This document shows positions 1-64,000 of a stretch of 64,000 nt of DNA, one piece after another. The position numbers and the translations under genes are program-made. Origin of the DNA: Solimonas flava DSM 18980. GTDB taxonomy: Bacteria > Pseudomonadota > Gammaproteobacteria > Nevskiales > Nevskiaceae. The notes under the pieces are model-generated. The model saw nothing but the letters and a program-made list of their open reading frames with translations. It was not told where the DNA came from and did no database searches. Position 1 is the stretch's first letter, and every line of letters begins with the position of its first letter. The DNA is taken from the NCBI RefSeq assembly GCF_000426685.1, contig NZ_AUFV01000002.1, forward strand, positions 1 to 64,000, in the 5' to 3' direction.

Positions 1-1
1 A

Positions 2-97
2 GCACCCGCCGAAGCACCCGCCGAAGCACCCGCCGAAGCACCCGCCGAAGCACCCGCCGAAGCACCCGCCGAAGCACCCGCCGAAGCACCCGCCGCA
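2..97 (+). repeat. 12-bp tandem repeat coding (Ala-Pro-Ala-Glu)n
   Basis: The window opens inside a tandem array of the 12-base unit gcacccgccgaa. Seven perfect copies are followed by an eighth whose last codon is changed (gca for gaa). In the frame of the gene that follows, each unit codes Ala-Pro-Ala-Glu. The array is cut by the window edge, so its full length is unknown. Perfect copies suggest recent slippage expansion. Confidence 0.95.
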
Positions 98-643
98 CCG
101 TCTCCCGCCGGGAACGAGGCGGCGGGCGAGTCGCCGGCCGGGCCGGAGCAGACGCCGGCGGCCGAGCCGGCAGCGCCGGATGCGCAGGGCGCGACGCCGT
201 CGGCCGCGGTCGTGCCGCCGGCGCCTGCACCGGCACCGGCACCGCCTGCGCCGCACGCCGACGCGGCCGCGCAGGCGGCGGCGGTCGTCGACGATTTCCA
301 CGCCAGCGTCGCCGAGAACTATCGCGAGCGCGTGCTGCAGCTGCTGGCACCGGACGTCGCGATCTTCGAGCAGGGCTACACCGAGAGCTCGCGCGATGCG
401 TACGCCGACGGGCACCTCGACAGCGATCTGCTGTTCGCCGCGTCGACGCGCTACGAGGTGGTACACCGCGAGGCCTACGCGAGCGGTGATCTGGCCTGGG
501 TCATCACGCAGGCGCGCACGACCGGCCGCTTCGGTGGCCAGAGTGTCGACATCGACAATACCGAGACCATGGTGCTGCAGCGCCGCGGCGGACGCTGGCT
601 GATCGTGCATATCCACTGGTCGGCTCATCCGCGCGCCGGCTGA
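2..643 (+). CDS. Ala/Pro/Glu-rich protein with C-terminal SnoaL/DUF4440-like domain (5' partial)
   Basis: The reading frame is open from the window edge to the stop at 641-643, so the start lies outside. Residues 1-32 are the APAE repeat, followed by about 65 residues rich in Ala, Pro and Glu that look disordered. The last ~120 residues look like an NTF2/SnoaL (DUF4440-type) alpha+beta fold: a helix around VDDFHASVAENY, the stretch LLAPDVAIFEQGY, then strands ending in GRWLIVHIHWS. Members of this fold act as small enzymes, immunity proteins or binding domains, so no reaction can be named. The acidic Pro/Ala linker suggests an exported or membrane-tethered protein, but the N-terminus that would show this is missing. 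It reads toward the acyltransferase gene 64 bases downstream. Confidence 0.7.
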   Translation, partial: APAEAPAEAPAEAPAEAPAEAPAEAPAEAPAAPSPAGNEAAGESPAGPEQTPAAEPAAPDAQGATPSAAVVPPAPAPAPAPPAPHADAAAQAAAVVDDFHASVAENYRERVLQLLAPDVAIFEQGYTESSRDAYADGHLDSDLLFAASTRYEVVHREAYASGDLAWVITQARTTGRFGGQSVDIDNTETMVLQRRGGRWLIVHIHWSAHPRAG

Positions 644-707
644 CCGGCTTTTGCGAAGCGGTTCAGGCGGTTAATCTGTCCTGATAACGACAAAGACGAC
701 ACCCACC

Positions 708-1613
708 ATGCTCTCCTGGCTGCCGGCGCCCCTCATCGGCGCGATTAGTGCCCTGCTGCTGATCCTCAACACCCTGTTCTGGGCCGTGCCGGTCTATCTG
801 CTGATTCTGCTCAAGCTGCTGACGCCGAAGGGGCCTCTGCGCGACGCGGTGTCGCGCGGCGTGGCCTGGAGCGCGCAGCGCTGGGCCTTCGTCAACGTGC
901 TGATGACCGACACGGTGATGCGCGTGCACTGGGACGTGCGCATGCACGCGGAGGTGGATCCGCGCCGTCAGTACCTGGTCTGCGCCAACCACCAGACCTG
1001 GAATGACATCCTGGTGCTGGTGAAGGCCTTCGGCCGGCGCGCGCCGTTCTTCAAGTTCTTCCTCAAGCAGGAACTGATCTGGGTGCCGATCCTCGGTCTG
1101 GCCTGGTGGGGGCTCGATTACCCGTTCATGAAGCGCCACACCAAGGAACAGATCGCCCGCAACCCGGCGCTCAAGGGCCAGGACATCGAGACCACGCGGC
1201 GCGCCTGCGAAGCGTTCCGTCATCAGCCGGCGCTGATCCTGAATTTTCTCGAAGGCACGCGCTTCACGCCGGCCAAGCATGCCAAGCAGCAGTCGCCGTA
1301 CCGCTATCTGCTGAAGCCGAAATCCGGCGGCTTCGCGTTCACGCTGTCGGCGCTCGGCGAGCAGCTGCACTCGCTGCTCGACGTGACGATCGTCTACCAG
1401 GACGGCGCCAAGGGTTTCTGGGACTTCCTCTGCGGACGCATGGGACGCGTCGTCGTCGACATCCGCCAGCTCGAGGTGCCGCGCGAACTGTTCCTCGGCA
1501 GCTACGAGAACGATCCGGAATTCCGTGCGCGCTTCCACACCTGGATCGCGGCACTGTGGAGCGACAAGGATCGCCTGATCGGCGAGATCCGGGCCGAGAC
1601 GCGCGCGGCCTGA
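708..1613 (+). CDS. PlsC/LPLAT-family acyltransferase, YihG-like
   Basis: 301 residues with two hydrophobic N-terminal segments (about 8-38) that anchor it to the inner membrane. The acyltransferase block I motif is NHQTWND (94-100; family pattern NHxxxxD) and the glycerophosphate-binding motif is EGTR (182-185). Length and layout match E. coli YihG and related LCLAT1-like acyltransferases, which transfer acyl chains to lysophospholipid-type acceptors. The acceptor here is not known. The gene is convergent with metW, with 27 bases between the stops. Confidence 0.85.
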   Translation: MLSWLPAPLIGAISALLLILNTLFWAVPVYLLILLKLLTPKGPLRDAVSRGVAWSAQRWAFVNVLMTDTVMRVHWDVRMHAEVDPRRQYLVCANHQTWNDILVLVKAFGRRAPFFKFFLKQELIWVPILGLAWWGLDYPFMKRHTKEQIARNPALKGQDIETTRRACEAFRHQPALILNFLEGTRFTPAKHAKQQSPYRYLLKPKSGGFAFTLSALGEQLHSLLDVTIVYQDGAKGFWDFLCGRMGRVVVDIRQLEVPRELFLGSYENDPEFRARFHTWIAALWSDKDRLIGEIRAETRAA

Positions 1614-1640
1614 AGCCGGGCTTGCGCGCGGCGTGCGCGA

Positions 1641-2258
1641 TCAGGTCGCGAAACCGGTCACGCGCGGCGCTTCGAGCAGGTACATCGCGACCTCGGTGAA
1701 CAGGTTCGGCGCCAGGCGGTGCGCAAGCCCTTCATGGTGCGTGTGGTCGAGCAGGCGGCGGGCGAGGATCTTCCAGCCGCGCTCGGCGCACAGCGCCTCG
1801 AAGTCGTCGACGGTGCAGAAATGGATGTTCGGCGTGTCGTACCAGCGCGACGGCAGCATCGGCGTCACCGGCATGCGGCCGCGCGCCAGCGCCAGGCGCA
1901 CGCGCCAATGGCCGAAGTTCGGGAACGTGACGATGCCGGTCTTGCCGACGCGCAGGATTTCGGCGATCGCTTCGTCCGGCCGCTGCAGCGCCTGCAGCGC
2001 CTGCGTCATCACCACGTGGTCGAACGACGCGGACTCGAAGTCGCGCAGGCCTTCGTCGATGTCGGCCTGGATCACGTTGATGCCGGCCGCGACGCAGCGC
2101 GAGACGTTGCGCGGATCGATCTCCAGGCCGTAGCCGCGTACCTGCCGCGTTCTGGCCAGATGTCGCAGCAGCACGCCGTCGCCGCAGCCCAGATCGAGGA
2201 TGCGCGAGCCGGGCCGGATCCAGTCGATGATCGGTTCGAGGTCGGGGCGCAGGTTCAC
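1641..2258 (-). CDS. metW: Methionine biosynthesis protein MetW
   Basis: 205 residues, a class I SAM-methyltransferase fold with motif I as ILDLGCGDG (20-28). MetW works with MetX in homoserine acylation in proteobacteria. The start ATG at 2258 overlaps the metX stop (TGA at 2255-2257) by four bases, so the two are translationally coupled. It is the last gene of the proC-yggT-metX-metW operon, an order also found in pseudomonads. The SAM-like pocket is visible, but its substrate is not established. Confidence 0.95.
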
Positions 2259-3421
2259 GCGCGCGCCTCCAGTTCATCGGCGACGCGGGCCAGATAGCCG
2301 CGCAGCACGTCGTGATACTGCGGGATCGGCATCAGGAAGTCGTCGTGACCGAGCTGCGACTCGATCAGCGCGTAGGAAACGTCGCGGTCGGCGTCGACCA
2401 GCGCCTTGACGATCTCGCGCGAGCGCGCCGGCGAGAAGCGCCAGTCGCTCGAAAAGGCGATGACCAGGAAGCGCGCCTGCGCATGCCGGAACGCGGCGTC
2501 GAGACGGTCGCCGTAGTCGCGGGCCGGATCGAAGTAGTCGAGCGCCTTGGTCATCAGCAGGTAGGTGTTGGCGTCGAAGCGATCGACGAACGCCTGGCCC
2601 TGATAACGCAGGTAGCTCTCGACTTCGAACTCGACGTCGAAATTGAAGCTCGGCGTCGGCTCGCGCAGGTCGTTGCCGAACTTGGCGCGCATCGCCGCGT
2701 CGGACAGATAAGTGATGTGGCCGATCATGCGCGCCAGCATCAGGCCGCGCGACGGCACCACGCCGTGCTCGTAGAAACGGCCGCCGTGGAAGTCGGGATC
2801 GGAGAGGATCGCCTGGCGCGCGATCTCGTTGAAGGCGATGTTCTGCGCCGACAGCTGCGGCGCCGAGGCGATGACGAGGGCGTTGGCGACACGCTCCGGC
2901 AGGTCGATCGCCCACTGCATGACCTGCATGCCGCCGAGCGAGCCGCCGACCACCGCCGCCCAGCGCCCGATGCCGAGCACATCGGCAAGCAGCGCCTGCG
3001 AGCGCACCCAGTCGCGCACGGTCAGCAACGGGAAGTCCGGACCGTACGGCGCGCCGGTGTCCGGGTTGATCGAGCTGGGCCCGGTCGAGCCCTTGCAGCC
3101 GCCGAGATTGTTCAGCGCGACGACGTAGTAGCGCCGCGTGTCGATCGGCTTGCCGGGGCCGATGCAGTTGTCCCACCAGCCGGCCTTGCGGTCGTCGACG
3201 TGGTGCAGGCCGGCGGCGTGATGGTCGCCGGACAGCGCGTGGCAGATCAGCACCGCGTTGCTGCGCTGGGCGTTGAGCGTGCCGTAGGTCTCGACCATCA
3301 GCTCATGGCGCGGCAGCGTGCGCCCGCAATCGAGCGGCAGCGGCGCGTCGATCAGCACGCGCTGCGGCGTGACGACGCCGACCGAGCCGGGCGCGGTGAA
3401 ATCGACAGCGGCTTCGTTCAT
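2255..3421 (-). CDS. metX: Homoserine O-acyltransferase (MetX type)
   Basis: 388 residues, alpha/beta-hydrolase fold. The nucleophile elbow is GGSLGGM with Ser161. The Asp is in FSSDWRFSP and the His in GHDDFLMP near the C-terminus. It activates L-homoserine with an acyl-CoA as the first committed step of methionine synthesis. MetX proteins paired with MetW in gamma- and betaproteobacteria often use succinyl-CoA rather than acetyl-CoA. Acyl specificity cannot be read safely by eye, so the entry is left as acyltransferase. It lies 28 bases downstream of yggT and overlaps metW by four. Confidence 0.95.
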
Positions 3422-3449
3422 CGACGGCTGGATGCCTTCAGGGCAGGCA

Positions 3450-4007
3450 CTAGCGGAACGCGCCCGGCAGCGGCAGCAGGCGGTTCAGCACCTGCAGCAG
3501 GAGGATGACGACCAGCGGCGAGAGATCGAGCCCGGACATCGGCGGCAGGAAGCGGCGCATCGGCCGCAGCAGCGGCTCGTTGAGGCTCCACAGGATGTTG
3601 CTGGCCGGATTGTTCACGCCGGGGCCGAGCCAGGACAGGATCGCCTGCACGAAGATCGTGAAGGTATAGAGATTGACGGTCAGCACCACCAGCTTGAGCG
3701 CCGCGTACCACAGCACCGAGGCCGGGCCGAGCGAGAAGCCGAGCACGCCGATGACGACGTAGATATAGACGACGGCCAGCACGGCCAGCGTGAGGGCGGC
3801 GGCGAGATTGATGTTGCGTACCGTTGGCAGGTACGGGCGCAGCCAGTCGTTCGGATAGCGCGTCGCCTTCCAGATCGCCTGCGAGATCGGGTTGTAGAAG
3901 TCCGCGCGCGACCACTGCAGCAGCACGCGCAGCAGATAGATCCACAGCGCCAGATCGAACAGCGTGGTGACGAGGAACAGCAAGGCGTTGGCGGCGTTGG
4001 CGCCCAT
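3450..4007 (-). CDS. yggT: YggT family membrane protein
   Basis: 185 residues carrying two copies of the YggT unit, each a pair of hydrophobic segments (about 3-30 with 63-85, and 95-120 with 155-178). The arginine-rich LLRVLLQW and the [11 protein letters not shown] stretch are characteristic. YggT proteins have been linked to osmotic stress and possibly to protein integration or division, but have no settled biochemical role. The start codon shares one base with the proC stop, so translation is coupled to proC. Confidence 0.9.
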
Positions 4008-4834
4008 CAGGACTCCTTGGCGAGCAATGCGCCGAGTTCGCGGCCGCGTTCGGCGGCCGCCTGCAGCGCGTCGGCGAAGATGGCGCGCAGGCCGGCGTTT
4101 TCAAGATGACGGACGGCGGCTTCGGTGGTGCCGCCCTTCGAGGTGACGTTGGCGCGCAGCTGCGCGACGTCGATGCCGCGGGCGGCACCATCCTCGGCCA
4201 TCTTGGCGGTACCGATGAAGGTCTGCAGCGCCAGCCGGGCGGCGACGTCGGCGTCGAGTCCGAGTCTGACGCCGGCCTCGCGCATCACCTCGGTCAGCAG
4301 GAAGAAATACGCCGGCCCGGAACCGGACACCGCGGTGACGGCGTCGATCAGGTCTTCCGAGGCGATCCACACGCAGGTGCCGGCGGCGCCGAGCACGTAC
4401 TCGGCGAGCTGGCGCGCCTGCGGCGGCACCGACGGCGGTGCGTAGAGGCCGGAAATGCCGGCGCCGAGCAGCGCCGGCGTGTTCGGCATCGTGCGGATCA
4501 GATGCACCTCGTCGCCGAGCCAGCGCGCCAGCGATGCGAGCTGGATGCCGGCGGCGATCGACACGACCACGCAGCCGGCCTGCAGGCGCAGTCCAGCGAG
4601 CGCCTCGCGCATCTGCTGCGGCTTGACGGCCAGCACCACGACATCCGCGCTCGGCGCGATCTCGCCGGCGGCGCTGGCGACGCGAATGCCGTAGCTGTCC
4701 TTCAGCCAGCGTGCGCGCTCGGCGAGCGGCTCGGCGACCGCCAGTCGCGCCGGCGGATGGCCGGCCTTGAGCAGGCCGCCGATCAGGCTGGCCGCCATGT
4801 TGCCGCCACCGATGAAGGCGATTTGCGCTGACAT
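4007..4834 (-). CDS. proC: Pyrroline-5-carboxylate reductase
   Basis: 275 residues; catalyses the last step of proline synthesis with NAD(P)H. The Rossmann motif is FIGGGNMA (7-14) and the C-terminal dimer helices carry the conserved SGSGPAYFFLL. I chose the ATG at 4834 because it begins directly before the Rossmann strand; an in-frame ATG 33 codons upstream adds unrelated sequence and crosses the divergent promoter. It heads the proC-yggT-metX-metW operon and is divergent from ilvA. Confidence 0.95.
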   Translation of the reverse strand: MSAQIAFIGGGNMAASLIGGLLKAGHPPARLAVAEPLAERARWLKDSYGIRVASAAGEIAPSADVVVLAVKPQQMREALAGLRLQAGCVVVSIAAGIQLASLARWLGDEVHLIRTMPNTPALLGAGISGLYAPPSVPPQARQLAEYVLGAAGTCVWIASEDLIDAVTAVSGSGPAYFFLLTEVMREAGVRLGLDADVAARLALQTFIGTAKMAEDGAARGIDVAQLRANVTSKGGTTEAAVRHLENAGLRAIFADALQAAAERGRELGALLAKES

Positions 4835-4881
4835 TGAAATCCTGTTGCGATCCGGTTCGGACCTGCCCGGGGCAGAGTGCG

Positions 4882-4901
4882 CGGTATCATAGGCGATACC
4901 G
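4882..4901. promoter_or_regulatory. Inverted repeat overlapping divergent proC/ilvA promoters
   Basis: cggtatcataggcgataccg is a 7-bp perfect inverted repeat with a six-base spacer, in the 86 bases between proC and ilvA. A -10-like TATCAT (4885-4890) points toward ilvA, and its complement strand gives TATGAT toward proC. A protein bound here could control both amino-acid genes. The dyad is seen directly; the regulatory role is inferred. Confidence 0.45.
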
Positions 4902-4920
4902 CCCCCCGACACGATGTGAC

Positions 4921-6483
4921 GTGAGCTCCCCAAAACGCCCTGCTGGCAGTGCGGATACCCGCAAGCTGCTCGAGCAATACCGTGCGCGCATCGAAAGTGC
5001 GCGCGTCTACGACGTCGCCGTGGTCTCGGCGCTGGAGGACGCGGGCAAGCTGTCGCAACGGCTCGGCAACCGCGTCCTGTTCAAGCGCGAGGACCAGCAG
5101 TCGGTCTACTCGTTCAAGCTGCGCGGCGCCTACAACAAGATCGTGCGGCTGGCGCCCGAGCAGCGGGCCCGCGGCGTGGTCACCGCTTCCGCCGGCAACC
5201 ACGCGCAGGGCGTCGCGCTGGCGGCGCGCAAGCTCGGCATTCCGGCGCATATCGTCATGCCGCGCACGACGCCGGCGCTGAAAGTCGAATCGGTGCGCGA
5301 GCTCGGCGGCAAGGCGATCCTGCACGGCGACGGCTTCGACGACGCGCGTGCGCATGCCGAGCAGCTGGTGGTCGAGAAGGGCTGGACCATGATCCATCCC
5401 TACGACGATCCGGACGTCATCGCCGGCCAGGGCACGATCGGCCGCGAGCTGCTGCAGCAGTGCGGCAATCTCGACGCGGTGTTCGTGCCGGTCGGCGGCG
5501 GCGGCCTGATCGCCGGCGTCGCCGCCGCCATCAAGTCGGCCAATCCGCGCATCCAGATAATCGCCGTCGAGCCCGACGACTCGACCTGCTTCGCCTCGGC
5601 GATGAAGGCCGGCCGTCGTGTGGTGCTGCCGCAGGTCGGACTGTTCGCCGACGGCGTCGCCGTGCGGCAGATCGGCGAGGAGACCTTCCGCGTCGCCCGG
5701 CATCTGGTCGACGACACGGTGCTGGTCAGCGTCGACGAGATCTGCGCCGCGACTCGCGACATCTTCTACGACAAGCGTGCGCTGCCCGAGCCGTCCGGCG
5801 CGCTCGCGGTCGCCGGCCTCAAGCGCTGGGTCAACGAGCGCGGCGTGCGCGGCCGGACGCTGGCCGCGATCATTTCCGGCGCCAACGTCAACTTCGACCG
5901 TCTGCGCCACATCGCCGAACGCGCCGAGCTCGGCGACGACGCCGAGGCACTGCTGGCGGTGACGCTGCCGGAACGTCCGGGCGCCTATCGGCAGTTCATC
6001 CGCCACATCGGCCGCCGCCCGGTGACCGAGTTCAACTACCGCTACGCGCAGGGCAGTGCCGCGCACGTGTTCGTCGGCCTCAAGCTGGCCGGCGGCAGCG
6101 AGGAGCTCGACACGCTGGTTGCCGGCCTGCGCGAGCAGGGCTATCCGGTGCTCAACCTGCGCGGCGACGAAATGGCCAAGGACCACGTGCGCTTCATGGT
6201 CGGCGGCCGCGCCCCGGGTCTCGCCCACGAGCGCCTGTTCCGCTTCGAATTTCCGGAACGCCCGGGCGCGCTCGCCGATTTCCTGCAGGCGATCGGCGCA
6301 CGCTGGAACATCACGCTGTTCCACTACCGCAACCACGGCGCCGCCTACGGCCGCGTGCTGTGCGGCCTGCAGGTGCCGAAGAAGGAATGGGCCGAGTGCC
6401 GGCGCGTGTTCGACGCGCTCGGCTACGAATACGCCGACGAAACCGGCAATCCGGCGTACAAGCTCTTCCTCGGCACCGACTGA
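4921..6483 (+). CDS. ilvA: Threonine ammonia-lyase, biosynthetic
   Basis: 520 residues from the GTG at 4921, close to the 514 of E. coli IlvA. It deaminates threonine to 2-oxobutanoate for isoleucine synthesis using PLP bound to Lys66 in SVYSFKLRGAYN. The phosphate cup is PVGGGGLIAG (about 184-193). Two ACT-like regulatory domains follow residue ~340, each starting with a PERPGA motif, so isoleucine feedback control is expected. I chose GTG because the upstream in-frame ATG at 4834 lies inside the proC start. No convincing Shine-Dalgarno precedes the GTG. Confidence 0.93.
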   Translation: MSSPKRPAGSADTRKLLEQYRARIESARVYDVAVVSALEDAGKLSQRLGNRVLFKREDQQSVYSFKLRGAYNKIVRLAPEQRARGVVTASAGNHAQGVALAARKLGIPAHIVMPRTTPALKVESVRELGGKAILHGDGFDDARAHAEQLVVEKGWTMIHPYDDPDVIAGQGTIGRELLQQCGNLDAVFVPVGGGGLIAGVAAAIKSANPRIQIIAVEPDDSTCFASAMKAGRRVVLPQVGLFADGVAVRQIGEETFRVARHLVDDTVLVSVDEICAATRDIFYDKRALPEPSGALAVAGLKRWVNERGVRGRTLAAIISGANVNFDRLRHIAERAELGDDAEALLAVTLPERPGAYRQFIRHIGRRPVTEFNYRYAQGSAAHVFVGLKLAGGSEELDTLVAGLREQGYPVLNLRGDEMAKDHVRFMVGGRAPGLAHERLFRFEFPERPGALADFLQAIGARWNITLFHYRNHGAAYGRVLCGLQVPKKEWAECRRVFDALGYEYADETGNPAYKLFLGTD

Positions 6484-6550
6484 GCCGTCGCCGGCCTGTG
6501 CCGGTCACCGCCGGACGCGGGCAGCGATCCGCCCGGCCGGCGGGTCGCGC

Positions 6551-7018
6551 TCAGCGATCTTCGAGGCTGAGGATGTAGCGCCAGTGCTCCGGGCGCACCG
6601 GCACCACCGACAGGCGCGTGCCGGGCGCCAGCAAGGCGAGACCTTTGAGTTTCGGCTCGTGTGCGCGCAGCGTCGCCAGCGTCACCGGCGCAGCCAGCTT
6701 GCGCACGAACTTGACGTCGACCAGCAGCCAGCGCGGCGCTTCGGGCGTCGCCTTCGGATCGTAGTACTCGGACTTCGGATCGAACTGCGTGGGGTCGGGA
6801 TAGGCCCTGGAGACGACCTTCATCACGCCGTAGATGCCGGGCACCTTGGCGTTGGAGTGATAGAAGAACGCCTCGTCGCCGATCTCGAACTGGTCGCGGA
6901 ACATGTTGCGCACCTGATAGTTGCGCACGCCGTTCCACGGTTCGGTCTGTTTCGGGCGGGCCGCGAGATCGTCGATCGAGAAGACGTCGGGCTCGGACTT
7001 CATCAGCCAGTAGGCCAT
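6551..7018 (-). CDS. EVE domain-containing protein
   Basis: 155 residues starting MAYWLMKSEPDVFS, the standard opening of the EVE (thymocyte nuclear protein 1-like, PUA-related) family. EVE domains bind modified bases in DNA or RNA; the cellular target of the stand-alone bacterial version is not settled. The conserved aromatic cage residues are in WNGVRNYQVRNM (28-39) and FFYHSN. The start lies inside the 3' end of fau (16-base overlap), so it follows fau in one transcript. It is convergent with ilvA. Confidence 0.88.
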   Translation of the reverse strand: MAYWLMKSEPDVFSIDDLAARPKQTEPWNGVRNYQVRNMFRDQFEIGDEAFFYHSNAKVPGIYGVMKVVSRAYPDPTQFDPKSEYYDPKATPEAPRWLLVDVKFVRKLAAPVTLATLRAHEPKLKGLALLAPGTRLSVVPVRPEHWRYILSLEDR

Positions 7019-7602
7019 TTCACTCCCTGTTCGGTAATCACGGCGTCGAGCGGTACGTCCCACGGCTCGCGCGGGAGACGGTCGACTTGCTGGATCGCGT
7101 AAGCGTAGCCGAGATAGCGCGGCCGCCGCCCGATGCGCGGGCGCGCGAGCCAGCGGTCGTAATAGCCACCGCCGGTGCCGAGCCGGGTGCCGCACGCATC
7201 GAAGCCGAGCAGCGGCAGGATGACGGCGTCGAGTTCAGCGCGTCGCACGCGGGCGCCGTGGCGCGCCGGCTCGGCGATGCCGTAGCGGTTGCGGCGCAGC
7301 GCCGCATCGTGACGCAGCCACTCGAAGCGCATCACGCTCGGTCCGAGGACGCGCGGCACGGCCACGCGCACGCCGGCGCGGCGCAGCACGGCGATCAGCG
7401 TGCCGGTCGGCAGTTCGCTGCCGTAGTCGAGGTAGACGCAGACGCGGCGTGCGCGCAGCGCGCGCAGCAGCGCCAGCGCGTGGCGTGCCGCCTGCCGCGA
7501 CGCGCGGCGACGGCCGGCGCCGCAAACACGAAGGCGCCGCGCGCGGAGTTCGCGGCGCAGCGCCTGCTTGCGTGTATAGGTGTCTCCCGCCTGTGCCGTC
7601 AT
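7003..7602 (-). CDS. fau: 5-formyltetrahydrofolate cyclo-ligase
   Basis: 199 residues. It converts 5-formyl-THF to 5,10-methenyl-THF with ATP. The family signature GTGGGYYDRWLA and the preceding LLGFDACGTRLG are intact. The N-terminal RKQALRRELRARR matches the usual family opening, which supports the ATG at 7602. That ATG lies inside the 3' arm of the 6S RNA, so fau must be read from a transcript extending through 6S RNA. The zapA-ssrS-fau (ygfA) order is classical for gammaproteobacteria. Confidence 0.93.
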   Translation of the reverse strand: MTAQAGDTYTRKQALRRELRARRLRVCGAGRRRASRQAARHALALLRALRARRVCVYLDYGSELPTGTLIAVLRRAGVRVAVPRVLGPSVMRFEWLRHDAALRRNRYGIAEPARHGARVRRAELDAVILPLLGFDACGTRLGTGGGYYDRWLARPRIGRRPRYLGYAYAIQQVDRLPREPWDVPLDAVITEQGVKWPTG

Positions 7603-7764
7603 CGGTCTTCGACCTTGAGACGTAGTCTCAAGTGGGCACCTCGCCATGCCATCGGGCTTCCCACTGCGTGGTGGGCCTGCACGCCCGGCGTGGTTAGGGT
7701 TCCCGGGGTTTTGCAAATAGGCTCAAGGGTACCAAACCGATTCGCGAACACCGCAGGAGACACG
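7580..7764 (-). ncRNA. ssrS: 6S RNA (ssrS)
   Basis: Recognised by position between zapA and fau and by sequence. Read on the minus strand the 5' end gtgtctcc pairs with ggagacac at the 3' end, giving the closing stem. Near the 5' side gtgttcgcgaatcgg and acccttgagccta match E. coli 6S blocks, and the 3' half carries the hairpin cttgagactacgtctcaag. Length is about 185 nt. A -10-like TATCCT (7770-7775 on the minus strand) sits about six bases before the proposed 5' end. 6S RNA sequesters sigma-70 RNA polymerase in stationary phase. Ends are accurate to a few bases only. Confidence 0.88.
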
Positions 7765-7806
7765 AGCACAGGATATCACGGGTGCTTCGTGCGGCTCGAC
7801 CGCTCG

Positions 7807-8127
7807 TCATTCGAGCGACATCGTCGAGTCGATGTCGAGCGCGAGCTGGCGCAGCCGCTGCACGGTCTGCGGGTCGGCCTGCGCGACGCCCTCGACGCCC
7901 TTGAGCTCGAGCAGCTCGCGCGCGATGTTGAGCGCCGCCATCACCGCGATGCGCTCGGCGCCGAGCGCCTTGCCGCGCTTGCGGATGCTGGTCATGCGCT
8001 CATTGAGATAGTCGGCGGACTTGATCAGCGCCTCGTGCTCGTCGGGCGGGCAGGCGACGGCGTACTCCTTGCCCATGATGCGCACGGTGATGCTGAGCGG
8101 CTCGGCGGCGTCCTTGTCGGCGGTCAT
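7807..8127 (-). CDS. zapA: Cell division protein ZapA
   Basis: 106 residues. The N-terminal ITVRIMGKEYAVACP and the middle AERIAVMAALNIARELL are typical of ZapA, followed by a C-terminal coiled-coil helix. ZapA binds and bundles FtsZ at the division ring. The start overlaps the stop of the upstream coiled-coil gene by four bases (ATGA), so the pair is coupled. The 6S RNA gene follows on the same strand. Confidence 0.95.
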   Translation of the reverse strand: MTADKDAAEPLSITVRIMGKEYAVACPPDEHEALIKSADYLNERMTSIRKRGKALGAERIAVMAALNIARELLELKGVEGVAQADPQTVQRLRQLALDIDSTMSLE

Positions 8128-8318
8128 GGTTCCTGCTCCGATTCGAGCGAGCGCACGCGCTCGACGATGCCTTCGATGCGACGGCGCAATTCGGCGTTCA
8201 GCGCCAGCAGGCGGTCGCGCTCCTGCAGGGCGCGCTTCTGCTCGAGACGGGCTTCGCGGTAGGCGGCCATCAGGCGCTGCACGCGATCCTCGAGCTGCTG
8301 GAGTTCGGATTCAATCAT
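8124..8318 (-). CDS. TIGR02449 family coiled-coil protein (ZapB-like)
   Basis: 64 residues from the ATG at 8318, almost all one coiled coil with heptad leucines (LQQLEDRVQRLM, then RDRLLALNAELRRRIEG). TIGR02449 proteins lie directly upstream of zapA in many gammaproteobacteria. Their size and shape suggest a ZapB-like partner, but the division role is inferred from position. A longer in-frame start exists 21 codons upstream; the extra residues are not family-like. Confidence 0.85.
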   Translation of the reverse strand: MIESELQQLEDRVQRLMAAYREARLEQKRALQERDRLLALNAELRRRIEGIVERVRSLESEQEP

Positions 8319-8396
8319 TGCGGCGGACAAAAAAGGCGGCGGCCCAGTATATCGTCTACTGGAGCCGCCGCCGGCCCGCAACGGCGGGCGTGTCGC

Positions 8397-9818
8397 TTAC
8401 TGCAGAAGCAGGAACAGCGCGCCCGGACCGCGGCGCAGCTGCAGCAGCAGCTGGCCCTTGCCGGCGATCAGCTTGTTGAAGTCTTCCATCGTCGTCACCG
8501 GCTGGCGGTTGACGGCGATGATGACGTCGTTCGGGCGCAGACCGGCCTTCGCCGCCGGCGAGCCCTGCTGCACCGACTTCACGACGATGCCGCTGTCGAT
8601 GTCGTCGTCACGCATGCTGTCGTCGACCACCGCGAACGTGGCGCCGGCGAGGCGCGGCGAGACGTCCTTGGTGACGGCGACCGTCTGCTGCGTGTCCTTG
8701 CCGATCGTGACGGTGACGTTCTTGAGCTTGCCGTCGCGGTAGAGCTTGAAGTCGACCTTGTCGCCGACTCGCATCAGGCCGACGATGCTGCGCAGCTGCG
8801 GGAAGTCGGTGATGTCCTTGCCGTTGGCGGCGACGATCAGGTCGCCGGCCTTCAGACCGGCCTTGGCGGCCGGCGAGTCGGGCACGACGCGGCCGATCAG
8901 GGCGCCGCGGCTGCTCGGCAGGTTCAGGGCCTTGGCGAGCTCCGGCGTGACTTCCTGGCCGCCGACCACACCGATGCGGCCGCGCTCCACCGAACCGTGG
9001 TCGATCAGCTGCGTCATGATGTTCTTGACGAGGTTGACCGGAATCGCGAAGCCGATGCCGACATTGCCGCCGGACTGCGAGTAGATCATCGACGGCACGC
9101 CGACCAGCTCGCCCTTGAGATTGACGAGCGCGCCGCCGGAATTGCCCGGGTTGATCGAAGCGTCGGTCTGGATGAAATCGCCGAGGCCGTCGCTGATGCC
9201 GGTGCGGCCGAGCGCCGAGACGATGCCGCTGGTGACGGTCTGCCGCAGGTTGTACGGCGAGCCGATGGCGACGACGAAGTCGCCGACCTGCAGGCCGTCG
9301 GAGTTGCCGAGCGGCAGCGCCGTGAGCTGGTCGGCCTTGATCTGCAGCACGGCGACGTCGGTGCCGTCGTCGCGGCCGATCAGCTTGGCTTCGAACTCAC
9401 GATCGTCGTTGAGGCGGACCTTGATTTCCTTGGCGTCCTTGACGACGTGGTTGTTGGTGATGACGTAGCCCTTGGCGGCATCGACGATGACGCCCGAGCC
9501 GACCGACTGGAACTCGCGTTCCTGCGGCTGGTCCGGCACGTCGAAGAAGCGGCGGAAGAACGGATCGTCCATCAGCGGATTGCGGACTTCGACCTCGCCG
9601 GTCACGGAAATATTGACGACGGCGGGCATCACCGGCTTGAGCATCGGCGCCAGCGAAGGCACGCCGCCCTGGACGGGCAACTGCTGCTGCGGCTGAACGG
9701 GAACCGGGATATCGGCGTGCGCCGAACGCGGCGCCGAGGACATCATCAGGGCGGCGCCGAGGATGGACGCCGAAACCGCGAGCGGAGCGATGAGCTTGAC
9801 GGCGAATTCTTTTGACAT
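8397..9818 (-). CDS. Do-family periplasmic serine protease (DegP/DegQ/MucD type)
   Basis: 473 residues with an N-terminal signal segment (about 8-36, ending SAHA). The trypsin-like domain has the full triad His124 (ITNNHVV), Asp154 (DGTDVAVL) and Ser227 (NPGNSGGAL). Two PDZ domains follow (about 285-375 and 395-470). It degrades or chaperones misfolded envelope proteins. A sigma-E-like promoter candidate lies upstream, as expected for this family. DegP, DegQ and MucD cannot be separated by eye; the lack of a long LA-loop insertion favours DegQ/MucD. Confidence 0.93.
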   Translation of the reverse strand: MSKEFAVKLIAPLAVSASILGAALMMSSAPRSAHADIPVPVQPQQQLPVQGGVPSLAPMLKPVMPAVVNISVTGEVEVRNPLMDDPFFRRFFDVPDQPQEREFQSVGSGVIVDAAKGYVITNNHVVKDAKEIKVRLNDDREFEAKLIGRDDGTDVAVLQIKADQLTALPLGNSDGLQVGDFVVAIGSPYNLRQTVTSGIVSALGRTGISDGLGDFIQTDASINPGNSGGALVNLKGELVGVPSMIYSQSGGNVGIGFAIPVNLVKNIMTQLIDHGSVERGRIGVVGGQEVTPELAKALNLPSSRGALIGRVVPDSPAAKAGLKAGDLIVAANGKDITDFPQLRSIVGLMRVGDKVDFKLYRDGKLKNVTVTIGKDTQQTVAVTKDVSPRLAGATFAVVDDSMRDDDIDSGIVVKSVQQGSPAAKAGLRPNDVIIAVNRQPVTTMEDFNKLIAGKGQLLLQLRRGPGALFLLLQ

Positions 9819-9859
9819 CGAAGAAAGTCTCGGATCAGGCTGCGGATAGGCAGCGGCGG

Positions 9860-9888
9860 TAAGACCGCCGCGTCGTTCAATAGTTTCC
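9860..9888 (-). promoter_or_regulatory. Candidate sigma-E (RpoE/AlgU) promoter for the Do protease, with leader hairpin
   Basis: Minus-strand ggaaact (9882-9888), a 16-base spacer and gtctta (9860-9865) resemble the extracytoplasmic-stress pattern GGAACTT-N16-TCTGA, about 40 bases before the protease start. A perfect hairpin, gcggcggt-aag-accgccgc (9853-9871), overlaps the -10 region. The match is imperfect and untested. Confidence 0.4.
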
Positions 9889-9906
9889 GGTGTCGTGCCG
9901 GCGGGC

Positions 9907-10539
9907 TCAGGGCAGGCGCAGCGCCGGGTTCAGGCTGTAGCGGCCGACGATCGCGGCGCGCGCCAGCACGTGTCCGTCCGCCGCGCGGCGCAGATCGGCG
10001 AGGCTGAAGCCCGGCGCCAGTCCGAGTGACGGCACATCGAGGGCCAGCACCTCGAAGGTGTACCGGTGCACGCGTGCGTCGTTCCACGGCGGGCAGGGGC
10101 CATCGTAGCCGAGGTAATGGCCTTCCATCGCCGCGTCGCCCTGGAACCAGCCGGTGTAGTCGTTGAGCCCCTGTACCGAACCTTCCGGCCCGGCCGGCTG
10201 CGCCTTGCCGTGCGCGGCGACGCCCTGGCTGCAGGCGCCTTCGGCGATCTCGGTAGTCTCGGGCGACAGGTCGACGAGCAGCCAGTGCACGAACTCGGCG
10301 CGCGGCAGTGCCGCCGGCACCACGCGGCCGTCACGGTTGACGTCGTCCGGACGCGTCGGCGCGTCGGCGTCGATGACGGTCACGGCGAAGCTCTGCGTGC
10401 CGGCCGGCGCGCCGCTCCAGCGCAGCTGCGGATTGCGATTCTGCGCGAGGCGGACGTGGCCGAACGGCGCCTTCTCGGCGAAGGCACAGCGACCGGGGAT
10501 GCGACCGCTGGCGGACAGGCTGCGGCTGGACAGTTTCAT
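9907..10539 (-). CDS. YbhB/YbcL family PEBP (Raf kinase inhibitor-like) protein
   Basis: 210 residues with the phosphatidylethanolamine-binding-protein ligand motif TVIDADAPTRPDDVNRDG (about 54-71) and a later GYDGPCPPW stretch, both typical of bacterial PEBPs. These proteins have an anion-binding pocket but no agreed function. No signal peptide is visible. At 210 residues it is longer than E. coli YbhB (158) because of loops around 65-110. It lies 30 bases downstream of sohB on the same strand. Confidence 0.85.
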   Translation of the reverse strand: MKLSSRSLSASGRIPGRCAFAEKAPFGHVRLAQNRNPQLRWSGAPAGTQSFAVTVIDADAPTRPDDVNRDGRVVPAALPRAEFVHWLLVDLSPETTEIAEGACSQGVAAHGKAQPAGPEGSVQGLNDYTGWFQGDAAMEGHYLGYDGPCPPWNDARVHRYTFEVLALDVPSLGLAPGFSLADLRRAADGHVLARAAIVGRYSLNPALRLP

Positions 10540-10569
10540 GCAGTTTCTCCGAATCGTGCCGTGGATGGC

Positions 10570-11619
10570 TTATGGGTAGCGCTGCGACAGCGCCGTCTCC
10601 TCGACGCTGCGCCGCAGGCCGAGGCCAAGCTTGACGAGCCCGTCCGACAGGCGCTGCGCGAGCGGTTGCCGGCGCCGGAAGCGCAGGCCGTAGAGCTCGG
10701 CGTCGCGGGTGCGCGCGAGCAGGTAATCGTCGCTGGTCTGCAACTGGTCGACGAGTTGCAGTTCGAGCGCCTGGCTGCCGAACCAGTGCTCGCCGGTCGC
10801 GACGCGCGCGATATCGAGCTTGGGCCGGTACTCGCCGACGAAGCGCTTGAACAGGGTGTGCGTTTCCTCGATCTCGGCCTGGAACTTCTCGCGGCCGGCC
10901 TCGGTGTTCTCGCCGAACAGCGTCAGCGTGCGCTTGAAGTCGCCGGCCGTGTGCAGCTCGTAGTCGACGTCGAGGCGCTTGAGCAGGCGGTTGAAGTTCG
11001 GCAGCTGGGCGACCACGCCGATCGAGCCGACGATCGCGAACGGCGCGGCGAGGATGCGGTCGGCGACGCAGGCCATCAGGTAGCCGCCGCTCGCCGCCAC
11101 CTTGTCGACGGCGACCGTCAGGTGGATGCCGGCGCTGCGCAGGCGCGCGAGCTGCGAGGCGGCCAGGCCGTAGCCGTGCACCATGCCGCCCTCGCTGTCG
11201 AGGCGGAGCAGCACCTCGTCGCGGCCGGGACGGGCGACCTGCAGGACGGCGCTGATTTCCTCGCGCAGCGATTCGACCGCGGAGGCCTGCAGATCGCCGC
11301 GGAACTGCAGCGCGTAGACGCGCGGCTTGCCGTCGTCGGCGTGGCTGCGGGCCGCCTTGCGGCGTTCGCGCTCGCTGCGCTTGCGGTCCTTGAGCAGCTG
11401 CTTGTGCTCCGCTTCACTGAGCGTCTGGTCGCGGATCATATCGGCCAGATCCTCGTAGCGCTCATTGAGGTTGCGCACCTCCAGGCGCTCGCCGCCGGCC
11501 GACCCGCCGCGCGCGGCGCGGATCAGGACCGCCAGCAAGAGGACGACGATCGCCACGGCCGCGACCCAGGTCACGGTCTTGGCGAGGAACAGGCCATAGG
11601 CCGTCAGGAATTCGCTCAT
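10570..11619 (-). CDS. sohB: SohB-type inner membrane protease (S49 family)
   Basis: 349 residues from the ATG at 11619. The opening MSEFLTAYGLFLAKTVT matches SohB, with a transmembrane helix at about 12-35. The signal-peptide-peptidase-A-like domain has nucleophile Ser178 (KVAASGGYLMA) and general base Lys229 (GDFKRTLT), the S49 Ser-Lys dyad. SohB faces the periplasm and suppresses loss of DegP when overexpressed in E. coli, which fits the nearby Do protease. Residues ~68-95 are a charged coiled coil before the protease domain. Confidence 0.92.
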   Translation of the reverse strand: MSEFLTAYGLFLAKTVTWVAAVAIVVLLLAVLIRAARGGSAGGERLEVRNLNERYEDLADMIRDQTLSEAEHKQLLKDRKRSERERRKAARSHADDGKPRVYALQFRGDLQASAVESLREEISAVLQVARPGRDEVLLRLDSEGGMVHGYGLAASQLARLRSAGIHLTVAVDKVAASGGYLMACVADRILAAPFAIVGSIGVVAQLPNFNRLLKRLDVDYELHTAGDFKRTLTLFGENTEAGREKFQAEIEETHTLFKRFVGEYRPKLDIARVATGEHWFGSQALELQLVDQLQTSDDYLLARTRDAELYGLRFRRRQPLAQRLSDGLVKLGLGLRRSVEETALSQRYP

Positions 11620-11753
11620 GCGGGGTTCGGTGCTTCCAACTCGCTGGAAAACTTCTAGTTTACGCGGCAGAATCGCTGCAGAGGCGAAGGGTGCGCAAGT
11701 GCCACGGGGTTCGCAAGCTTCGAAATTTACGCTGCAGTGCAAAATGGCTTGCG

Positions 11754-11759
11754 TATAAT
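11754..11759 (+). promoter_or_regulatory. -10 element TATAAT for the OmpA-like gene
   Basis: A perfect tataat lies 60 bases before the OmpA-like start in the 200-base gap shared with sohB. At 17-base spacing the -35 position holds gctgca, a poor match, so activation or a strong -10 must carry it. The gap holds nothing else that I recognise. Confidence 0.5.
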
Positions 11760-11819
11760 GCATAAGCTGCACACGCTTTCGGGCTGTTCTGGATAAACAA
11801 GAGGTTGGGAGATTCGGCA

Positions 11820-12977
11820 ATGAAAAAAATGCACCGTGCCGGACTTGCGTTACTGCTTGCCGCTTTCGCCATGCCGGTACTGGCGCAGGATGCCGAGCAG
11901 GAAATGCGGCCGTACATCAGTGGCGGATACACCTATACGTTCGAGGACGGCGACCGCAACTCCGACAACGGCAACGGCTGGTACATCGGCGCGGGCAAGG
12001 CCATCAACCAGTACTGGGGCTGGGAGTTCAGCGGGTCCTGGGACCAGTTCGACAAGGATGGCGCGGCCAACCCGAACAACTGGCGCCAGTACGGGGCCAA
12101 GCTCGATGGCATGTTCTTCTACTCGCGCGACCCGAAGTTCTCGCCGTATGTCGGCGTCGGCGTCGGCGCGATGCGTTCCGAGCTGAAGACCACCGGTGAC
12201 AAGTCGACCGATCCGTTCGTCGACGCCGGCGTCGGCTTCTTCAAGTATTTCGGCGATCACCTCGGCCTGCGGGCCGACGTCCGCTACCGCTGGCTCGATG
12301 CCGGCGACATCCCGGGCGTCAGCGCGTTCGGCGAGCCGGTCGTCAGGATCGGTCTGGTCGCCGCGCTCGGCGACAAGCCGGTCAAGCCGGTGGTCGAGGT
12401 CAAGGATTCGGATGGCGACGGCGTGCCGGATGACGCCGATCTCTGCCCGGGCACGCCGAAGGGCGTGAAGGTCGACGCCAAGGGCTGCCCGATCGATTCG
12501 GACGGCGACGGCGTGCCGGACGGTCTGGACCAGTGCCCGGGCACGCCGCCCGGCGTCGCGGTCGACGACAAGGGCTGCCCGACGACGCTCGGTTCCGGTC
12601 GCTTCAAGATCATCGGTTCCGGCGCCGACCTGCGCTTCGAGGACGTGCACTTCGAATTCGATAAATCCGACCTGTCGGATTACTCGAAGGAAATGCTCGA
12701 CGATGCCGCGAACGTCATCAATCAGGTGTCCGAGAAGTATCCGGCCCTGAAGGTCGACGTCTCCGGCCATACCGACTCGATCGGTACCGAAGGCTACAAC
12801 CAGGGTCTGTCGGAGCGCCGCGCCAACGCCGTCAAGCAGTACCTGCTGCGCAAGGGCGTCGAGCCGGGCCGTCTGAACACGTATGCCTACGGCGAATCGA
12901 AGCCGGTGGCGACGAACGACACGGCTGAAGGTCGCGCGCAGAACCGTCGCGCCGAAACCCGCACCCGCGGCGAGTAA
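11820..12977 (+). CDS. OmpA/OprF-like outer membrane protein
   Basis: 385 residues. A signal peptide ends at PVLAQ (about residue 21). Residues 22-190 form an eight-strand OmpA-type beta barrel. A linker of two thrombospondin-type-3-like calcium repeats (DSDGDGVPDDADLCPGTP and its copy) has paired cysteines, as in OprF. The C-terminal OmpA domain (about 265-385) holds the peptidoglycan-binding NVSGHTD-like block VDVSGHTDSIGTEGYN and LSERRANAVKQYL. It ties the outer membrane to peptidoglycan. The start ATG at 11820 opens MKKMHRAG; a start five codons earlier is unlikely. Confidence 0.93.
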   Translation: MKKMHRAGLALLLAAFAMPVLAQDAEQEMRPYISGGYTYTFEDGDRNSDNGNGWYIGAGKAINQYWGWEFSGSWDQFDKDGAANPNNWRQYGAKLDGMFFYSRDPKFSPYVGVGVGAMRSELKTTGDKSTDPFVDAGVGFFKYFGDHLGLRADVRYRWLDAGDIPGVSAFGEPVVRIGLVAALGDKPVKPVVEVKDSDGDGVPDDADLCPGTPKGVKVDAKGCPIDSDGDGVPDGLDQCPGTPPGVAVDDKGCPTTLGSGRFKIIGSGADLRFEDVHFEFDKSDLSDYSKEMLDDAANVINQVSEKYPALKVDVSGHTDSIGTEGYNQGLSERRANAVKQYLLRKGVEPGRLNTYAYGESKPVATNDTAEGRAQNRRAETRTRGE

Positions 12978-13001
12978 GTCGGCACGGAAGTACGCTTCAG
13001 A

Positions 13002-13034
13002 AACCCCGCTGCCGCAAGGCAGCGGGGTTTTTTC
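13002..13034 (+). terminator. Rho-independent terminator after the OmpA-like gene
   Basis: The stem accccgctgcc-gcaa-ggcagcggggt followed by tttttt begins 24 bases after the stop. The 170 bases between it and the hemH stop hold GC-rich sequence with no gene I can support. Confidence 0.9.
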
Positions 13035-13202
13035 GTATCTGCTCCATTGCCGCGGAGGAGCCTGGCGGGGCGGGCTGTAAAGGGCGGCCGTCGCGCCGTA
13101 TGCCTGGTGGTGCCGCGCTGGCGCGAGGCCCTGCCGCCCCGGAGGAGTTTCCGGCGGCACGGCCTGTGGGCAGTGGCAGTCCCGTCGCGCCGGCGGGTGA
13201 AG

Positions 13203-14297
13203 TCAGAAGCCGCGCTGCAGGCGCGCGATGCGCTCGGGGGCGGCCGCGGCCGGGTCCGGGCGGCTGACGTCGGGCCAGCCGGCCAGATGCTGCCGGGCGA
13301 GTTCGGTGAGCACGTCGAGGTGCCGTTCGCCGGCGTTCAGCGCCGGGATGTAGCGCAGGGCCTCGCCGCCCGCGGCACGGAATTGCTCCGCGTAGCGCAG
13401 CGCGACCTCCTCGAGCGTCTCCAGGCAGTCGGCGGAGAAGCCGGGGCAGATCGCGTCGAGCGTGCGTACGCCGCTGCGGGCGAGGCGCTCGACGGTCTGG
13501 TCGGTGTACGGCGACAGCCACTGGGCGCGGCCGATTCGGGACTGGAAGCTGAGGCTCCATTGCTCCGGGGCCAGCTGCAGCGCCGCCGCCAGCAGGCGCG
13601 CGGTCTTCTGGCAGAAGCAGTAGTACGGATCGCCGGCCGTCAGGTATTGCAGCGGGATCGAGTGAAACGACATCAGCAGGTGCTCGCCGCGGCCGTGCAG
13701 CTGCCAGTGCGCGCGCACCGAGTCGGCGAGCGCGTCGATGTAGTCGGGCAGGTCGTGATAGCCGTTGACCAGACGCAGCTCCGGCCACCAGCGCATCGGC
13801 TGCACGTGCGCGAGCACGGCGTCGAAGACCGAGGCCGTGGTCGTCGCCGAATACTGCGGGTACAGCGGCAGCACGACGATGCGGCGGGCGCCGGCCTCCA
13901 GCAGCTGATCGATCGCGCTGGCGATCGACGGCGTGCCGTAGCGCATGCCGAGCGCGACGGGAATGTCGGCGCCGAGGCGCGCTTGCAGGCCGACCTGCTG
14001 CGCGCGGCTGATCGCCAGCAGTGGCGAACCGTCGGGCGTCCAGATGCTGCGGTACGCATGCGCGAGGCGCGCCGGCCGGAACGGCAGGATGAAGCCATGC
14101 AGGATCAGCCACCACAAGGGGCGCGGCAGTTCGACGACGCGACGGTCGCTGAGGAACTCGGCGAGGTAGCGGCGGATCGCCGGGGCCTCGGGTGCGTCCG
14201 GCGTGCCGAGGTTGACGAGCAGCACGCCGCTGCGCAGCGCGCGGGCGTGCGCGTCGACGTTCGGAGTGGAAGGCGGGTTCGGCATCGCCGCGATCAT
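13203..14297 (-). CDS. hemH: Ferrochelatase
   Basis: 364 residues (360 from the second Met at 14285). It inserts iron into protoporphyrin IX. The metal-site His is in FHSIPLQYL, and the C-terminal acidic ICPGFSADCLETLEEV is typical. The N-terminal GVLLVNLGTPDAPE is the family signature. It lies 40 bases downstream of the amino-acid permease gene on the same strand and is convergent with the OmpA-like gene. Confidence 0.95.
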   Translation of the reverse strand: MIAAMPNPPSTPNVDAHARALRSGVLLVNLGTPDAPEAPAIRRYLAEFLSDRRVVELPRPLWWLILHGFILPFRPARLAHAYRSIWTPDGSPLLAISRAQQVGLQARLGADIPVALGMRYGTPSIASAIDQLLEAGARRIVVLPLYPQYSATTTASVFDAVLAHVQPMRWWPELRLVNGYHDLPDYIDALADSVRAHWQLHGRGEHLLMSFHSIPLQYLTAGDPYYCFCQKTARLLAAALQLAPEQWSLSFQSRIGRAQWLSPYTDQTVERLARSGVRTLDAICPGFSADCLETLEEVALRYAEQFRAAGGEALRYIPALNAGERHLDVLTELARQHLAGWPDVSRPDPAAAAPERIARLQRGF

Positions 14298-14337
14298 ACG
14301 CGGGCCGACCGCCCGCGTTGAAGAGCGGCGCGGAGGA

Positions 14338-15747
14338 TCAGGTGGCTTTCGGCGCGAGCGCGCTGTGCCGGCGCGAGTACGCGAAGTAGAGCGCCAGGCC
14401 GAGGGCCATCCAGATCGAGAAGGCCACCCAGGTCAGACCGGGCAGGCTCAGCATCAGCCAGCCGCAGAAGCCCATGCCGAGGATCGGCACCAGCGGCACG
14501 GCCGGCACCCGGAACGGGCGGGGCATGTCCGGGCGCGTGCGGCGCAGGACGATGACGCTGAGGCAGACCAGGAAGAACGCGCCCAGCGTGCCGAGGTTGA
14601 CGAGCTCGGCGACCTTGCCGATCGGCGACAGGCCGGCGATCAGCGCGATGACGATGCCGCTGCTGAAGATCAGCTTGACCGGTGTCTGCGTGCGCGGATG
14701 CAGCGTGGCCATCGCCGACGGCAGCAGGCCGTCGCGGCTCATCGCCAGCACGATGCGGGTCAGGCCGTAGTACAGCACCAGCATGACGGTGGTGATGCCG
14801 AAGATCGCGCCGGTCGCGACCAGGCCCTGCGCCCAGCTGATGCCGAGGCTGCCCATCGCCGCGGCGATCGGGGCCTTGAGGTCGATCTGCTGGTACGGTA
14901 CGACGCCGGTCAGGATGCCGGACACGACGATGTAGAGCAGCGTGCAGACCGCCAGCGACGCCAGGATGCCGATCGGCAGGTCGCGCTGCGGATTGATCGC
15001 TTCTTCGCCGGCGGTCGAGACGGCGTCGAAGCCGATGTACGCAAAGAAGATCAGCGCCGCGGCGGTGGCGATGCCCATCACGCCGTAATGCGACTGGCCG
15101 TTGGCGTCGACGACGCGCTCGGGAATGAACGGCGACCAGTTGTCCGGATTGATGTGCGGCGCGGCGATCGCGATGAAGATCAGGATCGTCGCCAGCTTGA
15201 CGATCACCATCACGCCGTTGAAGCGCGCGGATTCCTTCACGCCCCAGGACAGCAGCAAGGCGAGCACCAGCACGATCGCCATCGCCGGCACGTTGCAGAT
15301 ACCGCCTTCGGACGGCGACGACGTCCACGCCGCCGGCAGTTCGAAACCGAAGAAGCCGGACAGGATCTTGGCGAAGTAGCCCGACCAGCCGATCGACACG
15401 GTGGCGGTGGCGACCGTGTACTCCAGCAGCAGCAGCCAGCCGATGATCCAGGCCGGGAACTCGCCGATGCCGGCGTAGGCATAGCCGTAGGCGCTGCCGC
15501 TGCCGCCGATCGCGCTCGACAGCTCGGCGTAGCACAGGGCCGAGAACGCGCAGGCCAGTCCCGAGATCACGAACGACAGCACGATCGCCGGGCCGGCGTG
15601 CTCGGCGGCGGCGACGCCGGTCAGCACGAAGATGCCGGTGCCGATCACGCAGCCGATGCCGAGCAGGGTCAGATCCCAGGCCGTCAGGCAGCGACGCAAC
15701 CCGGTATGGGCGTTCGGATCGATGGCTTTGGTGCGCAGCAGGCTCAT
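14338..15747 (-). CDS. APC-family amino acid permease (cationic amino acid transporter type)
   Basis: 469 residues with about 12 hydrophobic helices. The first helix holds the unwound substrate motif GIGCVIGTGIFVLTG typical of the APC superfamily, and YAYAGIGEFPAWIIGW follows in helix 3. The pattern matches bacterial YfnA/CAT-like permeases. The amino acid carried cannot be read from sequence. It is transcribed toward hemH. Confidence 0.9.
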   Translation of the reverse strand: MSLLRTKAIDPNAHTGLRRCLTAWDLTLLGIGCVIGTGIFVLTGVAAAEHAGPAIVLSFVISGLACAFSALCYAELSSAIGGSGSAYGYAYAGIGEFPAWIIGWLLLLEYTVATATVSIGWSGYFAKILSGFFGFELPAAWTSSPSEGGICNVPAMAIVLVLALLLSWGVKESARFNGVMVIVKLATILIFIAIAAPHINPDNWSPFIPERVVDANGQSHYGVMGIATAAALIFFAYIGFDAVSTAGEEAINPQRDLPIGILASLAVCTLLYIVVSGILTGVVPYQQIDLKAPIAAAMGSLGISWAQGLVATGAIFGITTVMLVLYYGLTRIVLAMSRDGLLPSAMATLHPRTQTPVKLIFSSGIVIALIAGLSPIGKVAELVNLGTLGAFFLVCLSVIVLRRTRPDMPRPFRVPAVPLVPILGMGFCGWLMLSLPGLTWVAFSIWMALGLALYFAYSRRHSALAPKAT

Positions 15748-15826
15748 GAAGCAAGGCTCCCGATGATGATCGGTCGATTATGCACAAAGCCTGCTCCGCG
15801 CCCGAGCGGAAAGACCACCAGAAACG

Positions 15827-15850
15827 AAAAGCCCGGCGAACCGGGCTTTT
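15827..15850 (-). terminator. Bidirectional-looking terminator downstream of the thiolase
   Basis: The perfect dyad aaaagcccgg-cgaa-ccgggctttt lies between the thiolase stop and the permease start. It would end thiolase transcription on the minus strand. Confidence 0.85.
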
Positions 15851-15921
15851 CTTGCCATCTGCGATCCGGGAAGGGCGCTGCCGGCAGGGGCGAAGCCCGG
15901 CCGCTCAGGACCTTCCTGAAC

Positions 15922-17211
15922 TCAGGCGCGCTCGACGATCGCGGTGACGCCGAGGCCGCCGGCCGCGCAGATCGAGATCAGGCCGCGGCCGCCGTTGTTC
16001 TCGTCGATGATCTTCGCCAGCGAGGCGAGGATGCGGCCGCCGGTCGCGGCGAACGGATGGCCGGCGGCGAGGCTGCCGCCCTTGATGTTCATCTTGGCAC
16101 GGTCGATCGAGCCGAGCGGCGCGTCGAGGCCGAGCTTCTCGCGGCAGAACTTCGGGTCTTCCCAGGCCTTCAGCGTGCACAGCACCTGGCCGGCGAAGGC
16201 TTCGTGGATTTCGTAGAAATCGAAGTCCTGCAGCTTCAGGCCGGCGCGGTCGAGCATGCGCGCGACAGCGTAGGCCGGCGCCATCAGCAGGCCCTCGTGC
16301 TTGCTGCCGGCGAAGTCGACGGCGGCGGTCTCGGCGTGCGTGATGTAGGCGAGCGGCTTGTAGCCGTGCGCCTTGGCCCAGTCCTCCGACGCCAGCAGCA
16401 CCGCCGAGGCGCCGTCGGTCAGCGGCGTCGAGTTGCCGGCGGTCAGCGTGCCCTGGCCCGACTTGCGGTCGAAGGCCGGCGACAGCGACGCCAGCTTTTC
16501 CAGGGTGATGTCCGCGCGCAGATTGTTGTCACGAGACAGGCCCGCGAACGGCACGATGAGATCGTCGAAGAAGCCGGCGTCCCAGGCGGCGGCGGCCTTC
16601 TTGTGCGACTCGTAGGCGAGCTGGTCCTGCGCTTCGCGCGGGATCTTCCACTCCTTGACCATGAGCTCGGTGTGCTGGCCCATGCTCATCTTGGTGCGCG
16701 GCTCGCCGTTGGTCGGGATCTGCGGTGCCAGCATCGCCGGGCGGAACTTGGCGAGCGCCGCGAGGCGCTGGCCGGCGGTCTTGGCGCGGTTGAGTTCGAG
16801 CAGGATCTTGCGCAGCTTCTCGCCGACCGCGATCGGCGCGTCCGAGGTCGTGTCGGTGCCGCCGGCCATGCCGGACTCGATCTGGCCGAGCGCGATCTTG
16901 TTGGCGATGTTGATCGCCGCCTGCAGGCCGGTGCCGCAGGCCATCTGCAGGTCATAGGCCGGCGTTTCGGCCGCCAGGCCCGACGACAGCACCGACTCGC
17001 GGCACAGGTTGAAGTCGCGCGAGTGCTTCAGCACCGCGCCGGCGGCGACTTCGCCGAGCGCTTCGCCATGCAGCTGGAACTTGTCGACGACGCCCTTGAA
17101 GGCGGCCGTCAGCATGTCCTGGTTCGACTTCGTCGCGTACGCCGTGTTCGAACGGGCGAACGGAATGCGCGATCCGCCGAGGATCGCCACCTTGCGGCCG
17201 TAGGGCTTCAT
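15922..17211 (-). CDS. Acetyl-CoA C-acyltransferase (FadI-like thiolase)
   Basis: 429 residues from the ATG at 17211, which has a clear aggaga ribosome site seven bases upstream. The acyl-forming Cys92 is in DLQMACGTGLQA, His in YEIHEAFAG, and the second Cys in ICAAGGLGV. Length and the PLTDGASAVLLAS block favour the FadI type that cleaves 3-ketoacyl-CoA in beta-oxidation over the shorter biosynthetic type. No FadJ-like partner is adjacent, so chain length and direction are open. Confidence 0.9.
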   Translation of the reverse strand: MKPYGRKVAILGGSRIPFARSNTAYATKSNQDMLTAAFKGVVDKFQLHGEALGEVAAGAVLKHSRDFNLCRESVLSSGLAAETPAYDLQMACGTGLQAAINIANKIALGQIESGMAGGTDTTSDAPIAVGEKLRKILLELNRAKTAGQRLAALAKFRPAMLAPQIPTNGEPRTKMSMGQHTELMVKEWKIPREAQDQLAYESHKKAAAAWDAGFFDDLIVPFAGLSRDNNLRADITLEKLASLSPAFDRKSGQGTLTAGNSTPLTDGASAVLLASEDWAKAHGYKPLAYITHAETAAVDFAGSKHEGLLMAPAYAVARMLDRAGLKLQDFDFYEIHEAFAGQVLCTLKAWEDPKFCREKLGLDAPLGSIDRAKMNIKGGSLAAGHPFAATGGRILASLAKIIDENNGGRGLISICAAGGLGVTAIVERA

Positions 17212-17332
17212 CTGTCTCTCCTGCAATGCAATGGAAAACCGGAAATGGCGGCGAGCTTAGTGAGGGGGGCTCGGGCTGGCTATTGCTGCACCGCCACATG
17301 GCGCGGGCATTTGATCCTGCGTTGCGGATGCG

Positions 17333-17360
17333 AAAAAGCCCCGGCGGGCCGGGGCTTTTT
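17333..17360 (-). terminator. Terminator downstream of accC
   Basis: The perfect 12-bp stem aaaaagccccgg with loop cggg and run of T on both strands lies between accC and the thiolase gene. It would stop transcripts of the accB-accC operon. Confidence 0.85.
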
Positions 17361-17628
17361 CCTGGTTCAGCGCGGCCGTCCTTGGTGCGACGGCCTATCC
17401 GGATCGAGCGCCGGTCCGGCCGTCCTTGCTCGACTCGGCATGACCTTGAGTCGTCCCTCGCCCAGGGCCGACACTGGCCGGGCGTTCGCGAGATGCCGCG
17501 GGTCTATTGATCCGACTTTATCAGTGCCGTCCCTGGCGAGGCCGCACTTCCCGATCGACCGCTGGCCCGGCCATCCATGGCCGGGCGTTCGCAAAACGAG
17601 CGTGCCCTTCAAGGCCTTCCCGCTTGGC
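17361..17628. other. Intergenic stretch with short dispersed repeats
   Basis: The gap between the thiolase and accC is 417 bases and I find no gene in it. Beyond the terminator it contains tggccgggcgttcgc twice (17475-17489 and 17578-17592) and ggccgtccttg twice (17374-17384 and 17418-17428). They could be decayed repetitive extragenic elements. No long palindrome or open frame with coding character is visible. Confidence 0.5.
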
Positions 17629-18990
17629 TCACTCCTCCGTCGCCCACTGCTCGAGCATCTTCTCGAGGTAGTGGATGTGGTGCGTGCCTTCCTTGAACAC
17701 CGGGTCCGCCATGATGCGGCGCTGCAGCGGGATGTTGGTCTGGATGCCCTCGATCACCATTTCCGCCAGCGCCTGGCGCATGCGCGCGATCGCGCTCTTG
17801 CGGTCGGAGCCATAGGCGATCAGCTTGCCGATCATCGAGTCGTAGTGCGGCGGCACCTTGTAGCCGGCGTAGCAGTGCGAGTCGAGACGGATGCCCGGGC
17901 CGCCCGGCGCGTGGTACTTCTTGATCTCGCCGGGCGAGGGCACGAAGGTGCGCGCGTTCTCGGCGTTGATGCGGCACTCGATCGCGTGGCCGCGGAAGCG
18001 GATGTTGCCCTGCTTCTTCTTCAGCGGCTTGCCGTCGGCGATGCGGATCATTTCCTTGATCAGATCGACGCCGGTCACCATCTCCGTCACCGGGTGCTCG
18101 ACCTGGATGCGGGTGTTCATCTCGATGAAGTAGAAGCGGCCGTCCTCGTAGAGGAACTCGAAGGTGCCGGCGCCGCGGTAGCCGATGCGCTTGCACGCTT
18201 CGACGCAGAGCGTGCCGATCTCCTCGCGCTGCGCCTCGGTGATGCCCGGCGCCGGCGATTCCTCGACGACCTTCTGGTTGCGGCGCTGCATCGAGCAGTC
18301 GCGCTCGCCGAGGTGGATCGCGTTGCCCTGGCCGTCGGACAGCACCTGGAACTCGATGTGGCGTGGCGTCTCCAGGTACTTCTCCATGAACACGGAGCCG
18401 TCCTTGAACGCGGCCTGCGCCTCGGTGCGCGCGAGCTGGATCTTCTGGATCAGATCGCCTTCCGCGCGCACCACGTGCATGCCGCGGCCGCCGCCGCCGG
18501 AAGCAGCCTTGATCAGCACCGGATAGCCGACTTCGGCGGCGATGCGGATGCACTCGTCGTCGTCGTCCGGCAGCACGCCGTTGCTGCCCGGCACGCAGGG
18601 CACGCCGGCGGCGATCATCTCGGCCTTGGCGTTGGTCTTGCTGCCCATCAGGCGGATCGTCTCCGCGCGCGGGCCGATGAAGATGAAGCCGGATTTCTCG
18701 ACCGACTCGGCGAAGTCGGCGTTCTCGGACAGGAAGCCGTAGCCCGGATGGATGGCGTCGGCCTGGGTCACTTCGGCGGCGGAGATGATCGCCGCCATGT
18801 TCAGGTAGGAGCGCGCCGCCTGCGGCGGGCCGATGCAGACGGCCTCGTCGGCGAGCGCGACATGCTTCTGCTCGCGGTCGGCGGTCGAATAGACGGCGAC
18901 CGTCTTGATGCCCAGCTCGCGACAGCAGCGCAGGATGCGCAGGGCGATCTCACCGCGGTTGGCGATGAGGATTTTCTTGATCTCTTTCAT
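17629..18990 (-). CDS. accC: Acetyl-CoA carboxylase, biotin carboxylase subunit
   Basis: 453 residues (E. coli 449). It carboxylates the biotin on AccB with ATP and bicarbonate. The N-terminal [16 protein letters not shown], the ATP-grasp glycine loop [10 protein letters not shown] and the catalytic [14 protein letters not shown] are intact. It follows accB by 57 bases. The usual gammaproteobacterial neighbour prmA is not next to it here. Confidence 0.97.
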
Positions 18991-19047
18991 CGCCGGGCAA
19001 CCCCGGCAAGCGCACGGGCGAGGCTCATGGTCGGATGCGCCATGGCC

Positions 19048-19491
19048 TTACTCGATGGCGAACAGCGGCTGGTCGAACTCGACCGGCTTTTCGTTCTCGG
19101 CGAGGACCTCGACGACGACGCCGGCCTTGTCGGCCTCGATCTGGTTGAGCATCTTCATCGCCTCGATGATGCACAGCACCTGGCCGGCCTTGACGGTCTG
19201 GCCGACTTCGACGAACGGCTTGGCGCCCGGCGACGGCGCGCGGTAGAAGGTGCCGACCATCGGCGCCTTGACGATGTGACGGTTGTCGGCCTTGGCCGGG
19301 ATCGCCGCCGCAGGGGCGGCCGGTGCGGCCACGGCCGCCGGGGCCGGAATCGGCGCGGCATAGACCGGCTGCATCGGCGCCGCCATCTGGCGGCTGATGC
19401 GCACTGATTCCTCACCCTCGCGCACTTCCAGCTCCGAGATGCCGGACTGCTCGACGAGATCGATCAGCGTCTTGATCTTGCGTAAATCCAT
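19048..19491 (-). CDS. accB: Acetyl-CoA carboxylase biotin carboxyl carrier protein
   Basis: 147 residues from the ATG at 19491, preceded by aggaggga. The N-terminal half ([18 protein letters not shown]) is the oligomerisation region, then an Ala/Pro linker (52-75), then the biotinyl domain with EAMKM and Lys113 as the biotin site. It carries the carboxyl group from AccC to the carboxyltransferase in fatty acid synthesis. Confidence 0.96.
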
Positions 19492-19516
19492 TGCTCCCTC
19501 CTCAGGGATGCGCTTG

Positions 19517-19960
19517 TCAGTTTGGCGAAAGGCGTGCGTGCGCCGCCTGCAGCGCGAGCCGGTAGCCCAGCGCGCCACAGCCGGCGATGACGCCCGAAGC
19601 GATGTCGGACAGATACGAGTGCTTGCGGAACGGCTCGCGGGCGTGGACGTTCGACAGATGCACTTCGATGAACGGGATGGCGACGGCCAGCAGCGCGTCG
19701 CGCAGCGCCACGCTGGTATGCGTGTACGCGCCCGGGTTGATCAGGATGAAGGCGATGCCGTCGGCACGGGCCTGCTGGACGCGGTCGACCAGCGCGCCTT
19801 CATGATTGCTCTGGAAGCTCGACAGCTGGTGGCCGAGCCGCGCGGCCTCGGCGCCCAGCTCTCGCTCGATGTCGGCCAGGGTCTGGTGCCCGTACACGCC
19901 CGGCTCACGGGTGCCCAGCAGGTTCAGGTTGGGCCCGTTGATCAGCAGCAGGTGGCTCAA
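19517..19960 (-). CDS. aroQ: 3-dehydroquinate dehydratase, type II
   Basis: 147 residues if started at the TTG at 19960, which gives the family opening [14 protein letters not shown] directly. The catalytic lid [15 protein letters not shown] and NPGAYTHTS motifs are present. It makes 3-dehydroshikimate in the shikimate pathway. A longer start 20 codons upstream is possible but adds non-family sequence. The aroQ-accB-accC order is conserved in gammaproteobacteria. The 129 bases up to the TlpA gene may carry its own promoter. Confidence 0.92.
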
Positions 19961-20089
19961 GCAGAGTGCTCGCGTTCTTGGTATGGCCCGATTCTGCCGC
20001 AGCCCTGTCGCCGAAAACAAGCGCGAAATCGGATTTACAGGCAGTTACCTACAAGATCGCGGCATTTCGGTGCGTTTGGCGGTCCTGGA

Positions 20090-20614
20090 TCAGGAGCGGC
20101 CGAGATGCCGCCGCAGCAGCTGCTCCAGCTGTTCGGCGCTCATGCCGCCGAGCACGCGTTCGGCGACGAAGCCGTCCGGATCGATCAGCACCGAGAACGG
20201 CAGCGCGCCGCGATCGTTGCCGAACTCGCGCATCGCGGCGTCGCCGGCGCTGAAGTTGGCGGCGACCGGGTAGTTGATCTGGAAGCGGCGCAGCAGCGGC
20301 TGCACCGCGGCCGGTTCGTCGAGCGCCGGACCGATGATCTGCAGGCCCAGCGAGCCGTAGTTGCTCTGCGCGGCGACCAGATGCGGCAGCTCGTCCATGC
20401 ACGGTGCGCACCACGAGGCCCAGAAGTTGATCAGCACCCAGCGTCCGCGCAGCGACGACAGCGCCAGCGTCTTGCCGTCGAGCGTCGAGAAGCTCAGCGC
20501 CGGGGCGATGGTCGTCGCGCGCTCGACCTTCGGCTGCGCGAAGTGCCGGTACGACAGCGCGCCGGCGGCGGCGCCGAGCAGGGCGAGGGCGATGAAGACG
20601 GCAGGCTTGCGCAT
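20090..20614 (-). CDS. TlpA-like periplasmic thiol:disulfide oxidoreductase
   Basis: 174 residues with an N-terminal membrane anchor (about 5-22) and a thioredoxin fold with active site WASWCAPC (Cys69, Cys72) and the cis-Pro in GALPFSVLID. TlpA/ResA proteins keep periplasmic thiols reduced and often serve cytochrome c maturation. It starts two bases after the stop of the DsbD N-domain gene, so the two are one unit. Here it stands where other genomes have the rest of dsbD. Confidence 0.9.
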   Translation of the reverse strand: MRKPAVFIALALLGAAAGALSYRHFAQPKVERATTIAPALSFSTLDGKTLALSSLRGRWVLINFWASWCAPCMDELPHLVAAQSNYGSLGLQIIGPALDEPAAVQPLLRRFQINYPVAANFSAGDAAMREFGNDRGALPFSVLIDPDGFVAERVLGGMSAEQLEQLLRRHLGRS

Positions 20615-20615
20615 G

Positions 20616-21074
20616 TCAGGGATTCAGCGTTTGCGTGAGGGTTTGCGGTGGATAGCAGACGCCGGCGTCGGCGCAGCCCTGGAAGCTGACGCGCAGTCGC
20701 AGCGGTTGCTGCGCCGCGGCCGCCGGCAGGTTCAGCGGCACCTCGGCTTCGAGCAGGCCGCGGTAGATCTGCACGGCGCCGAAATGCTCGTCGACGTGGT
20801 CGATGCCCTGCGGCAGGCGGATCGGCCGCAGGCCGGCCGCGGTCGGACCGAGCAGCTCGACGCGGATACGCTGGCGGTACAGGTAGTAGCCCGGCGCGAT
20901 GTTCCAGCTCAGATGCAGCTGCGCGCCGCGCCGCTCGATCGGCATCAGGTCGAAGGCCTGCGCCGCCGGCAGCAAGTCGTCGACGCTGGCGCGGCGCTCG
21001 AGGGCATTGCCCGGCGCGGCGCCGGCACTGGTGCAGGCGAGCAGGGCGAGGGCGGCGAAGCCGCGGGCAGGCAT
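20616..21074 (-). CDS. Stand-alone DsbD N-terminal (alpha) domain protein
   Basis: 152 residues: a signal peptide (about 1-20), then an immunoglobulin-like DsbD alpha domain with its redox pair in FQGCADAGVCYPP (Cys134, Cys140), the same spacing as in E. coli DsbD. The gene stops right after this domain. The eight-helix membrane (beta) domain and the thioredoxin (gamma) domain of full DsbD are absent. The ATG shares one base with the cutA stop. Electrons would have to come from another membrane protein, perhaps CcdA, or from the adjacent TlpA-like protein. Confidence 0.88.
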   Translation of the reverse strand: MPARGFAALALLACTSAGAAPGNALERRASVDDLLPAAQAFDLMPIERRGAQLHLSWNIAPGYYLYRQRIRVELLGPTAAGLRPIRLPQGIDHVDEHFGAVQIYRGLLEAEVPLNLPAAAAQQPLRLRVSFQGCADAGVCYPPQTLTQTLNP

Positions 21075-21433
21075 CAGGCGCACGAGGCGAGAATCCAGTC
21101 GAGATAGGGCGGGTGAACGGCCCCGACAGGGACCGCGACGATTTCCGGAAGTTCGTACCGATGCTCGCGCAGGATCGCCGCGCGCAGCGCTTCGAAGCCC
21201 GCGGCCGGGTGCTTGATCAGCAGCAGCGCTTCGTCCGCCTGCTCGACGGCGCCCTGCCAGCGGTAGATCGAGCGCAGCTGCGGCAGCACGCTGACGCAGG
21301 CCGCCAGACGCGCGTCGACCAGGTGCCGGGCGATGCGCTCGGCGGCGTCCGGCGGACAGCTGACCAGGGTGATCGCGAGCGCGGCGGCCGGCGCGGTGGC
21401 CGGCTGCGGCCCGGTGGCGGCGGAAGGATTCAT
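21074..21433 (-). CDS. cutA: Divalent cation tolerance protein CutA
   Basis: 119 residues from the ATG at 21433. LVDARLAACVSVLPQLRSIYRWQG and the EIVAVPV block are typical of this small trimeric protein. It is linked to copper and divalent-metal tolerance in E. coli, with an unclear mechanism. It comes first in the cutA-dsbD-type cluster as in E. coli. The Ala/Pro-rich 20-residue N-terminal tail is unusual. Confidence 0.93.
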   Translation of the reverse strand: MNPSAATGPQPATAPAAALAITLVSCPPDAAERIARHLVDARLAACVSVLPQLRSIYRWQGAVEQADEALLLIKHPAAGFEALRAAILREHRYELPEIVAVPVGAVHPPYLDWILASCA

Positions 21434-21461
21434 CGGCGCAAGCTTACCGATTCCGCGACGG

Positions 21462-22775
21462 CTACAGGAATTGCGCGAGCAGCCACAGATTGGCCGCACT
21501 GATTGCGACGAACAGGCTCCAGCCGGCGATGCGCGTCAGCGGACCATTGGCGAAGCTGCCCATGATGTCGCGCCGGCCGGTGAAGCGGAGCAGCGGGTAC
21601 AGCGCGAACGGCAGCTGCAGGCTCAGCACGACCTGACTCAGCACCAGCAGCGTGCCGACCGCGTGCTCGCCGAGCACGGCGACGCCGATGAAGGCCGGCA
21701 CCAGCGCCAGCGCGCGCGTGATCAGGTGCCGCCGCCAGCACGGAATCTTCAGATCGAGAAAGCCTTCCATGATGATCTGGCCGGCGATCGTGCCGGTGAA
21801 GGTCGAGCTCTGGCCGGCGGCGAGCAGGGCGATGCCGAACAGCAGCGCGGCCGCGGCGGTGCCGACCACCGGTTCGAGCAGACGGTAGGCGTCCTCGATG
21901 CTGGCGACGTCGGCATAGCCGGTGCCGTGGAACGCGGTCGCCGCCAGCACCAGGATCGCGCCGTTGACGAGCATCGCCAGTGCCAGCGACACGACGGTAT
22001 CGACGCGCAGGAAGCGGATCGCCTCGCGCCGCGCCGCCTCGCCTTCGCCGAGCCGTCGTGTCTGCACGATCGACGAGTGCAGGTAGAGGTTGTGCGGCAT
22101 CACCGTGGCGCCGACGATGCCGATCGCCAGGTACACCGCCTCGCGGTCGGTCGCCAGTCCGGCATGCGGCATCAGGCCCTCGCGCACCGCGCTCCATTCG
22201 GGGCCGGCCAGCAGCAGTTCGACGAGAAAGCACGACGCGATCGTCGCCACCAGCGCCAGCACGATCGCTTCGAGCCGGCGGAAGCCCTTGCCCTTGAGCC
22301 CGATGACGACCAGCGTGCTCGCCGCCGTCAGCACCACGCCGGTCAGCACGCTGACGCCGAACAGCAGATGCAGCGCGAGCGCGCTGCCGAGCACCTCGGC
22401 GAGATCGCAGGCGACGATCGCCAGCTCGGCGAGCAGCCACAGCGCGGTATTGGCGCGGCGGCCGTAATGCTCGCGCGACAGGCGCGCGAGATCGTAGCCG
22501 GTGGCGACGCCGAGTTTCATCGCCAGCGTCTGCAGCAACATCGCCGCGAGGCTGGCGGCGGCGACCACGAACAGCAGCGCATGGCCGTACTTGGCGCCGG
22601 CCTCGATGTCGGTCGCCCAGTTGCCGGGGTCCATGTAGCAGACCGAGACCAGCAGGCCGGGGCCGCAGAACGCCAGCAGCTTCTTCCACGCCGGCAGGCC
22701 GGGCCGGATCGCGATGCTGCCGCGCACCTCGGACGGACAGAACGGTGCGGTCGCGGTCGTCGGCAGCTTGAACAT
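21462..22775 (-). CDS. mntH: Nramp-family divalent metal transporter
   Basis: 437 residues from the ATG at 22775, with about 11 transmembrane helices. The metal-site motifs are DPGN (49-52) in helix 1 and ATVMPHNLYLHS in helix 6, as in proton-coupled Mn/Fe importers. It is divergent from the MATE gene, with 185 bases between the starts. I saw no clear MntR or Fur box. The ribosome site of this start is weak; upstream in-frame starts add unrelated arginine-rich sequence. Confidence 0.93.
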   Translation of the reverse strand: MFKLPTTATAPFCPSEVRGSIAIRPGLPAWKKLLAFCGPGLLVSVCYMDPGNWATDIEAGAKYGHALLFVVAAASLAAMLLQTLAMKLGVATGYDLARLSREHYGRRANTALWLLAELAIVACDLAEVLGSALALHLLFGVSVLTGVVLTAASTLVVIGLKGKGFRRLEAIVLALVATIASCFLVELLLAGPEWSAVREGLMPHAGLATDREAVYLAIGIVGATVMPHNLYLHSSIVQTRRLGEGEAARREAIRFLRVDTVVSLALAMLVNGAILVLAATAFHGTGYADVASIEDAYRLLEPVVGTAAAALLFGIALLAAGQSSTFTGTIAGQIIMEGFLDLKIPCWRRHLITRALALVPAFIGVAVLGEHAVGTLLVLSQVVLSLQLPFALYPLLRFTGRRDIMGSFANGPLTRIAGWSLFVAISAANLWLLAQFL

Positions 22776-22896
22776 GGAGGGACCGGGGGCGGAGCGGAGT
22801 GGATCGGCGCGGGCGTGGCGGGCGGACGCGCCCGCAGCGACGGCTGCGTCGTTCGTACTCTGGCATCGCCGCGCGAAAATGCCCAGACTACGCGCC

Positions 22897-22912
22897 CCGC
22901 CGGATCCGGCGG
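22897..22912. other. 16-bp perfect palindrome in the mntH/MATE divergent region
   Basis: ccgccggatccggcgg is a perfect palindrome followed on the + strand by cttttcg. A second hairpin, cccgccgacggcggg, follows at 22922-22936. It may be an operator for either divergent gene or a relic terminator. Only the symmetry is seen. Confidence 0.4.
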
Positions 22913-22960
22913 CTTTTCGTTCCCGCCGACGGCGGGAGATCACCTCTCGCGGTTGCCGAT

Positions 22961-24337
22961 ATGCACACTCTCGATCGAAACGTATTTCGCGCCGAGGCGC
23001 GCGAATACTTCAAGCTCGCCTGGCCGATCGTCGTCGCCCAGCTGTCCTTCGTCAGCATGGGCGCGGTCGACACCATTCTCGCCGGGCGCCTCGGCGCTGC
23101 GCCGCTGGCGGCGGTGGCCGTCGGCGCGAACGTCTTTTTCCTGATGTTCGTGTTCTTCTCCGGCCTGTTCATGGCGGTCTCGCCGATCGTCGCGCAGAAG
23201 ATCGGCGCGCGCCGCGATCCGCTCGAGATCGGCCGCTTCGTGCGCGGCGCGCTGCTGCTGGCGATCGTCATGGGCCTGCTGTGGACGGCGCTGCTGCTGC
23301 TGGTGCGCGAGCCGGTGCTCGACCTCCTCGGCCTGGCGTCCGACACGCGCGCCTACGCCGACGGCTATCTGCGCGCGATCGCGCTGGCGCCGGTGCCGGC
23401 CTGCATCAACTTCGTCCAGCGCAATGCCGCCGACGCGCACGGCCTGACGCGGCTGTCGCTGGTGTCGGGGCTGGTCGGCTTCGTCGTCAACGGCACACTC
23501 GGCTACGGGCTGATGTACGGCCGCCTCGGCCTGCCGGCGCTCGGCCCGGCCGGCGCCGGCTACGCGCTGGCGCTGGCCGACGTCTCGATGGTCTTCGTCT
23601 ACGCCGCGCAGTACTGGCGCACGCCGGTGCTGCGGGCGCTGCACATCCTCGGTCCGGGCGCATGGCCGTGGCGCGACGCGACGCGCCAGGTGCTGCAGCT
23701 CGGCCTGCCGATCGCCGCGATCCTGTTCGCCGAGTCGAGCCTGTTCCAGATCGGCGCGCTGATCGTCGCGCGCTTCGGCTCCGAGACCATGGCGGCGCAC
23801 CAGATCGCGATCAACTTCACCTCGGTGATGTTCATGATCCCGCTGTCGGTCGGCATGGCCGCGACGGTGCGCGTCGGCCTCGCCGCCGGTGCCGGCGACG
23901 CCGACGCGGTCGCGCTGCGCGGCCGCGTCGGCATGGCGATCGGCATCGGCTTCGCCGTGTTCTCGGCGAGCCTGATGCTGCTGCTGCCCGGCCCCATCGT
24001 CGCGCTCTACACCAACGTCGCCCCGGTCGCGAAGCTGGCGCTGGGCTTCCTCGTCTACGCGGCGATCTTCCAGATCGTCGACTGCATCCAGGCGACGGCG
24101 AACGGCGCGCTGCGCGGCATCAAGGACACGCGCCTGCCGATGCTGATCACCATCACCGCGTACTGGATCGTCGGCCTGCCGCTCGCGGCCTGGCTGGCGC
24201 TGCGCACGGAGCTCGGGCCGGCCGGGGTGTGGTGCGGCTTCATCGTCGGCCTGACGGTCGCGGCGATCGGTCTGGCGCTGCGCTTCCTGCGCCGCACGGC
24301 GCCGGCGGCCGTGCTGCTCGACGCCGCGCGAGGCTGA
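22961..24337 (+). CDS. MATE-family efflux transporter (NorM type)
   Basis: 458 residues with 12 predicted helices in two related halves (about 15-220 and 240-455). WPIVVAQLSFVSMGAVDTILAGRLG in helix 1 is the NorM signature region. Such pumps expel cationic drugs or metabolites in exchange for Na+ or H+. The ATG at 22961 is chosen because homology begins there; the frame is open farther upstream without coding character. Confidence 0.92.
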   Translation: MHTLDRNVFRAEAREYFKLAWPIVVAQLSFVSMGAVDTILAGRLGAAPLAAVAVGANVFFLMFVFFSGLFMAVSPIVAQKIGARRDPLEIGRFVRGALLLAIVMGLLWTALLLLVREPVLDLLGLASDTRAYADGYLRAIALAPVPACINFVQRNAADAHGLTRLSLVSGLVGFVVNGTLGYGLMYGRLGLPALGPAGAGYALALADVSMVFVYAAQYWRTPVLRALHILGPGAWPWRDATRQVLQLGLPIAAILFAESSLFQIGALIVARFGSETMAAHQIAINFTSVMFMIPLSVGMAATVRVGLAAGAGDADAVALRGRVGMAIGIGFAVFSASLMLLLPGPIVALYTNVAPVAKLALGFLVYAAIFQIVDCIQATANGALRGIKDTRLPMLITITAYWIVGLPLAAWLALRTELGPAGVWCGFIVGLTVAAIGLALRFLRRTAPAAVLLDAARG

Positions 24338-24542
24338 GCGCGCCGGCGCGCTGCCGGCCGCTGCCGCGCGCAGCCGCAGCGCCCGGCGCCGTGGTGTTCG
24401 GTCGCCGCCGCCGCAGGCGCTGACGCGTTGCCGCGGCGTCGGCAGCATGTCTATGCTCCGCGGCCGGGCGCCCGGGGGCGCACCCGCCGGCAGTGCGAAG
24501 GTGCCGCGCGGGAATCCTGATATCCGACCACCGGACCGATTG

Positions 24543-26468
24543 ATGAAAACTGCTGCGTCGCTGTCTGCCGGACTGCTGCTGTCTGCCGCTCTCGCGTTTG
24601 CCGCCCCTGCCGCCGTCGGCGCCGCGCCGGCGCGCGTCACGCCGATGACGCCGGACGTCGTGACGGCCTACGACGAACTGCGCCCGTCGGCCGACTTCAT
24701 CAAGCGCGTCGAGATGGTGCCGATGCGCGACGGCGTGAAGCTGTACACCGTGATTTTCATGCGCAAGGGCGTGAAGAACGCGCCGATCCTGCTGTCGCGC
24801 ACGCCGTACGACGCCAAGAAGTCGACCGAGCGCGTCGCCAGCCAGAAGCTCACCGAGGTGCTGCCGGCGATGGACGCGCCGTTCGTCGACGACGGCTACA
24901 TCCGCGTCTACCAGGACATCCGCGGCCTGCACCACTCGGAAGGCGAGTGGATCATGAACCGCCCGCTCACCGGGCCGCTCAACGACAGCGGCATCGACGA
25001 GTCGACCGACGCCTACGACACCATCGACTGGCTGGTGAAGAACGTCGCCGAGAGCAACGGCAAGGTCGGCATCATCGGTTCGAGCTATCTCGGCTTCACG
25101 GCGCTGATGGCCGAGATCGATCCGCATCCGGCGCTCAAGGCCGCCGCGCCGCAGAGCCCGATGGTCGACGGCTGGCGCGGCGACGACTGGTTCCACAACG
25201 GTGCGTTTCGCGTCAGCAGCTTCGACTACGCGCTGGAGATGAGCCAGGACAAGGGCAGCGGCAGCGAGATTCCGCACGGTGCCGGCGACGACTACACGCT
25301 CTATCTCAAGGCCGGTTCGGCCGGCGACTTCGCGCGGCAATGGGGGCTCGACGCGATTCCGTTCGTGCAGAAGCTGATGCAGAACCCGGCGTACACGCCG
25401 TTCTGGTCGCTGCAGGCGGTCGACGCGCTGATGGCGCAGCGGCCGCTGACGGTGCCGACGATGCTGATCGTCGGCCAGTGGGACCAGGAGGATTCGTACG
25501 GCGCGCCGGCCGTCTACCGGGCGCTCGCGAATTCGCAACAGCGCCGGGCGCCGGTCTCGCTGGTCATCGGCCCGTGGCGCCACTCCGGCGTCAATCACTA
25601 CGGCTACGAGCTCGGTGCGCTGACCTTCCGCGGCGACACCGCCGCCGAGTTCCGCACGCGCTATCTCAAGCCGTTCTTCGACCACTACCTCAAGGACGGT
25701 GCGGACCCGCGCACGCCGGCGGCGCTGAGCTACGCGACCGGCGCCGATCGCTGGAACGAATCGCCGCGCTGGCCGATGGGCACGCCGACGCCGCTGTATC
25801 TGAGCGCCGGCTTCGGTCTCAGCTTCGACAAGCCCGCGCAGGCCGGCCACGACGACTACGTGTCCGATCCGGCCAAGCCCGTGCCGTTCCTGCCGCGGCC
25901 GATCCACATGGGCGATCCGTTCCAGTGGAAGCCGTGGCTGGTGCACGACCAGCGCTTCGTCTCGGACCGCCCGGACGTGCTGGTCTACGAAAGCGCGCCG
26001 CTCGACGCGCCGCTGCACATCATGGGCGCGCCGGGCGTCGAGCTGTACGCGGCGACCTCGGGCCGCGACAGCGACTGGGTCGTCAAGCTGATCGACATCT
26101 ACCCGGACGACTCGCCGGAACCGGCCAAGGAAGGTTCCAAGCCGAGCCTGGCCGGCTTCGAGCTGCCGGTCGGCATCGAGATCTTCCGCGGCCGCTACGT
26201 GCACGGCTTCGACGCGCCGCGGGCGCTGACGCCGGGCAAGGTCGAGACCTACCGCTTCGAGCTGCCGAACGTCGATCACGTGTTCCTGCCGGGGCATCGC
26301 ATCGGCGTGCAGGTGCAGTCCAGCCTGTTCCCGCTCTACGACCGCAATCCGCAAACCTGGGTCGACAACCTCTTCGAAGCGCGGCCCGCCGATTACCGGG
26401 CGGCGACCCAGAGCGTCCATCGCGGCGCCGCGCAGGCCAGCCGCCTGCTGCTGCCGGTCGTGCGCTGA
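24543..26468 (+). CDS. Exported CocE/NonD-family serine hydrolase
   Basis: 641 residues with a signal peptide (about 1-28). The X-Pro dipeptidyl-peptidase (S15)-like hydrolase domain has nucleophile Ser181 in IIGSSYLGF, the acid in VGQWDQED and His in GPWRHSG. A jelly-roll C-terminal domain (about 410-640) completes the CocE layout. Family members cleave cocaine esters, glutaryl-7-ACA, alpha-amino-acid esters or X-Pro peptides. The substrate here is unknown. It reads in the same direction as the MATE gene 205 bases upstream. Confidence 0.9.
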   Translation: MKTAASLSAGLLLSAALAFAAPAAVGAAPARVTPMTPDVVTAYDELRPSADFIKRVEMVPMRDGVKLYTVIFMRKGVKNAPILLSRTPYDAKKSTERVASQKLTEVLPAMDAPFVDDGYIRVYQDIRGLHHSEGEWIMNRPLTGPLNDSGIDESTDAYDTIDWLVKNVAESNGKVGIIGSSYLGFTALMAEIDPHPALKAAAPQSPMVDGWRGDDWFHNGAFRVSSFDYALEMSQDKGSGSEIPHGAGDDYTLYLKAGSAGDFARQWGLDAIPFVQKLMQNPAYTPFWSLQAVDALMAQRPLTVPTMLIVGQWDQEDSYGAPAVYRALANSQQRRAPVSLVIGPWRHSGVNHYGYELGALTFRGDTAAEFRTRYLKPFFDHYLKDGADPRTPAALSYATGADRWNESPRWPMGTPTPLYLSAGFGLSFDKPAQAGHDDYVSDPAKPVPFLPRPIHMGDPFQWKPWLVHDQRFVSDRPDVLVYESAPLDAPLHIMGAPGVELYAATSGRDSDWVVKLIDIYPDDSPEPAKEGSKPSLAGFELPVGIEIFRGRYVHGFDAPRALTPGKVETYRFELPNVDHVFLPGHRIGVQVQSSLFPLYDRNPQTWVDNLFEARPADYRAATQSVHRGAAQASRLLLPVVR

Positions 26469-26554
26469 ACGGCGCTGCCGTCCGCGCCCGCGCGCCTGCG
26501 GACGGCGCGCGGGCAGGGCGCGCGCCTTATCGCCAAGCGGTCTTGGCTTATGCC

Positions 26555-26585
26555 TTGAAGTCGTCAGGGGCGGGGTTCTTAATAC
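26555..26585 (+). promoter_or_regulatory. Candidate promoter of the peroxiredoxin gene
   Basis: ttgaag (26555-26560) and taatac (26580-26585) are 19 bases apart, about 35 bases before the start. The spacing is slightly long. I found no convincing OxyR site. Confidence 0.3.
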
Positions 26586-26617
26586 GGGCCTTCCTCACCG
26601 CCGGACGGAGACCCGAC

Positions 26618-27256
26618 ATGACCTTGAGACTGGGCGACATCGCACCCGATTTCGAAGCCGAGACCACCGAAGGCCGCATCCGCTTCCACGAGTGGCTCGG
26701 CAATTCCTGGGGCGTGCTGTTCTCGCACCCGAAGAACTACACGCCGGTCTGCACGACCGAGCTCGGCTATACCGCCAAGCTCAAGCCGGAGTTCGACAAG
26801 CGCCACGTCAAGGCGATCGGCCTGTCGGTCGACAAGCTCGAGGACCACTACGGCTGGAGCAAGGACATCGAGGAGACGCAGGGCGCGGCGCTGAACTTCC
26901 CGCTGATCGCCGACGCCGACCGCAAGGTCGCCGATCTCTACGACATGATCCATCCGAACGCCAGCGACAGCTTCACCGTGCGCAGCGTGTTCATCATCGA
27001 CCCGAACAAGAAGATCCGCCTGATCATCACCTACCCGGCGTCGACCGGCCGCAACTTCGACGAAATCCTGCGCGTCATCGACTCGCTGCAGCTGACCGAT
27101 CAGTACAAGGTCGCCACGCCGGTCAACTGGAAGCCGGGCGAGGACGTCATCATCGTGCCGGCGCTCAAGGACGAGGACGCCAGGAAGCTGTTCCCGCAGG
27201 GCTGGAAGGCGCTGAAGCCGTATCTGCGTCTGGTCGCCCAGCCGAAGAAGGGCTGA
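26618..27256 (+). CDS. 1-Cys peroxiredoxin (Prx6 type)
   Basis: 212 residues, the Prx6 length. The peroxidatic Cys45 lies in HPKNYTPVCTTELG and the catalytic Arg in FTVRSVFIIDP. The C-terminal extension PVNWKPGEDVIIVPAL is diagnostic for the Prx6 subfamily. It reduces hydrogen peroxide and lipid peroxides in the cytosol, with an unknown external thiol donor. A terminator follows directly, so it is probably monocistronic. Confidence 0.95.
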   Translation: MTLRLGDIAPDFEAETTEGRIRFHEWLGNSWGVLFSHPKNYTPVCTTELGYTAKLKPEFDKRHVKAIGLSVDKLEDHYGWSKDIEETQGAALNFPLIADADRKVADLYDMIHPNASDSFTVRSVFIIDPNKKIRLIITYPASTGRNFDEILRVIDSLQLTDQYKVATPVNWKPGEDVIIVPALKDEDARKLFPQGWKALKPYLRLVAQPKKG

Positions 27257-27276
27257 GCCGGGCCGATGCATCTTGA

Positions 27277-27302
27277 AGGGCCGCCGCGAGGCGGCCCTTT
27301 TG
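27277..27302 (+). terminator. Terminator after the peroxiredoxin gene
   Basis: gggccgcc-gcga-ggcggccc followed by tttt starts 21 bases after the stop, in the gap facing the convergent tatD. Confidence 0.88.
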
Positions 27303-27336
27303 CGTCAGGGGCGCGCCAGCGCCAGCGCCGGCGCGG

Positions 27337-28170
27337 TCAGGGCGGTCCCGACAGCCCGAAGAAGCGGCGCGCATTCGCCGCGCTGAGCCGCGCGACTTCG
27401 CCGGGCGCCTGAGCGCGGGCGCGCGCCACCGCTTCGAGCACCCACGGCAGGAAGGCCGGCTCGTTGCGCCGGTGCAGGTCGCGCGTCAGATGCTTCGGCG
27501 CGTTGCGCGGCAAGAGGTAGGGCGCGTCGGTCTCGATCAGCAGGCGCGCGTCCGGGATGTCGCGCACCGCTTCGAGCAGGTGCGCGCCGCGGCGCTCGTC
27601 GCAGATCCAGCCGGTGATGCCGATGTGGCAGTCGAGCGCGAGGTAGTCGTTCAGCGCTTCGCGCGTGTCGGTGAAGCAGTGCACGACGACGTCGCTGAGC
27701 TCGGCACGATGTTCCTTGAGCATGGCCAGAAAATCGGCGTGCGCGTCGCGCTGGTGCAGGAACAGCGGCTTGCGCAGCTCGATCGCCAGCGCCAGCTGTG
27801 CGGCGAAGGCGTGCCGCTGCTCATCGTGCGTCGCGAAGTTGCGGAAGTAATCGAGCCCGCATTCGCCCATCGAGACCAGTTCCGGCGCCGCCGCCAGCGC
27901 GCGCAGGCGCGCGCCGAGCGCGTCGCTCCATTCGGCGGCGTGGTGCGGATGCAGGCCGGCGGTCGCGTACAGCCGGCCCGGACGCTGCTGGGCCAGCAGC
28001 AGCGCCTGCTCGGCGCTGGCCAGCGAACTGCCGGTGACGACGATCTGGGTGACGCCGGCCGCGCGCGCGCGTTCGAGCATCGCATCGAAGTCGGCGTGGA
28101 AGCTGTCGTGCGCGAGGTTCGCGCCGATGTCGACGAGGTCGAGACCGGCGCCGGCGGCGACCGCGCTCAC
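27337..28170 (-). CDS. tatD: TatD-family metal-dependent nuclease/hydrolase
   Basis: 277 residues from the GTG at 28170, which overlaps the upstream stop as GTGA. The N-terminal DIGANLAHDSFHADFD follows E. coli TatD (DIGVNLT) rather than YcfH. Metal ligands are in TAGLHPHH, GECGLDYFRN, FLHQRDAH, VVHCFTDT and ETDAPYLLPR. TatD is a 3'-5' exonuclease acting on DNA and RNA. It is coupled to the HTTM-DCC gene. Confidence 0.92.
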   Translation of the reverse strand: MSAVAAGAGLDLVDIGANLAHDSFHADFDAMLERARAAGVTQIVVTGSSLASAEQALLLAQQRPGRLYATAGLHPHHAAEWSDALGARLRALAAAPELVSMGECGLDYFRNFATHDEQRHAFAAQLALAIELRKPLFLHQRDAHADFLAMLKEHRAELSDVVVHCFTDTREALNDYLALDCHIGITGWICDERRGAHLLEAVRDIPDARLLIETDAPYLLPRNAPKHLTRDLHRRNEPAFLPWVLEAVARARAQAPGEVARLSAANARRFFGLSGPP

Positions 28171-30008
28171 GGAATCTGGCCCTTGGTTTCGTCCGGATAG
28201 CACTCGTGGCGCCAGACCACCTGCTGCTCGACGTTCGCGGCCTGGCCCGGCGGCGGCGTGCGCTCGAGCATGTAGACCATCTTGAAGGTCATCAGGCGCC
28301 GGCCGCGATCCTCGGGCGTGGCGCCGAGACGATCGTTCCACTGCCGGCAGAGATACTTCGCGTACCACAGCCGATGGCTGGCGTAGGCGCGGTCCCAGAG
28401 CCGGCCGCGATAGGTCAGCCAGCGGATGTTTTCCTGGTCGAGCGCGTAGTTGTCCGGCTTGTCGTAGTCCGGCGCGCCGCGCTGCGGATGCAGCAGGTCG
28501 AGCTCGGTGCCGTCGGCGAGGCGCGCCGGGAACACCCACCAGCCGTCGTCCTTGAGCGGGAACGGCGCGAACATGTTCCAGAGCTGGTCGATGCGCAGCA
28601 CGCGGAACAGCGGCACCATCGCGCGGTAGCTGGCGCCGGGCAGCACATGGATCGTGTGCAGGTTCCAGATCAGCACCAGCGCGACGAAGGCCCCGGCGAC
28701 GCGGTACCAGACCGCGCCGACCTCGAACGCGGTCGGCCGCTGCGGCAGCAGCACGGCGCTGACGCGGCCGAACGCGCCGCGATGGCGGGCGACGAAGTGG
28801 TAGACGGCGTTGCCCGGCGCGACCAGCGCCGGCCGGCGCAGCAGCGGCCACAGCCAGCCGAACAGCGGCGAGCGGTGCAGCAGTGCGGTGAATGCCGGCC
28901 ATTTCAGGTAGGCCTGCTCGTCGCGGTCGATGACGACCCAGGAGTGGTTCGCTTCGAGCAGCGTGCGTGCGCGCGGCGTGTCCTGTGCCGGTGCGATCTG
29001 CGCGTCCGGCAGCAGCAGGAGCTGGCGCATCAGCAGCACCGACTTCAGGCAGAAGCCGCAGTCGCGGTCGTAGTAGATGCGCAGCGCGCCGCCGTTCTCG
29101 CGTGCGGCGCGGCGGCGCGCCAGCGCGTCCCACACCCAGCCGCCGGTGAACGTCGTCAGCGAGGCGAGGCTGACGAACGGAAAGTGGCCGATCTGCAGGC
29201 ACAGCAGGAAGCCGACGTGCATCGTCATGAACGCCAGCATCAGCGCGAAGCGCACCGGCCGCAGGAAATACGGCGTGAAGATCAGGATCGGGCCGAGCAG
29301 TTCGAGGAAGTAGACGTAGACCGACAGCAACTTCATCAGGCCGGGGAAGTTCAGCAGCCAGTGACCGAGCGGCAGCGCGTGGCGGTCGAGCATCAGCGCG
29401 TAGTAGACGGCCGTGAAGTCCGGCCACCACTCGCGGCCGGACTTGAGGATCGCGCTGAAGAAATAGACCGACATCACCTGCATCAGCAGGCCGAGCGAGG
29501 CCCAGGACACGTGCAGGTTCTGCGCCGGCGGCGGATTGGTCGACAGCGCCGCGTCGACCGAGTAGCGCGCCGCCAGCGGCAGGAACATCGACCAGAACAG
29601 CAGGCAGCACAGCAGCAGGTCGCCGCCGATCAGCACCACCGGATTGCGGTTGATGAACGAGGCCCACAGCACGAACGACAGGATGCCGGCGACGCGCGTG
29701 CGCCAGCCGAGCGCGAACAGCAGCGCGCAGGCCGCCTGGATCAGCAGCAGCAGGCCGGCGAACCAGGCCTGACCGTTGGCCAGGTACAGCGACAGCCGCC
29801 AGAGGCTGTCGGTTTCGATCAGCCAGGCGCGCGGCATCACGCCGGCGTCGGTCCAGAACGCCGTCAGGTCGCGGAACGAGCTGAGCACGCACCACAGCAG
29901 GACCAGACCGAGCACGACGCGGAACAGCGCCAGCGTGCGCAGGTCGATGCCGATCATCTCGGCGAGGCGGGGATAGCGCGACGTCAGATCGGCGGGCGGA
30001 GCGTTCAT
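28167..30008 (-). CDS. HTTM-DCC fusion membrane protein
   Basis: 613 residues. Residues ~20-295 form an HTTM (horizontally transferred transmembrane, vitamin K-dependent carboxylase-like) region with at least seven helices. Residues ~309-425 hold a DCC (DUF393) thioredoxin-like domain with Cys317-Gly-Phe-Cys320 in YYDRDCGFCLKS. A further helix (~450-475) and a soluble C-terminal domain follow. HTTM proteins include gamma-carboxylases but most bacterial members are uncharacterised, and DCC proteins are predicted disulfide oxidoreductases. The fusion suggests a redox-linked membrane enzyme. The start at 30008 is the Met before the conserved region. It is divergent from the hydrolase at 30101. 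Confidence 0.85.
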   Translation of the reverse strand: MNAPPADLTSRYPRLAEMIGIDLRTLALFRVVLGLVLLWCVLSSFRDLTAFWTDAGVMPRAWLIETDSLWRLSLYLANGQAWFAGLLLLIQAACALLFALGWRTRVAGILSFVLWASFINRNPVVLIGGDLLLCCLLFWSMFLPLAARYSVDAALSTNPPPAQNLHVSWASLGLLMQVMSVYFFSAILKSGREWWPDFTAVYYALMLDRHALPLGHWLLNFPGLMKLLSVYVYFLELLGPILIFTPYFLRPVRFALMLAFMTMHVGFLLCLQIGHFPFVSLASLTTFTGGWVWDALARRRAARENGGALRIYYDRDCGFCLKSVLLMRQLLLLPDAQIAPAQDTPRARTLLEANHSWVVIDRDEQAYLKWPAFTALLHRSPLFGWLWPLLRRPALVAPGNAVYHFVARHRGAFGRVSAVLLPQRPTAFEVGAVWYRVAGAFVALVLIWNLHTIHVLPGASYRAMVPLFRVLRIDQLWNMFAPFPLKDDGWWVFPARLADGTELDLLHPQRGAPDYDKPDNYALDQENIRWLTYRGRLWDRAYASHRLWYAKYLCRQWNDRLGATPEDRGRRLMTFKMVYMLERTPPPGQAANVEQQVVWRHECYPDETKGQIP

Positions 30009-30100
30009 GGGCGCCGATGCTGACCGGTCGCCGGGAGCCTTGGCAAGCGAAAACGTGCATTGAGGCAAAATGGCGCCCCCCGACCGAACCTGCGACGCGC

Positions 30101-30766
30101 ATGCACCCCGATCTCCCCGCCGCCGGCGACAACAAGACCGTGCTGATTCCCGGCCCGGCCGGCCTGATCGAGGCGATGATCTCGGGCCCGCGCGTGGCCT
30201 CGGCGCAGCCCGGCTACGCCGTCGTCTGCCATCCGCATCCGCTGTACGGCGGCGCGATGAGCAACAAGGTGACCTACGCGCTCGCCTCGTGCGCGCAGAA
30301 CGCCGGACTCTACGCGCTGCGCTTCAATTTCCGCGGCGTCGGACGCAGCCAGGGCGTGCACGACGAGGGCCGCGGCGAGACCGACGACACCGTCTTGCTC
30401 GCGCAGTGGCTCGGCGAGCGCCTGCCGCAAGGCCGTCTGCTGCTGGCCGGCTTTTCGTTCGGGGCCTGGGTCAGCACCGCGGCGGCCGCGCGGCTGCAGC
30501 CGGCCGCGCAGATCAGCATCGCGCCGCCGTTCGCCAAGTATTTCGCCGATGCGCCGCCGCCGCCGCGGCCGCGCTGTCCGTGGCTGGTCGTGCACGGGCG
30601 CGACGACGAGGTCGTCGACTACGAGGCGACGCGCCAGATCCTCGAAGCCTATGATCCGCCGCCGCAGCTGGTGACGATGGACGGCGTCGGCCACTTCTTC
30701 CACAACCGCCTCGCCGATCTGAACGAGGTCGTGCTGCCGTTCATCCGCGAGCATTTCGCCGACTAG
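30101..30766 (+). CDS. Small alpha/beta hydrolase
   Basis: 221 residues. The nucleophile elbow is AGFSFGAW (Ser119), the acid is in VHGRDDEVVD and the base in GVGHFFHNRL. VVCHPHPLYGGAMSNKV with RFNFRGVGRSQG is typical of the COG2945 family of predicted hydrolases. No signal peptide. Substrate unknown. The start ATG at 30101 gives the family length; a frame open upstream is not coding-like. Confidence 0.88.
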   Translation: MHPDLPAAGDNKTVLIPGPAGLIEAMISGPRVASAQPGYAVVCHPHPLYGGAMSNKVTYALASCAQNAGLYALRFNFRGVGRSQGVHDEGRGETDDTVLLAQWLGERLPQGRLLLAGFSFGAWVSTAAAARLQPAAQISIAPPFAKYFADAPPPPRPRCPWLVVHGRDDEVVDYEATRQILEAYDPPPQLVTMDGVGHFFHNRLADLNEVVLPFIREHFAD

Positions 30767-30840
30767 AAATTCATGGCCGCGCGCTGCTGTTATGCTCGAC
30801 GCGCGCCGGTACCACCTGAGAGATCCAAGGGAGTTCCATC

Positions 30841-31581
30841 ATGCGCCGCCTCATTGCCGTTCTCGCCCTGTCGTCCGCCGCGCCGCTGGCCTGGGCCGAC
30901 GATTTCCGCATCGACTGCACGCCGGCCGCCGGCATGAGCTGCGCCGAGGCGTTCCGCGACGTCGCCAAGGACGTCACCGCCGTCGTCAACTACAAGATCC
31001 TCGGCCCGGCCGAGCCGGCCGGCGTGCTCGGCTTCAGCGTCGCCGCGATCGGCAGCTATGCGCCGGTCCGGAACGAGGACGCCTGGCGCACGCTGACCGG
31101 CCGCGACATCAGCGAGATCGGCATGGCCGGCGGCGTCGTCACCGCGGGCCTGCCGCTCGGCTTCGACGTCGGCTTCTTCTATACCGGCATTCCGAGCTCC
31201 GGCGGCGCCGCGGCCTACGGCGCGCAGGTGCGTTACGCGGTGTTCGACGGCGGCGTGGCGATGCCGGCGCTGGCGATCGGCGCCAACTACACCTCGACCA
31301 ACAACATCGACGATTTCGACTACAGCGCCTGGGGCGTCGATGCGGTGCTGTCGAAGGGCTTCGCGTTCCTGACCCCGTATGTCGGCGGCGGCTACGTGTC
31401 GTCGCGCACCAAGGCGGCCGACGGCATCAAGCAGAGCTACGACCTGCACGACGAAAGCGTCGACGCCGGCCGCTTCTTCGCCGGTGTGCGCATCGCCATG
31501 TTCTTCTTCGACCTCACGCCGGAATATGAACGCTTCGGCAGCAACGATGTCTATAACCTGCGACTCGGTCTGTCGTTCTGA
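30841..31581 (+). CDS. Predicted outer-membrane beta-barrel protein
   Basis: 246 residues with a signal peptide ending at LAWA (about 19). The rest is alternating hydrophobic/polar strands with Gly and aromatic residues and ends LRLGLSF, with a terminal Phe as expected for Bam-assembled barrels. Two cysteines (CTPAAGMSC) near the mature N-terminus are spaced for a disulfide. I do not recognise a named family. It stands 15 bases before the TerB-like gene and probably shares its transcript. Confidence 0.75.
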   Translation: MRRLIAVLALSSAAPLAWADDFRIDCTPAAGMSCAEAFRDVAKDVTAVVNYKILGPAEPAGVLGFSVAAIGSYAPVRNEDAWRTLTGRDISEIGMAGGVVTAGLPLGFDVGFFYTGIPSSGGAAAYGAQVRYAVFDGGVAMPALAIGANYTSTNNIDDFDYSAWGVDAVLSKGFAFLTPYVGGGYVSSRTKAADGIKQSYDLHDESVDAGRFFAGVRIAMFFFDLTPEYERFGSNDVYNLRLGLSF

Positions 31582-31596
31582 TTCCTCGCCCCGACG

Positions 31597-32028
31597 ATGA
31601 GCCTGCTGCACAAACTGACCGCGGCGTTCTCGCCGCCCCCGAAGACGGTTCCCGACCGCAGCCTGGCGATGGCGGTGCTGCTGCTGGAGACGGCGCGCGC
31701 CGACTTCGAGCGCAGCCCGGAGGAACTGGCGCTGATCCGCACGCAGCTCGCGGACAGCCTCGGCCTCGACGCCGCGCAGACCGACGCGCTGATCCAGCGC
31801 GCGCTCGACAGCGCCGGCACGGCGGTTTCGCTGCACGACTTCGTCAGCACGCTGAATGCCGAGCTCGACGTCGACGGCAAGCGCCAGCTGCTGGGCTGGC
31901 TGTGGCGCGTCGCGCTCGCCGATGGCCGTGTCGAGCCGCGCGAGGAAGCGCTGATCCGCCAGCTCGCCGATTTGCTGTTCGTGCCGCATGCCGACTTCGT
32001 GCGCGCGCGCATCGCTGCCGGCGGTTGA
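31597..32028 (+). CDS. TerB-like (COG4103) tellurite-resistance-family protein
   Basis: 143 residues, an all-helical TerB-type fold: LAMAVLLLETARADFERSPEELALI, then a second helical repeat ending VALADGRVEPREEALIRQLADLLFVPHADFVRAR. Such proteins bind metal through conserved acidic residues in the two repeats. Tellurite resistance is only the name of the family. Role here unknown; it follows the beta-barrel gene closely. Confidence 0.85.
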   Translation: MSLLHKLTAAFSPPPKTVPDRSLAMAVLLLETARADFERSPEELALIRTQLADSLGLDAAQTDALIQRALDSAGTAVSLHDFVSTLNAELDVDGKRQLLGWLWRVALADGRVEPREEALIRQLADLLFVPHADFVRARIAAGG

Positions 32029-32125
32029 CGGTGCGGCATCGCACGGCGCCGGCCAAGAGTTCAGTCACGATTCAGAGCATCCGTGGCCTAGTGCACATTA
32101 TCGGTACCATCAGGAGCAGCAGATC

Positions 32126-32773
32126 ATGAACATCACGCGCAAGCCTTGGCTCACCGGCATCGCTGGCAGCCTCGCGCTCGCCGCGGGCCTGCTGTCGACG
32201 CAGGCGGCGATCGGTCAGGACACCCGGCCCGGCGACATCCAGGCGCCGCAGTCGACCGAGGGCGCGCCGCCGGCGCAGTCGTCCGAGTCGCAGACTTACA
32301 GTGCCGATGAGGTCACGCAGGCGGCGTCGAAGTTCTTCGGCTCGACCAGCGAGGGCCTCGCCAAGGCGATCGAGCGCACGTTCTCAGACTACGGCCGGCC
32401 GAACGCCTACATCTACGGCAACGAAGGTGGCGGCGCCGCGATCGTCGGTCTGCGTTACGGCAAGGGCACGCTGCAGTTCAAGGGCGGCGACAGCCAGAAG
32501 GTCTACTGGCAGGGCCCTTCGATCGGCTGGGACTTCGGCGGCAATGCCTCCAAGGTCTTCACGCTGGTCTACAACCTGCGCTCGTCGAGCCAGCTGTTCC
32601 AGCGTTTCCCGGCCGTCGACGGCAGCCTTTACGTCGTCGCCGGCGTCGGCGTCAATTACCAGAAGAGCGGCGACATCGTGCTCGCGCCGATCCGCACCGG
32701 CGTCGGTCTGCGCGCCGGCGCCAGCCTCGGCTACGTGCACTACACGCGCGAGGCGTCGATCCTGCCGCTCTGA
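32126..32773 (+). CDS. DUF1134 (EipA-like) periplasmic protein
   Basis: 215 residues with a signal peptide (to about 31). The conserved block from YSADEVTQAASKFFGSTSEG to VGVNYQKSGDIVLAPIRTGV is DUF1134. The family includes EipA, an envelope-integrity protein of Brucella with a small beta-barrel fold. It ends with its own terminator. The upstream ~97 bases contain tatcggtaccat but no clear promoter. Confidence 0.88.
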   Translation: MNITRKPWLTGIAGSLALAAGLLSTQAAIGQDTRPGDIQAPQSTEGAPPAQSSESQTYSADEVTQAASKFFGSTSEGLAKAIERTFSDYGRPNAYIYGNEGGGAAIVGLRYGKGTLQFKGGDSQKVYWQGPSIGWDFGGNASKVFTLVYNLRSSSQLFQRFPAVDGSLYVVAGVGVNYQKSGDIVLAPIRTGVGLRAGASLGYVHYTREASILPL

Positions 32774-32795
32774 CGCGAGGCTCGCCACGAAGAAA

Positions 32796-32822
32796 GGCCG
32801 GCGGATTCCCGCCGGCTTTTTT
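32796..32822 (+). terminator. Terminator after the DUF1134 gene
   Basis: The stem gccggcgg-attc-ccgccggc followed by tttttt starts 23 bases after the stop codon. Confidence 0.9.
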
Positions 32823-32899
32823 CGTGGCGGACAGTAGCGCGCGTTGCGCCGGTGCGGGCCGCCGCCGCAGACTCGCGCGTCGTTCCCGGAAAACCTTCC

Positions 32900-33253
32900 A
32901 TGCCGATCAACTATGCCGTGGCCGCGCAGGCGGCCGGACTGCTGGTGCTGTCGAACGTCTTCATGACCATCGCCTGGTACGCGCACCTCAAGGACCTGCG
33001 CGACAAGGCCTGGTACGTCGCGGCGCTGATCTCGTGGGCCATCGCGCTGTTCGAGTACCTGATTCAGGTGCCGGCCAACCGGATCGGCTACACGACGCTG
33101 TCGCTGCCGCAGCTGAAGATCATGCAGGAGGTCATCACGCTGACCGTGTTCGTGCCGTTCGCGGTGCTCTACATGAAGCAGCCGATCAAGCTGGACTACC
33201 TCTGGGCAGCGCTCTGCATGTGCGGCGCCGTCTACTTCATCTTCCGCTCCTGA
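32900..33253 (+). CDS. DUF486 (DMT-like) small membrane protein
   Basis: 117 residues with four transmembrane helices and the family signature FMTIAWYAHLK and EYLIQVPANRIGY. COG3169 members are drug/metabolite-transporter-like but uncharacterised. The last 11 codons and stop of this gene are the first 36 bases of a 138-bp unit repeated three times downstream. Confidence 0.9.
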   Translation: MPINYAVAAQAAGLLVLSNVFMTIAWYAHLKDLRDKAWYVAALISWAIALFEYLIQVPANRIGYTTLSLPQLKIMQEVITLTVFVPFAVLYMKQPIKLDYLWAALCMCGAVYFIFRS

Positions 33254-33631
33254 AAGCCGGCGGTGGCGGGAGGTCGTCCGCGCCGACTCGTCTGGCGAAC
33301 CGCGGCTGCGCCGCTGTCGCGTGACTCGCGGCGCACCTCCGGGCCGCGCTGACGCATGTGCGGTGCCGTCTACTTCATCTTCCGCTCCTGAAAGCCGGCG
33401 GTGGCGGGAGGTCGTACGCGCCGACTCGTCTGGCGAACCGCGGCTGCGCCGCTGTCGTGTGACTCGCGGCGCACCTCCGGGCCACGCTGACGCATATGCG
33501 ATGCCGTCTACTTCATCTTCCGCTCCTGAAAACCGGCGGTGGCGGGAGGTCGTACGCGCCGACTCGTCTGGCGAACCGCGGCTGCGCCGCTGTCGCGTGA
33601 CTCGCGGCGCCCCTCCGGGCGGCGCTGACGC
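33218..33631 (+). repeat. Three tandem 138-bp direct repeats
   Basis: Copies run 33218-33355, 33356-33493 and 33494-33631, each exactly 138 bases. Copies 1 and 2 differ at four positions; copies 2 and 3 at about seven. Each begins with the 3' end of the DUF486 gene (codons for MCGAVYFIFRS and the stop in copy 1). Within each unit gcggctgcgccgc is a short dyad, and gggaggt faces acctccg 70 bases on. The array fills the whole gap between two convergent genes. 138 is a multiple of three, but I see no reason to think it is translated. Confidence 0.97.
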
Positions 33632-33638
33632 GCGCGGC

Positions 33639-34412
33639 TCAGATCAGGCCGGGGATCAGCCACCAGCTGCGGCGCCGGTAGGCGGCCCAGCCGGGGTAGC
33701 GCGACAGGCTCGCTTCCTTCATCGCCATGTTGGTCGCGAACAGCGTGCTCCAGACGTAGGCGAGCCACAGCCACGGCAGCCAGTGGCCGACCAGCAGCGC
33801 GAAGCCGGCGTACAGCATCATCTCGCCGAGATAGTTCGGGTGGCGCACGTAGCGGTGCAGGCCGTCGGTGATGAGGCCGCGGCGCAGGCGCAGCGTGTAG
33901 TACTTCTGCGCGTCGGCGGCGATCATGATGACGCTGCCGAGCAGGCACAGGCTGATGCACAGGCAGTACCAGGCGCCGTCCGGCAGCGGATAGCGCGGCT
34001 GCGCGGTGCCGGAGATCAGCAGCCAGCCGAAGCTCCAGTACATCGCCAGGCCGAAGGCGCCGGTCGCCGCAGCGCCCCAGGTCACGCGCTTCTGCCAGTT
34101 CGGATCGGGGAAGGCGAGATCCTTGATCAGCCAGACCAGTCCGTAGCTGCCGTGCAGCGCGAGATAGATCCACGCCGCGGTCGAGGTCGCCGCCGGCGTG
34201 CGTCCGGCATAGAACGCCATCAGCGCGCCGAGGAAGAAGAAGGTGCCGGCTTTCTGGGCGTTGATGATCCAGGCGAACTTGAGCACGCGCGGGCCGCCGC
34301 CGATATCGACCAGCCACCAGTCGTTGAAGCGGCGCAGCGTGCGCGCCCAGGCCGGCGCGGGCGTCGCGGCGACGAAGTCCGCCGCAGGATCGGTCGTCGG
34401 GCTCGGCATCAT
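33639..34412 (-). CDS. Isoprenylcysteine carboxyl methyltransferase-like membrane methyltransferase
   Basis: 257 residues with six or more hydrophobic helices. The C-terminal ICMT/DUF1295-type SAM-binding signature is RYVRHPNYLGEMMLYAGFAL (about 189-208) with a later SRYPGWAAYRRRS. Bacterial members methylate phospholipids, thiols or unknown membrane substrates. It ends eight bases from the 138-bp repeat array and is divergent from the amidase. Confidence 0.85.
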   Translation of the reverse strand: MMPSPTTDPAADFVAATPAPAWARTLRRFNDWWLVDIGGGPRVLKFAWIINAQKAGTFFFLGALMAFYAGRTPAATSTAAWIYLALHGSYGLVWLIKDLAFPDPNWQKRVTWGAAATGAFGLAMYWSFGWLLISGTAQPRYPLPDGAWYCLCISLCLLGSVIMIAADAQKYYTLRLRRGLITDGLHRYVRHPNYLGEMMLYAGFALLVGHWLPWLWLAYVWSTLFATNMAMKEASLSRYPGWAAYRRRSWWLIPGLI

Positions 34413-34482
34413 CGAATCTCCGCTGTGCGCACGGGCGAGCCGTTACTCTATGTCGCAAGACGAACCTTAGGGGAGGAGAACC

Positions 34483-35982
34483 ATGATTTCCGCCGCCGAC
34501 TACGCCCGCTACGACGGACTGGGCCTGGCCGAGCTCGTGCTGCGCCGCGAGGTGACGCCGCTCGAACTGCTGGAGACCGCGATCGCCGCCGCCGAGCGGC
34601 TGCAGCCGCAGCTCAACGCGGTGGTGATGCCGATGCACGAGATCGCGCGCACGCGCGCCGCCACGGCGCTGAGCGGACCGTTCGCCGGCCTGCCGTTCCT
34701 GGCCAAGGACATCTTCCAGGAATACGCCGGCGTGCCGGCCTCGTACGGCTGCCGCGCGCTGAAGAACGCGCGCCTTGCGCCGGCCGAGCACGCCGAGATG
34801 GTCGAGCGCTGGCTGCGCGCCGGCGTTGTCGTGTTCGGCCGCACCAACGTGCCGGAGTTCGGCGCCAAGGGCATCACCGAGTCGGAAGCCTGGGGGCCGT
34901 GCCGCAACCCGTGGAATCCGGCGCACACGCCGGGCGGTTCGAGCGGCGGCTCGGCGGCGGCGGTCGCGGCCGGCATCGTGCCGATCGCCGGCGCCAACGA
35001 CGGCGGCGGCTCGATCCGCATCCCGGCCGGCCACTGCGGCCTGTTCGGCCTCAAGCCGGGCCGCGGCCGCACGCCGCAGGGTCCGCATTTCATGGAGCGC
35101 ATGCACGGCGCGGTGATCGACCATGTGCTGACGCGCAGCGTGCGCGACAGCGCGGCGATGCTCGATGCCACGCACGGCCCCGAGGTCGGTTCGCTGTTCC
35201 ACATCGCGCCGCCGGAGCGGCCGTATCTCGACGAGGTCGGCCGCGATTCGGGACGCCTGACGATCGCGTTCTCGACGCGCTCGCCGATCGGCACAGCAGT
35301 CGACGCCGAGGCCATGCAGGCGGTGCGCAACACCGCGCGGCTGCTCGAATCGCTCGGCCACCACGTCGAGGAGGCCGAGCCCGAGATCGACGGCATGCAG
35401 CTCGGCAAGGACTTCATCACCATGTGGTTCGCGACCTGCGCGGCGACCATGGACGAGGTCAAGCGCCGCACCGGCAGCGGCAACGACGGCTTCGAACTCG
35501 ACACGCACGCAATGGCGGCGTTCGGTCGCGCGACGCGCGCCAACACTTACGTCGAGGGCTACCTGCGCTGGAACGACTACGCGCGCCGCCTCGGCGAGTT
35601 CCACCAGCGCTACGACCTGTTCCTGACGCCGACGCTGGCGATGCCGCCGGCGCGCGTCGGCGAGATCCGCACGCCGGGCTGGCAGCAGGCGGTGCTGCGC
35701 GTGCTGATGGCGCTGCATCTCGAAGGCCTGGTGCTGAAGACCAGCATCGTCGAGCAGATGGTGCAGGAGAACCTGAAATGGGTGCCGTTCACGCAGCTCG
35801 CCAACCTCACCGGTACGCCGGCGATGTCGGTGCCGCTGCACTGGACGGCCGACGGCCTGCCGCTCGGCGTGCAGTTCGGCGCCGCGCCCGGCGGCGAGGG
35901 CCTGCTGATCCGTCTCGCCGCGCAGCTCGAGCAGGCGCAGCCCTGGGCGCAGCGCCGGCCGCCGGTTCACGCCGCCGCGTGA
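34483..35982 (+). CDS. Amidase-signature family amidase
   Basis: 499 residues. The catalytic triad is Lys in PFLAKDIFQ, cis-Ser in GGSSGGSAAAVA and the Ser in GANDGGGSIRIP. Strong ribosome site ggggagga just before the ATG. It hydrolyses an amide to a carboxylate, but the substrate cannot be told and the locus has no GatB/GatC, so it is not the tRNA amidotransferase. No signal peptide. Confidence 0.92.
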   Translation: MISAADYARYDGLGLAELVLRREVTPLELLETAIAAAERLQPQLNAVVMPMHEIARTRAATALSGPFAGLPFLAKDIFQEYAGVPASYGCRALKNARLAPAEHAEMVERWLRAGVVVFGRTNVPEFGAKGITESEAWGPCRNPWNPAHTPGGSSGGSAAAVAAGIVPIAGANDGGGSIRIPAGHCGLFGLKPGRGRTPQGPHFMERMHGAVIDHVLTRSVRDSAAMLDATHGPEVGSLFHIAPPERPYLDEVGRDSGRLTIAFSTRSPIGTAVDAEAMQAVRNTARLLESLGHHVEEAEPEIDGMQLGKDFITMWFATCAATMDEVKRRTGSGNDGFELDTHAMAAFGRATRANTYVEGYLRWNDYARRLGEFHQRYDLFLTPTLAMPPARVGEIRTPGWQQAVLRVLMALHLEGLVLKTSIVEQMVQENLKWVPFTQLANLTGTPAMSVPLHWTADGLPLGVQFGAAPGGEGLLIRLAAQLEQAQPWAQRRPPVHAAA

Positions 35983-36058
35983 AGCGCGCCGCCCATTCCC
36001 GTTGCCGTCCGCCGCGCGTCGCTGCCGCGGCAGCGACGCCGGTGCATTCGTCACGACC

Positions 36059-38863
36059 ATGTCCGATGCCGATCTGCTGAATCGCTTCACCGCGCGCGCA
36101 CCGGCGCTCGCGGTCGACGCGCCGCGCGTGTTTGCCGCCAGCCGCTTCGTGCGCGAGGCCTGTACGCGCCTGCTCGACGAGGGCGAGTCGTTCGCCGCCT
36201 GGGCCACGACGCTGGCGCCCGGCGCCTATGCCGACGCGCTTGCGGCGCTGGTCACGCTGGATGAAGACGCCGCGCTGATGCGCGCGCTGCGCCGCTATCG
36301 CCGTGCGGAGATGGCGCGCATCGCGTTTCGCGACATCGCCGGTCTGGCGCCGCTCGACGAGACGCTGGCCGATCTCTCCGGCCTCGCCGAGGCCTGCATC
36401 GAGGCTGCGCTCGGCGCCGGCGAACGGCGCCTGCAGGCGCGCCACGGCACGCCGCGCGACGCGCAGGGGGCGCCGATCCGCCCGACCGTGCTCGGCATGG
36501 GCAAGCTCGGCGGCCGCGAGCTGAACTTCTCGTCGGACGTCGACCTGATCTTCTGCCACCGCGCCGCCGGCGAGACCGACGGCGCGCGCGCGCTGAGCAG
36601 CGACGAGTATTTCGCCAAGCTCGCGCAGGACGTGCAGAAGCTGCTCGCCGCGGTCACCGAGGACGGTTTCGTGTTCCGCGTCGACCTGATGCTGCGGCCG
36701 TTCGGCTCGGCCGGTGCGCTGTCGGCCTCGTTCGCCGCATTGGAGGAGTACTACCAGGTGCACGGCCGCGAGTGGGAGCGCTATGCGCTGATCAAGGCGC
36801 GGCCGGTCGCCGGCGACATCGAAGCCGGCCGCAGCCTGCTGCAGGCGCTGCGGCCGTTCGTCTACCGGCGCTATCTCGACTACAACGCGATCGGCAGCCT
36901 GCGCGAGCTCAAGCGCCTGATCGCCGACGACGTCGCGCGGCGCGGCCAGGAGGACAACGTCAAGCTCGGCAACGGCGGCATTCGCGAGCTCGAGTTCATC
37001 GTGCAGTCGTTCCAGCTGGTGCGCGGCGGCGCCGAGGGCGCGCTGCGCGACACGCGGTTGCGGCCGGTGCTGCGCTACCTCGGCGAAGCCGGCCATCTCG
37101 ACGCGCTGGTCGCTGCCGAGCTGGACGAGGCTTACGTCTTCCTGCGCCGCCTCGAAAACGCGATCCAGATGTACGCCGATCAGCAGACGCACGCGCTGCC
37201 GCGGCAGGACGAGGCGCGCGACGCGCTGTGTGCGGCGCTCGATGTCACCGACTGGGCGGCGCTCGAGGCGCACCTCGGCACGGTGCGCGGCTTCGTGCAG
37301 CGGCAGTTCGACCGCATCTTCGCCGAGCGCAGCGGCGAAGCCGACGGCCCGGACGCGCAGCTGGTGCGTGCCTTGTGGTTCGGCCTCGTCGACGGCGACG
37401 CGGCGCTCGATGCACTCGGCGGCGCCGGCTTCGGGCGCGAGCCCCGCCGTGTACTCGAAGCATTCGAAGAGTTGCGCGGTGTACGTCTGGTGCGGGCGAT
37501 GTCCGAAGGCGCGCAACAGAAGCTGCTGGTACTGCTCGGCGCGCTGCTGCCGGCGGCACGCGAGCAGGCGCAACCGGAGTCGGCGCTGTGCCGCACGCTC
37601 GGCGTCGTGCAGGCGCTGGCCGGGCGCTCGACCTACATCGCGCTGCTGCATGACAACGCAGTGGCGCGCGCGCAGCTCGTGCGCCTGTGCGCGGCCAGCC
37701 CGTGGCTGACCGCGTTCATCGCGCAATCGCCGGTGCTGCTCGATGCGCTGCTCGATCCGCGCACGCTGTACGCGCCGCCCGATCGCGACGAGCTGCGCCG
37801 CGAGCTGGCGCGCCGCACCGCCGAGCTGGCGCCGACCGATACCGAGGCCGGCATGGACCTGCTGCGCCGCTACCAGAAGGAGATGACGCTGCGCATTGCC
37901 GCCGCCGACCTCGCCGGGCAGCTACCGCTGGTGCAGGTCAGCGACCGCCTGACCTGGCTCGCCGAGGCGCTGGTCGACGAGGCGCTGCAGCGCGCCTGGC
38001 TGGAGATGCGCGAGCAATACGGCGCGCCGCACCGCGCCGACGGCATGGCGGCCGGCTTCGCGGTGATCGGCTACGGCAAGTTCGGCGGCATCGAGCTCGG
38101 CTACGGCTCGGATCTCGATCTCGTCTTTCTGCACGACTGCGACCAGCTCGAGGGCGATACCGTCGGCGGCGCCCGCGCGATCAACAACGGCGTGTTCTAC
38201 GCGCGCCTCGCGCAGCGCCTGATCAACTGGCTGGCGACGCAGACGCCGGCCGGCCGCGCCTATGAAATCGACATGGAACTGCGCCCGAACGGCAAATCGG
38301 GTTTGCTCGTCACCAGTCTTGCCAGCTTCGCGGCCTATCAGCGCGAGTCGGCGTGGACCTGGGAGCACCAGGCGCTGACGCGCGCGCGCTGCGTCGCCGG
38401 CACGACGGCGATCGCCGCCGGCTTCGCCGCCGTGCGCCGCGAAGTGCTGATGCGCACGCGCGACGCCGCGACGCTCTGTCACGACATTGTCGACATGCGC
38501 GCGAAGATGCGTGCCAACCTCGACAAATCGGGCAGCGGCCGCTGGGACGTCAAGCAGGGCGAGGGCGGGCTGATCGACATCGAGTTCATCGCCCAGTATC
38601 TGGTGCTGCGCGACGCGCATCGTGATGCGGCGATCGTCGAGTGGAGCGACAACTGGCGCCAGCTCGAAGCGCTGGCGCGGGCCGGCAGCCTCGACGACGC
38701 CGACCGCGACGCGCTGATCGCCGCCTATCGCAGCCTGCGCGCGTGGATGCATGCGCAGTCGCTGCAGGCGCAGGGCTCGCTGGTCGAGGCCTCGCGCTTC
38801 GTGGCGGAGCGTCAGGCCGTCGCCGCGCTGTGGCGCCGCATCCTGGAGACGGCGCCTTCCTGA
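36059..38863 (+). CDS. glnE: Glutamine synthetase adenylyltransferase/adenylyl-removing enzyme
   Basis: 934 residues (E. coli 946). Two nucleotidyltransferase domains are intact: GMGKLGGRELNFSSDVDLIF (146-165) for adenylyl removal, and GYGKFGGIELGYGSDLDLVF (about 671-690) for adenylylation. A helical regulatory domain lies between and after them. It tunes glutamine synthetase to nitrogen status. The ATG at 36059 is the first Met of the conserved region. It is followed after 12 bases by the first gene of the glycan locus. Confidence 0.96.
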   Translation: MSDADLLNRFTARAPALAVDAPRVFAASRFVREACTRLLDEGESFAAWATTLAPGAYADALAALVTLDEDAALMRALRRYRRAEMARIAFRDIAGLAPLDETLADLSGLAEACIEAALGAGERRLQARHGTPRDAQGAPIRPTVLGMGKLGGRELNFSSDVDLIFCHRAAGETDGARALSSDEYFAKLAQDVQKLLAAVTEDGFVFRVDLMLRPFGSAGALSASFAALEEYYQVHGREWERYALIKARPVAGDIEAGRSLLQALRPFVYRRYLDYNAIGSLRELKRLIADDVARRGQEDNVKLGNGGIRELEFIVQSFQLVRGGAEGALRDTRLRPVLRYLGEAGHLDALVAAELDEAYVFLRRLENAIQMYADQQTHALPRQDEARDALCAALDVTDWAALEAHLGTVRGFVQRQFDRIFAERSGEADGPDAQLVRALWFGLVDGDAALDALGGAGFGREPRRVLEAFEELRGVRLVRAMSEGAQQKLLVLLGALLPAAREQAQPESALCRTLGVVQALAGRSTYIALLHDNAVARAQLVRLCAASPWLTAFIAQSPVLLDALLDPRTLYAPPDRDELRRELARRTAELAPTDTEAGMDLLRRYQKEMTLRIAAADLAGQLPLVQVSDRLTWLAEALVDEALQRAWLEMREQYGAPHRADGMAAGFAVIGYGKFGGIELGYGSDLDLVFLHDCDQLEGDTVGGARAINNGVFYARLAQRLINWLATQTPAGRAYEIDMELRPNGKSGLLVTSLASFAAYQRESAWTWEHQALTRARCVAGTTAIAAGFAAVRREVLMRTRDAATLCHDIVDMRAKMRANLDKSGSGRWDVKQGEGGLIDIEFIAQYLVLRDAHRDAAIVEWSDNWRQLEALARAGSLDDADRDALIAAYRSLRAWMHAQSLQAQGSLVEASRFVAERQAVAALWRRILETAPS

Positions 38864-38875
38864 AGGAGGCTCGTC

Positions 38876-39877
38876 GTGGACGGCTTGCGGTTCTCGGTCG
38901 CGATCAACCATTACAACTATGGGCGCTTCCTGCCCGAGGCGATCGCCTCGGCGCTGGCGCAGACGCACGCGCCGCTCGAGGTCATCGTCGTCGACGATGC
39001 CTCGACCGACGGCGCGCCGCACTGGCTCGAGCAGACCTACGGCCACGATCCGCGCGTGCGCCTGATCTTTCTGCATGAGAACGCCGGGCAGTACGCGGCG
39101 ATGCGCGCCGCGGTCGACGTCGCGCGCGGCGACGTGGTCTGCTTCCTCGACGCCGACGACTACTGGGCGCCCGACCACCTCGAACGGCTGCGCCGGGCCT
39201 ATGCGCTGCCGGCGCGCTACGACGTGGTCTACGCCGATCTCGCCTACTGCGGCCGGCGCAGCGGCTCGTGGAAGGCGCGCTTCGCCTACTGGCTGCCGCA
39301 GGGACGCGACCACGATGTGGGGCTGTCGGTGCTGGCGGTCGCCTTCGGGTACCGCTGGATCGGCGTGCCGACGTCCGGCATCTCGATGCGCCGGGTCTGG
39401 GCCCGCCGCGCGCTCGACATCGCCCCGGAAATCGCCGCCGACTGGCGCATGGGCGCCGACACCGTGCTGGTCTGCAACGCCGCGCTGTGCGCGGCGCGTG
39501 CGCTGTTCCTCGACCATCCGAGCGTGCATTACCGGTTTCACGGCGACAACGACAGCGTCGAGCGCGAAGCGAACTACGCGCGCGGCCTGCGCGAGAACTA
39601 CCGGATCCGGCGCCTGATCGCCCATCTGCGCCGCCGCCTGGAGATCGACGCCAGCTGGCTGACGCGGGTCAAGGGCGAGTTCAAGTCGCGGCCGCAGCCG
39701 ACCGCCGCCGAGCGCGATCTCTATCTCGCGCTGCTGCGCCAGGCGCCGCTGGGGCCGCTGAAGAAGCTCGAACACCGCGTCTCGATCTGGCGCCACTGGT
39801 GGCGCAGCGCCCGCGCCCGGACGCCGCTCCCGGCCGCCGCCGTGCGCCTGCCGTCGTCGGCCGCGGCCGGCGGCTGA
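38876..39877 (+). CDS. Family 2 glycosyltransferase
   Basis: 333 residues from a GTG with an aaggaggc ribosome site. The GT-A fold shows VSVAINHYNYG-like opening (residues 5-16), VIVVDDASTDG and the metal-binding FLDADDYW. It would transfer a sugar from a nucleotide donor, most likely in the cytoplasm, onto an LPS or polysaccharide acceptor. It starts 12 bases after glnE and is convergent with the next GT4 gene. Confidence 0.9.
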   Translation: MDGLRFSVAINHYNYGRFLPEAIASALAQTHAPLEVIVVDDASTDGAPHWLEQTYGHDPRVRLIFLHENAGQYAAMRAAVDVARGDVVCFLDADDYWAPDHLERLRRAYALPARYDVVYADLAYCGRRSGSWKARFAYWLPQGRDHDVGLSVLAVAFGYRWIGVPTSGISMRRVWARRALDIAPEIAADWRMGADTVLVCNAALCAARALFLDHPSVHYRFHGDNDSVEREANYARGLRENYRIRRLIAHLRRRLEIDASWLTRVKGEFKSRPQPTAAERDLYLALLRQAPLGPLKKLEHRVSIWRHWWRSARARTPLPAAAVRLPSSAAAGG

Positions 39878-39893
39878 ACGGCGTCAACCGGCC

Positions 39894-41117
39894 CTAATGC
39901 GCCGACAGCCGCGTCGGCGCGGCCGCGGCGCTGCCGGGCCGGGGTGCGAGGAGGCTGCGGAACAGCGACTCGTAGGCGGATACCGCGCGCTCCGCGGAGA
40001 ACGCCGCAGCCCGCTGCTGCAGGCGCGCCTGCACCGCCGCACGGCCGCTGCCGAGCGCCGCGCCGATCGCGGTGGCCAGCGCGTCCGCATCGTCGACCGG
40101 CACCAGCTCGCCGTAGCGCCCCTGCTCGAGAATCTCGGCGGGACCGCTCGGGCAATCGGTGCTGACCACCGGGCAGCCGGCCTGCAGCGCTTCGAGCAGC
40201 ACGTAGGGCAGGCCTTCGTAGCGCGACGACAGCACGAACAGATCGGCGTGGCCGAGGTAGTCGTGCAGCGGCGCGACGTGGCCGGGCAGCTGCACGCGCT
40301 CGCCGAGCCCCAGCTGCGCGATGCGCGCTTCGAGCGCGCCCTGCAGCGGACCTTCGCCGCACAGCAGCAGGCGTGCCGGCGAGACCTCGCGCAGGCGCGC
40401 GAAGGCGGCGAGCAAGGTGTCGAAGCCCTTGGCATCGGTCAGCCGGCCGGCGGCCAGCACCACCGGCGTGGTCCGTTCGCGCAGCCACGGATGCGGCGGG
40501 GCGCCGAGCGCCGGCATCGGCGACAGCGGGTTGTAGATCAGGTGCAGGCGCGGGCGCGGCACGCCCCAGTGTTCGACCAGGTCGGCGCCGATCGCAGCGC
40601 TGACCGCGACCACCGCGTCGGCGGCCGCGTAGCGCGGCCGCAGCTCGCGCCGGCGGCGGCGCTGGCGCGCCGGGGACTGCTGGGCGGTCGCGTGCGTGAG
40701 GTGCTCGTGCGCGGTCAGCACCGAGTGCAGGCGCAGGCCCGGCAGGCGGCGCACGTCGCTGGCGATCAGGTTGTAGCGCGGCGAGGCCGAGACCAGCACC
40801 GTGTCCGGATGGTGCAGCGCCCAGCGCCAGGTATTGAGGATGGCCATGCCGCGCGAGCCGCCGACCGTTTGCACGCGCACGCGCGGATCCAGACGCTCGT
40901 CCCACGGCCGGCTGCCGAGCGGGGCGTTGGCCAGGATCCAGACCTCGGCGCCGCGTGCGCGCAGGCCGTTGGCGAGCTCGACGCCCCAGCGCTCGACGCC
41001 GCCGACCCCGGTGCACGGTCGGTGCAGCAGATTGCTGAGCAGCGCCACGCGCAGCGGCGGCGGGGTGATGGCGGGGGCCGGGCTTTCGGCGCCGTTGCCG
41101 GGGGCGGAGGGGCTCAT
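39894..41117 (-). CDS. Family 4 glycosyltransferase (GT-B)
   Basis: 407 residues. N-terminal acceptor domain with CTGVGGVERWGVELANGL and C-terminal donor domain with AAGRLTDAKGFDTLL, ADLFVLSSRYEGLPYVLLEAL (EX7E region) and DCPSGPAEIL. It retains donor stereochemistry by family rule; sugar unknown. It precedes no other gene on this strand until the window's GT25 gene 176 bases upstream. Confidence 0.9.
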   Translation of the reverse strand: MSPSAPGNGAESPAPAITPPPLRVALLSNLLHRPCTGVGGVERWGVELANGLRARGAEVWILANAPLGSRPWDERLDPRVRVQTVGGSRGMAILNTWRWALHHPDTVLVSASPRYNLIASDVRRLPGLRLHSVLTAHEHLTHATAQQSPARQRRRRRELRPRYAAADAVVAVSAAIGADLVEHWGVPRPRLHLIYNPLSPMPALGAPPHPWLRERTTPVVLAAGRLTDAKGFDTLLAAFARLREVSPARLLLCGEGPLQGALEARIAQLGLGERVQLPGHVAPLHDYLGHADLFVLSSRYEGLPYVLLEALQAGCPVVSTDCPSGPAEILEQGRYGELVPVDDADALATAIGAALGSGRAAVQARLQQRAAAFSAERAVSAYESLFRSLLAPRPGSAAAAPTRLSAH

Positions 41118-41292
41118 GGCTCTGGATCATTCCGGAACGTGAAATCGCGGCGGCCGTCGCGGGGGGCGGTGCATCGCCGCAGGCGAGCGGGCTTGCCCGC
41201 GGCCGGCATGGCGGCGGCCGCCGTGCGCGCAGTGTGGCGCCGCCAACTGGCTGCACGCTGAAGGCTAGGGCGCCCGCGCCGGTGGCGTCTGG

Positions 41293-42060
41293 TCACTGAC
41301 CTGACAGCGCGGGCTCGGCGCAGCAGCGCTCCAGGCCGCCGCGCCAGCGCGCGTAGCGGTCGTGCAGACGCGCGCGCCACTGCTTCCACGACGGGCGCGG
41401 CAGGGAGTAGCCGATCGCCTGACGCTCGCCTTCGAGCAGGCTGTCGCGGAGATCGAGCGGGTGCGCGCAAGCATCGACGAAACCGAGGTGCAGGCCCAGC
41501 TCGCCGCTCCAGTGGCCCCAGCTGTCGGCCGGGCGCAGGTAGCGCTCCTGCGCTTCGACGAGGCGGGCTGCGGCGTCGCGGCGCAGCCAGTAGGCGGTGC
41601 TGCGGAACAGATAGCGGGTGAAGCGCCTCGGCACCGCGAACAGCGGCGGTTCCGCCGAGCCGGCCGGCGCCGGCAGGCGGCGTCCGTACAGGAGTTGTTC
41701 GCCTTCGAGCCCCTGCTGGCAGCCGAGCACGACGACGTCGAAATGCGCCGCGAAGCCTTGCGTGTCGAGGCGCGCCAGCGCCGCGCCCGGCTGTACGTCG
41801 TGCTCGAAGATCAGCGCGGCGTCGGCGCCGGAGGCGAGCAGGCGGCGCCAGGCCTCCAGATGCGAGAGCGCGCAGCCCGTTTCTCCTGGCGTCAACGGGC
41901 GCTGGCGGCGGCGAAGGCGCGCGCGGTTGAGCTCGAAGTAGCGGGACGCCGGCAACTGCCGACCGTCGATGCCGAGGACGGTCGGCGCTTCGCCGAGCTG
42001 GTGATGCAGCCGGGTGCAGAGCGGTTCGGCGGCGTGCAGCGAGATCACGAAAGCGGGCAT
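41293..42060 (-). CDS. Family 25 glycosyltransferase (LPS type)
   Basis: 255 residues. The opening FVISLHAAEPLCTRL, the LTPGETGCALSHLEAWR block and ALIFEHDV (the DxD-like metal site) are the GT25 signature of LPS beta-galactosyltransferases such as LgtB/LpsA. The last 70 residues are arginine- and tryptophan-rich. Galactose is the most likely donor by family, but this is inference. It is divergent from the GT2 gene that follows. Confidence 0.85.
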   Translation of the reverse strand: MPAFVISLHAAEPLCTRLHHQLGEAPTVLGIDGRQLPASRYFELNRARLRRRQRPLTPGETGCALSHLEAWRRLLASGADAALIFEHDVQPGAALARLDTQGFAAHFDVVVLGCQQGLEGEQLLYGRRLPAPAGSAEPPLFAVPRRFTRYLFRSTAYWLRRDAAARLVEAQERYLRPADSWGHWSGELGLHLGFVDACAHPLDLRDSLLEGERQAIGYSLPRPSWKQWRARLHDRYARWRGGLERCCAEPALSGQ

Positions 42061-42127
42061 GGCGAGCGATGGAGAGACGGCGACAGAGATGGAGACGGCG
42101 CCGCGACGGCCGCGGCGTGCCGCACGC

Positions 42128-42133
42128 TATCAT
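42128..42133 (+). promoter_or_regulatory. -10-like element before the GT2 gene
   Basis: tatcat lies 34 bases before the proposed TTG start of the GT2 gene in the gap after the divergent GT25 gene. It supports a downstream start, since ATGs farther upstream would precede it. Confidence 0.35.
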
Positions 42134-42166
42134 GCGCGTCCCCGCTCCTCCGGCACGCCGATCACG

Positions 42167-43117
42167 TTGCGCCACGATCCCGCAGAGTCCGATGCGCCGG
42201 CCGAGCGTTTCCCCGAGGCGCTGGTCACCGTCGCGATCATCGCCCGCGATGCCGCCGCCCATCTCGAACCGACGCTGGCGTCGCTGCGTGCGCAGCGATT
42301 CGACGATTTCAACGTCGTGCTGCTCGACGACGGCTCGACGGACGCCACGGCGGCGCTCGCCGAGCGCTGCGCCGCCGACTGGCCGCGGCTGCGGGTGCTC
42401 CGTCAGCCGCCGCGCGGCATCCCGGCGAGCCGCAACCGCATTCTCGACGGCGCCCGCTGCCGCTATCTGGCGATCCTCGACGCCGACGACCTCGCGCTGC
42501 CGGAGCGCCTCGCCACGCAGGTGGCGTTCCTCGAACGGCATCCGGACTGCGCGCTGTGCGCGAGCGGCTACGAAGTGTTTGCCTCGGAATCTCCGGCACA
42601 GGTGCTGAACCGGCGCGCCGAGCGGCTCGACCGGCGGCGGCTGGCGACGCGACTGGCGTTCCGCAATCCGGTGCTGCACAGCAGCGTGATGCTGCGCGTC
42701 GCGGCCTTGCGGACGCTCGGCCTGCGCTACGACGAGCGCTACGCCTGCGCCGAGGATTACGAACTGCTGACGCGGACGGCGCTGGTGGCGCGCATCGACA
42801 TGCTGCCCGAGGTGCTGGTGCGCTACCGGCGCCATCCCGCGCAGTCGATCGCGCGGCTGCCGGACGCCATGCGCGGCCATCATCTGCACGCGATGGCGCG
42901 GCTGTGGCGCGACTGCGGCGTCGAGCCGTCGCCCGCCGATCTGGCGGCGCTGGCCTTTCCGAAGCAGTCGGCGCGCGCCGCCGCGCTGCCGCGCCTGCTC
43001 GCTCACGTCGGTCAGCTGCGTGCCGGTCTGGCCGCGCGCGACCTGCTCGACGCGCCGGAGCTGCGCCGCTACGCGCGGCATCTCGCGCTCGACGCGCTGC
43101 GCCCGCGCCGGCGCTGA
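42167..43117 (+). CDS. Family 2 glycosyltransferase
   Basis: About 316 residues if started at the TTG at 42167. The catalytic domain shows LVTVAIIARDAAAHLEPTL, VVLLDDGSTDAT and LAILDADDLALPERL (DxDD metal site). The start is uncertain: ATGs at 42014 and 42059 are in frame but overlap the divergent GT25 start and add basic, non-family residues. Sugar unknown; cytoplasmic face of the inner membrane by family. Confidence 0.82.
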   Translation: MRHDPAESDAPAERFPEALVTVAIIARDAAAHLEPTLASLRAQRFDDFNVVLLDDGSTDATAALAERCAADWPRLRVLRQPPRGIPASRNRILDGARCRYLAILDADDLALPERLATQVAFLERHPDCALCASGYEVFASESPAQVLNRRAERLDRRRLATRLAFRNPVLHSSVMLRVAALRTLGLRYDERYACAEDYELLTRTALVARIDMLPEVLVRYRRHPAQSIARLPDAMRGHHLHAMARLWRDCGVEPSPADLAALAFPKQSARAAALPRLLAHVGQLRAGLAARDLLDAPELRRYARHLALDALRPRRR

Positions 43118-43207
43118 AGCTGGAGCGCCGCCCGGGGCGCGTGCGATCATCGCGTCGCCGCCCATCCGCGGCGCGCCAGCCCCGGCTCCCATCACTCCAT
43201 CCGACCG

Positions 43208-44572
43208 ATGCCGACCGACCGTCCGTCCGCCGCTCCGTCCGCGCGTGCCGCCTCCGCCGGCGGGCCGGCGCCGCGCACGCTGGCCTTCATCGAGCTCGGC
43301 ATCCGCGCCGCGCCGTACTTCGCCGAGCTGCCGGCGCAGCTGCGCCCGGACTGGCGCTGCGTGCATTTCTCGACGCGTCCGGTCGTGCGCAGCGTGCTGC
43401 GCCAAGCCGGCCTCGCCGTGGCGCCGGCGCGGGCGCGCCTGACGCTGCCGGAGCGGGCCGATCCGGCGCTGCTCGCCGAGGCCGGCGGCAAGGCCCGGCA
43501 GTTGGCGCGTGACCCCGGCCGGCTGGTGCGTCGCGTCGCCGCGGTGCAGGCGGCGCTCACCGCGTTCTTCGACGCCGAGCGCATCGACGCGCTGTTCGTC
43601 TGGAACGGTTCCGGCCTCGTCGCCTCGGTCGCCGCCGCCGAGGCGCGCCGGCGCGGCCTGCCGGTGCTGTTCGGCGAGAACGGCTATCTGCCGGGCACGC
43701 TGCAGATCGACCGCGAAGGCGTCAACTGGTACGCCTCGGCGACGCGCATCGTCGCCGAAGGGCGCGACGACGGCCCCGACGATCCGGCCGCCGAGGCGGC
43801 GCTCGATGCCGCGCTCGCCGATTACGTCGCCGGCCGGCGGCCGCCGAGCCGGCCGCCGGCGCGCCGCCTCAGGCCCTCGGCCTGGGCCCGCCTCGGCCGC
43901 GAGCTGGCGCGCCTCGGCGAGTTCGCCTACTGGCGGCCGGCGGTGAATCTCGAAGCGCACGGCTTTCATGCGCGGCTCGACAAGCTGCCGGCGCGCTACG
44001 TGTTCCTGCCGTTTCAGGTCGCCGGCGACTCGCAGTTGCTGCTGCACTCGCCGGTCGTCGGCGCCGACATGAGCAAGCTGCTGGAACTCGTGCACGCGGC
44101 GCTGCGCGCGACGGCGCCGGACGTGCGGCTGGTCGTCAAGCTGCATCCGGCCGAGCGGCGCCACGTGCTGAAGGCCTACCGCGAGCTGCCGGCGCGCTAC
44201 CCGGACGTGCTGTTCACGCTGGCACAGCCGACGATCGAACTGCTGCGCGGCTGCGCCGCCGTCGTCACCGTGAATTCCACGGTCGGCTTCGAGGCCATCG
44301 CCTGCGGCAAGCCGGTGGTCGCGCTCGGCCGCAATTTCTACACGGCGCCGGGCCTGGTCGAATGCGTGTCGCAGGCCGACGCGCTGGCGCCGGCGCTGGC
44401 GCGCGCGCTGCGCGGCGAGATCGATGCCGCGCGCCGGCGGCGCTTCCTGCGCTACATTCACGGCCGCTTCCTGGTGCACGCGAGTTACCAGGATTTCGGC
44501 GCTTCCAGCTTCGCGGCCACCGCCGGCCGCATTCGCGAACTGCTCGCGTCCGCGCAGGACGTCACCCCATGA
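43208..44572 (+). CDS. KpsS/KpsC-like capsule or Kdo-transferase family protein
   Basis: 454 residues. The C-terminal half shows LVVKLHPAERRHVLKAY, LLRGCAAVVTVNSTVGFEAI and CGKPVVALGRNFY, the Capsule_synth (KpsS/KpsC) pattern of CMP-Kdo transferases and related polysaccharide transferases. The N-terminal half shows VLFGENGYLPGTLQID. In capsule systems these proteins build the Kdo linker on a lipid. No KpsDEMT exporter genes lie nearby, so it may instead act on the LPS core. It overlaps the next gene by four bases. Confidence 0.78.
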   Translation: MPTDRPSAAPSARAASAGGPAPRTLAFIELGIRAAPYFAELPAQLRPDWRCVHFSTRPVVRSVLRQAGLAVAPARARLTLPERADPALLAEAGGKARQLARDPGRLVRRVAAVQAALTAFFDAERIDALFVWNGSGLVASVAAAEARRRGLPVLFGENGYLPGTLQIDREGVNWYASATRIVAEGRDDGPDDPAAEAALDAALADYVAGRRPPSRPPARRLRPSAWARLGRELARLGEFAYWRPAVNLEAHGFHARLDKLPARYVFLPFQVAGDSQLLLHSPVVGADMSKLLELVHAALRATAPDVRLVVKLHPAERRHVLKAYRELPARYPDVLFTLAQPTIELLRGCAAVVTVNSTVGFEAIACGKPVVALGRNFYTAPGLVECVSQADALAPALARALRGEIDAARRRRFLRYIHGRFLVHASYQDFGASSFAATAGRIRELLASAQDVTP

Positions 44573-45234
44573 TCCTTTCGAACCGTTACAACTTCCTCTA
44601 CGTCCATATCGCCAAGACCGGCGGCACCAGCGTGCGCGCCGCGCTCAAGTCGCTGCAGTGGAAGGACCCGTACTACATCGCCCAGTTCATCTGCTCGCGG
44701 CTTTCGCACCTGACCGGCCATCGCATCGCCGCCAAGCTGCCGCGCCACGCCAAGATCATCGCCGCGCAGGAAATGCTGCCGCACGAGTTCTTCGACGGGC
44801 TGTTCAAGTTCGCGTTCGTGCGCAATCCCTGGGATCTGCAGGTCAGCTCCTATCACCATCTCAAGCGCGAGCGTCCGCATCTGCTGGAGGGGCACGAGTC
44901 GTTCGAGGACTTCACGCGCTGGAAGCTCGATCCGCAGCGCCCGTACCAGTACCACCTCGACACCGCGATCACGGTGCAGACCGACTATCTGATCGACCTG
45001 CACGGCAAGGTGCTGACCGACTACCTCGGCCGCTACGAGCGCCTGCAGGACGACTTCGACGTGATCTGCAAGCGCATCGGCGTGCCGACACCGCAGCTGC
45101 CGCACAAGCGTCAGGCGACCGATCGCAGCAAGGACTACCGCCGCTACTACAGCGACGATCTCGCCGCGCTGGTCGGCCGCTATTTCGCGCGCGACATCGA
45201 CGTGCTCGGCTACCGCTTCGATCCGGAGTCCTGA
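44569..45234 (+). CDS. Sulfotransferase-family protein
   Basis: 221 residues. The 5'-phosphosulfate loop of PAPS binding is HIAKTGGTSVR (13-23) and the 3'-phosphate motif is FAFVRNPWDLQVSSYHH (81-97). It would transfer sulfate from PAPS, here probably to a surface sugar, judging by its place inside a glycosyltransferase run and the ATGA overlap with the KpsS-like gene. PAPS synthesis genes are not in the window. Confidence 0.85.
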   Translation: MILSNRYNFLYVHIAKTGGTSVRAALKSLQWKDPYYIAQFICSRLSHLTGHRIAAKLPRHAKIIAAQEMLPHEFFDGLFKFAFVRNPWDLQVSSYHHLKRERPHLLEGHESFEDFTRWKLDPQRPYQYHLDTAITVQTDYLIDLHGKVLTDYLGRYERLQDDFDVICKRIGVPTPQLPHKRQATDRSKDYRRYYSDDLAALVGRYFARDIDVLGYRFDPES

Positions 45235-45282
45235 AACGGGACGGTCGTCTTGCGCCGACGGAGCGCGTGCAATAATCGCGGC

Positions 45283-45357
45283 ATGAGCCCGATCGCCGTG
45301 CGCAACCCCGACCGTCGCCCCATCGAACCGCCGCCGGCGCTGCCGGCCCGGCGCTGA
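45283..45357 (+). CDS. Possible 24-residue leader peptide before asnB
   Basis: A short frame, MSPIAVRNPDRRPIEPPPAL plus four residues, ends three bases before the asnB ATG. It follows a plausible promoter (ttgcgc at 45250, aataat at 45271-45276). It lacks a strong ribosome site. Its proline/arginine richness could pause ribosomes. It may equally be chance in a 126-base gap. Confidence 0.25.
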   Translation: MSPIAVRNPDRRPIEPPPALPARR

Positions 45358-45360
45358 GCC

Positions 45361-47175
45361 ATGTGCGGCATCGCCGGCATGGTGCGCCGCGACGGCCCGG
45401 TCGCCGAGGCCGAGCTGCTGCGCATGGCCTCGTGCCTGGAACACCGCGGCCCCGAGGACGCCGGCACCTACGTCTCGGGCAGCTTCGGCATCGCCCATCA
45501 GCGTCTGGCGATCATCGATCTGGCCGGCGGCCACCAGCCGCTGTTCGATGCCGCGCGCCGCTACGCGCTGGTCTGCAACGGCGAGATCTACAACTTCATC
45601 GAGCTGCGCCGCGAGCTGGAGGCGCTGGGCCACCGTTTCCTGACCGGCTCGGACAGCGAGGTCGCGCTGCACGGCTTCGCGCAGTGGGGGCCGTCGAGCT
45701 TCAAGCGCCTGCACGGCATGTACGCCTATGCGCTGTACGACCACGCGCAGCGCGAGCTGTGGCTGGTGCGCGACCGCCTCGGCATCAAGCCGCTGTACGT
45801 CGCCGAACTCGGCGACCGCGTGCTCTACGCCAGCGAGCTGAAGGCCCTGCTGCCGCTGTTGCCGCAGCGCGAGATCGCGCCGGAGCCGCTCGCGCAGTTC
45901 TTCCAGAATCAGTTCTCGACCGGCGCCGACACGGTGATCCGCGGCGTGCGCCGCGTGCTGCCGGGCACGGCGCTGCGCATCAGCGCCGACCTCAGGACCG
46001 AGACGCACCGCTACTGGTCGGCGCGTGACGTCGGCGCGCCGCGCGAGCGCAGCTACGAGGACGCGGTCGCCGAGTGGCAGCCGCTGTTCGAGCAGGTGAT
46101 GCGCGAGCACATGCGCTCCGACGTGCCGTACGGCGTGTTCCTGTCCGGCGGCGTCGATTCGGCGGTGCTGCTGGCGCAGCTCAAGCGCCTGCACTCGCAG
46201 CCGATCAAGACCTATTCGATCGGCTGGCAGGACGGCGGCAGCGACGAGCTCGACGACGCCGGCCGCATCGCCGCGCAGTTCGGCAGCGAGCATCGCGCGA
46301 TCCGCCTCGACAGCCGCGCCGTGTTCCACCGCCTGCCGCGCGCGGTGTGGGCGGCCGACGACCTGATGCGCGACTACGCCTGCCTGCCGACGCTGGCGCT
46401 CGCCGAAGCCGCCGGCCGCGAGCTGAAGGTCGTGTTCAGCGGCGAGGGCGGCGACGAGGCTTTCGCCGGCTACGGCCGCTACCGGCCCGATCCTTTCGAG
46501 CGCTGGTTCAAGCAGCTGCGCTATCCGGGCAGCGGCGGGTTCCGCGTGCGCGCCGAACTCGATCAGCAATGGGTGCGCCGGCTGTTCAAGCCGGCGCTGC
46601 AGCCGGCGCTGGCGCGCTACCGCGCGCCGGTGATCGCCGCCTGGCGCGAGACGCCGCAGGCCTGGACCGATCTGCAGCGCCGTCAGTACGCCGACCTGCA
46701 GACCAATCTGCCCGACGACCTGCTGGTCAAGGCCGACCGCATGCTGATGGCCTACAGCATCGAGGGCCGCGTGCCGTTCCTCGACCATCGCGTCGTCGAG
46801 TTCGGCCTGACGCTGCCGGACCGGCTCAAGGTGTCGAGCAAGGCCGGCAAGGTCTTCATCAAGCGCTGGGCCGAGGGCTTTCTGCCCAAGGATCACCTGT
46901 GGCGGCACAAGCGCGGTTTCCACGTGCCGGTCGGCACCTGGATGCGCGACGCCGGCTTTCTCGACGCGCTCGGCCGGCGTCTGCCGAAATCGGCGGCGAT
47001 CGAAGCCTGGTGCGAGCCGGCGGCGGTGCAGGCGCTGCTCGATCGCCAGCGCGCGCGCGGCGACGTCACGCGCGAGCTGTGGAGCCTGATGCAGTTCGCG
47101 ATCTGGTACCGGCTCTTCATCGAGAACTCGGGCGCCGTGCCCGGCAGCGAGCAGGATCCGCTGCAATGGCTGTGA
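45361..47175 (+). CDS. asnB: Glutamine-hydrolysing asparagine synthase-family amidotransferase
   Basis: 604 residues. Cys2 (MCGIAGM) is the glutaminase nucleophile; the class II glutaminase domain covers 1-~200 with RLAIIDL, CNGEIYN and GSDSE. The synthetase domain has the PP-loop FLSGGVDSAVL (about 260-270). In polysaccharide loci such proteins often amidate a uronic acid or another sugar acid rather than make asparagine. That role is inferred from context. It overlaps the next GT4 gene by ten bases. Confidence 0.9.
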   Translation: MCGIAGMVRRDGPVAEAELLRMASCLEHRGPEDAGTYVSGSFGIAHQRLAIIDLAGGHQPLFDAARRYALVCNGEIYNFIELRRELEALGHRFLTGSDSEVALHGFAQWGPSSFKRLHGMYAYALYDHAQRELWLVRDRLGIKPLYVAELGDRVLYASELKALLPLLPQREIAPEPLAQFFQNQFSTGADTVIRGVRRVLPGTALRISADLRTETHRYWSARDVGAPRERSYEDAVAEWQPLFEQVMREHMRSDVPYGVFLSGGVDSAVLLAQLKRLHSQPIKTYSIGWQDGGSDELDDAGRIAAQFGSEHRAIRLDSRAVFHRLPRAVWAADDLMRDYACLPTLALAEAAGRELKVVFSGEGGDEAFAGYGRYRPDPFERWFKQLRYPGSGGFRVRAELDQQWVRRLFKPALQPALARYRAPVIAAWRETPQAWTDLQRRQYADLQTNLPDDLLVKADRMLMAYSIEGRVPFLDHRVVEFGLTLPDRLKVSSKAGKVFIKRWAEGFLPKDHLWRHKRGFHVPVGTWMRDAGFLDALGRRLPKSAAIEAWCEPAAVQALLDRQRARGDVTRELWSLMQFAIWYRLFIENSGAVPGSEQDPLQWL

Positions 47176-48293
47176 CGACGTCGGCGCCGCGCGTCGCGTT
47201 CTTCCTGGCGACTTCGGGGCACAGCGGCGTCGACCGCCTGATGCGCAACCTGATCCCGGCGGTCGCGCGGCGCGGCTACGCCGTCGACCAGCTCAAGGTG
47301 CGCCGCCACGGGCCGGAACTCGGCGAGGCGCCCGGCGTGCGCGTCGTCGATCTCGGCGCCGCGCACGTCTGGTCGGCGCTGCCGCCGCTGGTCCGTTATC
47401 TGCGCCGCGAACGACCGCTGGTGATGCTGTCGGACAAGGACAAGGTCAATCGCGCCGCCGTGTTCGCACGCGCGCTGGCCGGCGCCGACACGCGTCTGGT
47501 GCTGCGCTCGGGCACGACGATCTCGGTCGATCTCGCCAACCGCGGCCCGTTCGAGCGCTGGACGCAGCGCAACTCGATGCGCTTCTGCTACCGCGGCGCG
47601 CACGCCGTGGTGGTGCCGAGCGACGCCGCCGGACGCGATCTGGCGGCCTATGCCGGCCTGCCGCCGGCCTTGATCCGCACGGTGCCGAGCCCGATCGTGC
47701 CGGCGTCGCTGTTCGAGCGGCGCAGCCCGCCGCCTGAGCATCCGTGGTTCGCGGCCGGCCAGCCGCCGGTGATCCTCGGGGTCGGCGAGCTGTCCGGGCG
47801 CAAGGACTTCGCGACGCTGATCCGCGCGTTCGCGCACCTGCGCCGCGAACGCGCGTGCCGGCTGGTGATCCTCGGCCGCGGCGGGCAGCGCGAGGCACTG
47901 CAAGCGCTGGCCGCGGAACTTGGCGTCGCCGACGATGTCGATTTCCCGGGTTTTCGCGACGACGTCTTCAACTTCATGACGCATGCGGCCGGGTTTGCCC
48001 TGACTTCGAAGTGGGAAGGCATGCCGGTCGTGCTGATCGAGGCGCTGGCGAGCGGCACGCCGGTCGTGTCGACCGACGGCGCCGGCGGCGCCCGCGAGCT
48101 GCTGCGCGACGGCGAGATCGGGGCCTTGCTGCCGGTCGGCGACGACGTCGCGATCGCCGCGGCCTTGCGCCGCATCCTCGACGAACCCAAGGACGTGGCG
48201 CGCAACGTCGCGGCCGCGCGGCGCTACGAAATCGAAAGCGCGACCGATGCCTATCTGGCCGCGATGGGCCTGCCGGCGTCCGCGCCGCTCTGA
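47166..48293 (+). CDS. Family 4 glycosyltransferase, paralogue A
   Basis: 375 residues. Opening VAFFLATSGHSGVDRLMRNL, donor site GVGELSGRKDFATLI and the WEGMPVVLIEAL (E-x7-E) motif. It is clearly related by eye to the next gene over its whole length. The ATG at 47166 lies inside the 3' end of asnB. Donor and acceptor unknown. Confidence 0.9.
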   Translation: MAVTTSAPRVAFFLATSGHSGVDRLMRNLIPAVARRGYAVDQLKVRRHGPELGEAPGVRVVDLGAAHVWSALPPLVRYLRRERPLVMLSDKDKVNRAAVFARALAGADTRLVLRSGTTISVDLANRGPFERWTQRNSMRFCYRGAHAVVVPSDAAGRDLAAYAGLPPALIRTVPSPIVPASLFERRSPPPEHPWFAAGQPPVILGVGELSGRKDFATLIRAFAHLRRERACRLVILGRGGQREALQALAAELGVADDVDFPGFRDDVFNFMTHAAGFALTSKWEGMPVVLIEALASGTPVVSTDGAGGARELLRDGEIGALLPVGDDVAIAAALRRILDEPKDVARNVAAARRYEIESATDAYLAAMGLPASAPL

Positions 48294-48315
48294 TTGGACG
48301 CAACGACAACGCCAA

Positions 48316-49542
48316 ATGTTCAGTAACGCCGACGCCTGGCTCGATGCCGGGCAATCGTTTCTCACCTACTGGGCCGGACGACAGGCGGTCGGGACCGCCG
48401 TCGACCGCCGGCGCATCGCGATCTTCCTGTCGACCTCGGGGCACAGCGGCGTCGATCGCGCGATGCAGCACCTGATTCCGGCGCTCGCCGCGCGCGGCTA
48501 CGCGATCGACCTGCTGAAGGTGCGCAAGCACGGGCCGAACCTGGCCGAGATCCCCGAGAACGTGCGCGTCATCGACACCGGCGCGCGCACCACCTACGCG
48601 GCGCTGCCGGCGCTGGTGCGCTACCTGCACCGCGAACGGCCGGGCGTGCTGCTCGCCGACAAGGATCGCGTCAACCGCACTGCGCTCGCCGCACGTTGGC
48701 TGGCGCGCGCGCACGGTACCCGGCTGGTGCTCAGCTCGGGCACGACGATCTCGATCGATCTGCAGCACCGCGGCGCGTTCGAGCGCCGCCTGCAGCGCTG
48801 GTCGATGGGCCGCCTCTACCGGCACGCCGATCAGGTGATCGTCACCTGCGATGCCGTCGCCGACGACATGAGCGCATACACCGGCCTGCCGCGTGCGCGC
48901 ATCCGCGCGGCGGCCAGCCCGGTCGTGCCGGCGAGCCTGTTCGACGGCAAGCCGGCGGCGCCCGAGCATCCATGGTTCGGCGCCGGCAAGACCGTGCCGG
49001 TGATCGTCGCCGTCGGCGAGCTGTCGCATCGCAAGGGCTGCGACACGCTGATCCGCGCCTTCGCGCGGCTGCGCGCGCAGCGCGCGGCGCGACTGGTGAT
49101 CGTCGGCAAGGGCAAGGACGGCCAGCGCGAGCAGTTCCAGGCGCTCGCCGCCGCGCTCGGCGTCGGTGCCGACGTCGACTTCCCCGGGTTCCGCCGCGAC
49201 GCCTACGCGTTCATGGCGCACGCCGATGCGTTCGCGATGGCCTCGCGCTGGGAAGGGCTCGGCTTCGTGCTGATCGAGGCGCTCGCCTGCGGCACGCCGT
49301 CGGCGGCGACCGACTGCCCGAGCGGCCCGCGCGAGATCCTGGCCGACGGCCGCTGCGGACCGCTGGTCGCCGTCGACGACGACGCGGCGCTGGCCGACGC
49401 GCTGGCGCAGCTGCTCGACGCGCCGCTGCCGCGCGAGACGCTGCAGGCGGCCGCGCGCCGCTACGAGATCGAGGCGGCGACGGACGATTACCTGCGCGCG
49501 TTCGGCCTGCCGCCGCGCGCCTCTGACGTGGAGCTTCGATGA
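48316..49542 (+). CDS. Family 4 glycosyltransferase, paralogue B
   Basis: 408 residues, a close relative of paralogue A (shared ATSGHSGVDR-type opening, LVLSSGTTISIDLQHRG, PEHPWFGAG) with about 35 extra N-terminal residues (MFSNADAWLDAGQSFLTYWA). The extension could be a membrane-contact helix. The donor-domain motifs GELSHRKGCDTLI and WEGLGFVLIEALACG are intact. It overlaps the next gene by four bases. Confidence 0.9.
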   Translation: MFSNADAWLDAGQSFLTYWAGRQAVGTAVDRRRIAIFLSTSGHSGVDRAMQHLIPALAARGYAIDLLKVRKHGPNLAEIPENVRVIDTGARTTYAALPALVRYLHRERPGVLLADKDRVNRTALAARWLARAHGTRLVLSSGTTISIDLQHRGAFERRLQRWSMGRLYRHADQVIVTCDAVADDMSAYTGLPRARIRAAASPVVPASLFDGKPAAPEHPWFGAGKTVPVIVAVGELSHRKGCDTLIRAFARLRAQRAARLVIVGKGKDGQREQFQALAAALGVGADVDFPGFRRDAYAFMAHADAFAMASRWEGLGFVLIEALACGTPSAATDCPSGPREILADGRCGPLVAVDDDAALADALAQLLDAPLPRETLQAAARRYEIEAATDDYLRAFGLPPRASDVELR

Positions 49543-50636
49543 AGCGCCTGGGTGTACTGATTTCCTTCTCCGGCGACGGCGGCGTCGAGCGCATGGTCAC
49601 CAACCTCTGCGCCGAGTTCGCCAACACCGTGCAGGTCGACCTGCTGGCGATCAAGTCGGCCGGCGGGCACGCTTCGCGCGTGCCGCCAACGGTGAACCTG
49701 ATCCAGCTCCAGGCGCGGCACGCGTGGACCGCGGTGCCGGAGATCGCGCGCTATCTGCGCGAGGTGCGGCCGGACGCGCTGCTGGTCGCCAAGGACCGCG
49801 CCGGACGCGCCGCGCTGAAGGCCAAGCGCCGCAGCGGCAGCGACGTGCCGGTGTGGATCCGCCTCGGCACCAATCTGTCGGCCGCGCTCGAGCGCAAGGA
49901 CGCGTTCAGCCGCTGGCTGCGCGTGTTCCCGATGCGCCGCATCTATCCGCACGCCGCCGGTGTCGTCGCCGTCTCGCAGGGCGTCAAGGACGACACCGTG
50001 CGCGTCACCGGCCTGCCGGAATCGCGCGTGCACGTGATCCGCAATCCGGTCATCACCGCGCGGCTCGCCGCGCAGGCGGCCGAGCCGGTGCCGCACGCCT
50101 GGCTCGCCGACAAGACGCTGCCGGTGGTGATCGGCATGGGCCGTCTGACGCGGCAGAAGGATTTCCCGACGCTGTTGCGCGCGTTCGCGCGGCTGCAGGC
50201 GCAGCAGCCGAGCCGGCTGATCCTGCTCGGCGAAGGCAAGGATCGCGAGGCGCTCACGCAGCTCGCCGCCGAACTCGGCGTCGCCGAGCGCCTGCTGCTC
50301 GCCGGCTTCCAGAAGAACCCGTATGCCTGGCTGTCGCGCGCCGATCTGTTCGTGCTGTCGTCGGCCTGGGAGGGTTCGCCGAACGCGCTGACCGAGGCGC
50401 TGGCGCTCGGCATTCCGAGCGTGTCGACCGATTGCCCGAGCGGACCGATCGAGATCCTCGACCGCGGCCGCTACGGCGCGCTGGTCAGGATCGGCGACGA
50501 CGAGGGGCTGGCGGCGGCGATGGCGGCGACGCTGCGCGCGCCGCTGCCGGCGCCCACGCTGCAGCAGGCCGTCGACGAATACCGTGCGACGACCAGCGCG
50601 CAGCGCTATCTGCGGCTGATGGGGCTGCTGGAGTAG
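49539..50636 (+). CDS. Family 4 glycosyltransferase, paralogue C
   Basis: 365 residues, a more distant member of the same trio (FSGDGGVERMVTNL, IRLGTNLSAALERKDAF, MGRLTRQKDFPTLL, WEGSPNALTEAL). Three related GT4 genes in a row suggest stepwise addition of similar sugars in similar linkages. Its 3' end overlaps the convergent frameshifted GT4 gene by 31 bases. Confidence 0.9.
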   Translation: MKRLGVLISFSGDGGVERMVTNLCAEFANTVQVDLLAIKSAGGHASRVPPTVNLIQLQARHAWTAVPEIARYLREVRPDALLVAKDRAGRAALKAKRRSGSDVPVWIRLGTNLSAALERKDAFSRWLRVFPMRRIYPHAAGVVAVSQGVKDDTVRVTGLPESRVHVIRNPVITARLAAQAAEPVPHAWLADKTLPVVIGMGRLTRQKDFPTLLRAFARLQAQQPSRLILLGEGKDREALTQLAAELGVAERLLLAGFQKNPYAWLSRADLFVLSSAWEGSPNALTEALALGIPSVSTDCPSGPIEILDRGRYGALVRIGDDEGLAAAMAATLRAPLPAPTLQQAVDEYRATTSAQRYLRLMGLLE

Positions 50637-51744
50637 GTCGCCAGCGGCGCGCCGGCGCCGAGCCGGCGCGGCGCGTGCGCGTCGAGCACTTCGCGGTACA
50701 CGGACTCGACCGCTTCGCGCATGCGCTCGCGCGCGAAGCGCAGCAGGAAGCGCTGCCGCGCGGCGGCGCCCATCTGCCGGCGCGCGGCCGGATCGTCGGC
50801 GAGGCGGGCGATCGCGGCGGCGAACGCGGCCGGGTCGCGGTCCGGCACGAGCAGGCCGGTGACGCCGTCCTCGACCGCTTCCGGAATGCCGCCGACGCGG
50901 CTGGCGACGGCCGGCACGCCCATCGCCGCGGCTTCGAGCAGCGACAGCGACAGCGCCTCGCGGTGCGAGGGTGCCAGCACCAGATCGCAGGCGGCGAGGA
51001 GGCGCGGCACGTCGCTGCGCTCGCCGAGGAAGCGGATCTGGCCGGCGACGCCGCGCTCCGCCGCGAGCCGGCGCATGGCGTCGGCGTAATCGTTGTCGTC
51101 GGCGCCGGCCAGCAGCAGCACGGCGTCCGCGCGCTGCAGCCGCGCCAGCGCCTCGATCGCGACTTCATGCCCCTTGGCGCGCACGAAGCGCGCGATCATG
51201 CCGAGCACCAGCGTGTCGTCGCCGAAGCCGAGCATGCGGCGCGCGTCGCGGCGCGGCGGCGCGGCGGCGCCAGCGGCGCCGGATCGGCGATGCCGGAATG
51301 GATGCGCGTTAGCCGCGCGGCCGGCAGGCCGTTCGCCAGCAGCGACGCGCGTACCGCGTCGGACACACAGATCGTTCGCGCCGCGCGCTCGAAGCGGCGG
51401 TACGCGTGCGTGGAATGTGCGGTCGCCAGCGCCGGAATGCCGGCCCAGTGGCCGGCCCAGGTCGCGTAGCGCGTGCCGCGCTGCGTGTGGCCGTGCAGCA
51501 GGTCGGCCTGCCAGCGCCGCGCGAAGCGCGCCAGCCGCAGGGCCGACAGCACGTCGAACATGCCGCGCATCGGCAACGCCAGCGTGCTCAGGTCGTGACG
51601 CTGGCATTGCTCGCCGAGCCAGCCGTCGAGCGGGCCGGCGTAGCAGACGGCGTGGCCATTCGCGCGCAGCGCCAGCATGAGGTCGAGGACATGGCGCTCG
51701 ACGCCACCGAGCAGGTGGCTGTGTTCGACCATGATGATGCGCAT
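50606..51744 (-). pseudogene. Family 4 glycosyltransferase broken by one frameshift
   Basis: The first part (from ATG 51744; MRIIMVEHSHLLGGVERHVL, CVSDAVRASLLANGLP) and the second part (MLGFGDDTLVLGMIARFVRAKGH..., ACDLVLAPSHREALSLSLLEAA, ending at 50606) lie in different frames. They join near 51250-51275 in a GC-only stretch of repeated gcggc. One missing base (or two extra) restores a normal ~380-residue GT4 with intact donor motifs on both sides. It could be a true mutation, programmed or phase-variable slippage, or a base-calling error. Confidence 0.85.
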
Positions 51745-51859
51745 GCCGGCACCCTCCGCGACGGCGCGCGCCCGGAGCGGGGCGCGATCTGGCGCGCACT
51801 CTGTGGTGCCTCACGTTGACGGAAAGTGAAAACGGCCCGCCCGCCGGGGGCGGCCGGAT

Positions 51860-52603
51860 TCAGGCGCCGCGGTGCAGCGCGCGGCCCTTCGGGCGGTCCT
51901 TGGTGTGCAGCTTCCAGGCGAAGCCGAGGGCGTTGTCGCCGTAGGAAATGCCCTTGCGCGGCAGCGCCAGCGGATCGAAGGCGGACGTCGCCGCGCCGCG
52001 CTGGCAGGTGACGGCCGACTGGTAGCCGGCGGCGGCGGCGGCTTCCATCGTCGCCAGATCGTGCGAGCCGTACGGATAGCAGAAGTGCGTCACGGCCTGA
52101 CCGAGCTCGTCCTCGATACGGCGCTTGCTGTCCGTCACTTCATGCGCGAGCGTCGCGGCATCGAGGCCGGCGAGGCGCACGTGGCGGTAGGCGTGGCTGC
52201 CGATCTCGACGCCGCGCGCGGCGATCTCGCGGAGGCGCGACCAGTCCATCAGCGGCGGCGTCGGATGGCCGGCGGCGGCGAGCCATTCGGCCTTGCCGCC
52301 GGTCATGCCGGCGATGACGTAGGCGATCGCCGGATAGCCGAACTCTTCGAGCACCGGCAGCGCGTACTCGTGGAAGTTCTCGCAGCCGTCGTCGAAGCTC
52401 AGCACCACGGCGCGCGGCGGCAGCGGCCGGCGGCCCTGCAGTGCGGCGAGCGCGTCGCTCATCGACAGCACGCTGGCGCCGATCAGCTTCAGATAGCGCA
52501 GCTGGGCGCGGAAGCGGTCGACGTCGCAGTAGTTGGCGCGGTGGTCGCGCATCGGCGCGAAGCGGCCGACCTGGTGGTACATGAAGATGCTGATGCCGCT
52601 CAT
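51860..52603 (-). CDS. Polysaccharide deacetylase (NodB/CE4 type)
   Basis: 247 residues. CE4 motifs: VVLSFDDGCENF (Asp71, Asp72) and the zinc His pair GSHAYRHVRL (His137, His141), then HFCYPYGSHD. No signal peptide is visible, so it probably works in the cytoplasm on a lipid-linked sugar, deacetylating an N-acetyl sugar. It is coupled by a four-base overlap to the GT4 gene before it. Confidence 0.9.
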   Translation of the reverse strand: MSGISIFMYHQVGRFAPMRDHRANYCDVDRFRAQLRYLKLIGASVLSMSDALAALQGRRPLPPRAVVLSFDDGCENFHEYALPVLEEFGYPAIAYVIAGMTGGKAEWLAAAGHPTPPLMDWSRLREIAARGVEIGSHAYRHVRLAGLDAATLAHEVTDSKRRIEDELGQAVTHFCYPYGSHDLATMEAAAAAGYQSAVTCQRGAATSAFDPLALPRKGISYGDNALGFAWKLHTKDRPKGRALHRGA

Positions 52604-53700
52604 GCGCGAGCGTCCGGCAGCAGCTCGCGGTAGACGGCGAGGTTGCCGTCGACCATGACGTCGACCGAGAACTCCTCGGCGATCAGCCGGCGGCCGGCGG
52701 CGCCGAGCGCGTGGCGGCGCGCATCGTCGCCGGCGAGCGCGACGATCGCGTCGCCGAGCGCCTGCACGTCGTGCGGCGGTACCAGCAGGCCGTTGACGCC
52801 GTCGCGTACCGCCTCCGGAATGCCGCCGGCGCGCGAGGCGACGATCGCCACGCCGTTCGCCGAGGCCTGCAGCAGCGACACGCCAAGGCCTTCGGCGAAC
52901 GCCGGATGAATGATGAGGTCGAGGCCTTCGAGCAGCGCCGGCAGATCCTCGCGGTAGCCGGCGAGCGTGACGCGCTCGCCGAGGCCGGCGCCGGCGATCT
53001 GCTGTTCGAGCTCCTGCTGCAGGCCGCCCTTGCCGAAGAACAGCACGTGCAGGTTCGGGATCGCCTGCAGCAGCCGCGGCATCGCTTCGAGCAGCACGGC
53101 GTGGCCCTTGCGGCGGATCAGCTGCGCGACGATCGCGATCACGAACGCGTCGTGCGGCAGGCCGAAGGCGTCGCGCAGCGCGTCGCGCGACAGCGGCGCC
53201 ACCGGGTCCGGCGTGAAGGCGCTGCGCACGACGCGGATCTTGCCGGCCGGCACGCCGCTGTCCTGCAGCACCTGGCCGATCGCCGCCGAGATGGCGACGA
53301 CGCGGTCGTAGAGGCGGTACTTGAAACGCGTGACGCGCGGCGATTCGTAGTGGTCGTTGCGGCGCGAATAGACGATCGGCAGGCCGTGCAGGCGGCCGGC
53401 GATCGCGCCGAGGATTTCCGGGCCGCGGCGGCTGTGCAGGTGCAGCAGGTCGGGCTTCTCGGCGCGCAGCAGGCCGAGCAGGCGCGGCGTCAGCAGCAGA
53501 TCGAGATCGCCGTGCATCGGAATCTCGCGCAGCGCCACCGGCAGCTCGGCGATGCGCCGCGCCGTCAGCGAGCCGCGCGGGCAGACGACGACGTTGTCGA
53601 CACCGCGTTTCGCAAGTCCCTCGACGAGGAAGGCGACCTGGCGCGCGCCGCCGTAGAAGTTCTCGCCGGCTTCGACGTGCATCACCTTGAGCTTGGACAT
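52600..53700 (-). CDS. Family 4 glycosyltransferase
   Basis: 366 residues. Acceptor domain VMHVEAGENFYGGARQVAFLVEGL, LLHLHSRRGPEILGAI; donor domain IVAQLIRRKGHAVLLEAM, LIIHPAFAEGLGVSLLQASANG and GGIPEAVRDGVNGLLV. It forms a two-gene unit with the deacetylase and is divergent from the Kdo hydroxylase gene, with 65 bases between starts. Confidence 0.9.
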   Translation of the reverse strand: MSKLKVMHVEAGENFYGGARQVAFLVEGLAKRGVDNVVVCPRGSLTARRIAELPVALREIPMHGDLDLLLTPRLLGLLRAEKPDLLHLHSRRGPEILGAIAGRLHGLPIVYSRRNDHYESPRVTRFKYRLYDRVVAISAAIGQVLQDSGVPAGKIRVVRSAFTPDPVAPLSRDALRDAFGLPHDAFVIAIVAQLIRRKGHAVLLEAMPRLLQAIPNLHVLFFGKGGLQQELEQQIAGAGLGERVTLAGYREDLPALLEGLDLIIHPAFAEGLGVSLLQASANGVAIVASRAGGIPEAVRDGVNGLLVPPHDVQALGDAIVALAGDDARRHALGAAGRRLIAEEFSVDVMVDGNLAVYRELLPDARA

Positions 53701-53731
53701 TTTGAACCGCGGGCCGGGGAATGCCGGCCAT

Positions 53732-53737
53732 TATACT
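53732..53737 (+). promoter_or_regulatory. -10 element for the Kdo hydroxylase gene
   Basis: tatact lies 28 bases before the ATG at 53766. No good -35 at standard spacing. Confidence 0.4.
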
Positions 53738-53765
53738 GGGCGCCTCTTTGGTCCCGGACCCGACG

Positions 53766-54644
53766 ATGAACCCGATCGAAACGCTGGCGATCCGCGACTG
53801 GTACGCGCCGGTGGCGCCCGAGCTGGCGGCGCACGCGCTCGACGCGCTGGAGGCCGGTTGCGTGCTGCGCCTGCCGCTGCCGTTCGTCCTGAGCGCGGAC
53901 GAGCAGGTCCTGTTGTCCGACCGCCTGCTCAGCGGCGCGCGCAAGAACATCAGCTACAACCCGGCCGACGATTCGGTGAAAGGCGCCGACGGCGACGCCG
54001 GGCTCGAAGCGCTGCTGCGCGGCATGCTCGGCCGCTATCACGCCTCGACCCGGGCGCTGGCGCTGCAGCTGTTCGCGCCGTACGCCGGCCAGATGCGCGA
54101 CGGGCGCGCCAGCTACCGCCCGGCCGAGATCGCCGGCCGCGTGCCGAAGTCCTGGCGCCACGACGACACGCGCCTGCACGTCGACGCCTTTCCGGCCACG
54201 CCGGTGCACGGCCGCCGCCTGCTGCGCTTCTTCAACAACATCAATCCGCACGGCGAGCCGCGTCGCTGGAACGTCGGCGAGCCGTTCGCCGACGTCGCCG
54301 CGCGCTTCTTCCCGCGCCTGCCGCCCGACAGCCCGCTGAAGGCGCGGCTGATGGCGCTGGCGAAGATCACCAAGTCGAAGCGCAGCGCCTACGATCACTA
54401 CATGCTGGCGCTGCACGATGCCATGAAGGCCGATCTCGACTACCAGCGCGAAGTCGCCAAGACCGCCGCCGAGTTCCAGCCCGGCGAAACCTGGATCGTC
54501 TATTCCGACCAGGCCTCGCATGCCGTGCTGTCCGGCCGCTTCATGCTGGAACAGACCTACTACGTGCCGGTCGCCGCGCAGCGCTATCCGGAGCGCTCGC
54601 CGCTGCGCGTACTGGAACGGCTCGCCGGCCGCGCGCTGGTCTGA
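53766..54644 (+). CDS. kdoO: Kdo hydroxylase family dioxygenase
   Basis: 292 residues. The Fe(II)/2-oxoglutarate site appears as HVD (His138, Asp140) in TRLHVDAFPAT, with a likely distal His in YSDQASHAVLSG. The block SGARKNISYNPADDSVKG and LRFFNNINPHGEPRRW is typical of KdoO, which converts Kdo in lipid A inner core to D-glycero-D-talo-octulosonic acid (Ko). The modification stabilises the core against acid. It ties the glycan locus to LPS rather than to a separate capsule. Confidence 0.88.
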   Translation: MNPIETLAIRDWYAPVAPELAAHALDALEAGCVLRLPLPFVLSADEQVLLSDRLLSGARKNISYNPADDSVKGADGDAGLEALLRGMLGRYHASTRALALQLFAPYAGQMRDGRASYRPAEIAGRVPKSWRHDDTRLHVDAFPATPVHGRRLLRFFNNINPHGEPRRWNVGEPFADVAARFFPRLPPDSPLKARLMALAKITKSKRSAYDHYMLALHDAMKADLDYQREVAKTAAEFQPGETWIVYSDQASHAVLSGRFMLEQTYYVPVAAQRYPERSPLRVLERLAGRALV

Positions 54645-54799
54645 AGTCGCGTCGCGGAAGCGGAACGGTCGGCGGCTGCATTGCCACCTCGCTTGCGGCA
54701 GTGAAGCGTGCCGGATGAGGCCGACGCTGCCAGAGTCGCCCGGCTCATGCGTGCGGCGATGTGCCCGGCGACCGGGCGCGCGCGGGTGAGGTGGCCGGG

Positions 54800-56013
54800 T
54801 TATGCGACGAGCAGCGTTTCCCGCATCGCCGCCTGCGGATCGTCGATCTCGAACAGGTGCGGGAACAGATACGCGGCGGCGTAGACCGGAAACACCGGCG
54901 TGAGATCGCCGCGATGACTGGGCGCGGTGAGCAAGCCATCCTCGACGCATTCCGACACCACGGCGCGCGCGGCGCGCTCGCCGAGGCCGAGCAGGCGCGG
55001 CGCCGCGCCGCGCCGCGTTCCAGCCGGCCCATGAACATGGCCTCGATCAGCAGCGGCGCGGCGCGCTCGTCGCGGCCCAGCACCAGCTTGCGTTCGGCGC
55101 AGAAGCGCGCGACGCGATCCTTGACGTGTTCGATCTGCAGGCGTGCCGCCATGAAGGCGATCTGGTCCTCGCAGGTATCGAGCATGAAGTTCGCGAACTG
55201 CGTTGCGCCCTTCAGCGACAGCGCGCCGCGCCCGTCGAAATCGCCCTGCCGCTCCGAGTCGGCGAGGGCGAGGTGTTCGTAGTAGCGATCGCGACGTTTG
55301 GCGAGGCCGCGCGACAGCGACCACAGGCCGTCGGCCTCGAAGCCGTAGCGCGCCAGCATGGCCGTGCTCAGCAGGCGCGCGACGCGGCCGTTGCCGTCCA
55401 GGAACGGGTGGATCCAGGCGAAGCGGTGATGCGCCAGCAGCAGGTGCGCGGGCGTTTTCGGCAGGTGCCTCCAGCCTTCCGCAAAGGCGGCGAGCAGGTC
55501 CGGTACGTCCTCGGGCGCCGGCGCCCGATGCGCGCCGACGTCCACGTGGCGCGTGCGCAATGCGCCGGGCACGTTCACGGCCGTTTCGCCGTCGTGTCCG
55601 GTGACGACGCGCAGCGAGTCGGGCAGCTGTCCGACGAAGTGCCGGTGCAGCGCGCAGATGAAGTCCCGGCTGGCTACGTCCAGCGCCGGCTCGTCCTTGA
55701 GGCGCTGGCGCATCCAGCGCTCGGTCCGGATGTGGGCGACGGCGAGCGCGGCCAGATCGTCCGCCTTGCCGGGCTTGCGTTCGGCGAGGCTGCGCTGCAG
55801 CGCGCGCTCGGCTTCGATCGGCCGCGTGCCCTGGCCTTCGATCAGGTTGGAGTAATAGCTGTTGATGCCTTCGAGGCACCGGGCGAGCGCGGCGCGCGTG
55901 GCGGGCGGCAGGCGGCCGGCCAGTTCGCCGCTCTGGCGGGCGAGCACAGTCTCCCGCTCCCGGATGTCCGGGCTCTCCAGCAGGTAGAACGACAGGCGCG
56001 TCGCAGCCGGCAT
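54800..56013 (-). pseudogene. Fic-family protein with a frameshift near the C-terminus
   Basis: The N-terminal Fic_N helix carries the auto-inhibitory class II motif SNLIEG (55-60) and the AMPylation motif is HPFLDGNGRVAR (202-213). Both are intact. After AMFMGRLERGAA (around residue 335) the frame breaks in a gcggc repeat near 54995-55020. The family-like C-terminus (LLGLGERAARAVVSECV ... AAMRETLLVA) continues one frame over to 54800. Without repair the first frame reads on to 54745 with an unrelated tail. Fic proteins AMPylate Ser/Thr/Tyr of targets; a toxin or housekeeping role cannot be told. A -10-like tatact lies upstream (56054-56059 minus). Confidence 0.85.
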
Positions 56014-56152
56014 TGCCGGTTCCTGTTCCGGTTTATCTGCTTGACGGGCCTGAAGTATATTCCGTCGCAGCAGGTTCGGAATGCCGGTTCCGTTGTCGTC
56101 GCAAAACGCGATGCTGCCGCTCACGCCATGCCAGCGGAGAGGGTCCTCCGCT

Positions 56153-57649
56153 TTACGTCTTGTCCCGCTTCCACAGGCTGGTGTTGCGCAGGCCGGCGGC
56201 CTCGGCGTCGAACACCGGGTCTTTGCCGGCCTTCTTCTGCGCTTCGTAATCCTTCAGCGCGATCAGCGCCGGCTTCTGCAGGATGAGGATGGCGATGATG
56301 TTGAGCCAGGCCATCAGGCCGACGCCGATGTCGCCGAGCGCCCAGGCGTGCTGCGCGTTGCGGAAGGCGCCGAAGATCACCATCGCGACGATGCCCAGGC
56401 GCAGCAGCAGCACCGGCAGCGGGCGGTGGCGGTCGCCGTTGAGATAGGAGAGATTGGTCTCGGCCATGTAGTAGTAGGCCATGATGGTCGTGAAGGCGAA
56501 GAAGAACAGCGCCATCGCGACGAAGCCCGAGCCCCAGCCGGGCAGCACCGATTCGACCGCCGCCTGCGCGAAGCCCGGGCCTTCCTCGACGCCCGGCACG
56601 CCTTCGTACAGCGCCGCGCCGCCGCCCGGGGCGTGGACGTTGTACTTGCCGGTCGCCAGGATCAGGAACGCGGTCGAGGTGCAGACCAGCATGGTGTCGA
56701 AGTAGATCGCGAAGGCCTGCACGTAGCCCTGCTTGGCCGGATGCGAAACCTCCGCCGCCGCCGCCGCGTGCGGACCGGTGCCCTGGCCGGCTTCGTTGGC
56801 GTAGATGCCGCGCTTGACGCCCCATTCCACCGCCAGGCCGAACATCGCGCCGAACGCGGCGTGCGCGCCGAACGCGCTCCGGAAGATGATCGAGAACATC
56901 TCCGGTACGCGCTCGACGTTGAGCACCATGACCGTCAGCGCCATCAGGATGAAGCCGCCGGCCATGAACGGCACGACCACTTCGGCGAAGTTGGCGATGC
57001 GCTTGACGCCGCCGAAGATGATGGCGGCGAGCATGATGGCGACCAGGATGCCGACGCCGAGCTTGAACGCGTCGCGCGCCGGCAGGCCGAACCACTGGCC
57101 GTCCATCGCGCCGCACAGCGAGCTGCCGGCGCAGACGTTGGCGGCGCTGTCGGCGATGGCGTTGGCCTGCACGCCCGGCATCAGGAAGCCGGCGGCGATG
57201 ATGGTGGCGATCGCGAAGGTCATCGCGTACCACTTCAGCCCCATCGCCTTCTCGATGTAGTAGGCCGGGCCGCCGCGGTAGCGGCCGTCGGCGTCCTTGA
57301 CCTTGTAGATCTGCGCCAGCGTCGATTCGATGTACGAGGTCGACGCGCCGAGGAAGCCCATCACCCACATCCAGAAGATCGAGCCGGGACCGCCGACGGC
57401 GATGGCGGTGGCGACACCGGCGATGTTGCCGATGCCGATGCGGCCCGACAGCGACATCGCCAGTGCCTGGAACGACGACACGCCGGCCTCGGACTTCTGG
57501 CCCCTGATCGTCAGGCGCAGCATTTCGGGCAGCGCGCGCACCTGCATGAAGCGGGTGCGGATCGAGAAGTACAGGCCCGCGCCGAGGCACAGCACGATCA
57601 GCGCGCGGCTCCAGACGAGGTCATTGATTGCGCCGATGATGGCATCCAC
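56153..57649 (-). CDS. Sodium:alanine symporter (AGCS family)
   Basis: 498 residues, about 11 helices. GRIGIGNIAGVATAIAVGGPG (the AGCS signature) lies around 69-90, and NEAGQGTGPHAAAAAEV in the middle. It imports alanine or glycine with Na+. The next gene upstream on this strand, yciI-like, is 96 bases away, so they may share a transcript but have no obvious common task. Confidence 0.93.
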   Translation of the reverse strand: MDAIIGAINDLVWSRALIVLCLGAGLYFSIRTRFMQVRALPEMLRLTIRGQKSEAGVSSFQALAMSLSGRIGIGNIAGVATAIAVGGPGSIFWMWVMGFLGASTSYIESTLAQIYKVKDADGRYRGGPAYYIEKAMGLKWYAMTFAIATIIAAGFLMPGVQANAIADSAANVCAGSSLCGAMDGQWFGLPARDAFKLGVGILVAIMLAAIIFGGVKRIANFAEVVVPFMAGGFILMALTVMVLNVERVPEMFSIIFRSAFGAHAAFGAMFGLAVEWGVKRGIYANEAGQGTGPHAAAAAEVSHPAKQGYVQAFAIYFDTMLVCTSTAFLILATGKYNVHAPGGGAALYEGVPGVEEGPGFAQAAVESVLPGWGSGFVAMALFFFAFTTIMAYYYMAETNLSYLNGDRHRPLPVLLLRLGIVAMVIFGAFRNAQHAWALGDIGVGLMAWLNIIAILILQKPALIALKDYEAQKKAGKDPVFDAEAAGLRNTSLWKRDKT

Positions 57650-57745
57650 AGCAAATCTCCATGCAAAAGGGTGCCGCCAGGCGACGGCCGGAACGTCCGG
57701 TGTCGATTCGCAAGCAAGAATCGGGACCGGCGCGGGCCGGCCCTT

Positions 57746-58096
57746 CTAGTCCGCGCAGCAGGGACCGACCTCGCGCACTTCGATGGTCGCCCATTGCGCG
57801 GCCGGGCACTTGGCAGAAAGCGCCAAAGCGTCGTCGAGACTGTCGCAGCTCAGGTAGAAGAAGCCGCCGATCATTTCCTTGGCCTCGGTGTACGGGCCGT
57901 CGAGCACCGTCGTGCGGCCGTCGCGGACCTGCAGGCGCGTGCGCGCGGTGAGCAGCGACTGGCTGGCGATCAGCACGCCGCGTTCGCGCAGCTCTTCGGT
58001 GTAGCGCAGCATGCTGGCGTAGGCGGCCTCGCCTTCGGCAGGCGTGCGCTCGGCGCGCTGGCCGAGCGGTTCGACGATCAGCAGCAGGTAGCTCAT
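57746..58096 (-). CDS. YciI-like (YCII-related) protein
   Basis: 116 residues with the family motif VLDGPYTEAKEMIGGFFYL and the conserved His/Asp-type pair of the YciI fold only partly visible. Members of the DGPY type are small ferredoxin-like enzymes or binding domains, often beside ECF sigma factors. No such factor is here. It overlaps the WaaC-like gene by four bases. The C-terminus ends in CCAD. Confidence 0.85.
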   Translation of the reverse strand: MSYLLLIVEPLGQRAERTPAEGEAAYASMLRYTEELRERGVLIASQSLLTARTRLQVRDGRTTVLDGPYTEAKEMIGGFFYLSCDSLDDALALSAKCPAAQWATIEVREVGPCCAD

Positions 58097-59202
58097 GCGG
58101 GCTCCGGAGTGGCGGCTTCGGTTGAGGGTGGCAGATTCAGCAGCTGGCGGGCGGTGGCGGCCACGCGCGCCGGCGTCAGCCCGCGCATGCAATCGTAGCG
58201 GCCGTCGCAGCTCGGGTGACGGCGGCAGGGCGCGCAGGGCAGCGCGTCATACATGACCGCCAGCGGCGATTCGGCGCCCTGCCGGTACGGGCAGGTCGAG
58301 CCGAACAGTGCGATCGTCGGCGTGCGCACGGCGATGCCGATATGCGTGAGCCCGGTGTCGACGCCGACCACCAGCCGCGCCTGCGCGAGCCAGGCCGGCA
58401 GCTCGCCGAGCTTGGTCTTGCCGACGAGGTTCACCAGCGGCGCCGTCGTCGCCGCCGCGATGCGTGCGGCGGCCTCGACGTCGCCGGGCCCGCCGAACAG
58501 CACGCAGGGACCGAGGCCGGCTTCGTGCAGCCGCTGCGCGAGCTGCGGCCAGTACGATTCGATCCAGTGCTTCTGCGGCCGTGTCGTGAACGGGCACAGC
58601 GCGACGAAGCCGGCCGGCAGGCCGAGCGCGGCGCGCTGCGCGTCGATCGCGGCGCGGGCGGCCTCGGACACCGGCAGCCGCGGCGGGCCGGCGCGTTCGC
58701 CGCTGAGCGCCGCGGCGAAGTAGCGGTACTCCGAAGCGATGTCGGCGATGTCGCCGCCTTTCGGCAGCAGGCGCTGCATCAGGAACGCGCCGGGTTCCTT
58801 CGATGCGAAACCGGCGCGCCAGCCGCCGGCGAGCCAGGCGAGCAGGCGCGATTTGGCGAGCCCCTGGACCTCGAACACCCAGTCGTAGCGGCGCGCGCGC
58901 AGCTCGCGGCGCAGACGCCACAGCGCCGCCGGCGACTTGAACGTCTCGGCCGGCACGCGGATCAGCTCGTCGATGCGCGGATCGTCGCCGAGGATGGCGG
59001 CGAAGCCCGGCTGCGCCAGCCAGGCGATGTGCGCGCGCGGCCAGCGGCGGCGCAGGGCGTCGAGCATGCTGCTGGCGAAGACGATGTCGCCGAGCGCGGA
59101 CAGCCGCACGATCAGGATGCGCGGCGCATCGGCCGTGGCGGGCGCGGGCGGGGCGATGAGGGGGTCGGACACAGCGGCTGGCGGACGAAGTCGAGCGCGC
59201 AT
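58093..59202 (-). CDS. WaaC-like family 9 heptosyltransferase
   Basis: 369 residues from the Met at 59202 (an upstream Met adds nine). RILIVRLSALGDIVFASSMLDAL opens like ADP-heptose transferases and CPFTTRPQKHW matches the WaaC ATTRDDKHW region. VGVDTGLTHIGIAVRTPTIALFG is the GT9 C-terminal motif. It likely adds the first L,D-heptose to Kdo in the LPS core. The extra C-terminal CAPCRRHPSCDGRYDCM with four cysteines is found in some GT9 enzymes and could bind metal. hldE nearby supplies the donor. Confidence 0.85.
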   Translation of the reverse strand: MRARLRPPAAVSDPLIAPPAPATADAPRILIVRLSALGDIVFASSMLDALRRRWPRAHIAWLAQPGFAAILGDDPRIDELIRVPAETFKSPAALWRLRRELRARRYDWVFEVQGLAKSRLLAWLAGGWRAGFASKEPGAFLMQRLLPKGGDIADIASEYRYFAAALSGERAGPPRLPVSEAARAAIDAQRAALGLPAGFVALCPFTTRPQKHWIESYWPQLAQRLHEAGLGPCVLFGGPGDVEAAARIAAATTAPLVNLVGKTKLGELPAWLAQARLVVGVDTGLTHIGIAVRTPTIALFGSTCPYRQGAESPLAVMYDALPCAPCRRHPSCDGRYDCMRGLTPARVAATARQLLNLPPSTEAATPEPA

Positions 59203-59235
59203 GCTGCGGCGTGACGGCGACGTGTGCAAGCGGCT

Positions 59236-59263
59236 CTGACACGTCCGGCGCTGGGCCTATAAT
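59236..59263 (+). promoter_or_regulatory. Sigma-70 promoter of ilvE
   Basis: ctgaca (59236-59241), a 16-base spacer and a perfect tataat (59258-59263) lie 45 bases before the ilvE ATG. This is the best promoter match in the window. Confidence 0.65.
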
Positions 59264-59307
59264 GCGCGCCTTCGTCACCCATGCGCCCCCCAAAGGCAGG
59301 ATTACCG

Positions 59308-60231
59308 ATGACTTCTTTTGCCGACCGCGACGGCTATATCTGGTACGACGGCGAACTCAAGCCCTGGCGCGAATGCCAGACCCACGTGCTGACCTACTCG
59401 CTGCATTACGGCGTGGGTTGCTTCGAGGGTGTGCGCGCGTACAAGACGCCGAAGGGCACGGCGATCTTCCGCCTCGAAGATCACACCAAGCGCCTGTTCA
59501 ACTCCGCCAAGATCCTCGGCATGAAGATGCCGTGGACGCAGGACCAGCTCAACGCCGCGCAGAAGGAAGTGCTGCGCGCCAACAAGCTCGAATCCGCCTA
59601 CATCCGGCCGATGGTGTTCTACGGTTCGGAAGGCATGGGCCTGCGCGCCACCGGCCTCAACACCCACGTGATCATCGCCGCCTGGACCTGGGGCGCGTAT
59701 CTCGGTGCCGACAACATGGAGCGCGGCATCCGCATCAAGACCAGCTCGTTCCAGCGCCAGCACGTCAACGCCTCGCTGTGCCGCGCCAAGGCCAGCGCCA
59801 ACTATCTGACCTCGTCGATGGCGCTCAACGAAGTGCTGCGCGACGGCTACGACGAGGCGCTGATGCTCGACACCGACGGCTTTGTCGCCGAAGGCAGCGC
59901 CGAGAACATCTTCGTCGTCGGCAACGGCGTCATCAGCACGCCGGACGTCACCAGCGCGCTCGACGGCATCACGCGCCGCACGGTGATCCAGCTCGCGCGC
60001 GACCTCGACTACAAGGTCGTCGAGCGCCGCATCACGCGCGACGAGGTCTACATCAGCGACGAAGCCTTCTTCACCGGCACCGCCGCCGAAGTCACGCCGA
60101 TCCGCGAAGTCGACAACCGTCCGATCGGCGAGGGCCGCCGCGGCCCGATCACCGCCAAGCTGCAGGCGGCGTACCTGGCGCTGGTCAACGGCCAGAGCCG
60201 CCACTATCCGGAATGGCTGGCGCACCTCTGA
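59308..60231 (+). CDS. ilvE: Branched-chain amino acid aminotransferase
   Basis: 307 residues from the ATG at 59308, with aggcagga upstream. Opening FADRDGYIWYDGELKPW; PLP Lys in RAKASANYL; EGSAENIFVV and TGTAAEVTPI bind the cofactor phosphate and substrate. It interconverts leucine, isoleucine, valine and their keto acids. In pseudomonads ilvE sits between glnE and waaF; here it lies between the WaaC-like gene and hldE. Confidence 0.95.
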   Translation: MTSFADRDGYIWYDGELKPWRECQTHVLTYSLHYGVGCFEGVRAYKTPKGTAIFRLEDHTKRLFNSAKILGMKMPWTQDQLNAAQKEVLRANKLESAYIRPMVFYGSEGMGLRATGLNTHVIIAAWTWGAYLGADNMERGIRIKTSSFQRQHVNASLCRAKASANYLTSSMALNEVLRDGYDEALMLDTDGFVAEGSAENIFVVGNGVISTPDVTSALDGITRRTVIQLARDLDYKVVERRITRDEVYISDEAFFTGTAAEVTPIREVDNRPIGEGRRGPITAKLQAAYLALVNGQSRHYPEWLAHL

Positions 60232-60247
60232 GCCCCTGAAAGACCGC

Positions 60248-60313
60248 ATGTCCGACCTGCCGGCGGCCCCGATTCTCCTGTTCGCCATGGCCGCCGGCCG
60301 GGTCGCGCGATGA
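60248..60313 (+). CDS. Possible 21-residue ORF between ilvE and hldE
   Basis: ATG at 60248 reads [21 protein letters not shown] and its TGA overlaps the hldE ATG as ATGA. It could couple hldE translation to ilvE, or be a remnant. No family is recognised and it could be chance. Confidence 0.25.
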
Positions 60314-61740
60314 GCGCGCTGCTGCCCGATTTCGCGGCAGCCCGCGTGCTGGTCGCCGGCGACGTGATGCTCGACCGCTACTGGATCGGGCCGACCTCGC
60401 GCATCTCGCCGGAGGCGCCGGTGCCGATCGTGCGCATTCGCCGCGACGAGACGCGGCCGGGCGGCGCCGCCAACGTCGCGCTCAACATCGCCAGCCTCGG
60501 CGCGCAGGCGAGCCTGCTCGGCGTCGTCGGCCAGGACGAGGCCGCGCGCCTGCTCGCCGACGAGACGGCGGCGCGCGGCGTGCGTGCGCAGTTCGTGAGC
60601 ACCGGCCAGGCGCCGACCATTACCAAGCTGCGTGTGCTGTCGCGCAACCAGCAGCTGATCCGCCTCGACTTCGAGGAAGCGCTCGAAGCGGTCGGCGCCT
60701 TCGACGACGCCGAGCTGGCGGCGCGCTATGCCGACGCGCTCGATGCGTGCCGCGTCGTGGTGCTGTCCGACTACGGCAAGGGCACGCTGCGCGACGTCGC
60801 GGCGCTGGTGCAGGCGGCGCGCGCGCAGGGCAAGGCGGTGCTCGTCGACCCGAAGGGCAGCGACTGGCAGCGTTACCGCGGCGCCACGCTGCTGACGCCG
60901 AACCTCGCCGAGTTCGAGGCCGTCGCCGGTCGCTGCCGCGACGAGGCCGAGCTGGTGGCGAAAGCGGAGCAGCTGCGCGCGGAACTGCGGCTCGACGCGC
61001 TGCTGATCACGCGCAGCGAGCACGGCATGACGCTGGTCGAGCCGGGCCAGCCGGCGCTGCACATCCCGACCGAGGCGCGCGAAGTCTTCGACGTCACCGG
61101 CGCCGGCGATACGGTGATCGCCACGCTCGCCGCCGCGCTCGCCGCCGGCAGCACGCTGGCGACCGCATGCCGGCTCGCCAACACCGCAGCCGGCATCGTC
61201 GTCGGCAAGCTCGGCACGGCGACGGTGTCGCGCGATGAACTCCGCGCCGCGCTGAGCGGCCGCCGCGACGTCGACGGCGGCGTGGTCGACGAGGCCGCGC
61301 TGCTGCAGGCCGTGGCGCGCGCGCGCGCCGCCGGCAAGCGCATCGTCATGACCAACGGTGTGTTCGATGTCATGCACGTCGGCCACGCGCGCTATCTGGA
61401 AGACGCGCGCCGACTCGGCGATCTGCTGATCGTCGCCGTCAACGACGACGACTCGGTGCGCCGTCTCAAAGGCCCGACGCGGCCGCTGAACGCGACCGCC
61501 GACCGCATGGCGCTGCTCGCGGCGCTGCGCTGTGTCGATCTGGTCGTGCCGTTCGCCGAGGACACGCCGGCGCGCCTGATCGGCCGCGTGCTGCCCGATC
61601 TGCTGGTGAAAGGCGGCGACTACCGGCCCGAGCAGATCGCCGGCTATGACGCCGTCACCGCCAACGGCGGCCGCGTGCTGGTACTGCCGTTCCACGACGG
61701 CTATTCGACAACCAGCCTGATCGACAAGGCGCGCCGCTGA
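60310..61740 (+). CDS. hldE: Bifunctional heptose-7-phosphate kinase / heptose-1-phosphate adenylyltransferase
   Basis: 476 residues (E. coli 477). The N-terminal PfkB kinase has [17 protein letters not shown] and the ATP motif [11 protein letters not shown] (about 259-269). The C-terminal nucleotidyltransferase has [16 protein letters not shown] with the HxGH signature (about 347-362). It makes ADP-heptose precursors for the WaaC-like enzyme. It ends 200 bases before the rhodanese gene. Confidence 0.97.
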
Positions 61741-61874
61741 CGCGAGCCTGAAGCGCCGGTTCGTCTCGGCCTCTGCATCGCGCGTTGCGGTGATGCGCCG
61801 CGTTCGCGGCATAACCATAGCTTCACGAATTCCTTCCTCGTGCGGTGGCGAGCTCCTAATCTCGCGGCCGCTAC

Positions 61875-61917
61875 GAGCCGTCCCGAGGCGTCTGTCATCC
61901 GGCAGGCGCGACGGCTC
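61875..61917 (+). promoter_or_regulatory. Leader hairpin before the rhodanese lipoprotein gene
   Basis: gagccgtc (61875-61882) pairs perfectly with gacggctc (61910-61917), and inside them gcgtctg faces caggcgc with one G-U pair. The element ends 23 bases before the ATG, just ahead of the ribosome site gaggaa. There is no T run, so it is not a simple terminator. A smaller dyad gccgcgttcgcggc lies at 61798-61811. Otherwise the 200-base gap after hldE is empty. Confidence 0.5.
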
Positions 61918-61940
61918 CCGGAAAACACGAGGAACAGACG

Positions 61941-63446
61941 ATGTCGAGAAGCTGGCGCCGCGACGGCGGGGCAGGGCGGCTTGTTGCCGCCAGCATGGGG
62001 ATCGCGATGCTCGCGGCCTGCGGCGGAGAGGACCGCTCCGGCGCCGAGACGACGCCGGCGGCGAGCCGGATCGTCAACACGCCGGCGCAGATCGCGCAGG
62101 AGTCGGCGGACGACTACGACGACAACCGCAGCGGTCTCATCACTGGCAAGACCCTGAAGCGCTGGAAGGACAACTGGCTGCAGGAGCGCCCGGCCGGCAT
62201 CAAGGGCAATCTGGTGATCTTCCAGATCGGCAAGGGCCCGGCCGGCGCCGAGTTCATCAAGGCCGACCACGAAACGGTCTTCTCCTACCAGGAGAACGCC
62301 TGGCAGGAAGAACGCTCGAACGGCGTGATCAAGACGCCCGGCATGGTGCTCTCCGGGGCGCAGATCGATGCGCTGCTGCGCCGCTACGGCGTCAATCCCA
62401 GCGAGGATCTCATCGTCTGCGCGCCGGGTACGGGCAGCGCGTCCAACGCGATGATCCAGGGTCGCTGCTGGTACACGCTGCGCTACTGGGGCGTCGCCGC
62501 GGATCATCTCGCCGTCCTCAACGGCGGCAATCAGTATCTGGCTTCGAGTGAAGGCGGCTGGAGCGCCGCTGATTTCTCGACGGATGCGAGCCCGGTGACG
62601 AACAAGTACGCCGGCAGCGTGCGCGACCTCAAGGAAGACAACACGGCGCTGCAGGCCACGCTCGAGGACGTCATCAACGTCCTGCCGCTGGAGGATGGCA
62701 ACCGCAGCACGGACGGCATCTTCCTGTGGGATGCGCGCAGCCTGGATCAGTTCAGCGCCGGCGAGCTGCTGGAGAGCGGCGCGCCGCCCGAGGGCTACAA
62801 CTACACCAGCAGCTTCCAGAACGGCGGCTCGCGGCAGGGCCATCCGCGCGGCGCGCTGCAGCTGCAGTACACCAACGTGCTGGTGAACGGCGGCGCGGAC
62901 GGACGCTACAAGTCCAAGGCGGAGATCAAGGCCTACCTCGACGGCGAGGTCGACGCGGCGGGCAAAGGCTTCCGCGACGGCACGCTGCAGCCGGTCGGTT
63001 CCGGCAACGCCTACCAGCCGGGGGACGTGGTCTACACCTACTGCGAGACGGCGGTGCGCGCGGCGATCACGACCGTCGCTAGCGCCGTGATCCTCGGCCA
63101 TCCGACGCGCCTCTACGACGGCTCGATGATCGAGTGGAACTCGCTGTCGTACATCGCCGACAAGAACGGCAACTTCATCCTGCCGGCCAAGTCGGTGTGG
63201 CGGACCGACGTGCTGTCGTTCTTCAAGCCCGGTGTGCAGGCGCAGATCGCGCCGCGCAACGACGCCAGCGCGACGCCTTACGTGGTCGATGCCAGCGCCG
63301 AGCATGCGGACGAGGCCATCCTCGCCGACAAGGCCTACGCACGCGCCAACGATCCGGTCGACGACGGCGGCACCACCGGCGGGACGACCACCGGCGGCAG
63401 CACCACCGGCGGCACCACGGCGCCGCCGAATCCCTGCGGCGGCTAG
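61941..63446 (+). CDS. Lipoprotein with two rhodanese-like domains
   Basis: 501 residues. The lipobox is LAAC with Cys27, so it is a membrane-anchored lipoprotein facing the periplasm or cell surface. A first rhodanese-like domain (about 35-215) has APGTGSASNAM where the active-site loop should be and lacks the catalytic Cys. The second (about 235-420) has a normal loop C-E-T-A-V-R-A with Cys368. The tail is a Thr/Gly-rich repeat (GGTTGGTTTGGSTTGG) ending PNPCGG. The layout recalls rhodanese lipoproteins of selenite/tellurite reduction operons (ExtH type), from memory only. Sulfur or selenium transfer in the envelope is the best guess. Confidence 0.75.
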   Translation: MSRSWRRDGGAGRLVAASMGIAMLAACGGEDRSGAETTPAASRIVNTPAQIAQESADDYDDNRSGLITGKTLKRWKDNWLQERPAGIKGNLVIFQIGKGPAGAEFIKADHETVFSYQENAWQEERSNGVIKTPGMVLSGAQIDALLRRYGVNPSEDLIVCAPGTGSASNAMIQGRCWYTLRYWGVAADHLAVLNGGNQYLASSEGGWSAADFSTDASPVTNKYAGSVRDLKEDNTALQATLEDVINVLPLEDGNRSTDGIFLWDARSLDQFSAGELLESGAPPEGYNYTSSFQNGGSRQGHPRGALQLQYTNVLVNGGADGRYKSKAEIKAYLDGEVDAAGKGFRDGTLQPVGSGNAYQPGDVVYTYCETAVRAAITTVASAVILGHPTRLYDGSMIEWNSLSYIADKNGNFILPAKSVWRTDVLSFFKPGVQAQIAPRNDASATPYVVDASAEHADEAILADKAYARANDPVDDGGTTGGTTTGGSTTGGTTAPPNPCGG

Positions 63447-63511
63447 CCGTTCCGTGCCGATGGGCGCGGCGTATGCCGCGCCCCTTCTTTCGCTCTCTCA
63501 TGGAGAATCCG

Positions 63512-63823
63512 ATGCGCCATGCCAGTCGCGCCGCGGCAGCGCTCTGCCTGTTCCTCGCCGGCCTGTCCGCCGCGCATGCCGACGAGCCGCGAGCGGCCGC
63601 CCGTGCGCCGGCCGCCGTCAAGCAGTACACCGTCAGCTTCGGTTCGCAGCCGCCGCCGCCCTCGTCGCGGCTCAAGTACCGCCAGGGCCCGGTCTGCATG
63701 TGCAGCGGCGGCCTGAGCGAGGCCGACATCAGCGCCGCGCAATCGCCGCTTCAAGCGTCCACCGCAGCCGCGGCGGATAGCGCTGAACCCACGCACGGTG
63801 CGGCCCGCGGAGAGACGCCATGA
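63512..63823 (+). CDS. Small secreted protein with a CxC motif
   Basis: 103 residues. A signal peptide (to about AHA, residue 20) is followed by an Ala/Arg-rich stretch, YTVSFGSQPPPPSSRLKY, then GPVCMCSGGLSEADI and an Ala-rich tail. The only cysteines of the mature part are the CMC pair. I recognise no family. A start four codons upstream (63500) is also possible. It overlaps the next gene by four bases and follows the rhodanese gene by 65. Confidence 0.65.
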   Translation: MRHASRAAAALCLFLAGLSAAHADEPRAAARAPAAVKQYTVSFGSQPPPPSSRLKYRQGPVCMCSGGLSEADISAAQSPLQASTAAAADSAEPTHGAARGETP

Positions 63824-64000
63824 ACAAGCTTCGTGGTCTCGGCCGCCGTGCCGGCGCCTGGCTCGGGCGCGGCCTGCTGTTGTGGTTGCTGCTGCTGCTG
63901 GTCGGTGCCGGCGGCTGGATCTTCTCGACCGCGGGCGAGCCGCCGCGCGCGGCAGCGCCGGCCGCCGCCTGGGGCGACGAAGCGCTGCAGGCCTGGGGCG
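63820..64000 (+). CDS. Membrane-anchored protein, 3' partial
   Basis: Sixty residues are visible before the window ends: a basic start (MNKLRGLGRRAGAWLGRG), one strong transmembrane helix (LLLWLLLLLVGAGGWIF) and an Ala/Pro linker starting a periplasmic domain. Function unknown. ATGA overlap with the previous stop shows it belongs to the same operon. Confidence 0.6.
   Translation, partial: MNKLRGLGRRAGAWLGRGLLLWLLLLLVGAGGWIFSTAGEPPRAAAPAAAWGDEALQAWG

Follow-up and report, generated by a model that had tools for sequence, protein, structure and literature searches.

To our knowledge, the route by which elemental sulfur or polysulfide crosses the outer membrane in bacteria has no settled answer, what the ext H-L cluster does in Geobacter is likewise unsettled, and no mutant phenotype is known for an ExtI homologue other than the one described in Geobacter, which concerns selenite and tellurite. 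In this genus, deletion of extI reduces selenite and tellurite reduction (PMC5877670), and ExtHIJKL present as the only conduit left allows partial metal-oxide reduction (PMC6148476). Among systems that handle sulfur, a cysteine relay has been described for YeeE-YeeD (PMC11073785), and in Desulfurivibrio dismutans a porin, rhodanese lipoproteins and YeeE/YedE are co-localised, for which polysulfide import was proposed (PMC12142623). A 2026 survey found complete YTD clusters confined to Desulfobacterota and Nitrospirota (PMC12998232), and the carrier arm of SoxY bears the motif GGCGG (PMC6067878). A coupled YedE-ExtI operon of Beta- or Gammaproteobacteria was not found in the open-access papers that our literature search covered, subscription papers lying outside that coverage.

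The locus described here begins at the end of the window, the 64,000-nucleotide stretch of Solimonas flava DNA that was analysed (bases 1-64000 of contig C2; genome 4.46 Mb, 99% complete). It is an operon of seven genes, in the order ExtH-like, CxC, triheme cytochrome c (here denoted C3), ExtI, YedE, TusA and ExtKL-like pentaheme cytochrome (C5). Three genes start inside the window edge and the rest lie past base 64000, where the continuation of the contig was read and positions are given as window-equivalents. The sequence-only reading of the window had pointed to this continuation as the place to look for cytochromes or a porin. The reading out gave the ExtI porin, YedE, TusA and two multihaem cytochromes, and the genes downstream of the window proteins (ExtI, YedE, TusA, C5) are not those of an unrelated pathway; what had been noticed is real, conserved and larger than the window shows. 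The same reading described the genes as packed with overlaps, which holds for CxC and C3, overlapping by 4 nt (ATGA), and fails at the extH to CxC junction, a gap of 53 nt; C3 and ExtI also overlap by 4 nt. Pfam searches with the continuation proteins returned Porin_O_P, Sulf_transp, TusA, Cytochrome_C7 and MtrC/MtrF-like domains. Downstream of C5 an unrelated papain-like gene starts at window-equivalent 68585 (68585-70834, 749 aa; a papain-family domain and, towards the C-terminus, a long part that resembles an alpha/beta hydrolase). The slot from hldE to this gene (window-equivalent 61741-68584) is variable across Solimonas: two species have the operon there, and operon-less relatives with readable flanks have other genes after hldE. 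An AhpD-like and an HxlR-like gene, assigned by eye, occupy it in G040 (L112), and an HDOD gene directly follows hldE in G039 (L114).

In the closest relative, S. variicoloris, the gene order is the same and the operon proteins are 95-99% identical. In a sample of 58 genomes of the GTDB family, Solimonas and Hydrocarboniphaga included, ExtI scored over cut-off in five, and the neighbourhood of the operon differs between genera. A scan of GTDB species for ExtI yielded 66 loci. All seven genes are present in 41 of the 45 loci of Beta/Gammaproteobacteria type; of the four others, three run off the ends of their contigs and one (L057) has no detected ExtH. The operon is not a chance grouping, because S. 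variicoloris keeps its order and 41 loci keep the whole set of genes. ExtI also occurs in 22 further loci (Desulfuromonadales, Nitrospirota, Acidobacteriota, Myxococcota and a few fragments), most of them Geobacter-type, and in none of these does the examined stretch contain YedE, TusA, CxC or C3. A DsrE-like trio joins 34 of the 41 complete loci, after TusA, and is absent from the loci of Solimonas, Hydrocarboniphaga and R. gelatinosus IM 151. Thiobacillus-type loci (L043-L107; e.g. L052:5330-6089 and L047:5360-6108) carry YedE, TusA and a DsrE-like gene with two small proteins that are, by position, DsrF-like and DsrH-like. In L047 and L052, which were examined in detail, a histidine kinase and a sigma-54 response regulator follow extI, and homologues of both occur in about 41 loci. 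The metagenome-assembled Proteobacteria bacterium G2_21 has two near-identical ExtH-ExtI loci on separate contigs (L097, L106). Carriage by a plasmid or virus was rejected: no viral contig proved to be related, and ExtI has no close homologue on a plasmid.

A long leader hairpin had been placed at the head of the operon by the sequence-only reading. This element (GAGCCGTC...GACGGCTC, 61875..61917, forward strand, upstream of extH) folds with -31.1 kcal/mol, which is not clearly better than shuffled sequences (z -1.87; 9 of 200 shuffles equally good). It was seen, by eye, in the near-identical sister species only, and a search of Rfam gave no match. We rejected a leader RNA element on account of the marginal fold, the missing Rfam family and the missing promoter match, and the hairpin is kept as a weak feature with no support for a function. 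Between extH and the gene for CxC lies a GC hairpin that resembles a terminator (63462..63483, forward strand) and is a possible attenuator. The block ATAACCATA upstream of extH (window 61811-61819; L042:7476; L060:7484) is common to this genome and S. variicoloris, occurs at a different locus in Solimonas sp. BWSM_106, and might be a regulator site.

The first gene (61941..63446, forward strand, 501 aa) encodes a tandem rhodanese lipoprotein with a LAAC lipobox (Cys27). One dead and one live rhodanese domain had been recognised from the window alone, correctly: the active-loop Cys368 (YTYCETAVRA) lies in domain 2, and domain 1, having no CxxxxR loop, looks inactive. The protein scores 104.2 bits against the ExtH equivalog NF040901 of NCBIfam (cut-off 200) and is thus homologous and below cut-off. 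PDB searches led to two-domain thiosulfate and mercaptopyruvate sulfurtransferases. The AlphaFold model is a confident tandem rhodanese (pLDDT 88.6), in which residues 480-501 fall below 50, and this tail is predicted to be disordered. It is Gly/Thr-rich and ends in PPNPCGG, Cys499 being the third residue from the C-terminus. Cys368 is invariant in 53 ExtH homologues (19-62% identity to the window protein), and Cys27 and Cys499 are each at least 90% conserved in the same set; every beta/gamma tail has the form N(P/G)CG(G), and most Geobacter-type tails have a cysteine at the end. The disordered tail with its conserved terminal cysteine is a new feature of ExtH, and by analogy its Cys-Gly-Gly end (NPCGG) resembles the GGCGG carrier arm of SoxY.

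The second gene (63500..63823, forward strand, 107 aa) is a real ORF and encodes, as had been proposed, a small exported protein with a signal-like N-terminus and a CMC motif, within the core SRLKYRxGPVCMCSGGLSEADI. That it belongs to no known family agrees with the Pfam and NCBIfam searches, neither of which gave a family match, and the protein has no family match to ExtJ; the small protein at the place of ExtJ in L085 lacks, by eye, the CxC motif. Its structure model consists of two helices only, at moderate confidence (pTM 0.29). The CxC family is found in exactly five of the 58 family genomes, the same five that hold ExtI and no others, a co-occurrence that is exclusive within the examined family only. 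It is a family of small CxC proteins without a model, defined by the operon. The third protein had been described as membrane-anchored, and the N-terminal inner-membrane anchor is there; its identity, a triheme cytochrome c with three CxxCH, had been missed. The C3 gene (63820..64000 in the window, 63820-64338 window-equivalent as a whole, forward strand, 172 aa) encodes an extra cysteine in NACGLGASSC, adjoining the first haem site and kept in 45/45. In searches against Ext profiles, no described operon was matched by all three proteins of the window: the ExtH-like protein is sub-threshold, CxC gives nothing and the only family matches of C3 are of generic c7 type.

ExtI (window-equivalent 64335-65528, 397 aa, GTG start) passes the NCBIfam model NF040900, "selenite/tellurite operon porin", with 349.2 bits (cut-off 150), and the beta/gamma proteins form a clade apart from other ExtI on a 100/100 branch. 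C5 (window-equivalent 67263-68495, five CxxCH) stays below the cut-off of NF040886, the ExtKL (seleno)cytochrome (56.4 bits, cut-off 250), and aligns with ExtKL over all five haem motifs (hhalign probability 98.7-99.3%). ExtKL carries its Sec in a loop that is replaced in C5, which itself has no Sec. A Sec-containing C5 was rejected, as the Solimonas gene needs no TGA readthrough and Sec is found in Geobacter-type ExtKL only. In eight Geobacter-type loci (L085, L088, L090, L091, L093, L094, L096, L103) a UGA within the motif GHSIPDG(U)PTPNR must be read through to give ExtKL; the Sec site lies in the loop after a conserved GH, which C5 has too.

The curated ExtI match, the ExtH homologue, the C5-ExtKL alignment over five haem motifs with its hhalign probability and the extI deletion phenotype of Geobacter (PMC5877670) would all fit a Geobacter-like operon for selenite and tellurite reduction, serving detoxification or respiration. 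Here the oxyanion would enter by ExtI, the ExtKL-like pentaheme would reduce it with electrons from the anchored triheme, and ExtH, YedE and TusA would deal with the reduced product or with sulfide needed for the reaction. We regard this as possible though rather unlikely: the ExtH and ExtKL cut-offs are missed, ExtJ is not seen, there is neither a Sec residue nor SelB, and every complete locus holds the sulfur-trafficking YedE and TusA, most of them also DsrE-like genes. The sequence-only reading had called the locus similar, not identical, to selenite/tellurite operons, and this description stands, with ExtI over its cut-off, ExtH and ExtKL below theirs and YedE and TusA added; the latter two suggest sulfur transfer as much as selenite. 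An outer-membrane electron conduit to extracellular acceptors or donors (metals, minerals), with ExtI as pore and the cytochromes as wires, is improbable. The MtrC/MtrF-domain similarity of C5 in Pfam and the partial metal-oxide reduction by Geobacter ExtHIJKL (PMC6148476) agree with it, but of the parts of Mtr/Pcc conduits the operon has neither a large multihaem, periplasmic and threading the porin, nor an outer-surface cytochrome, only proteins of 3 and 5 haems; ExtH is moreover a sulfurtransferase homologue, and YedE and TusA would be left without a role.

YedE (window-equivalent 65543-66980, 478 aa) matches PF04143 (Sulf_transp) with 149 bits. When it is aligned to 6leo of the PDB the three motif cysteines coincide, and they are present in 39, 40 and 41 of 42 homologues; against the NCBIfam TsuA models it reaches 106.3 and 68 bits, below both cut-offs (400 and 645). 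The cysteine of TusA (window-equivalent 66997-67248) is kept in 42/42 homologues, in the motif CPHV here and CPHP in L052, versus CPxP. The thiosulfate importer TsuA/YeeE of the PDB is a relative of YedE, whose cysteines fit the YeeE-YeeD relay. Pairs of YedE and TusA-like proteins are linked with selenium use, and YedE/FdhT and YedF models gave sub-threshold matches, as they might if the pair imported selenium for selenocysteine or selenouridine. Searches for SelB and SelD found none over cut-off in this 99% complete genome and were positive in two control genomes; selenium assimilation is therefore very improbable, and largely refuted. SoxB was also not found over cut-off in the S. flava genome. 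In the family, it is over cut-off in 0/5 operon holders versus 11/53 non-holders, and a link with Sox was rejected as unsupported in the family.

We lean slightly towards the operon being an envelope-spanning chalcogen capture-and-import system, most likely for sulfane sulfur, or else for species of selenium or tellurium, built on the ext H-I-KL core. This reading draws on the seven-gene set in 41 of 45 beta/gamma loci, on the fit of the YedE and TusA cysteines to the YeeE-YeeD relay (PMC11073785), and on ExtH, where Cys368 is invariant, Cys499 at least 90% conserved, the tail predicted to be disordered and its end SoxY-like. It also draws on the DsrE-like trios adjoining YedE-TusA in 34 full loci, many from Thiobacillus, on the lack of SelB or SelD over cut-off, and on the proposal of polysulfide import by porin, rhodanese and YeeE in Desulfurivibrio (PMC12142623). 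Gene content, conservation and the catalytic and relay cysteines are observed; the path connecting them is conjectural. The substrate (thiosulfate, polysulfide, colloidal sulfur, or selenite) would enter through the ExtI porin, and ExtH, probably an outer-membrane lipoprotein, would load sulfane sulfur on its rhodanese Cys368. From there sulfur could move to Cys499, the flexible tail acting as a swinging arm, and be handed to YedE in a putative ExtH-YedE contact; the three membrane cysteines of YedE would relay it to the TusA cysteine and the cytoplasm. The anchored triheme and the pentaheme cytochromes would exchange the required electrons with the respiratory chain, and CxC, a small protein, may act as a thiol relay or as a partner in assembly. 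Against capture and import stand the Geobacter mutant phenotype of the ExtI homologue, which concerns selenite and tellurite (PMC5877670), and, in Solimonas, an operon without the DsrE trio and a genome without SoxB, so that a downstream sulfur-oxidation route is without support there.

Ext-type systems may more generally handle sulfur. In a bolder and rather less likely reading, a surface rhodanese with a terminal swinging cysteine would strip sulfur from its solid or polymeric forms and pass it, by way of a dedicated porin-cytochrome assembly, to YedE-TusA, the Geobacter selenite/tellurite phenotype being a side reaction of such a sulfur system. If true, Beta- and Gammaproteobacteria would possess a widespread machine for acquiring sulfur that has gone unrecognised. 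The operon joins the question of sulfur entry across the outer membrane to that of the role of ext, with pore, sulfurtransferase, cytochromes and inner-membrane importer in one locus, and the named carriers Solimonas variicoloris, Solimonas fluminis, Hydrocarboniphaga effusa and Rubrivivax gelatinosus make its role testable by gene deletion.

Compared with extHIJKLMNOPQS of Geobacter sulfurreducens, the operon has in common the ExtI porin, an ExtH lipoprotein with terminal cysteine, an ExtKL-type pentaheme and a small exported protein among the genes; it differs in having no ExtJ by sequence and no Sec in the pentaheme, in adding YedE, TusA, CxC and the triheme, in gene order and in its own ExtI clade. 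No ExtM match was obtained in the genome, a weak negative, as the controls gave none either, and none is adjacent. The Desulfurivibrio grouping, likened here by description, shares an outer-membrane pore, an exported sulfurtransferase and YedE, by co-localisation only and with no CxC or triheme named. With the YTD cluster of sulfur-disproportionating Desulfobacterota and Nitrospirota (YedE, TusA, DsrE, Chp1-2) the operon shares YedE and TusA, whereas it lacks the DsrE trio and described YTD lacks porin and cytochromes; in Thiobacillus-type relatives the likeness extends to a DsrE-like trio. The YedE-TusA-DsrE-like set of these relatives resembles YTD in Beta/Gammaproteobacteria, despite the range given in PMC12998232; a search on the orthology of the trio with Desulfobacterota YTD gave a single weak match in a Geobacter-centred sample of 198 genomes, and two Nitrospirae showed DsrF-like matches. 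TsuA-TsuB (YeeE-YeeD), the thiosulfate importer, has the fold family, the three-Cys relay and a TusA-type partner in common with the operon, in which YedE is larger (478 aa) and misses the TsuA cut-offs and the partner has CPHV instead of CPxP. The SoxYZ carrier, like ExtH with NPCGG, has a terminal cysteine in a Gly-rich C-terminal tail (GGCGG); in ExtH the arm is fused to a tandem rhodanese lipoprotein, SoxB is absent, and no sequence relationship is claimed. The operon is thus near both the ext and the YedE-TusA systems and falls under the full definition of neither; it is a widespread and apparently undescribed variant of a known system.
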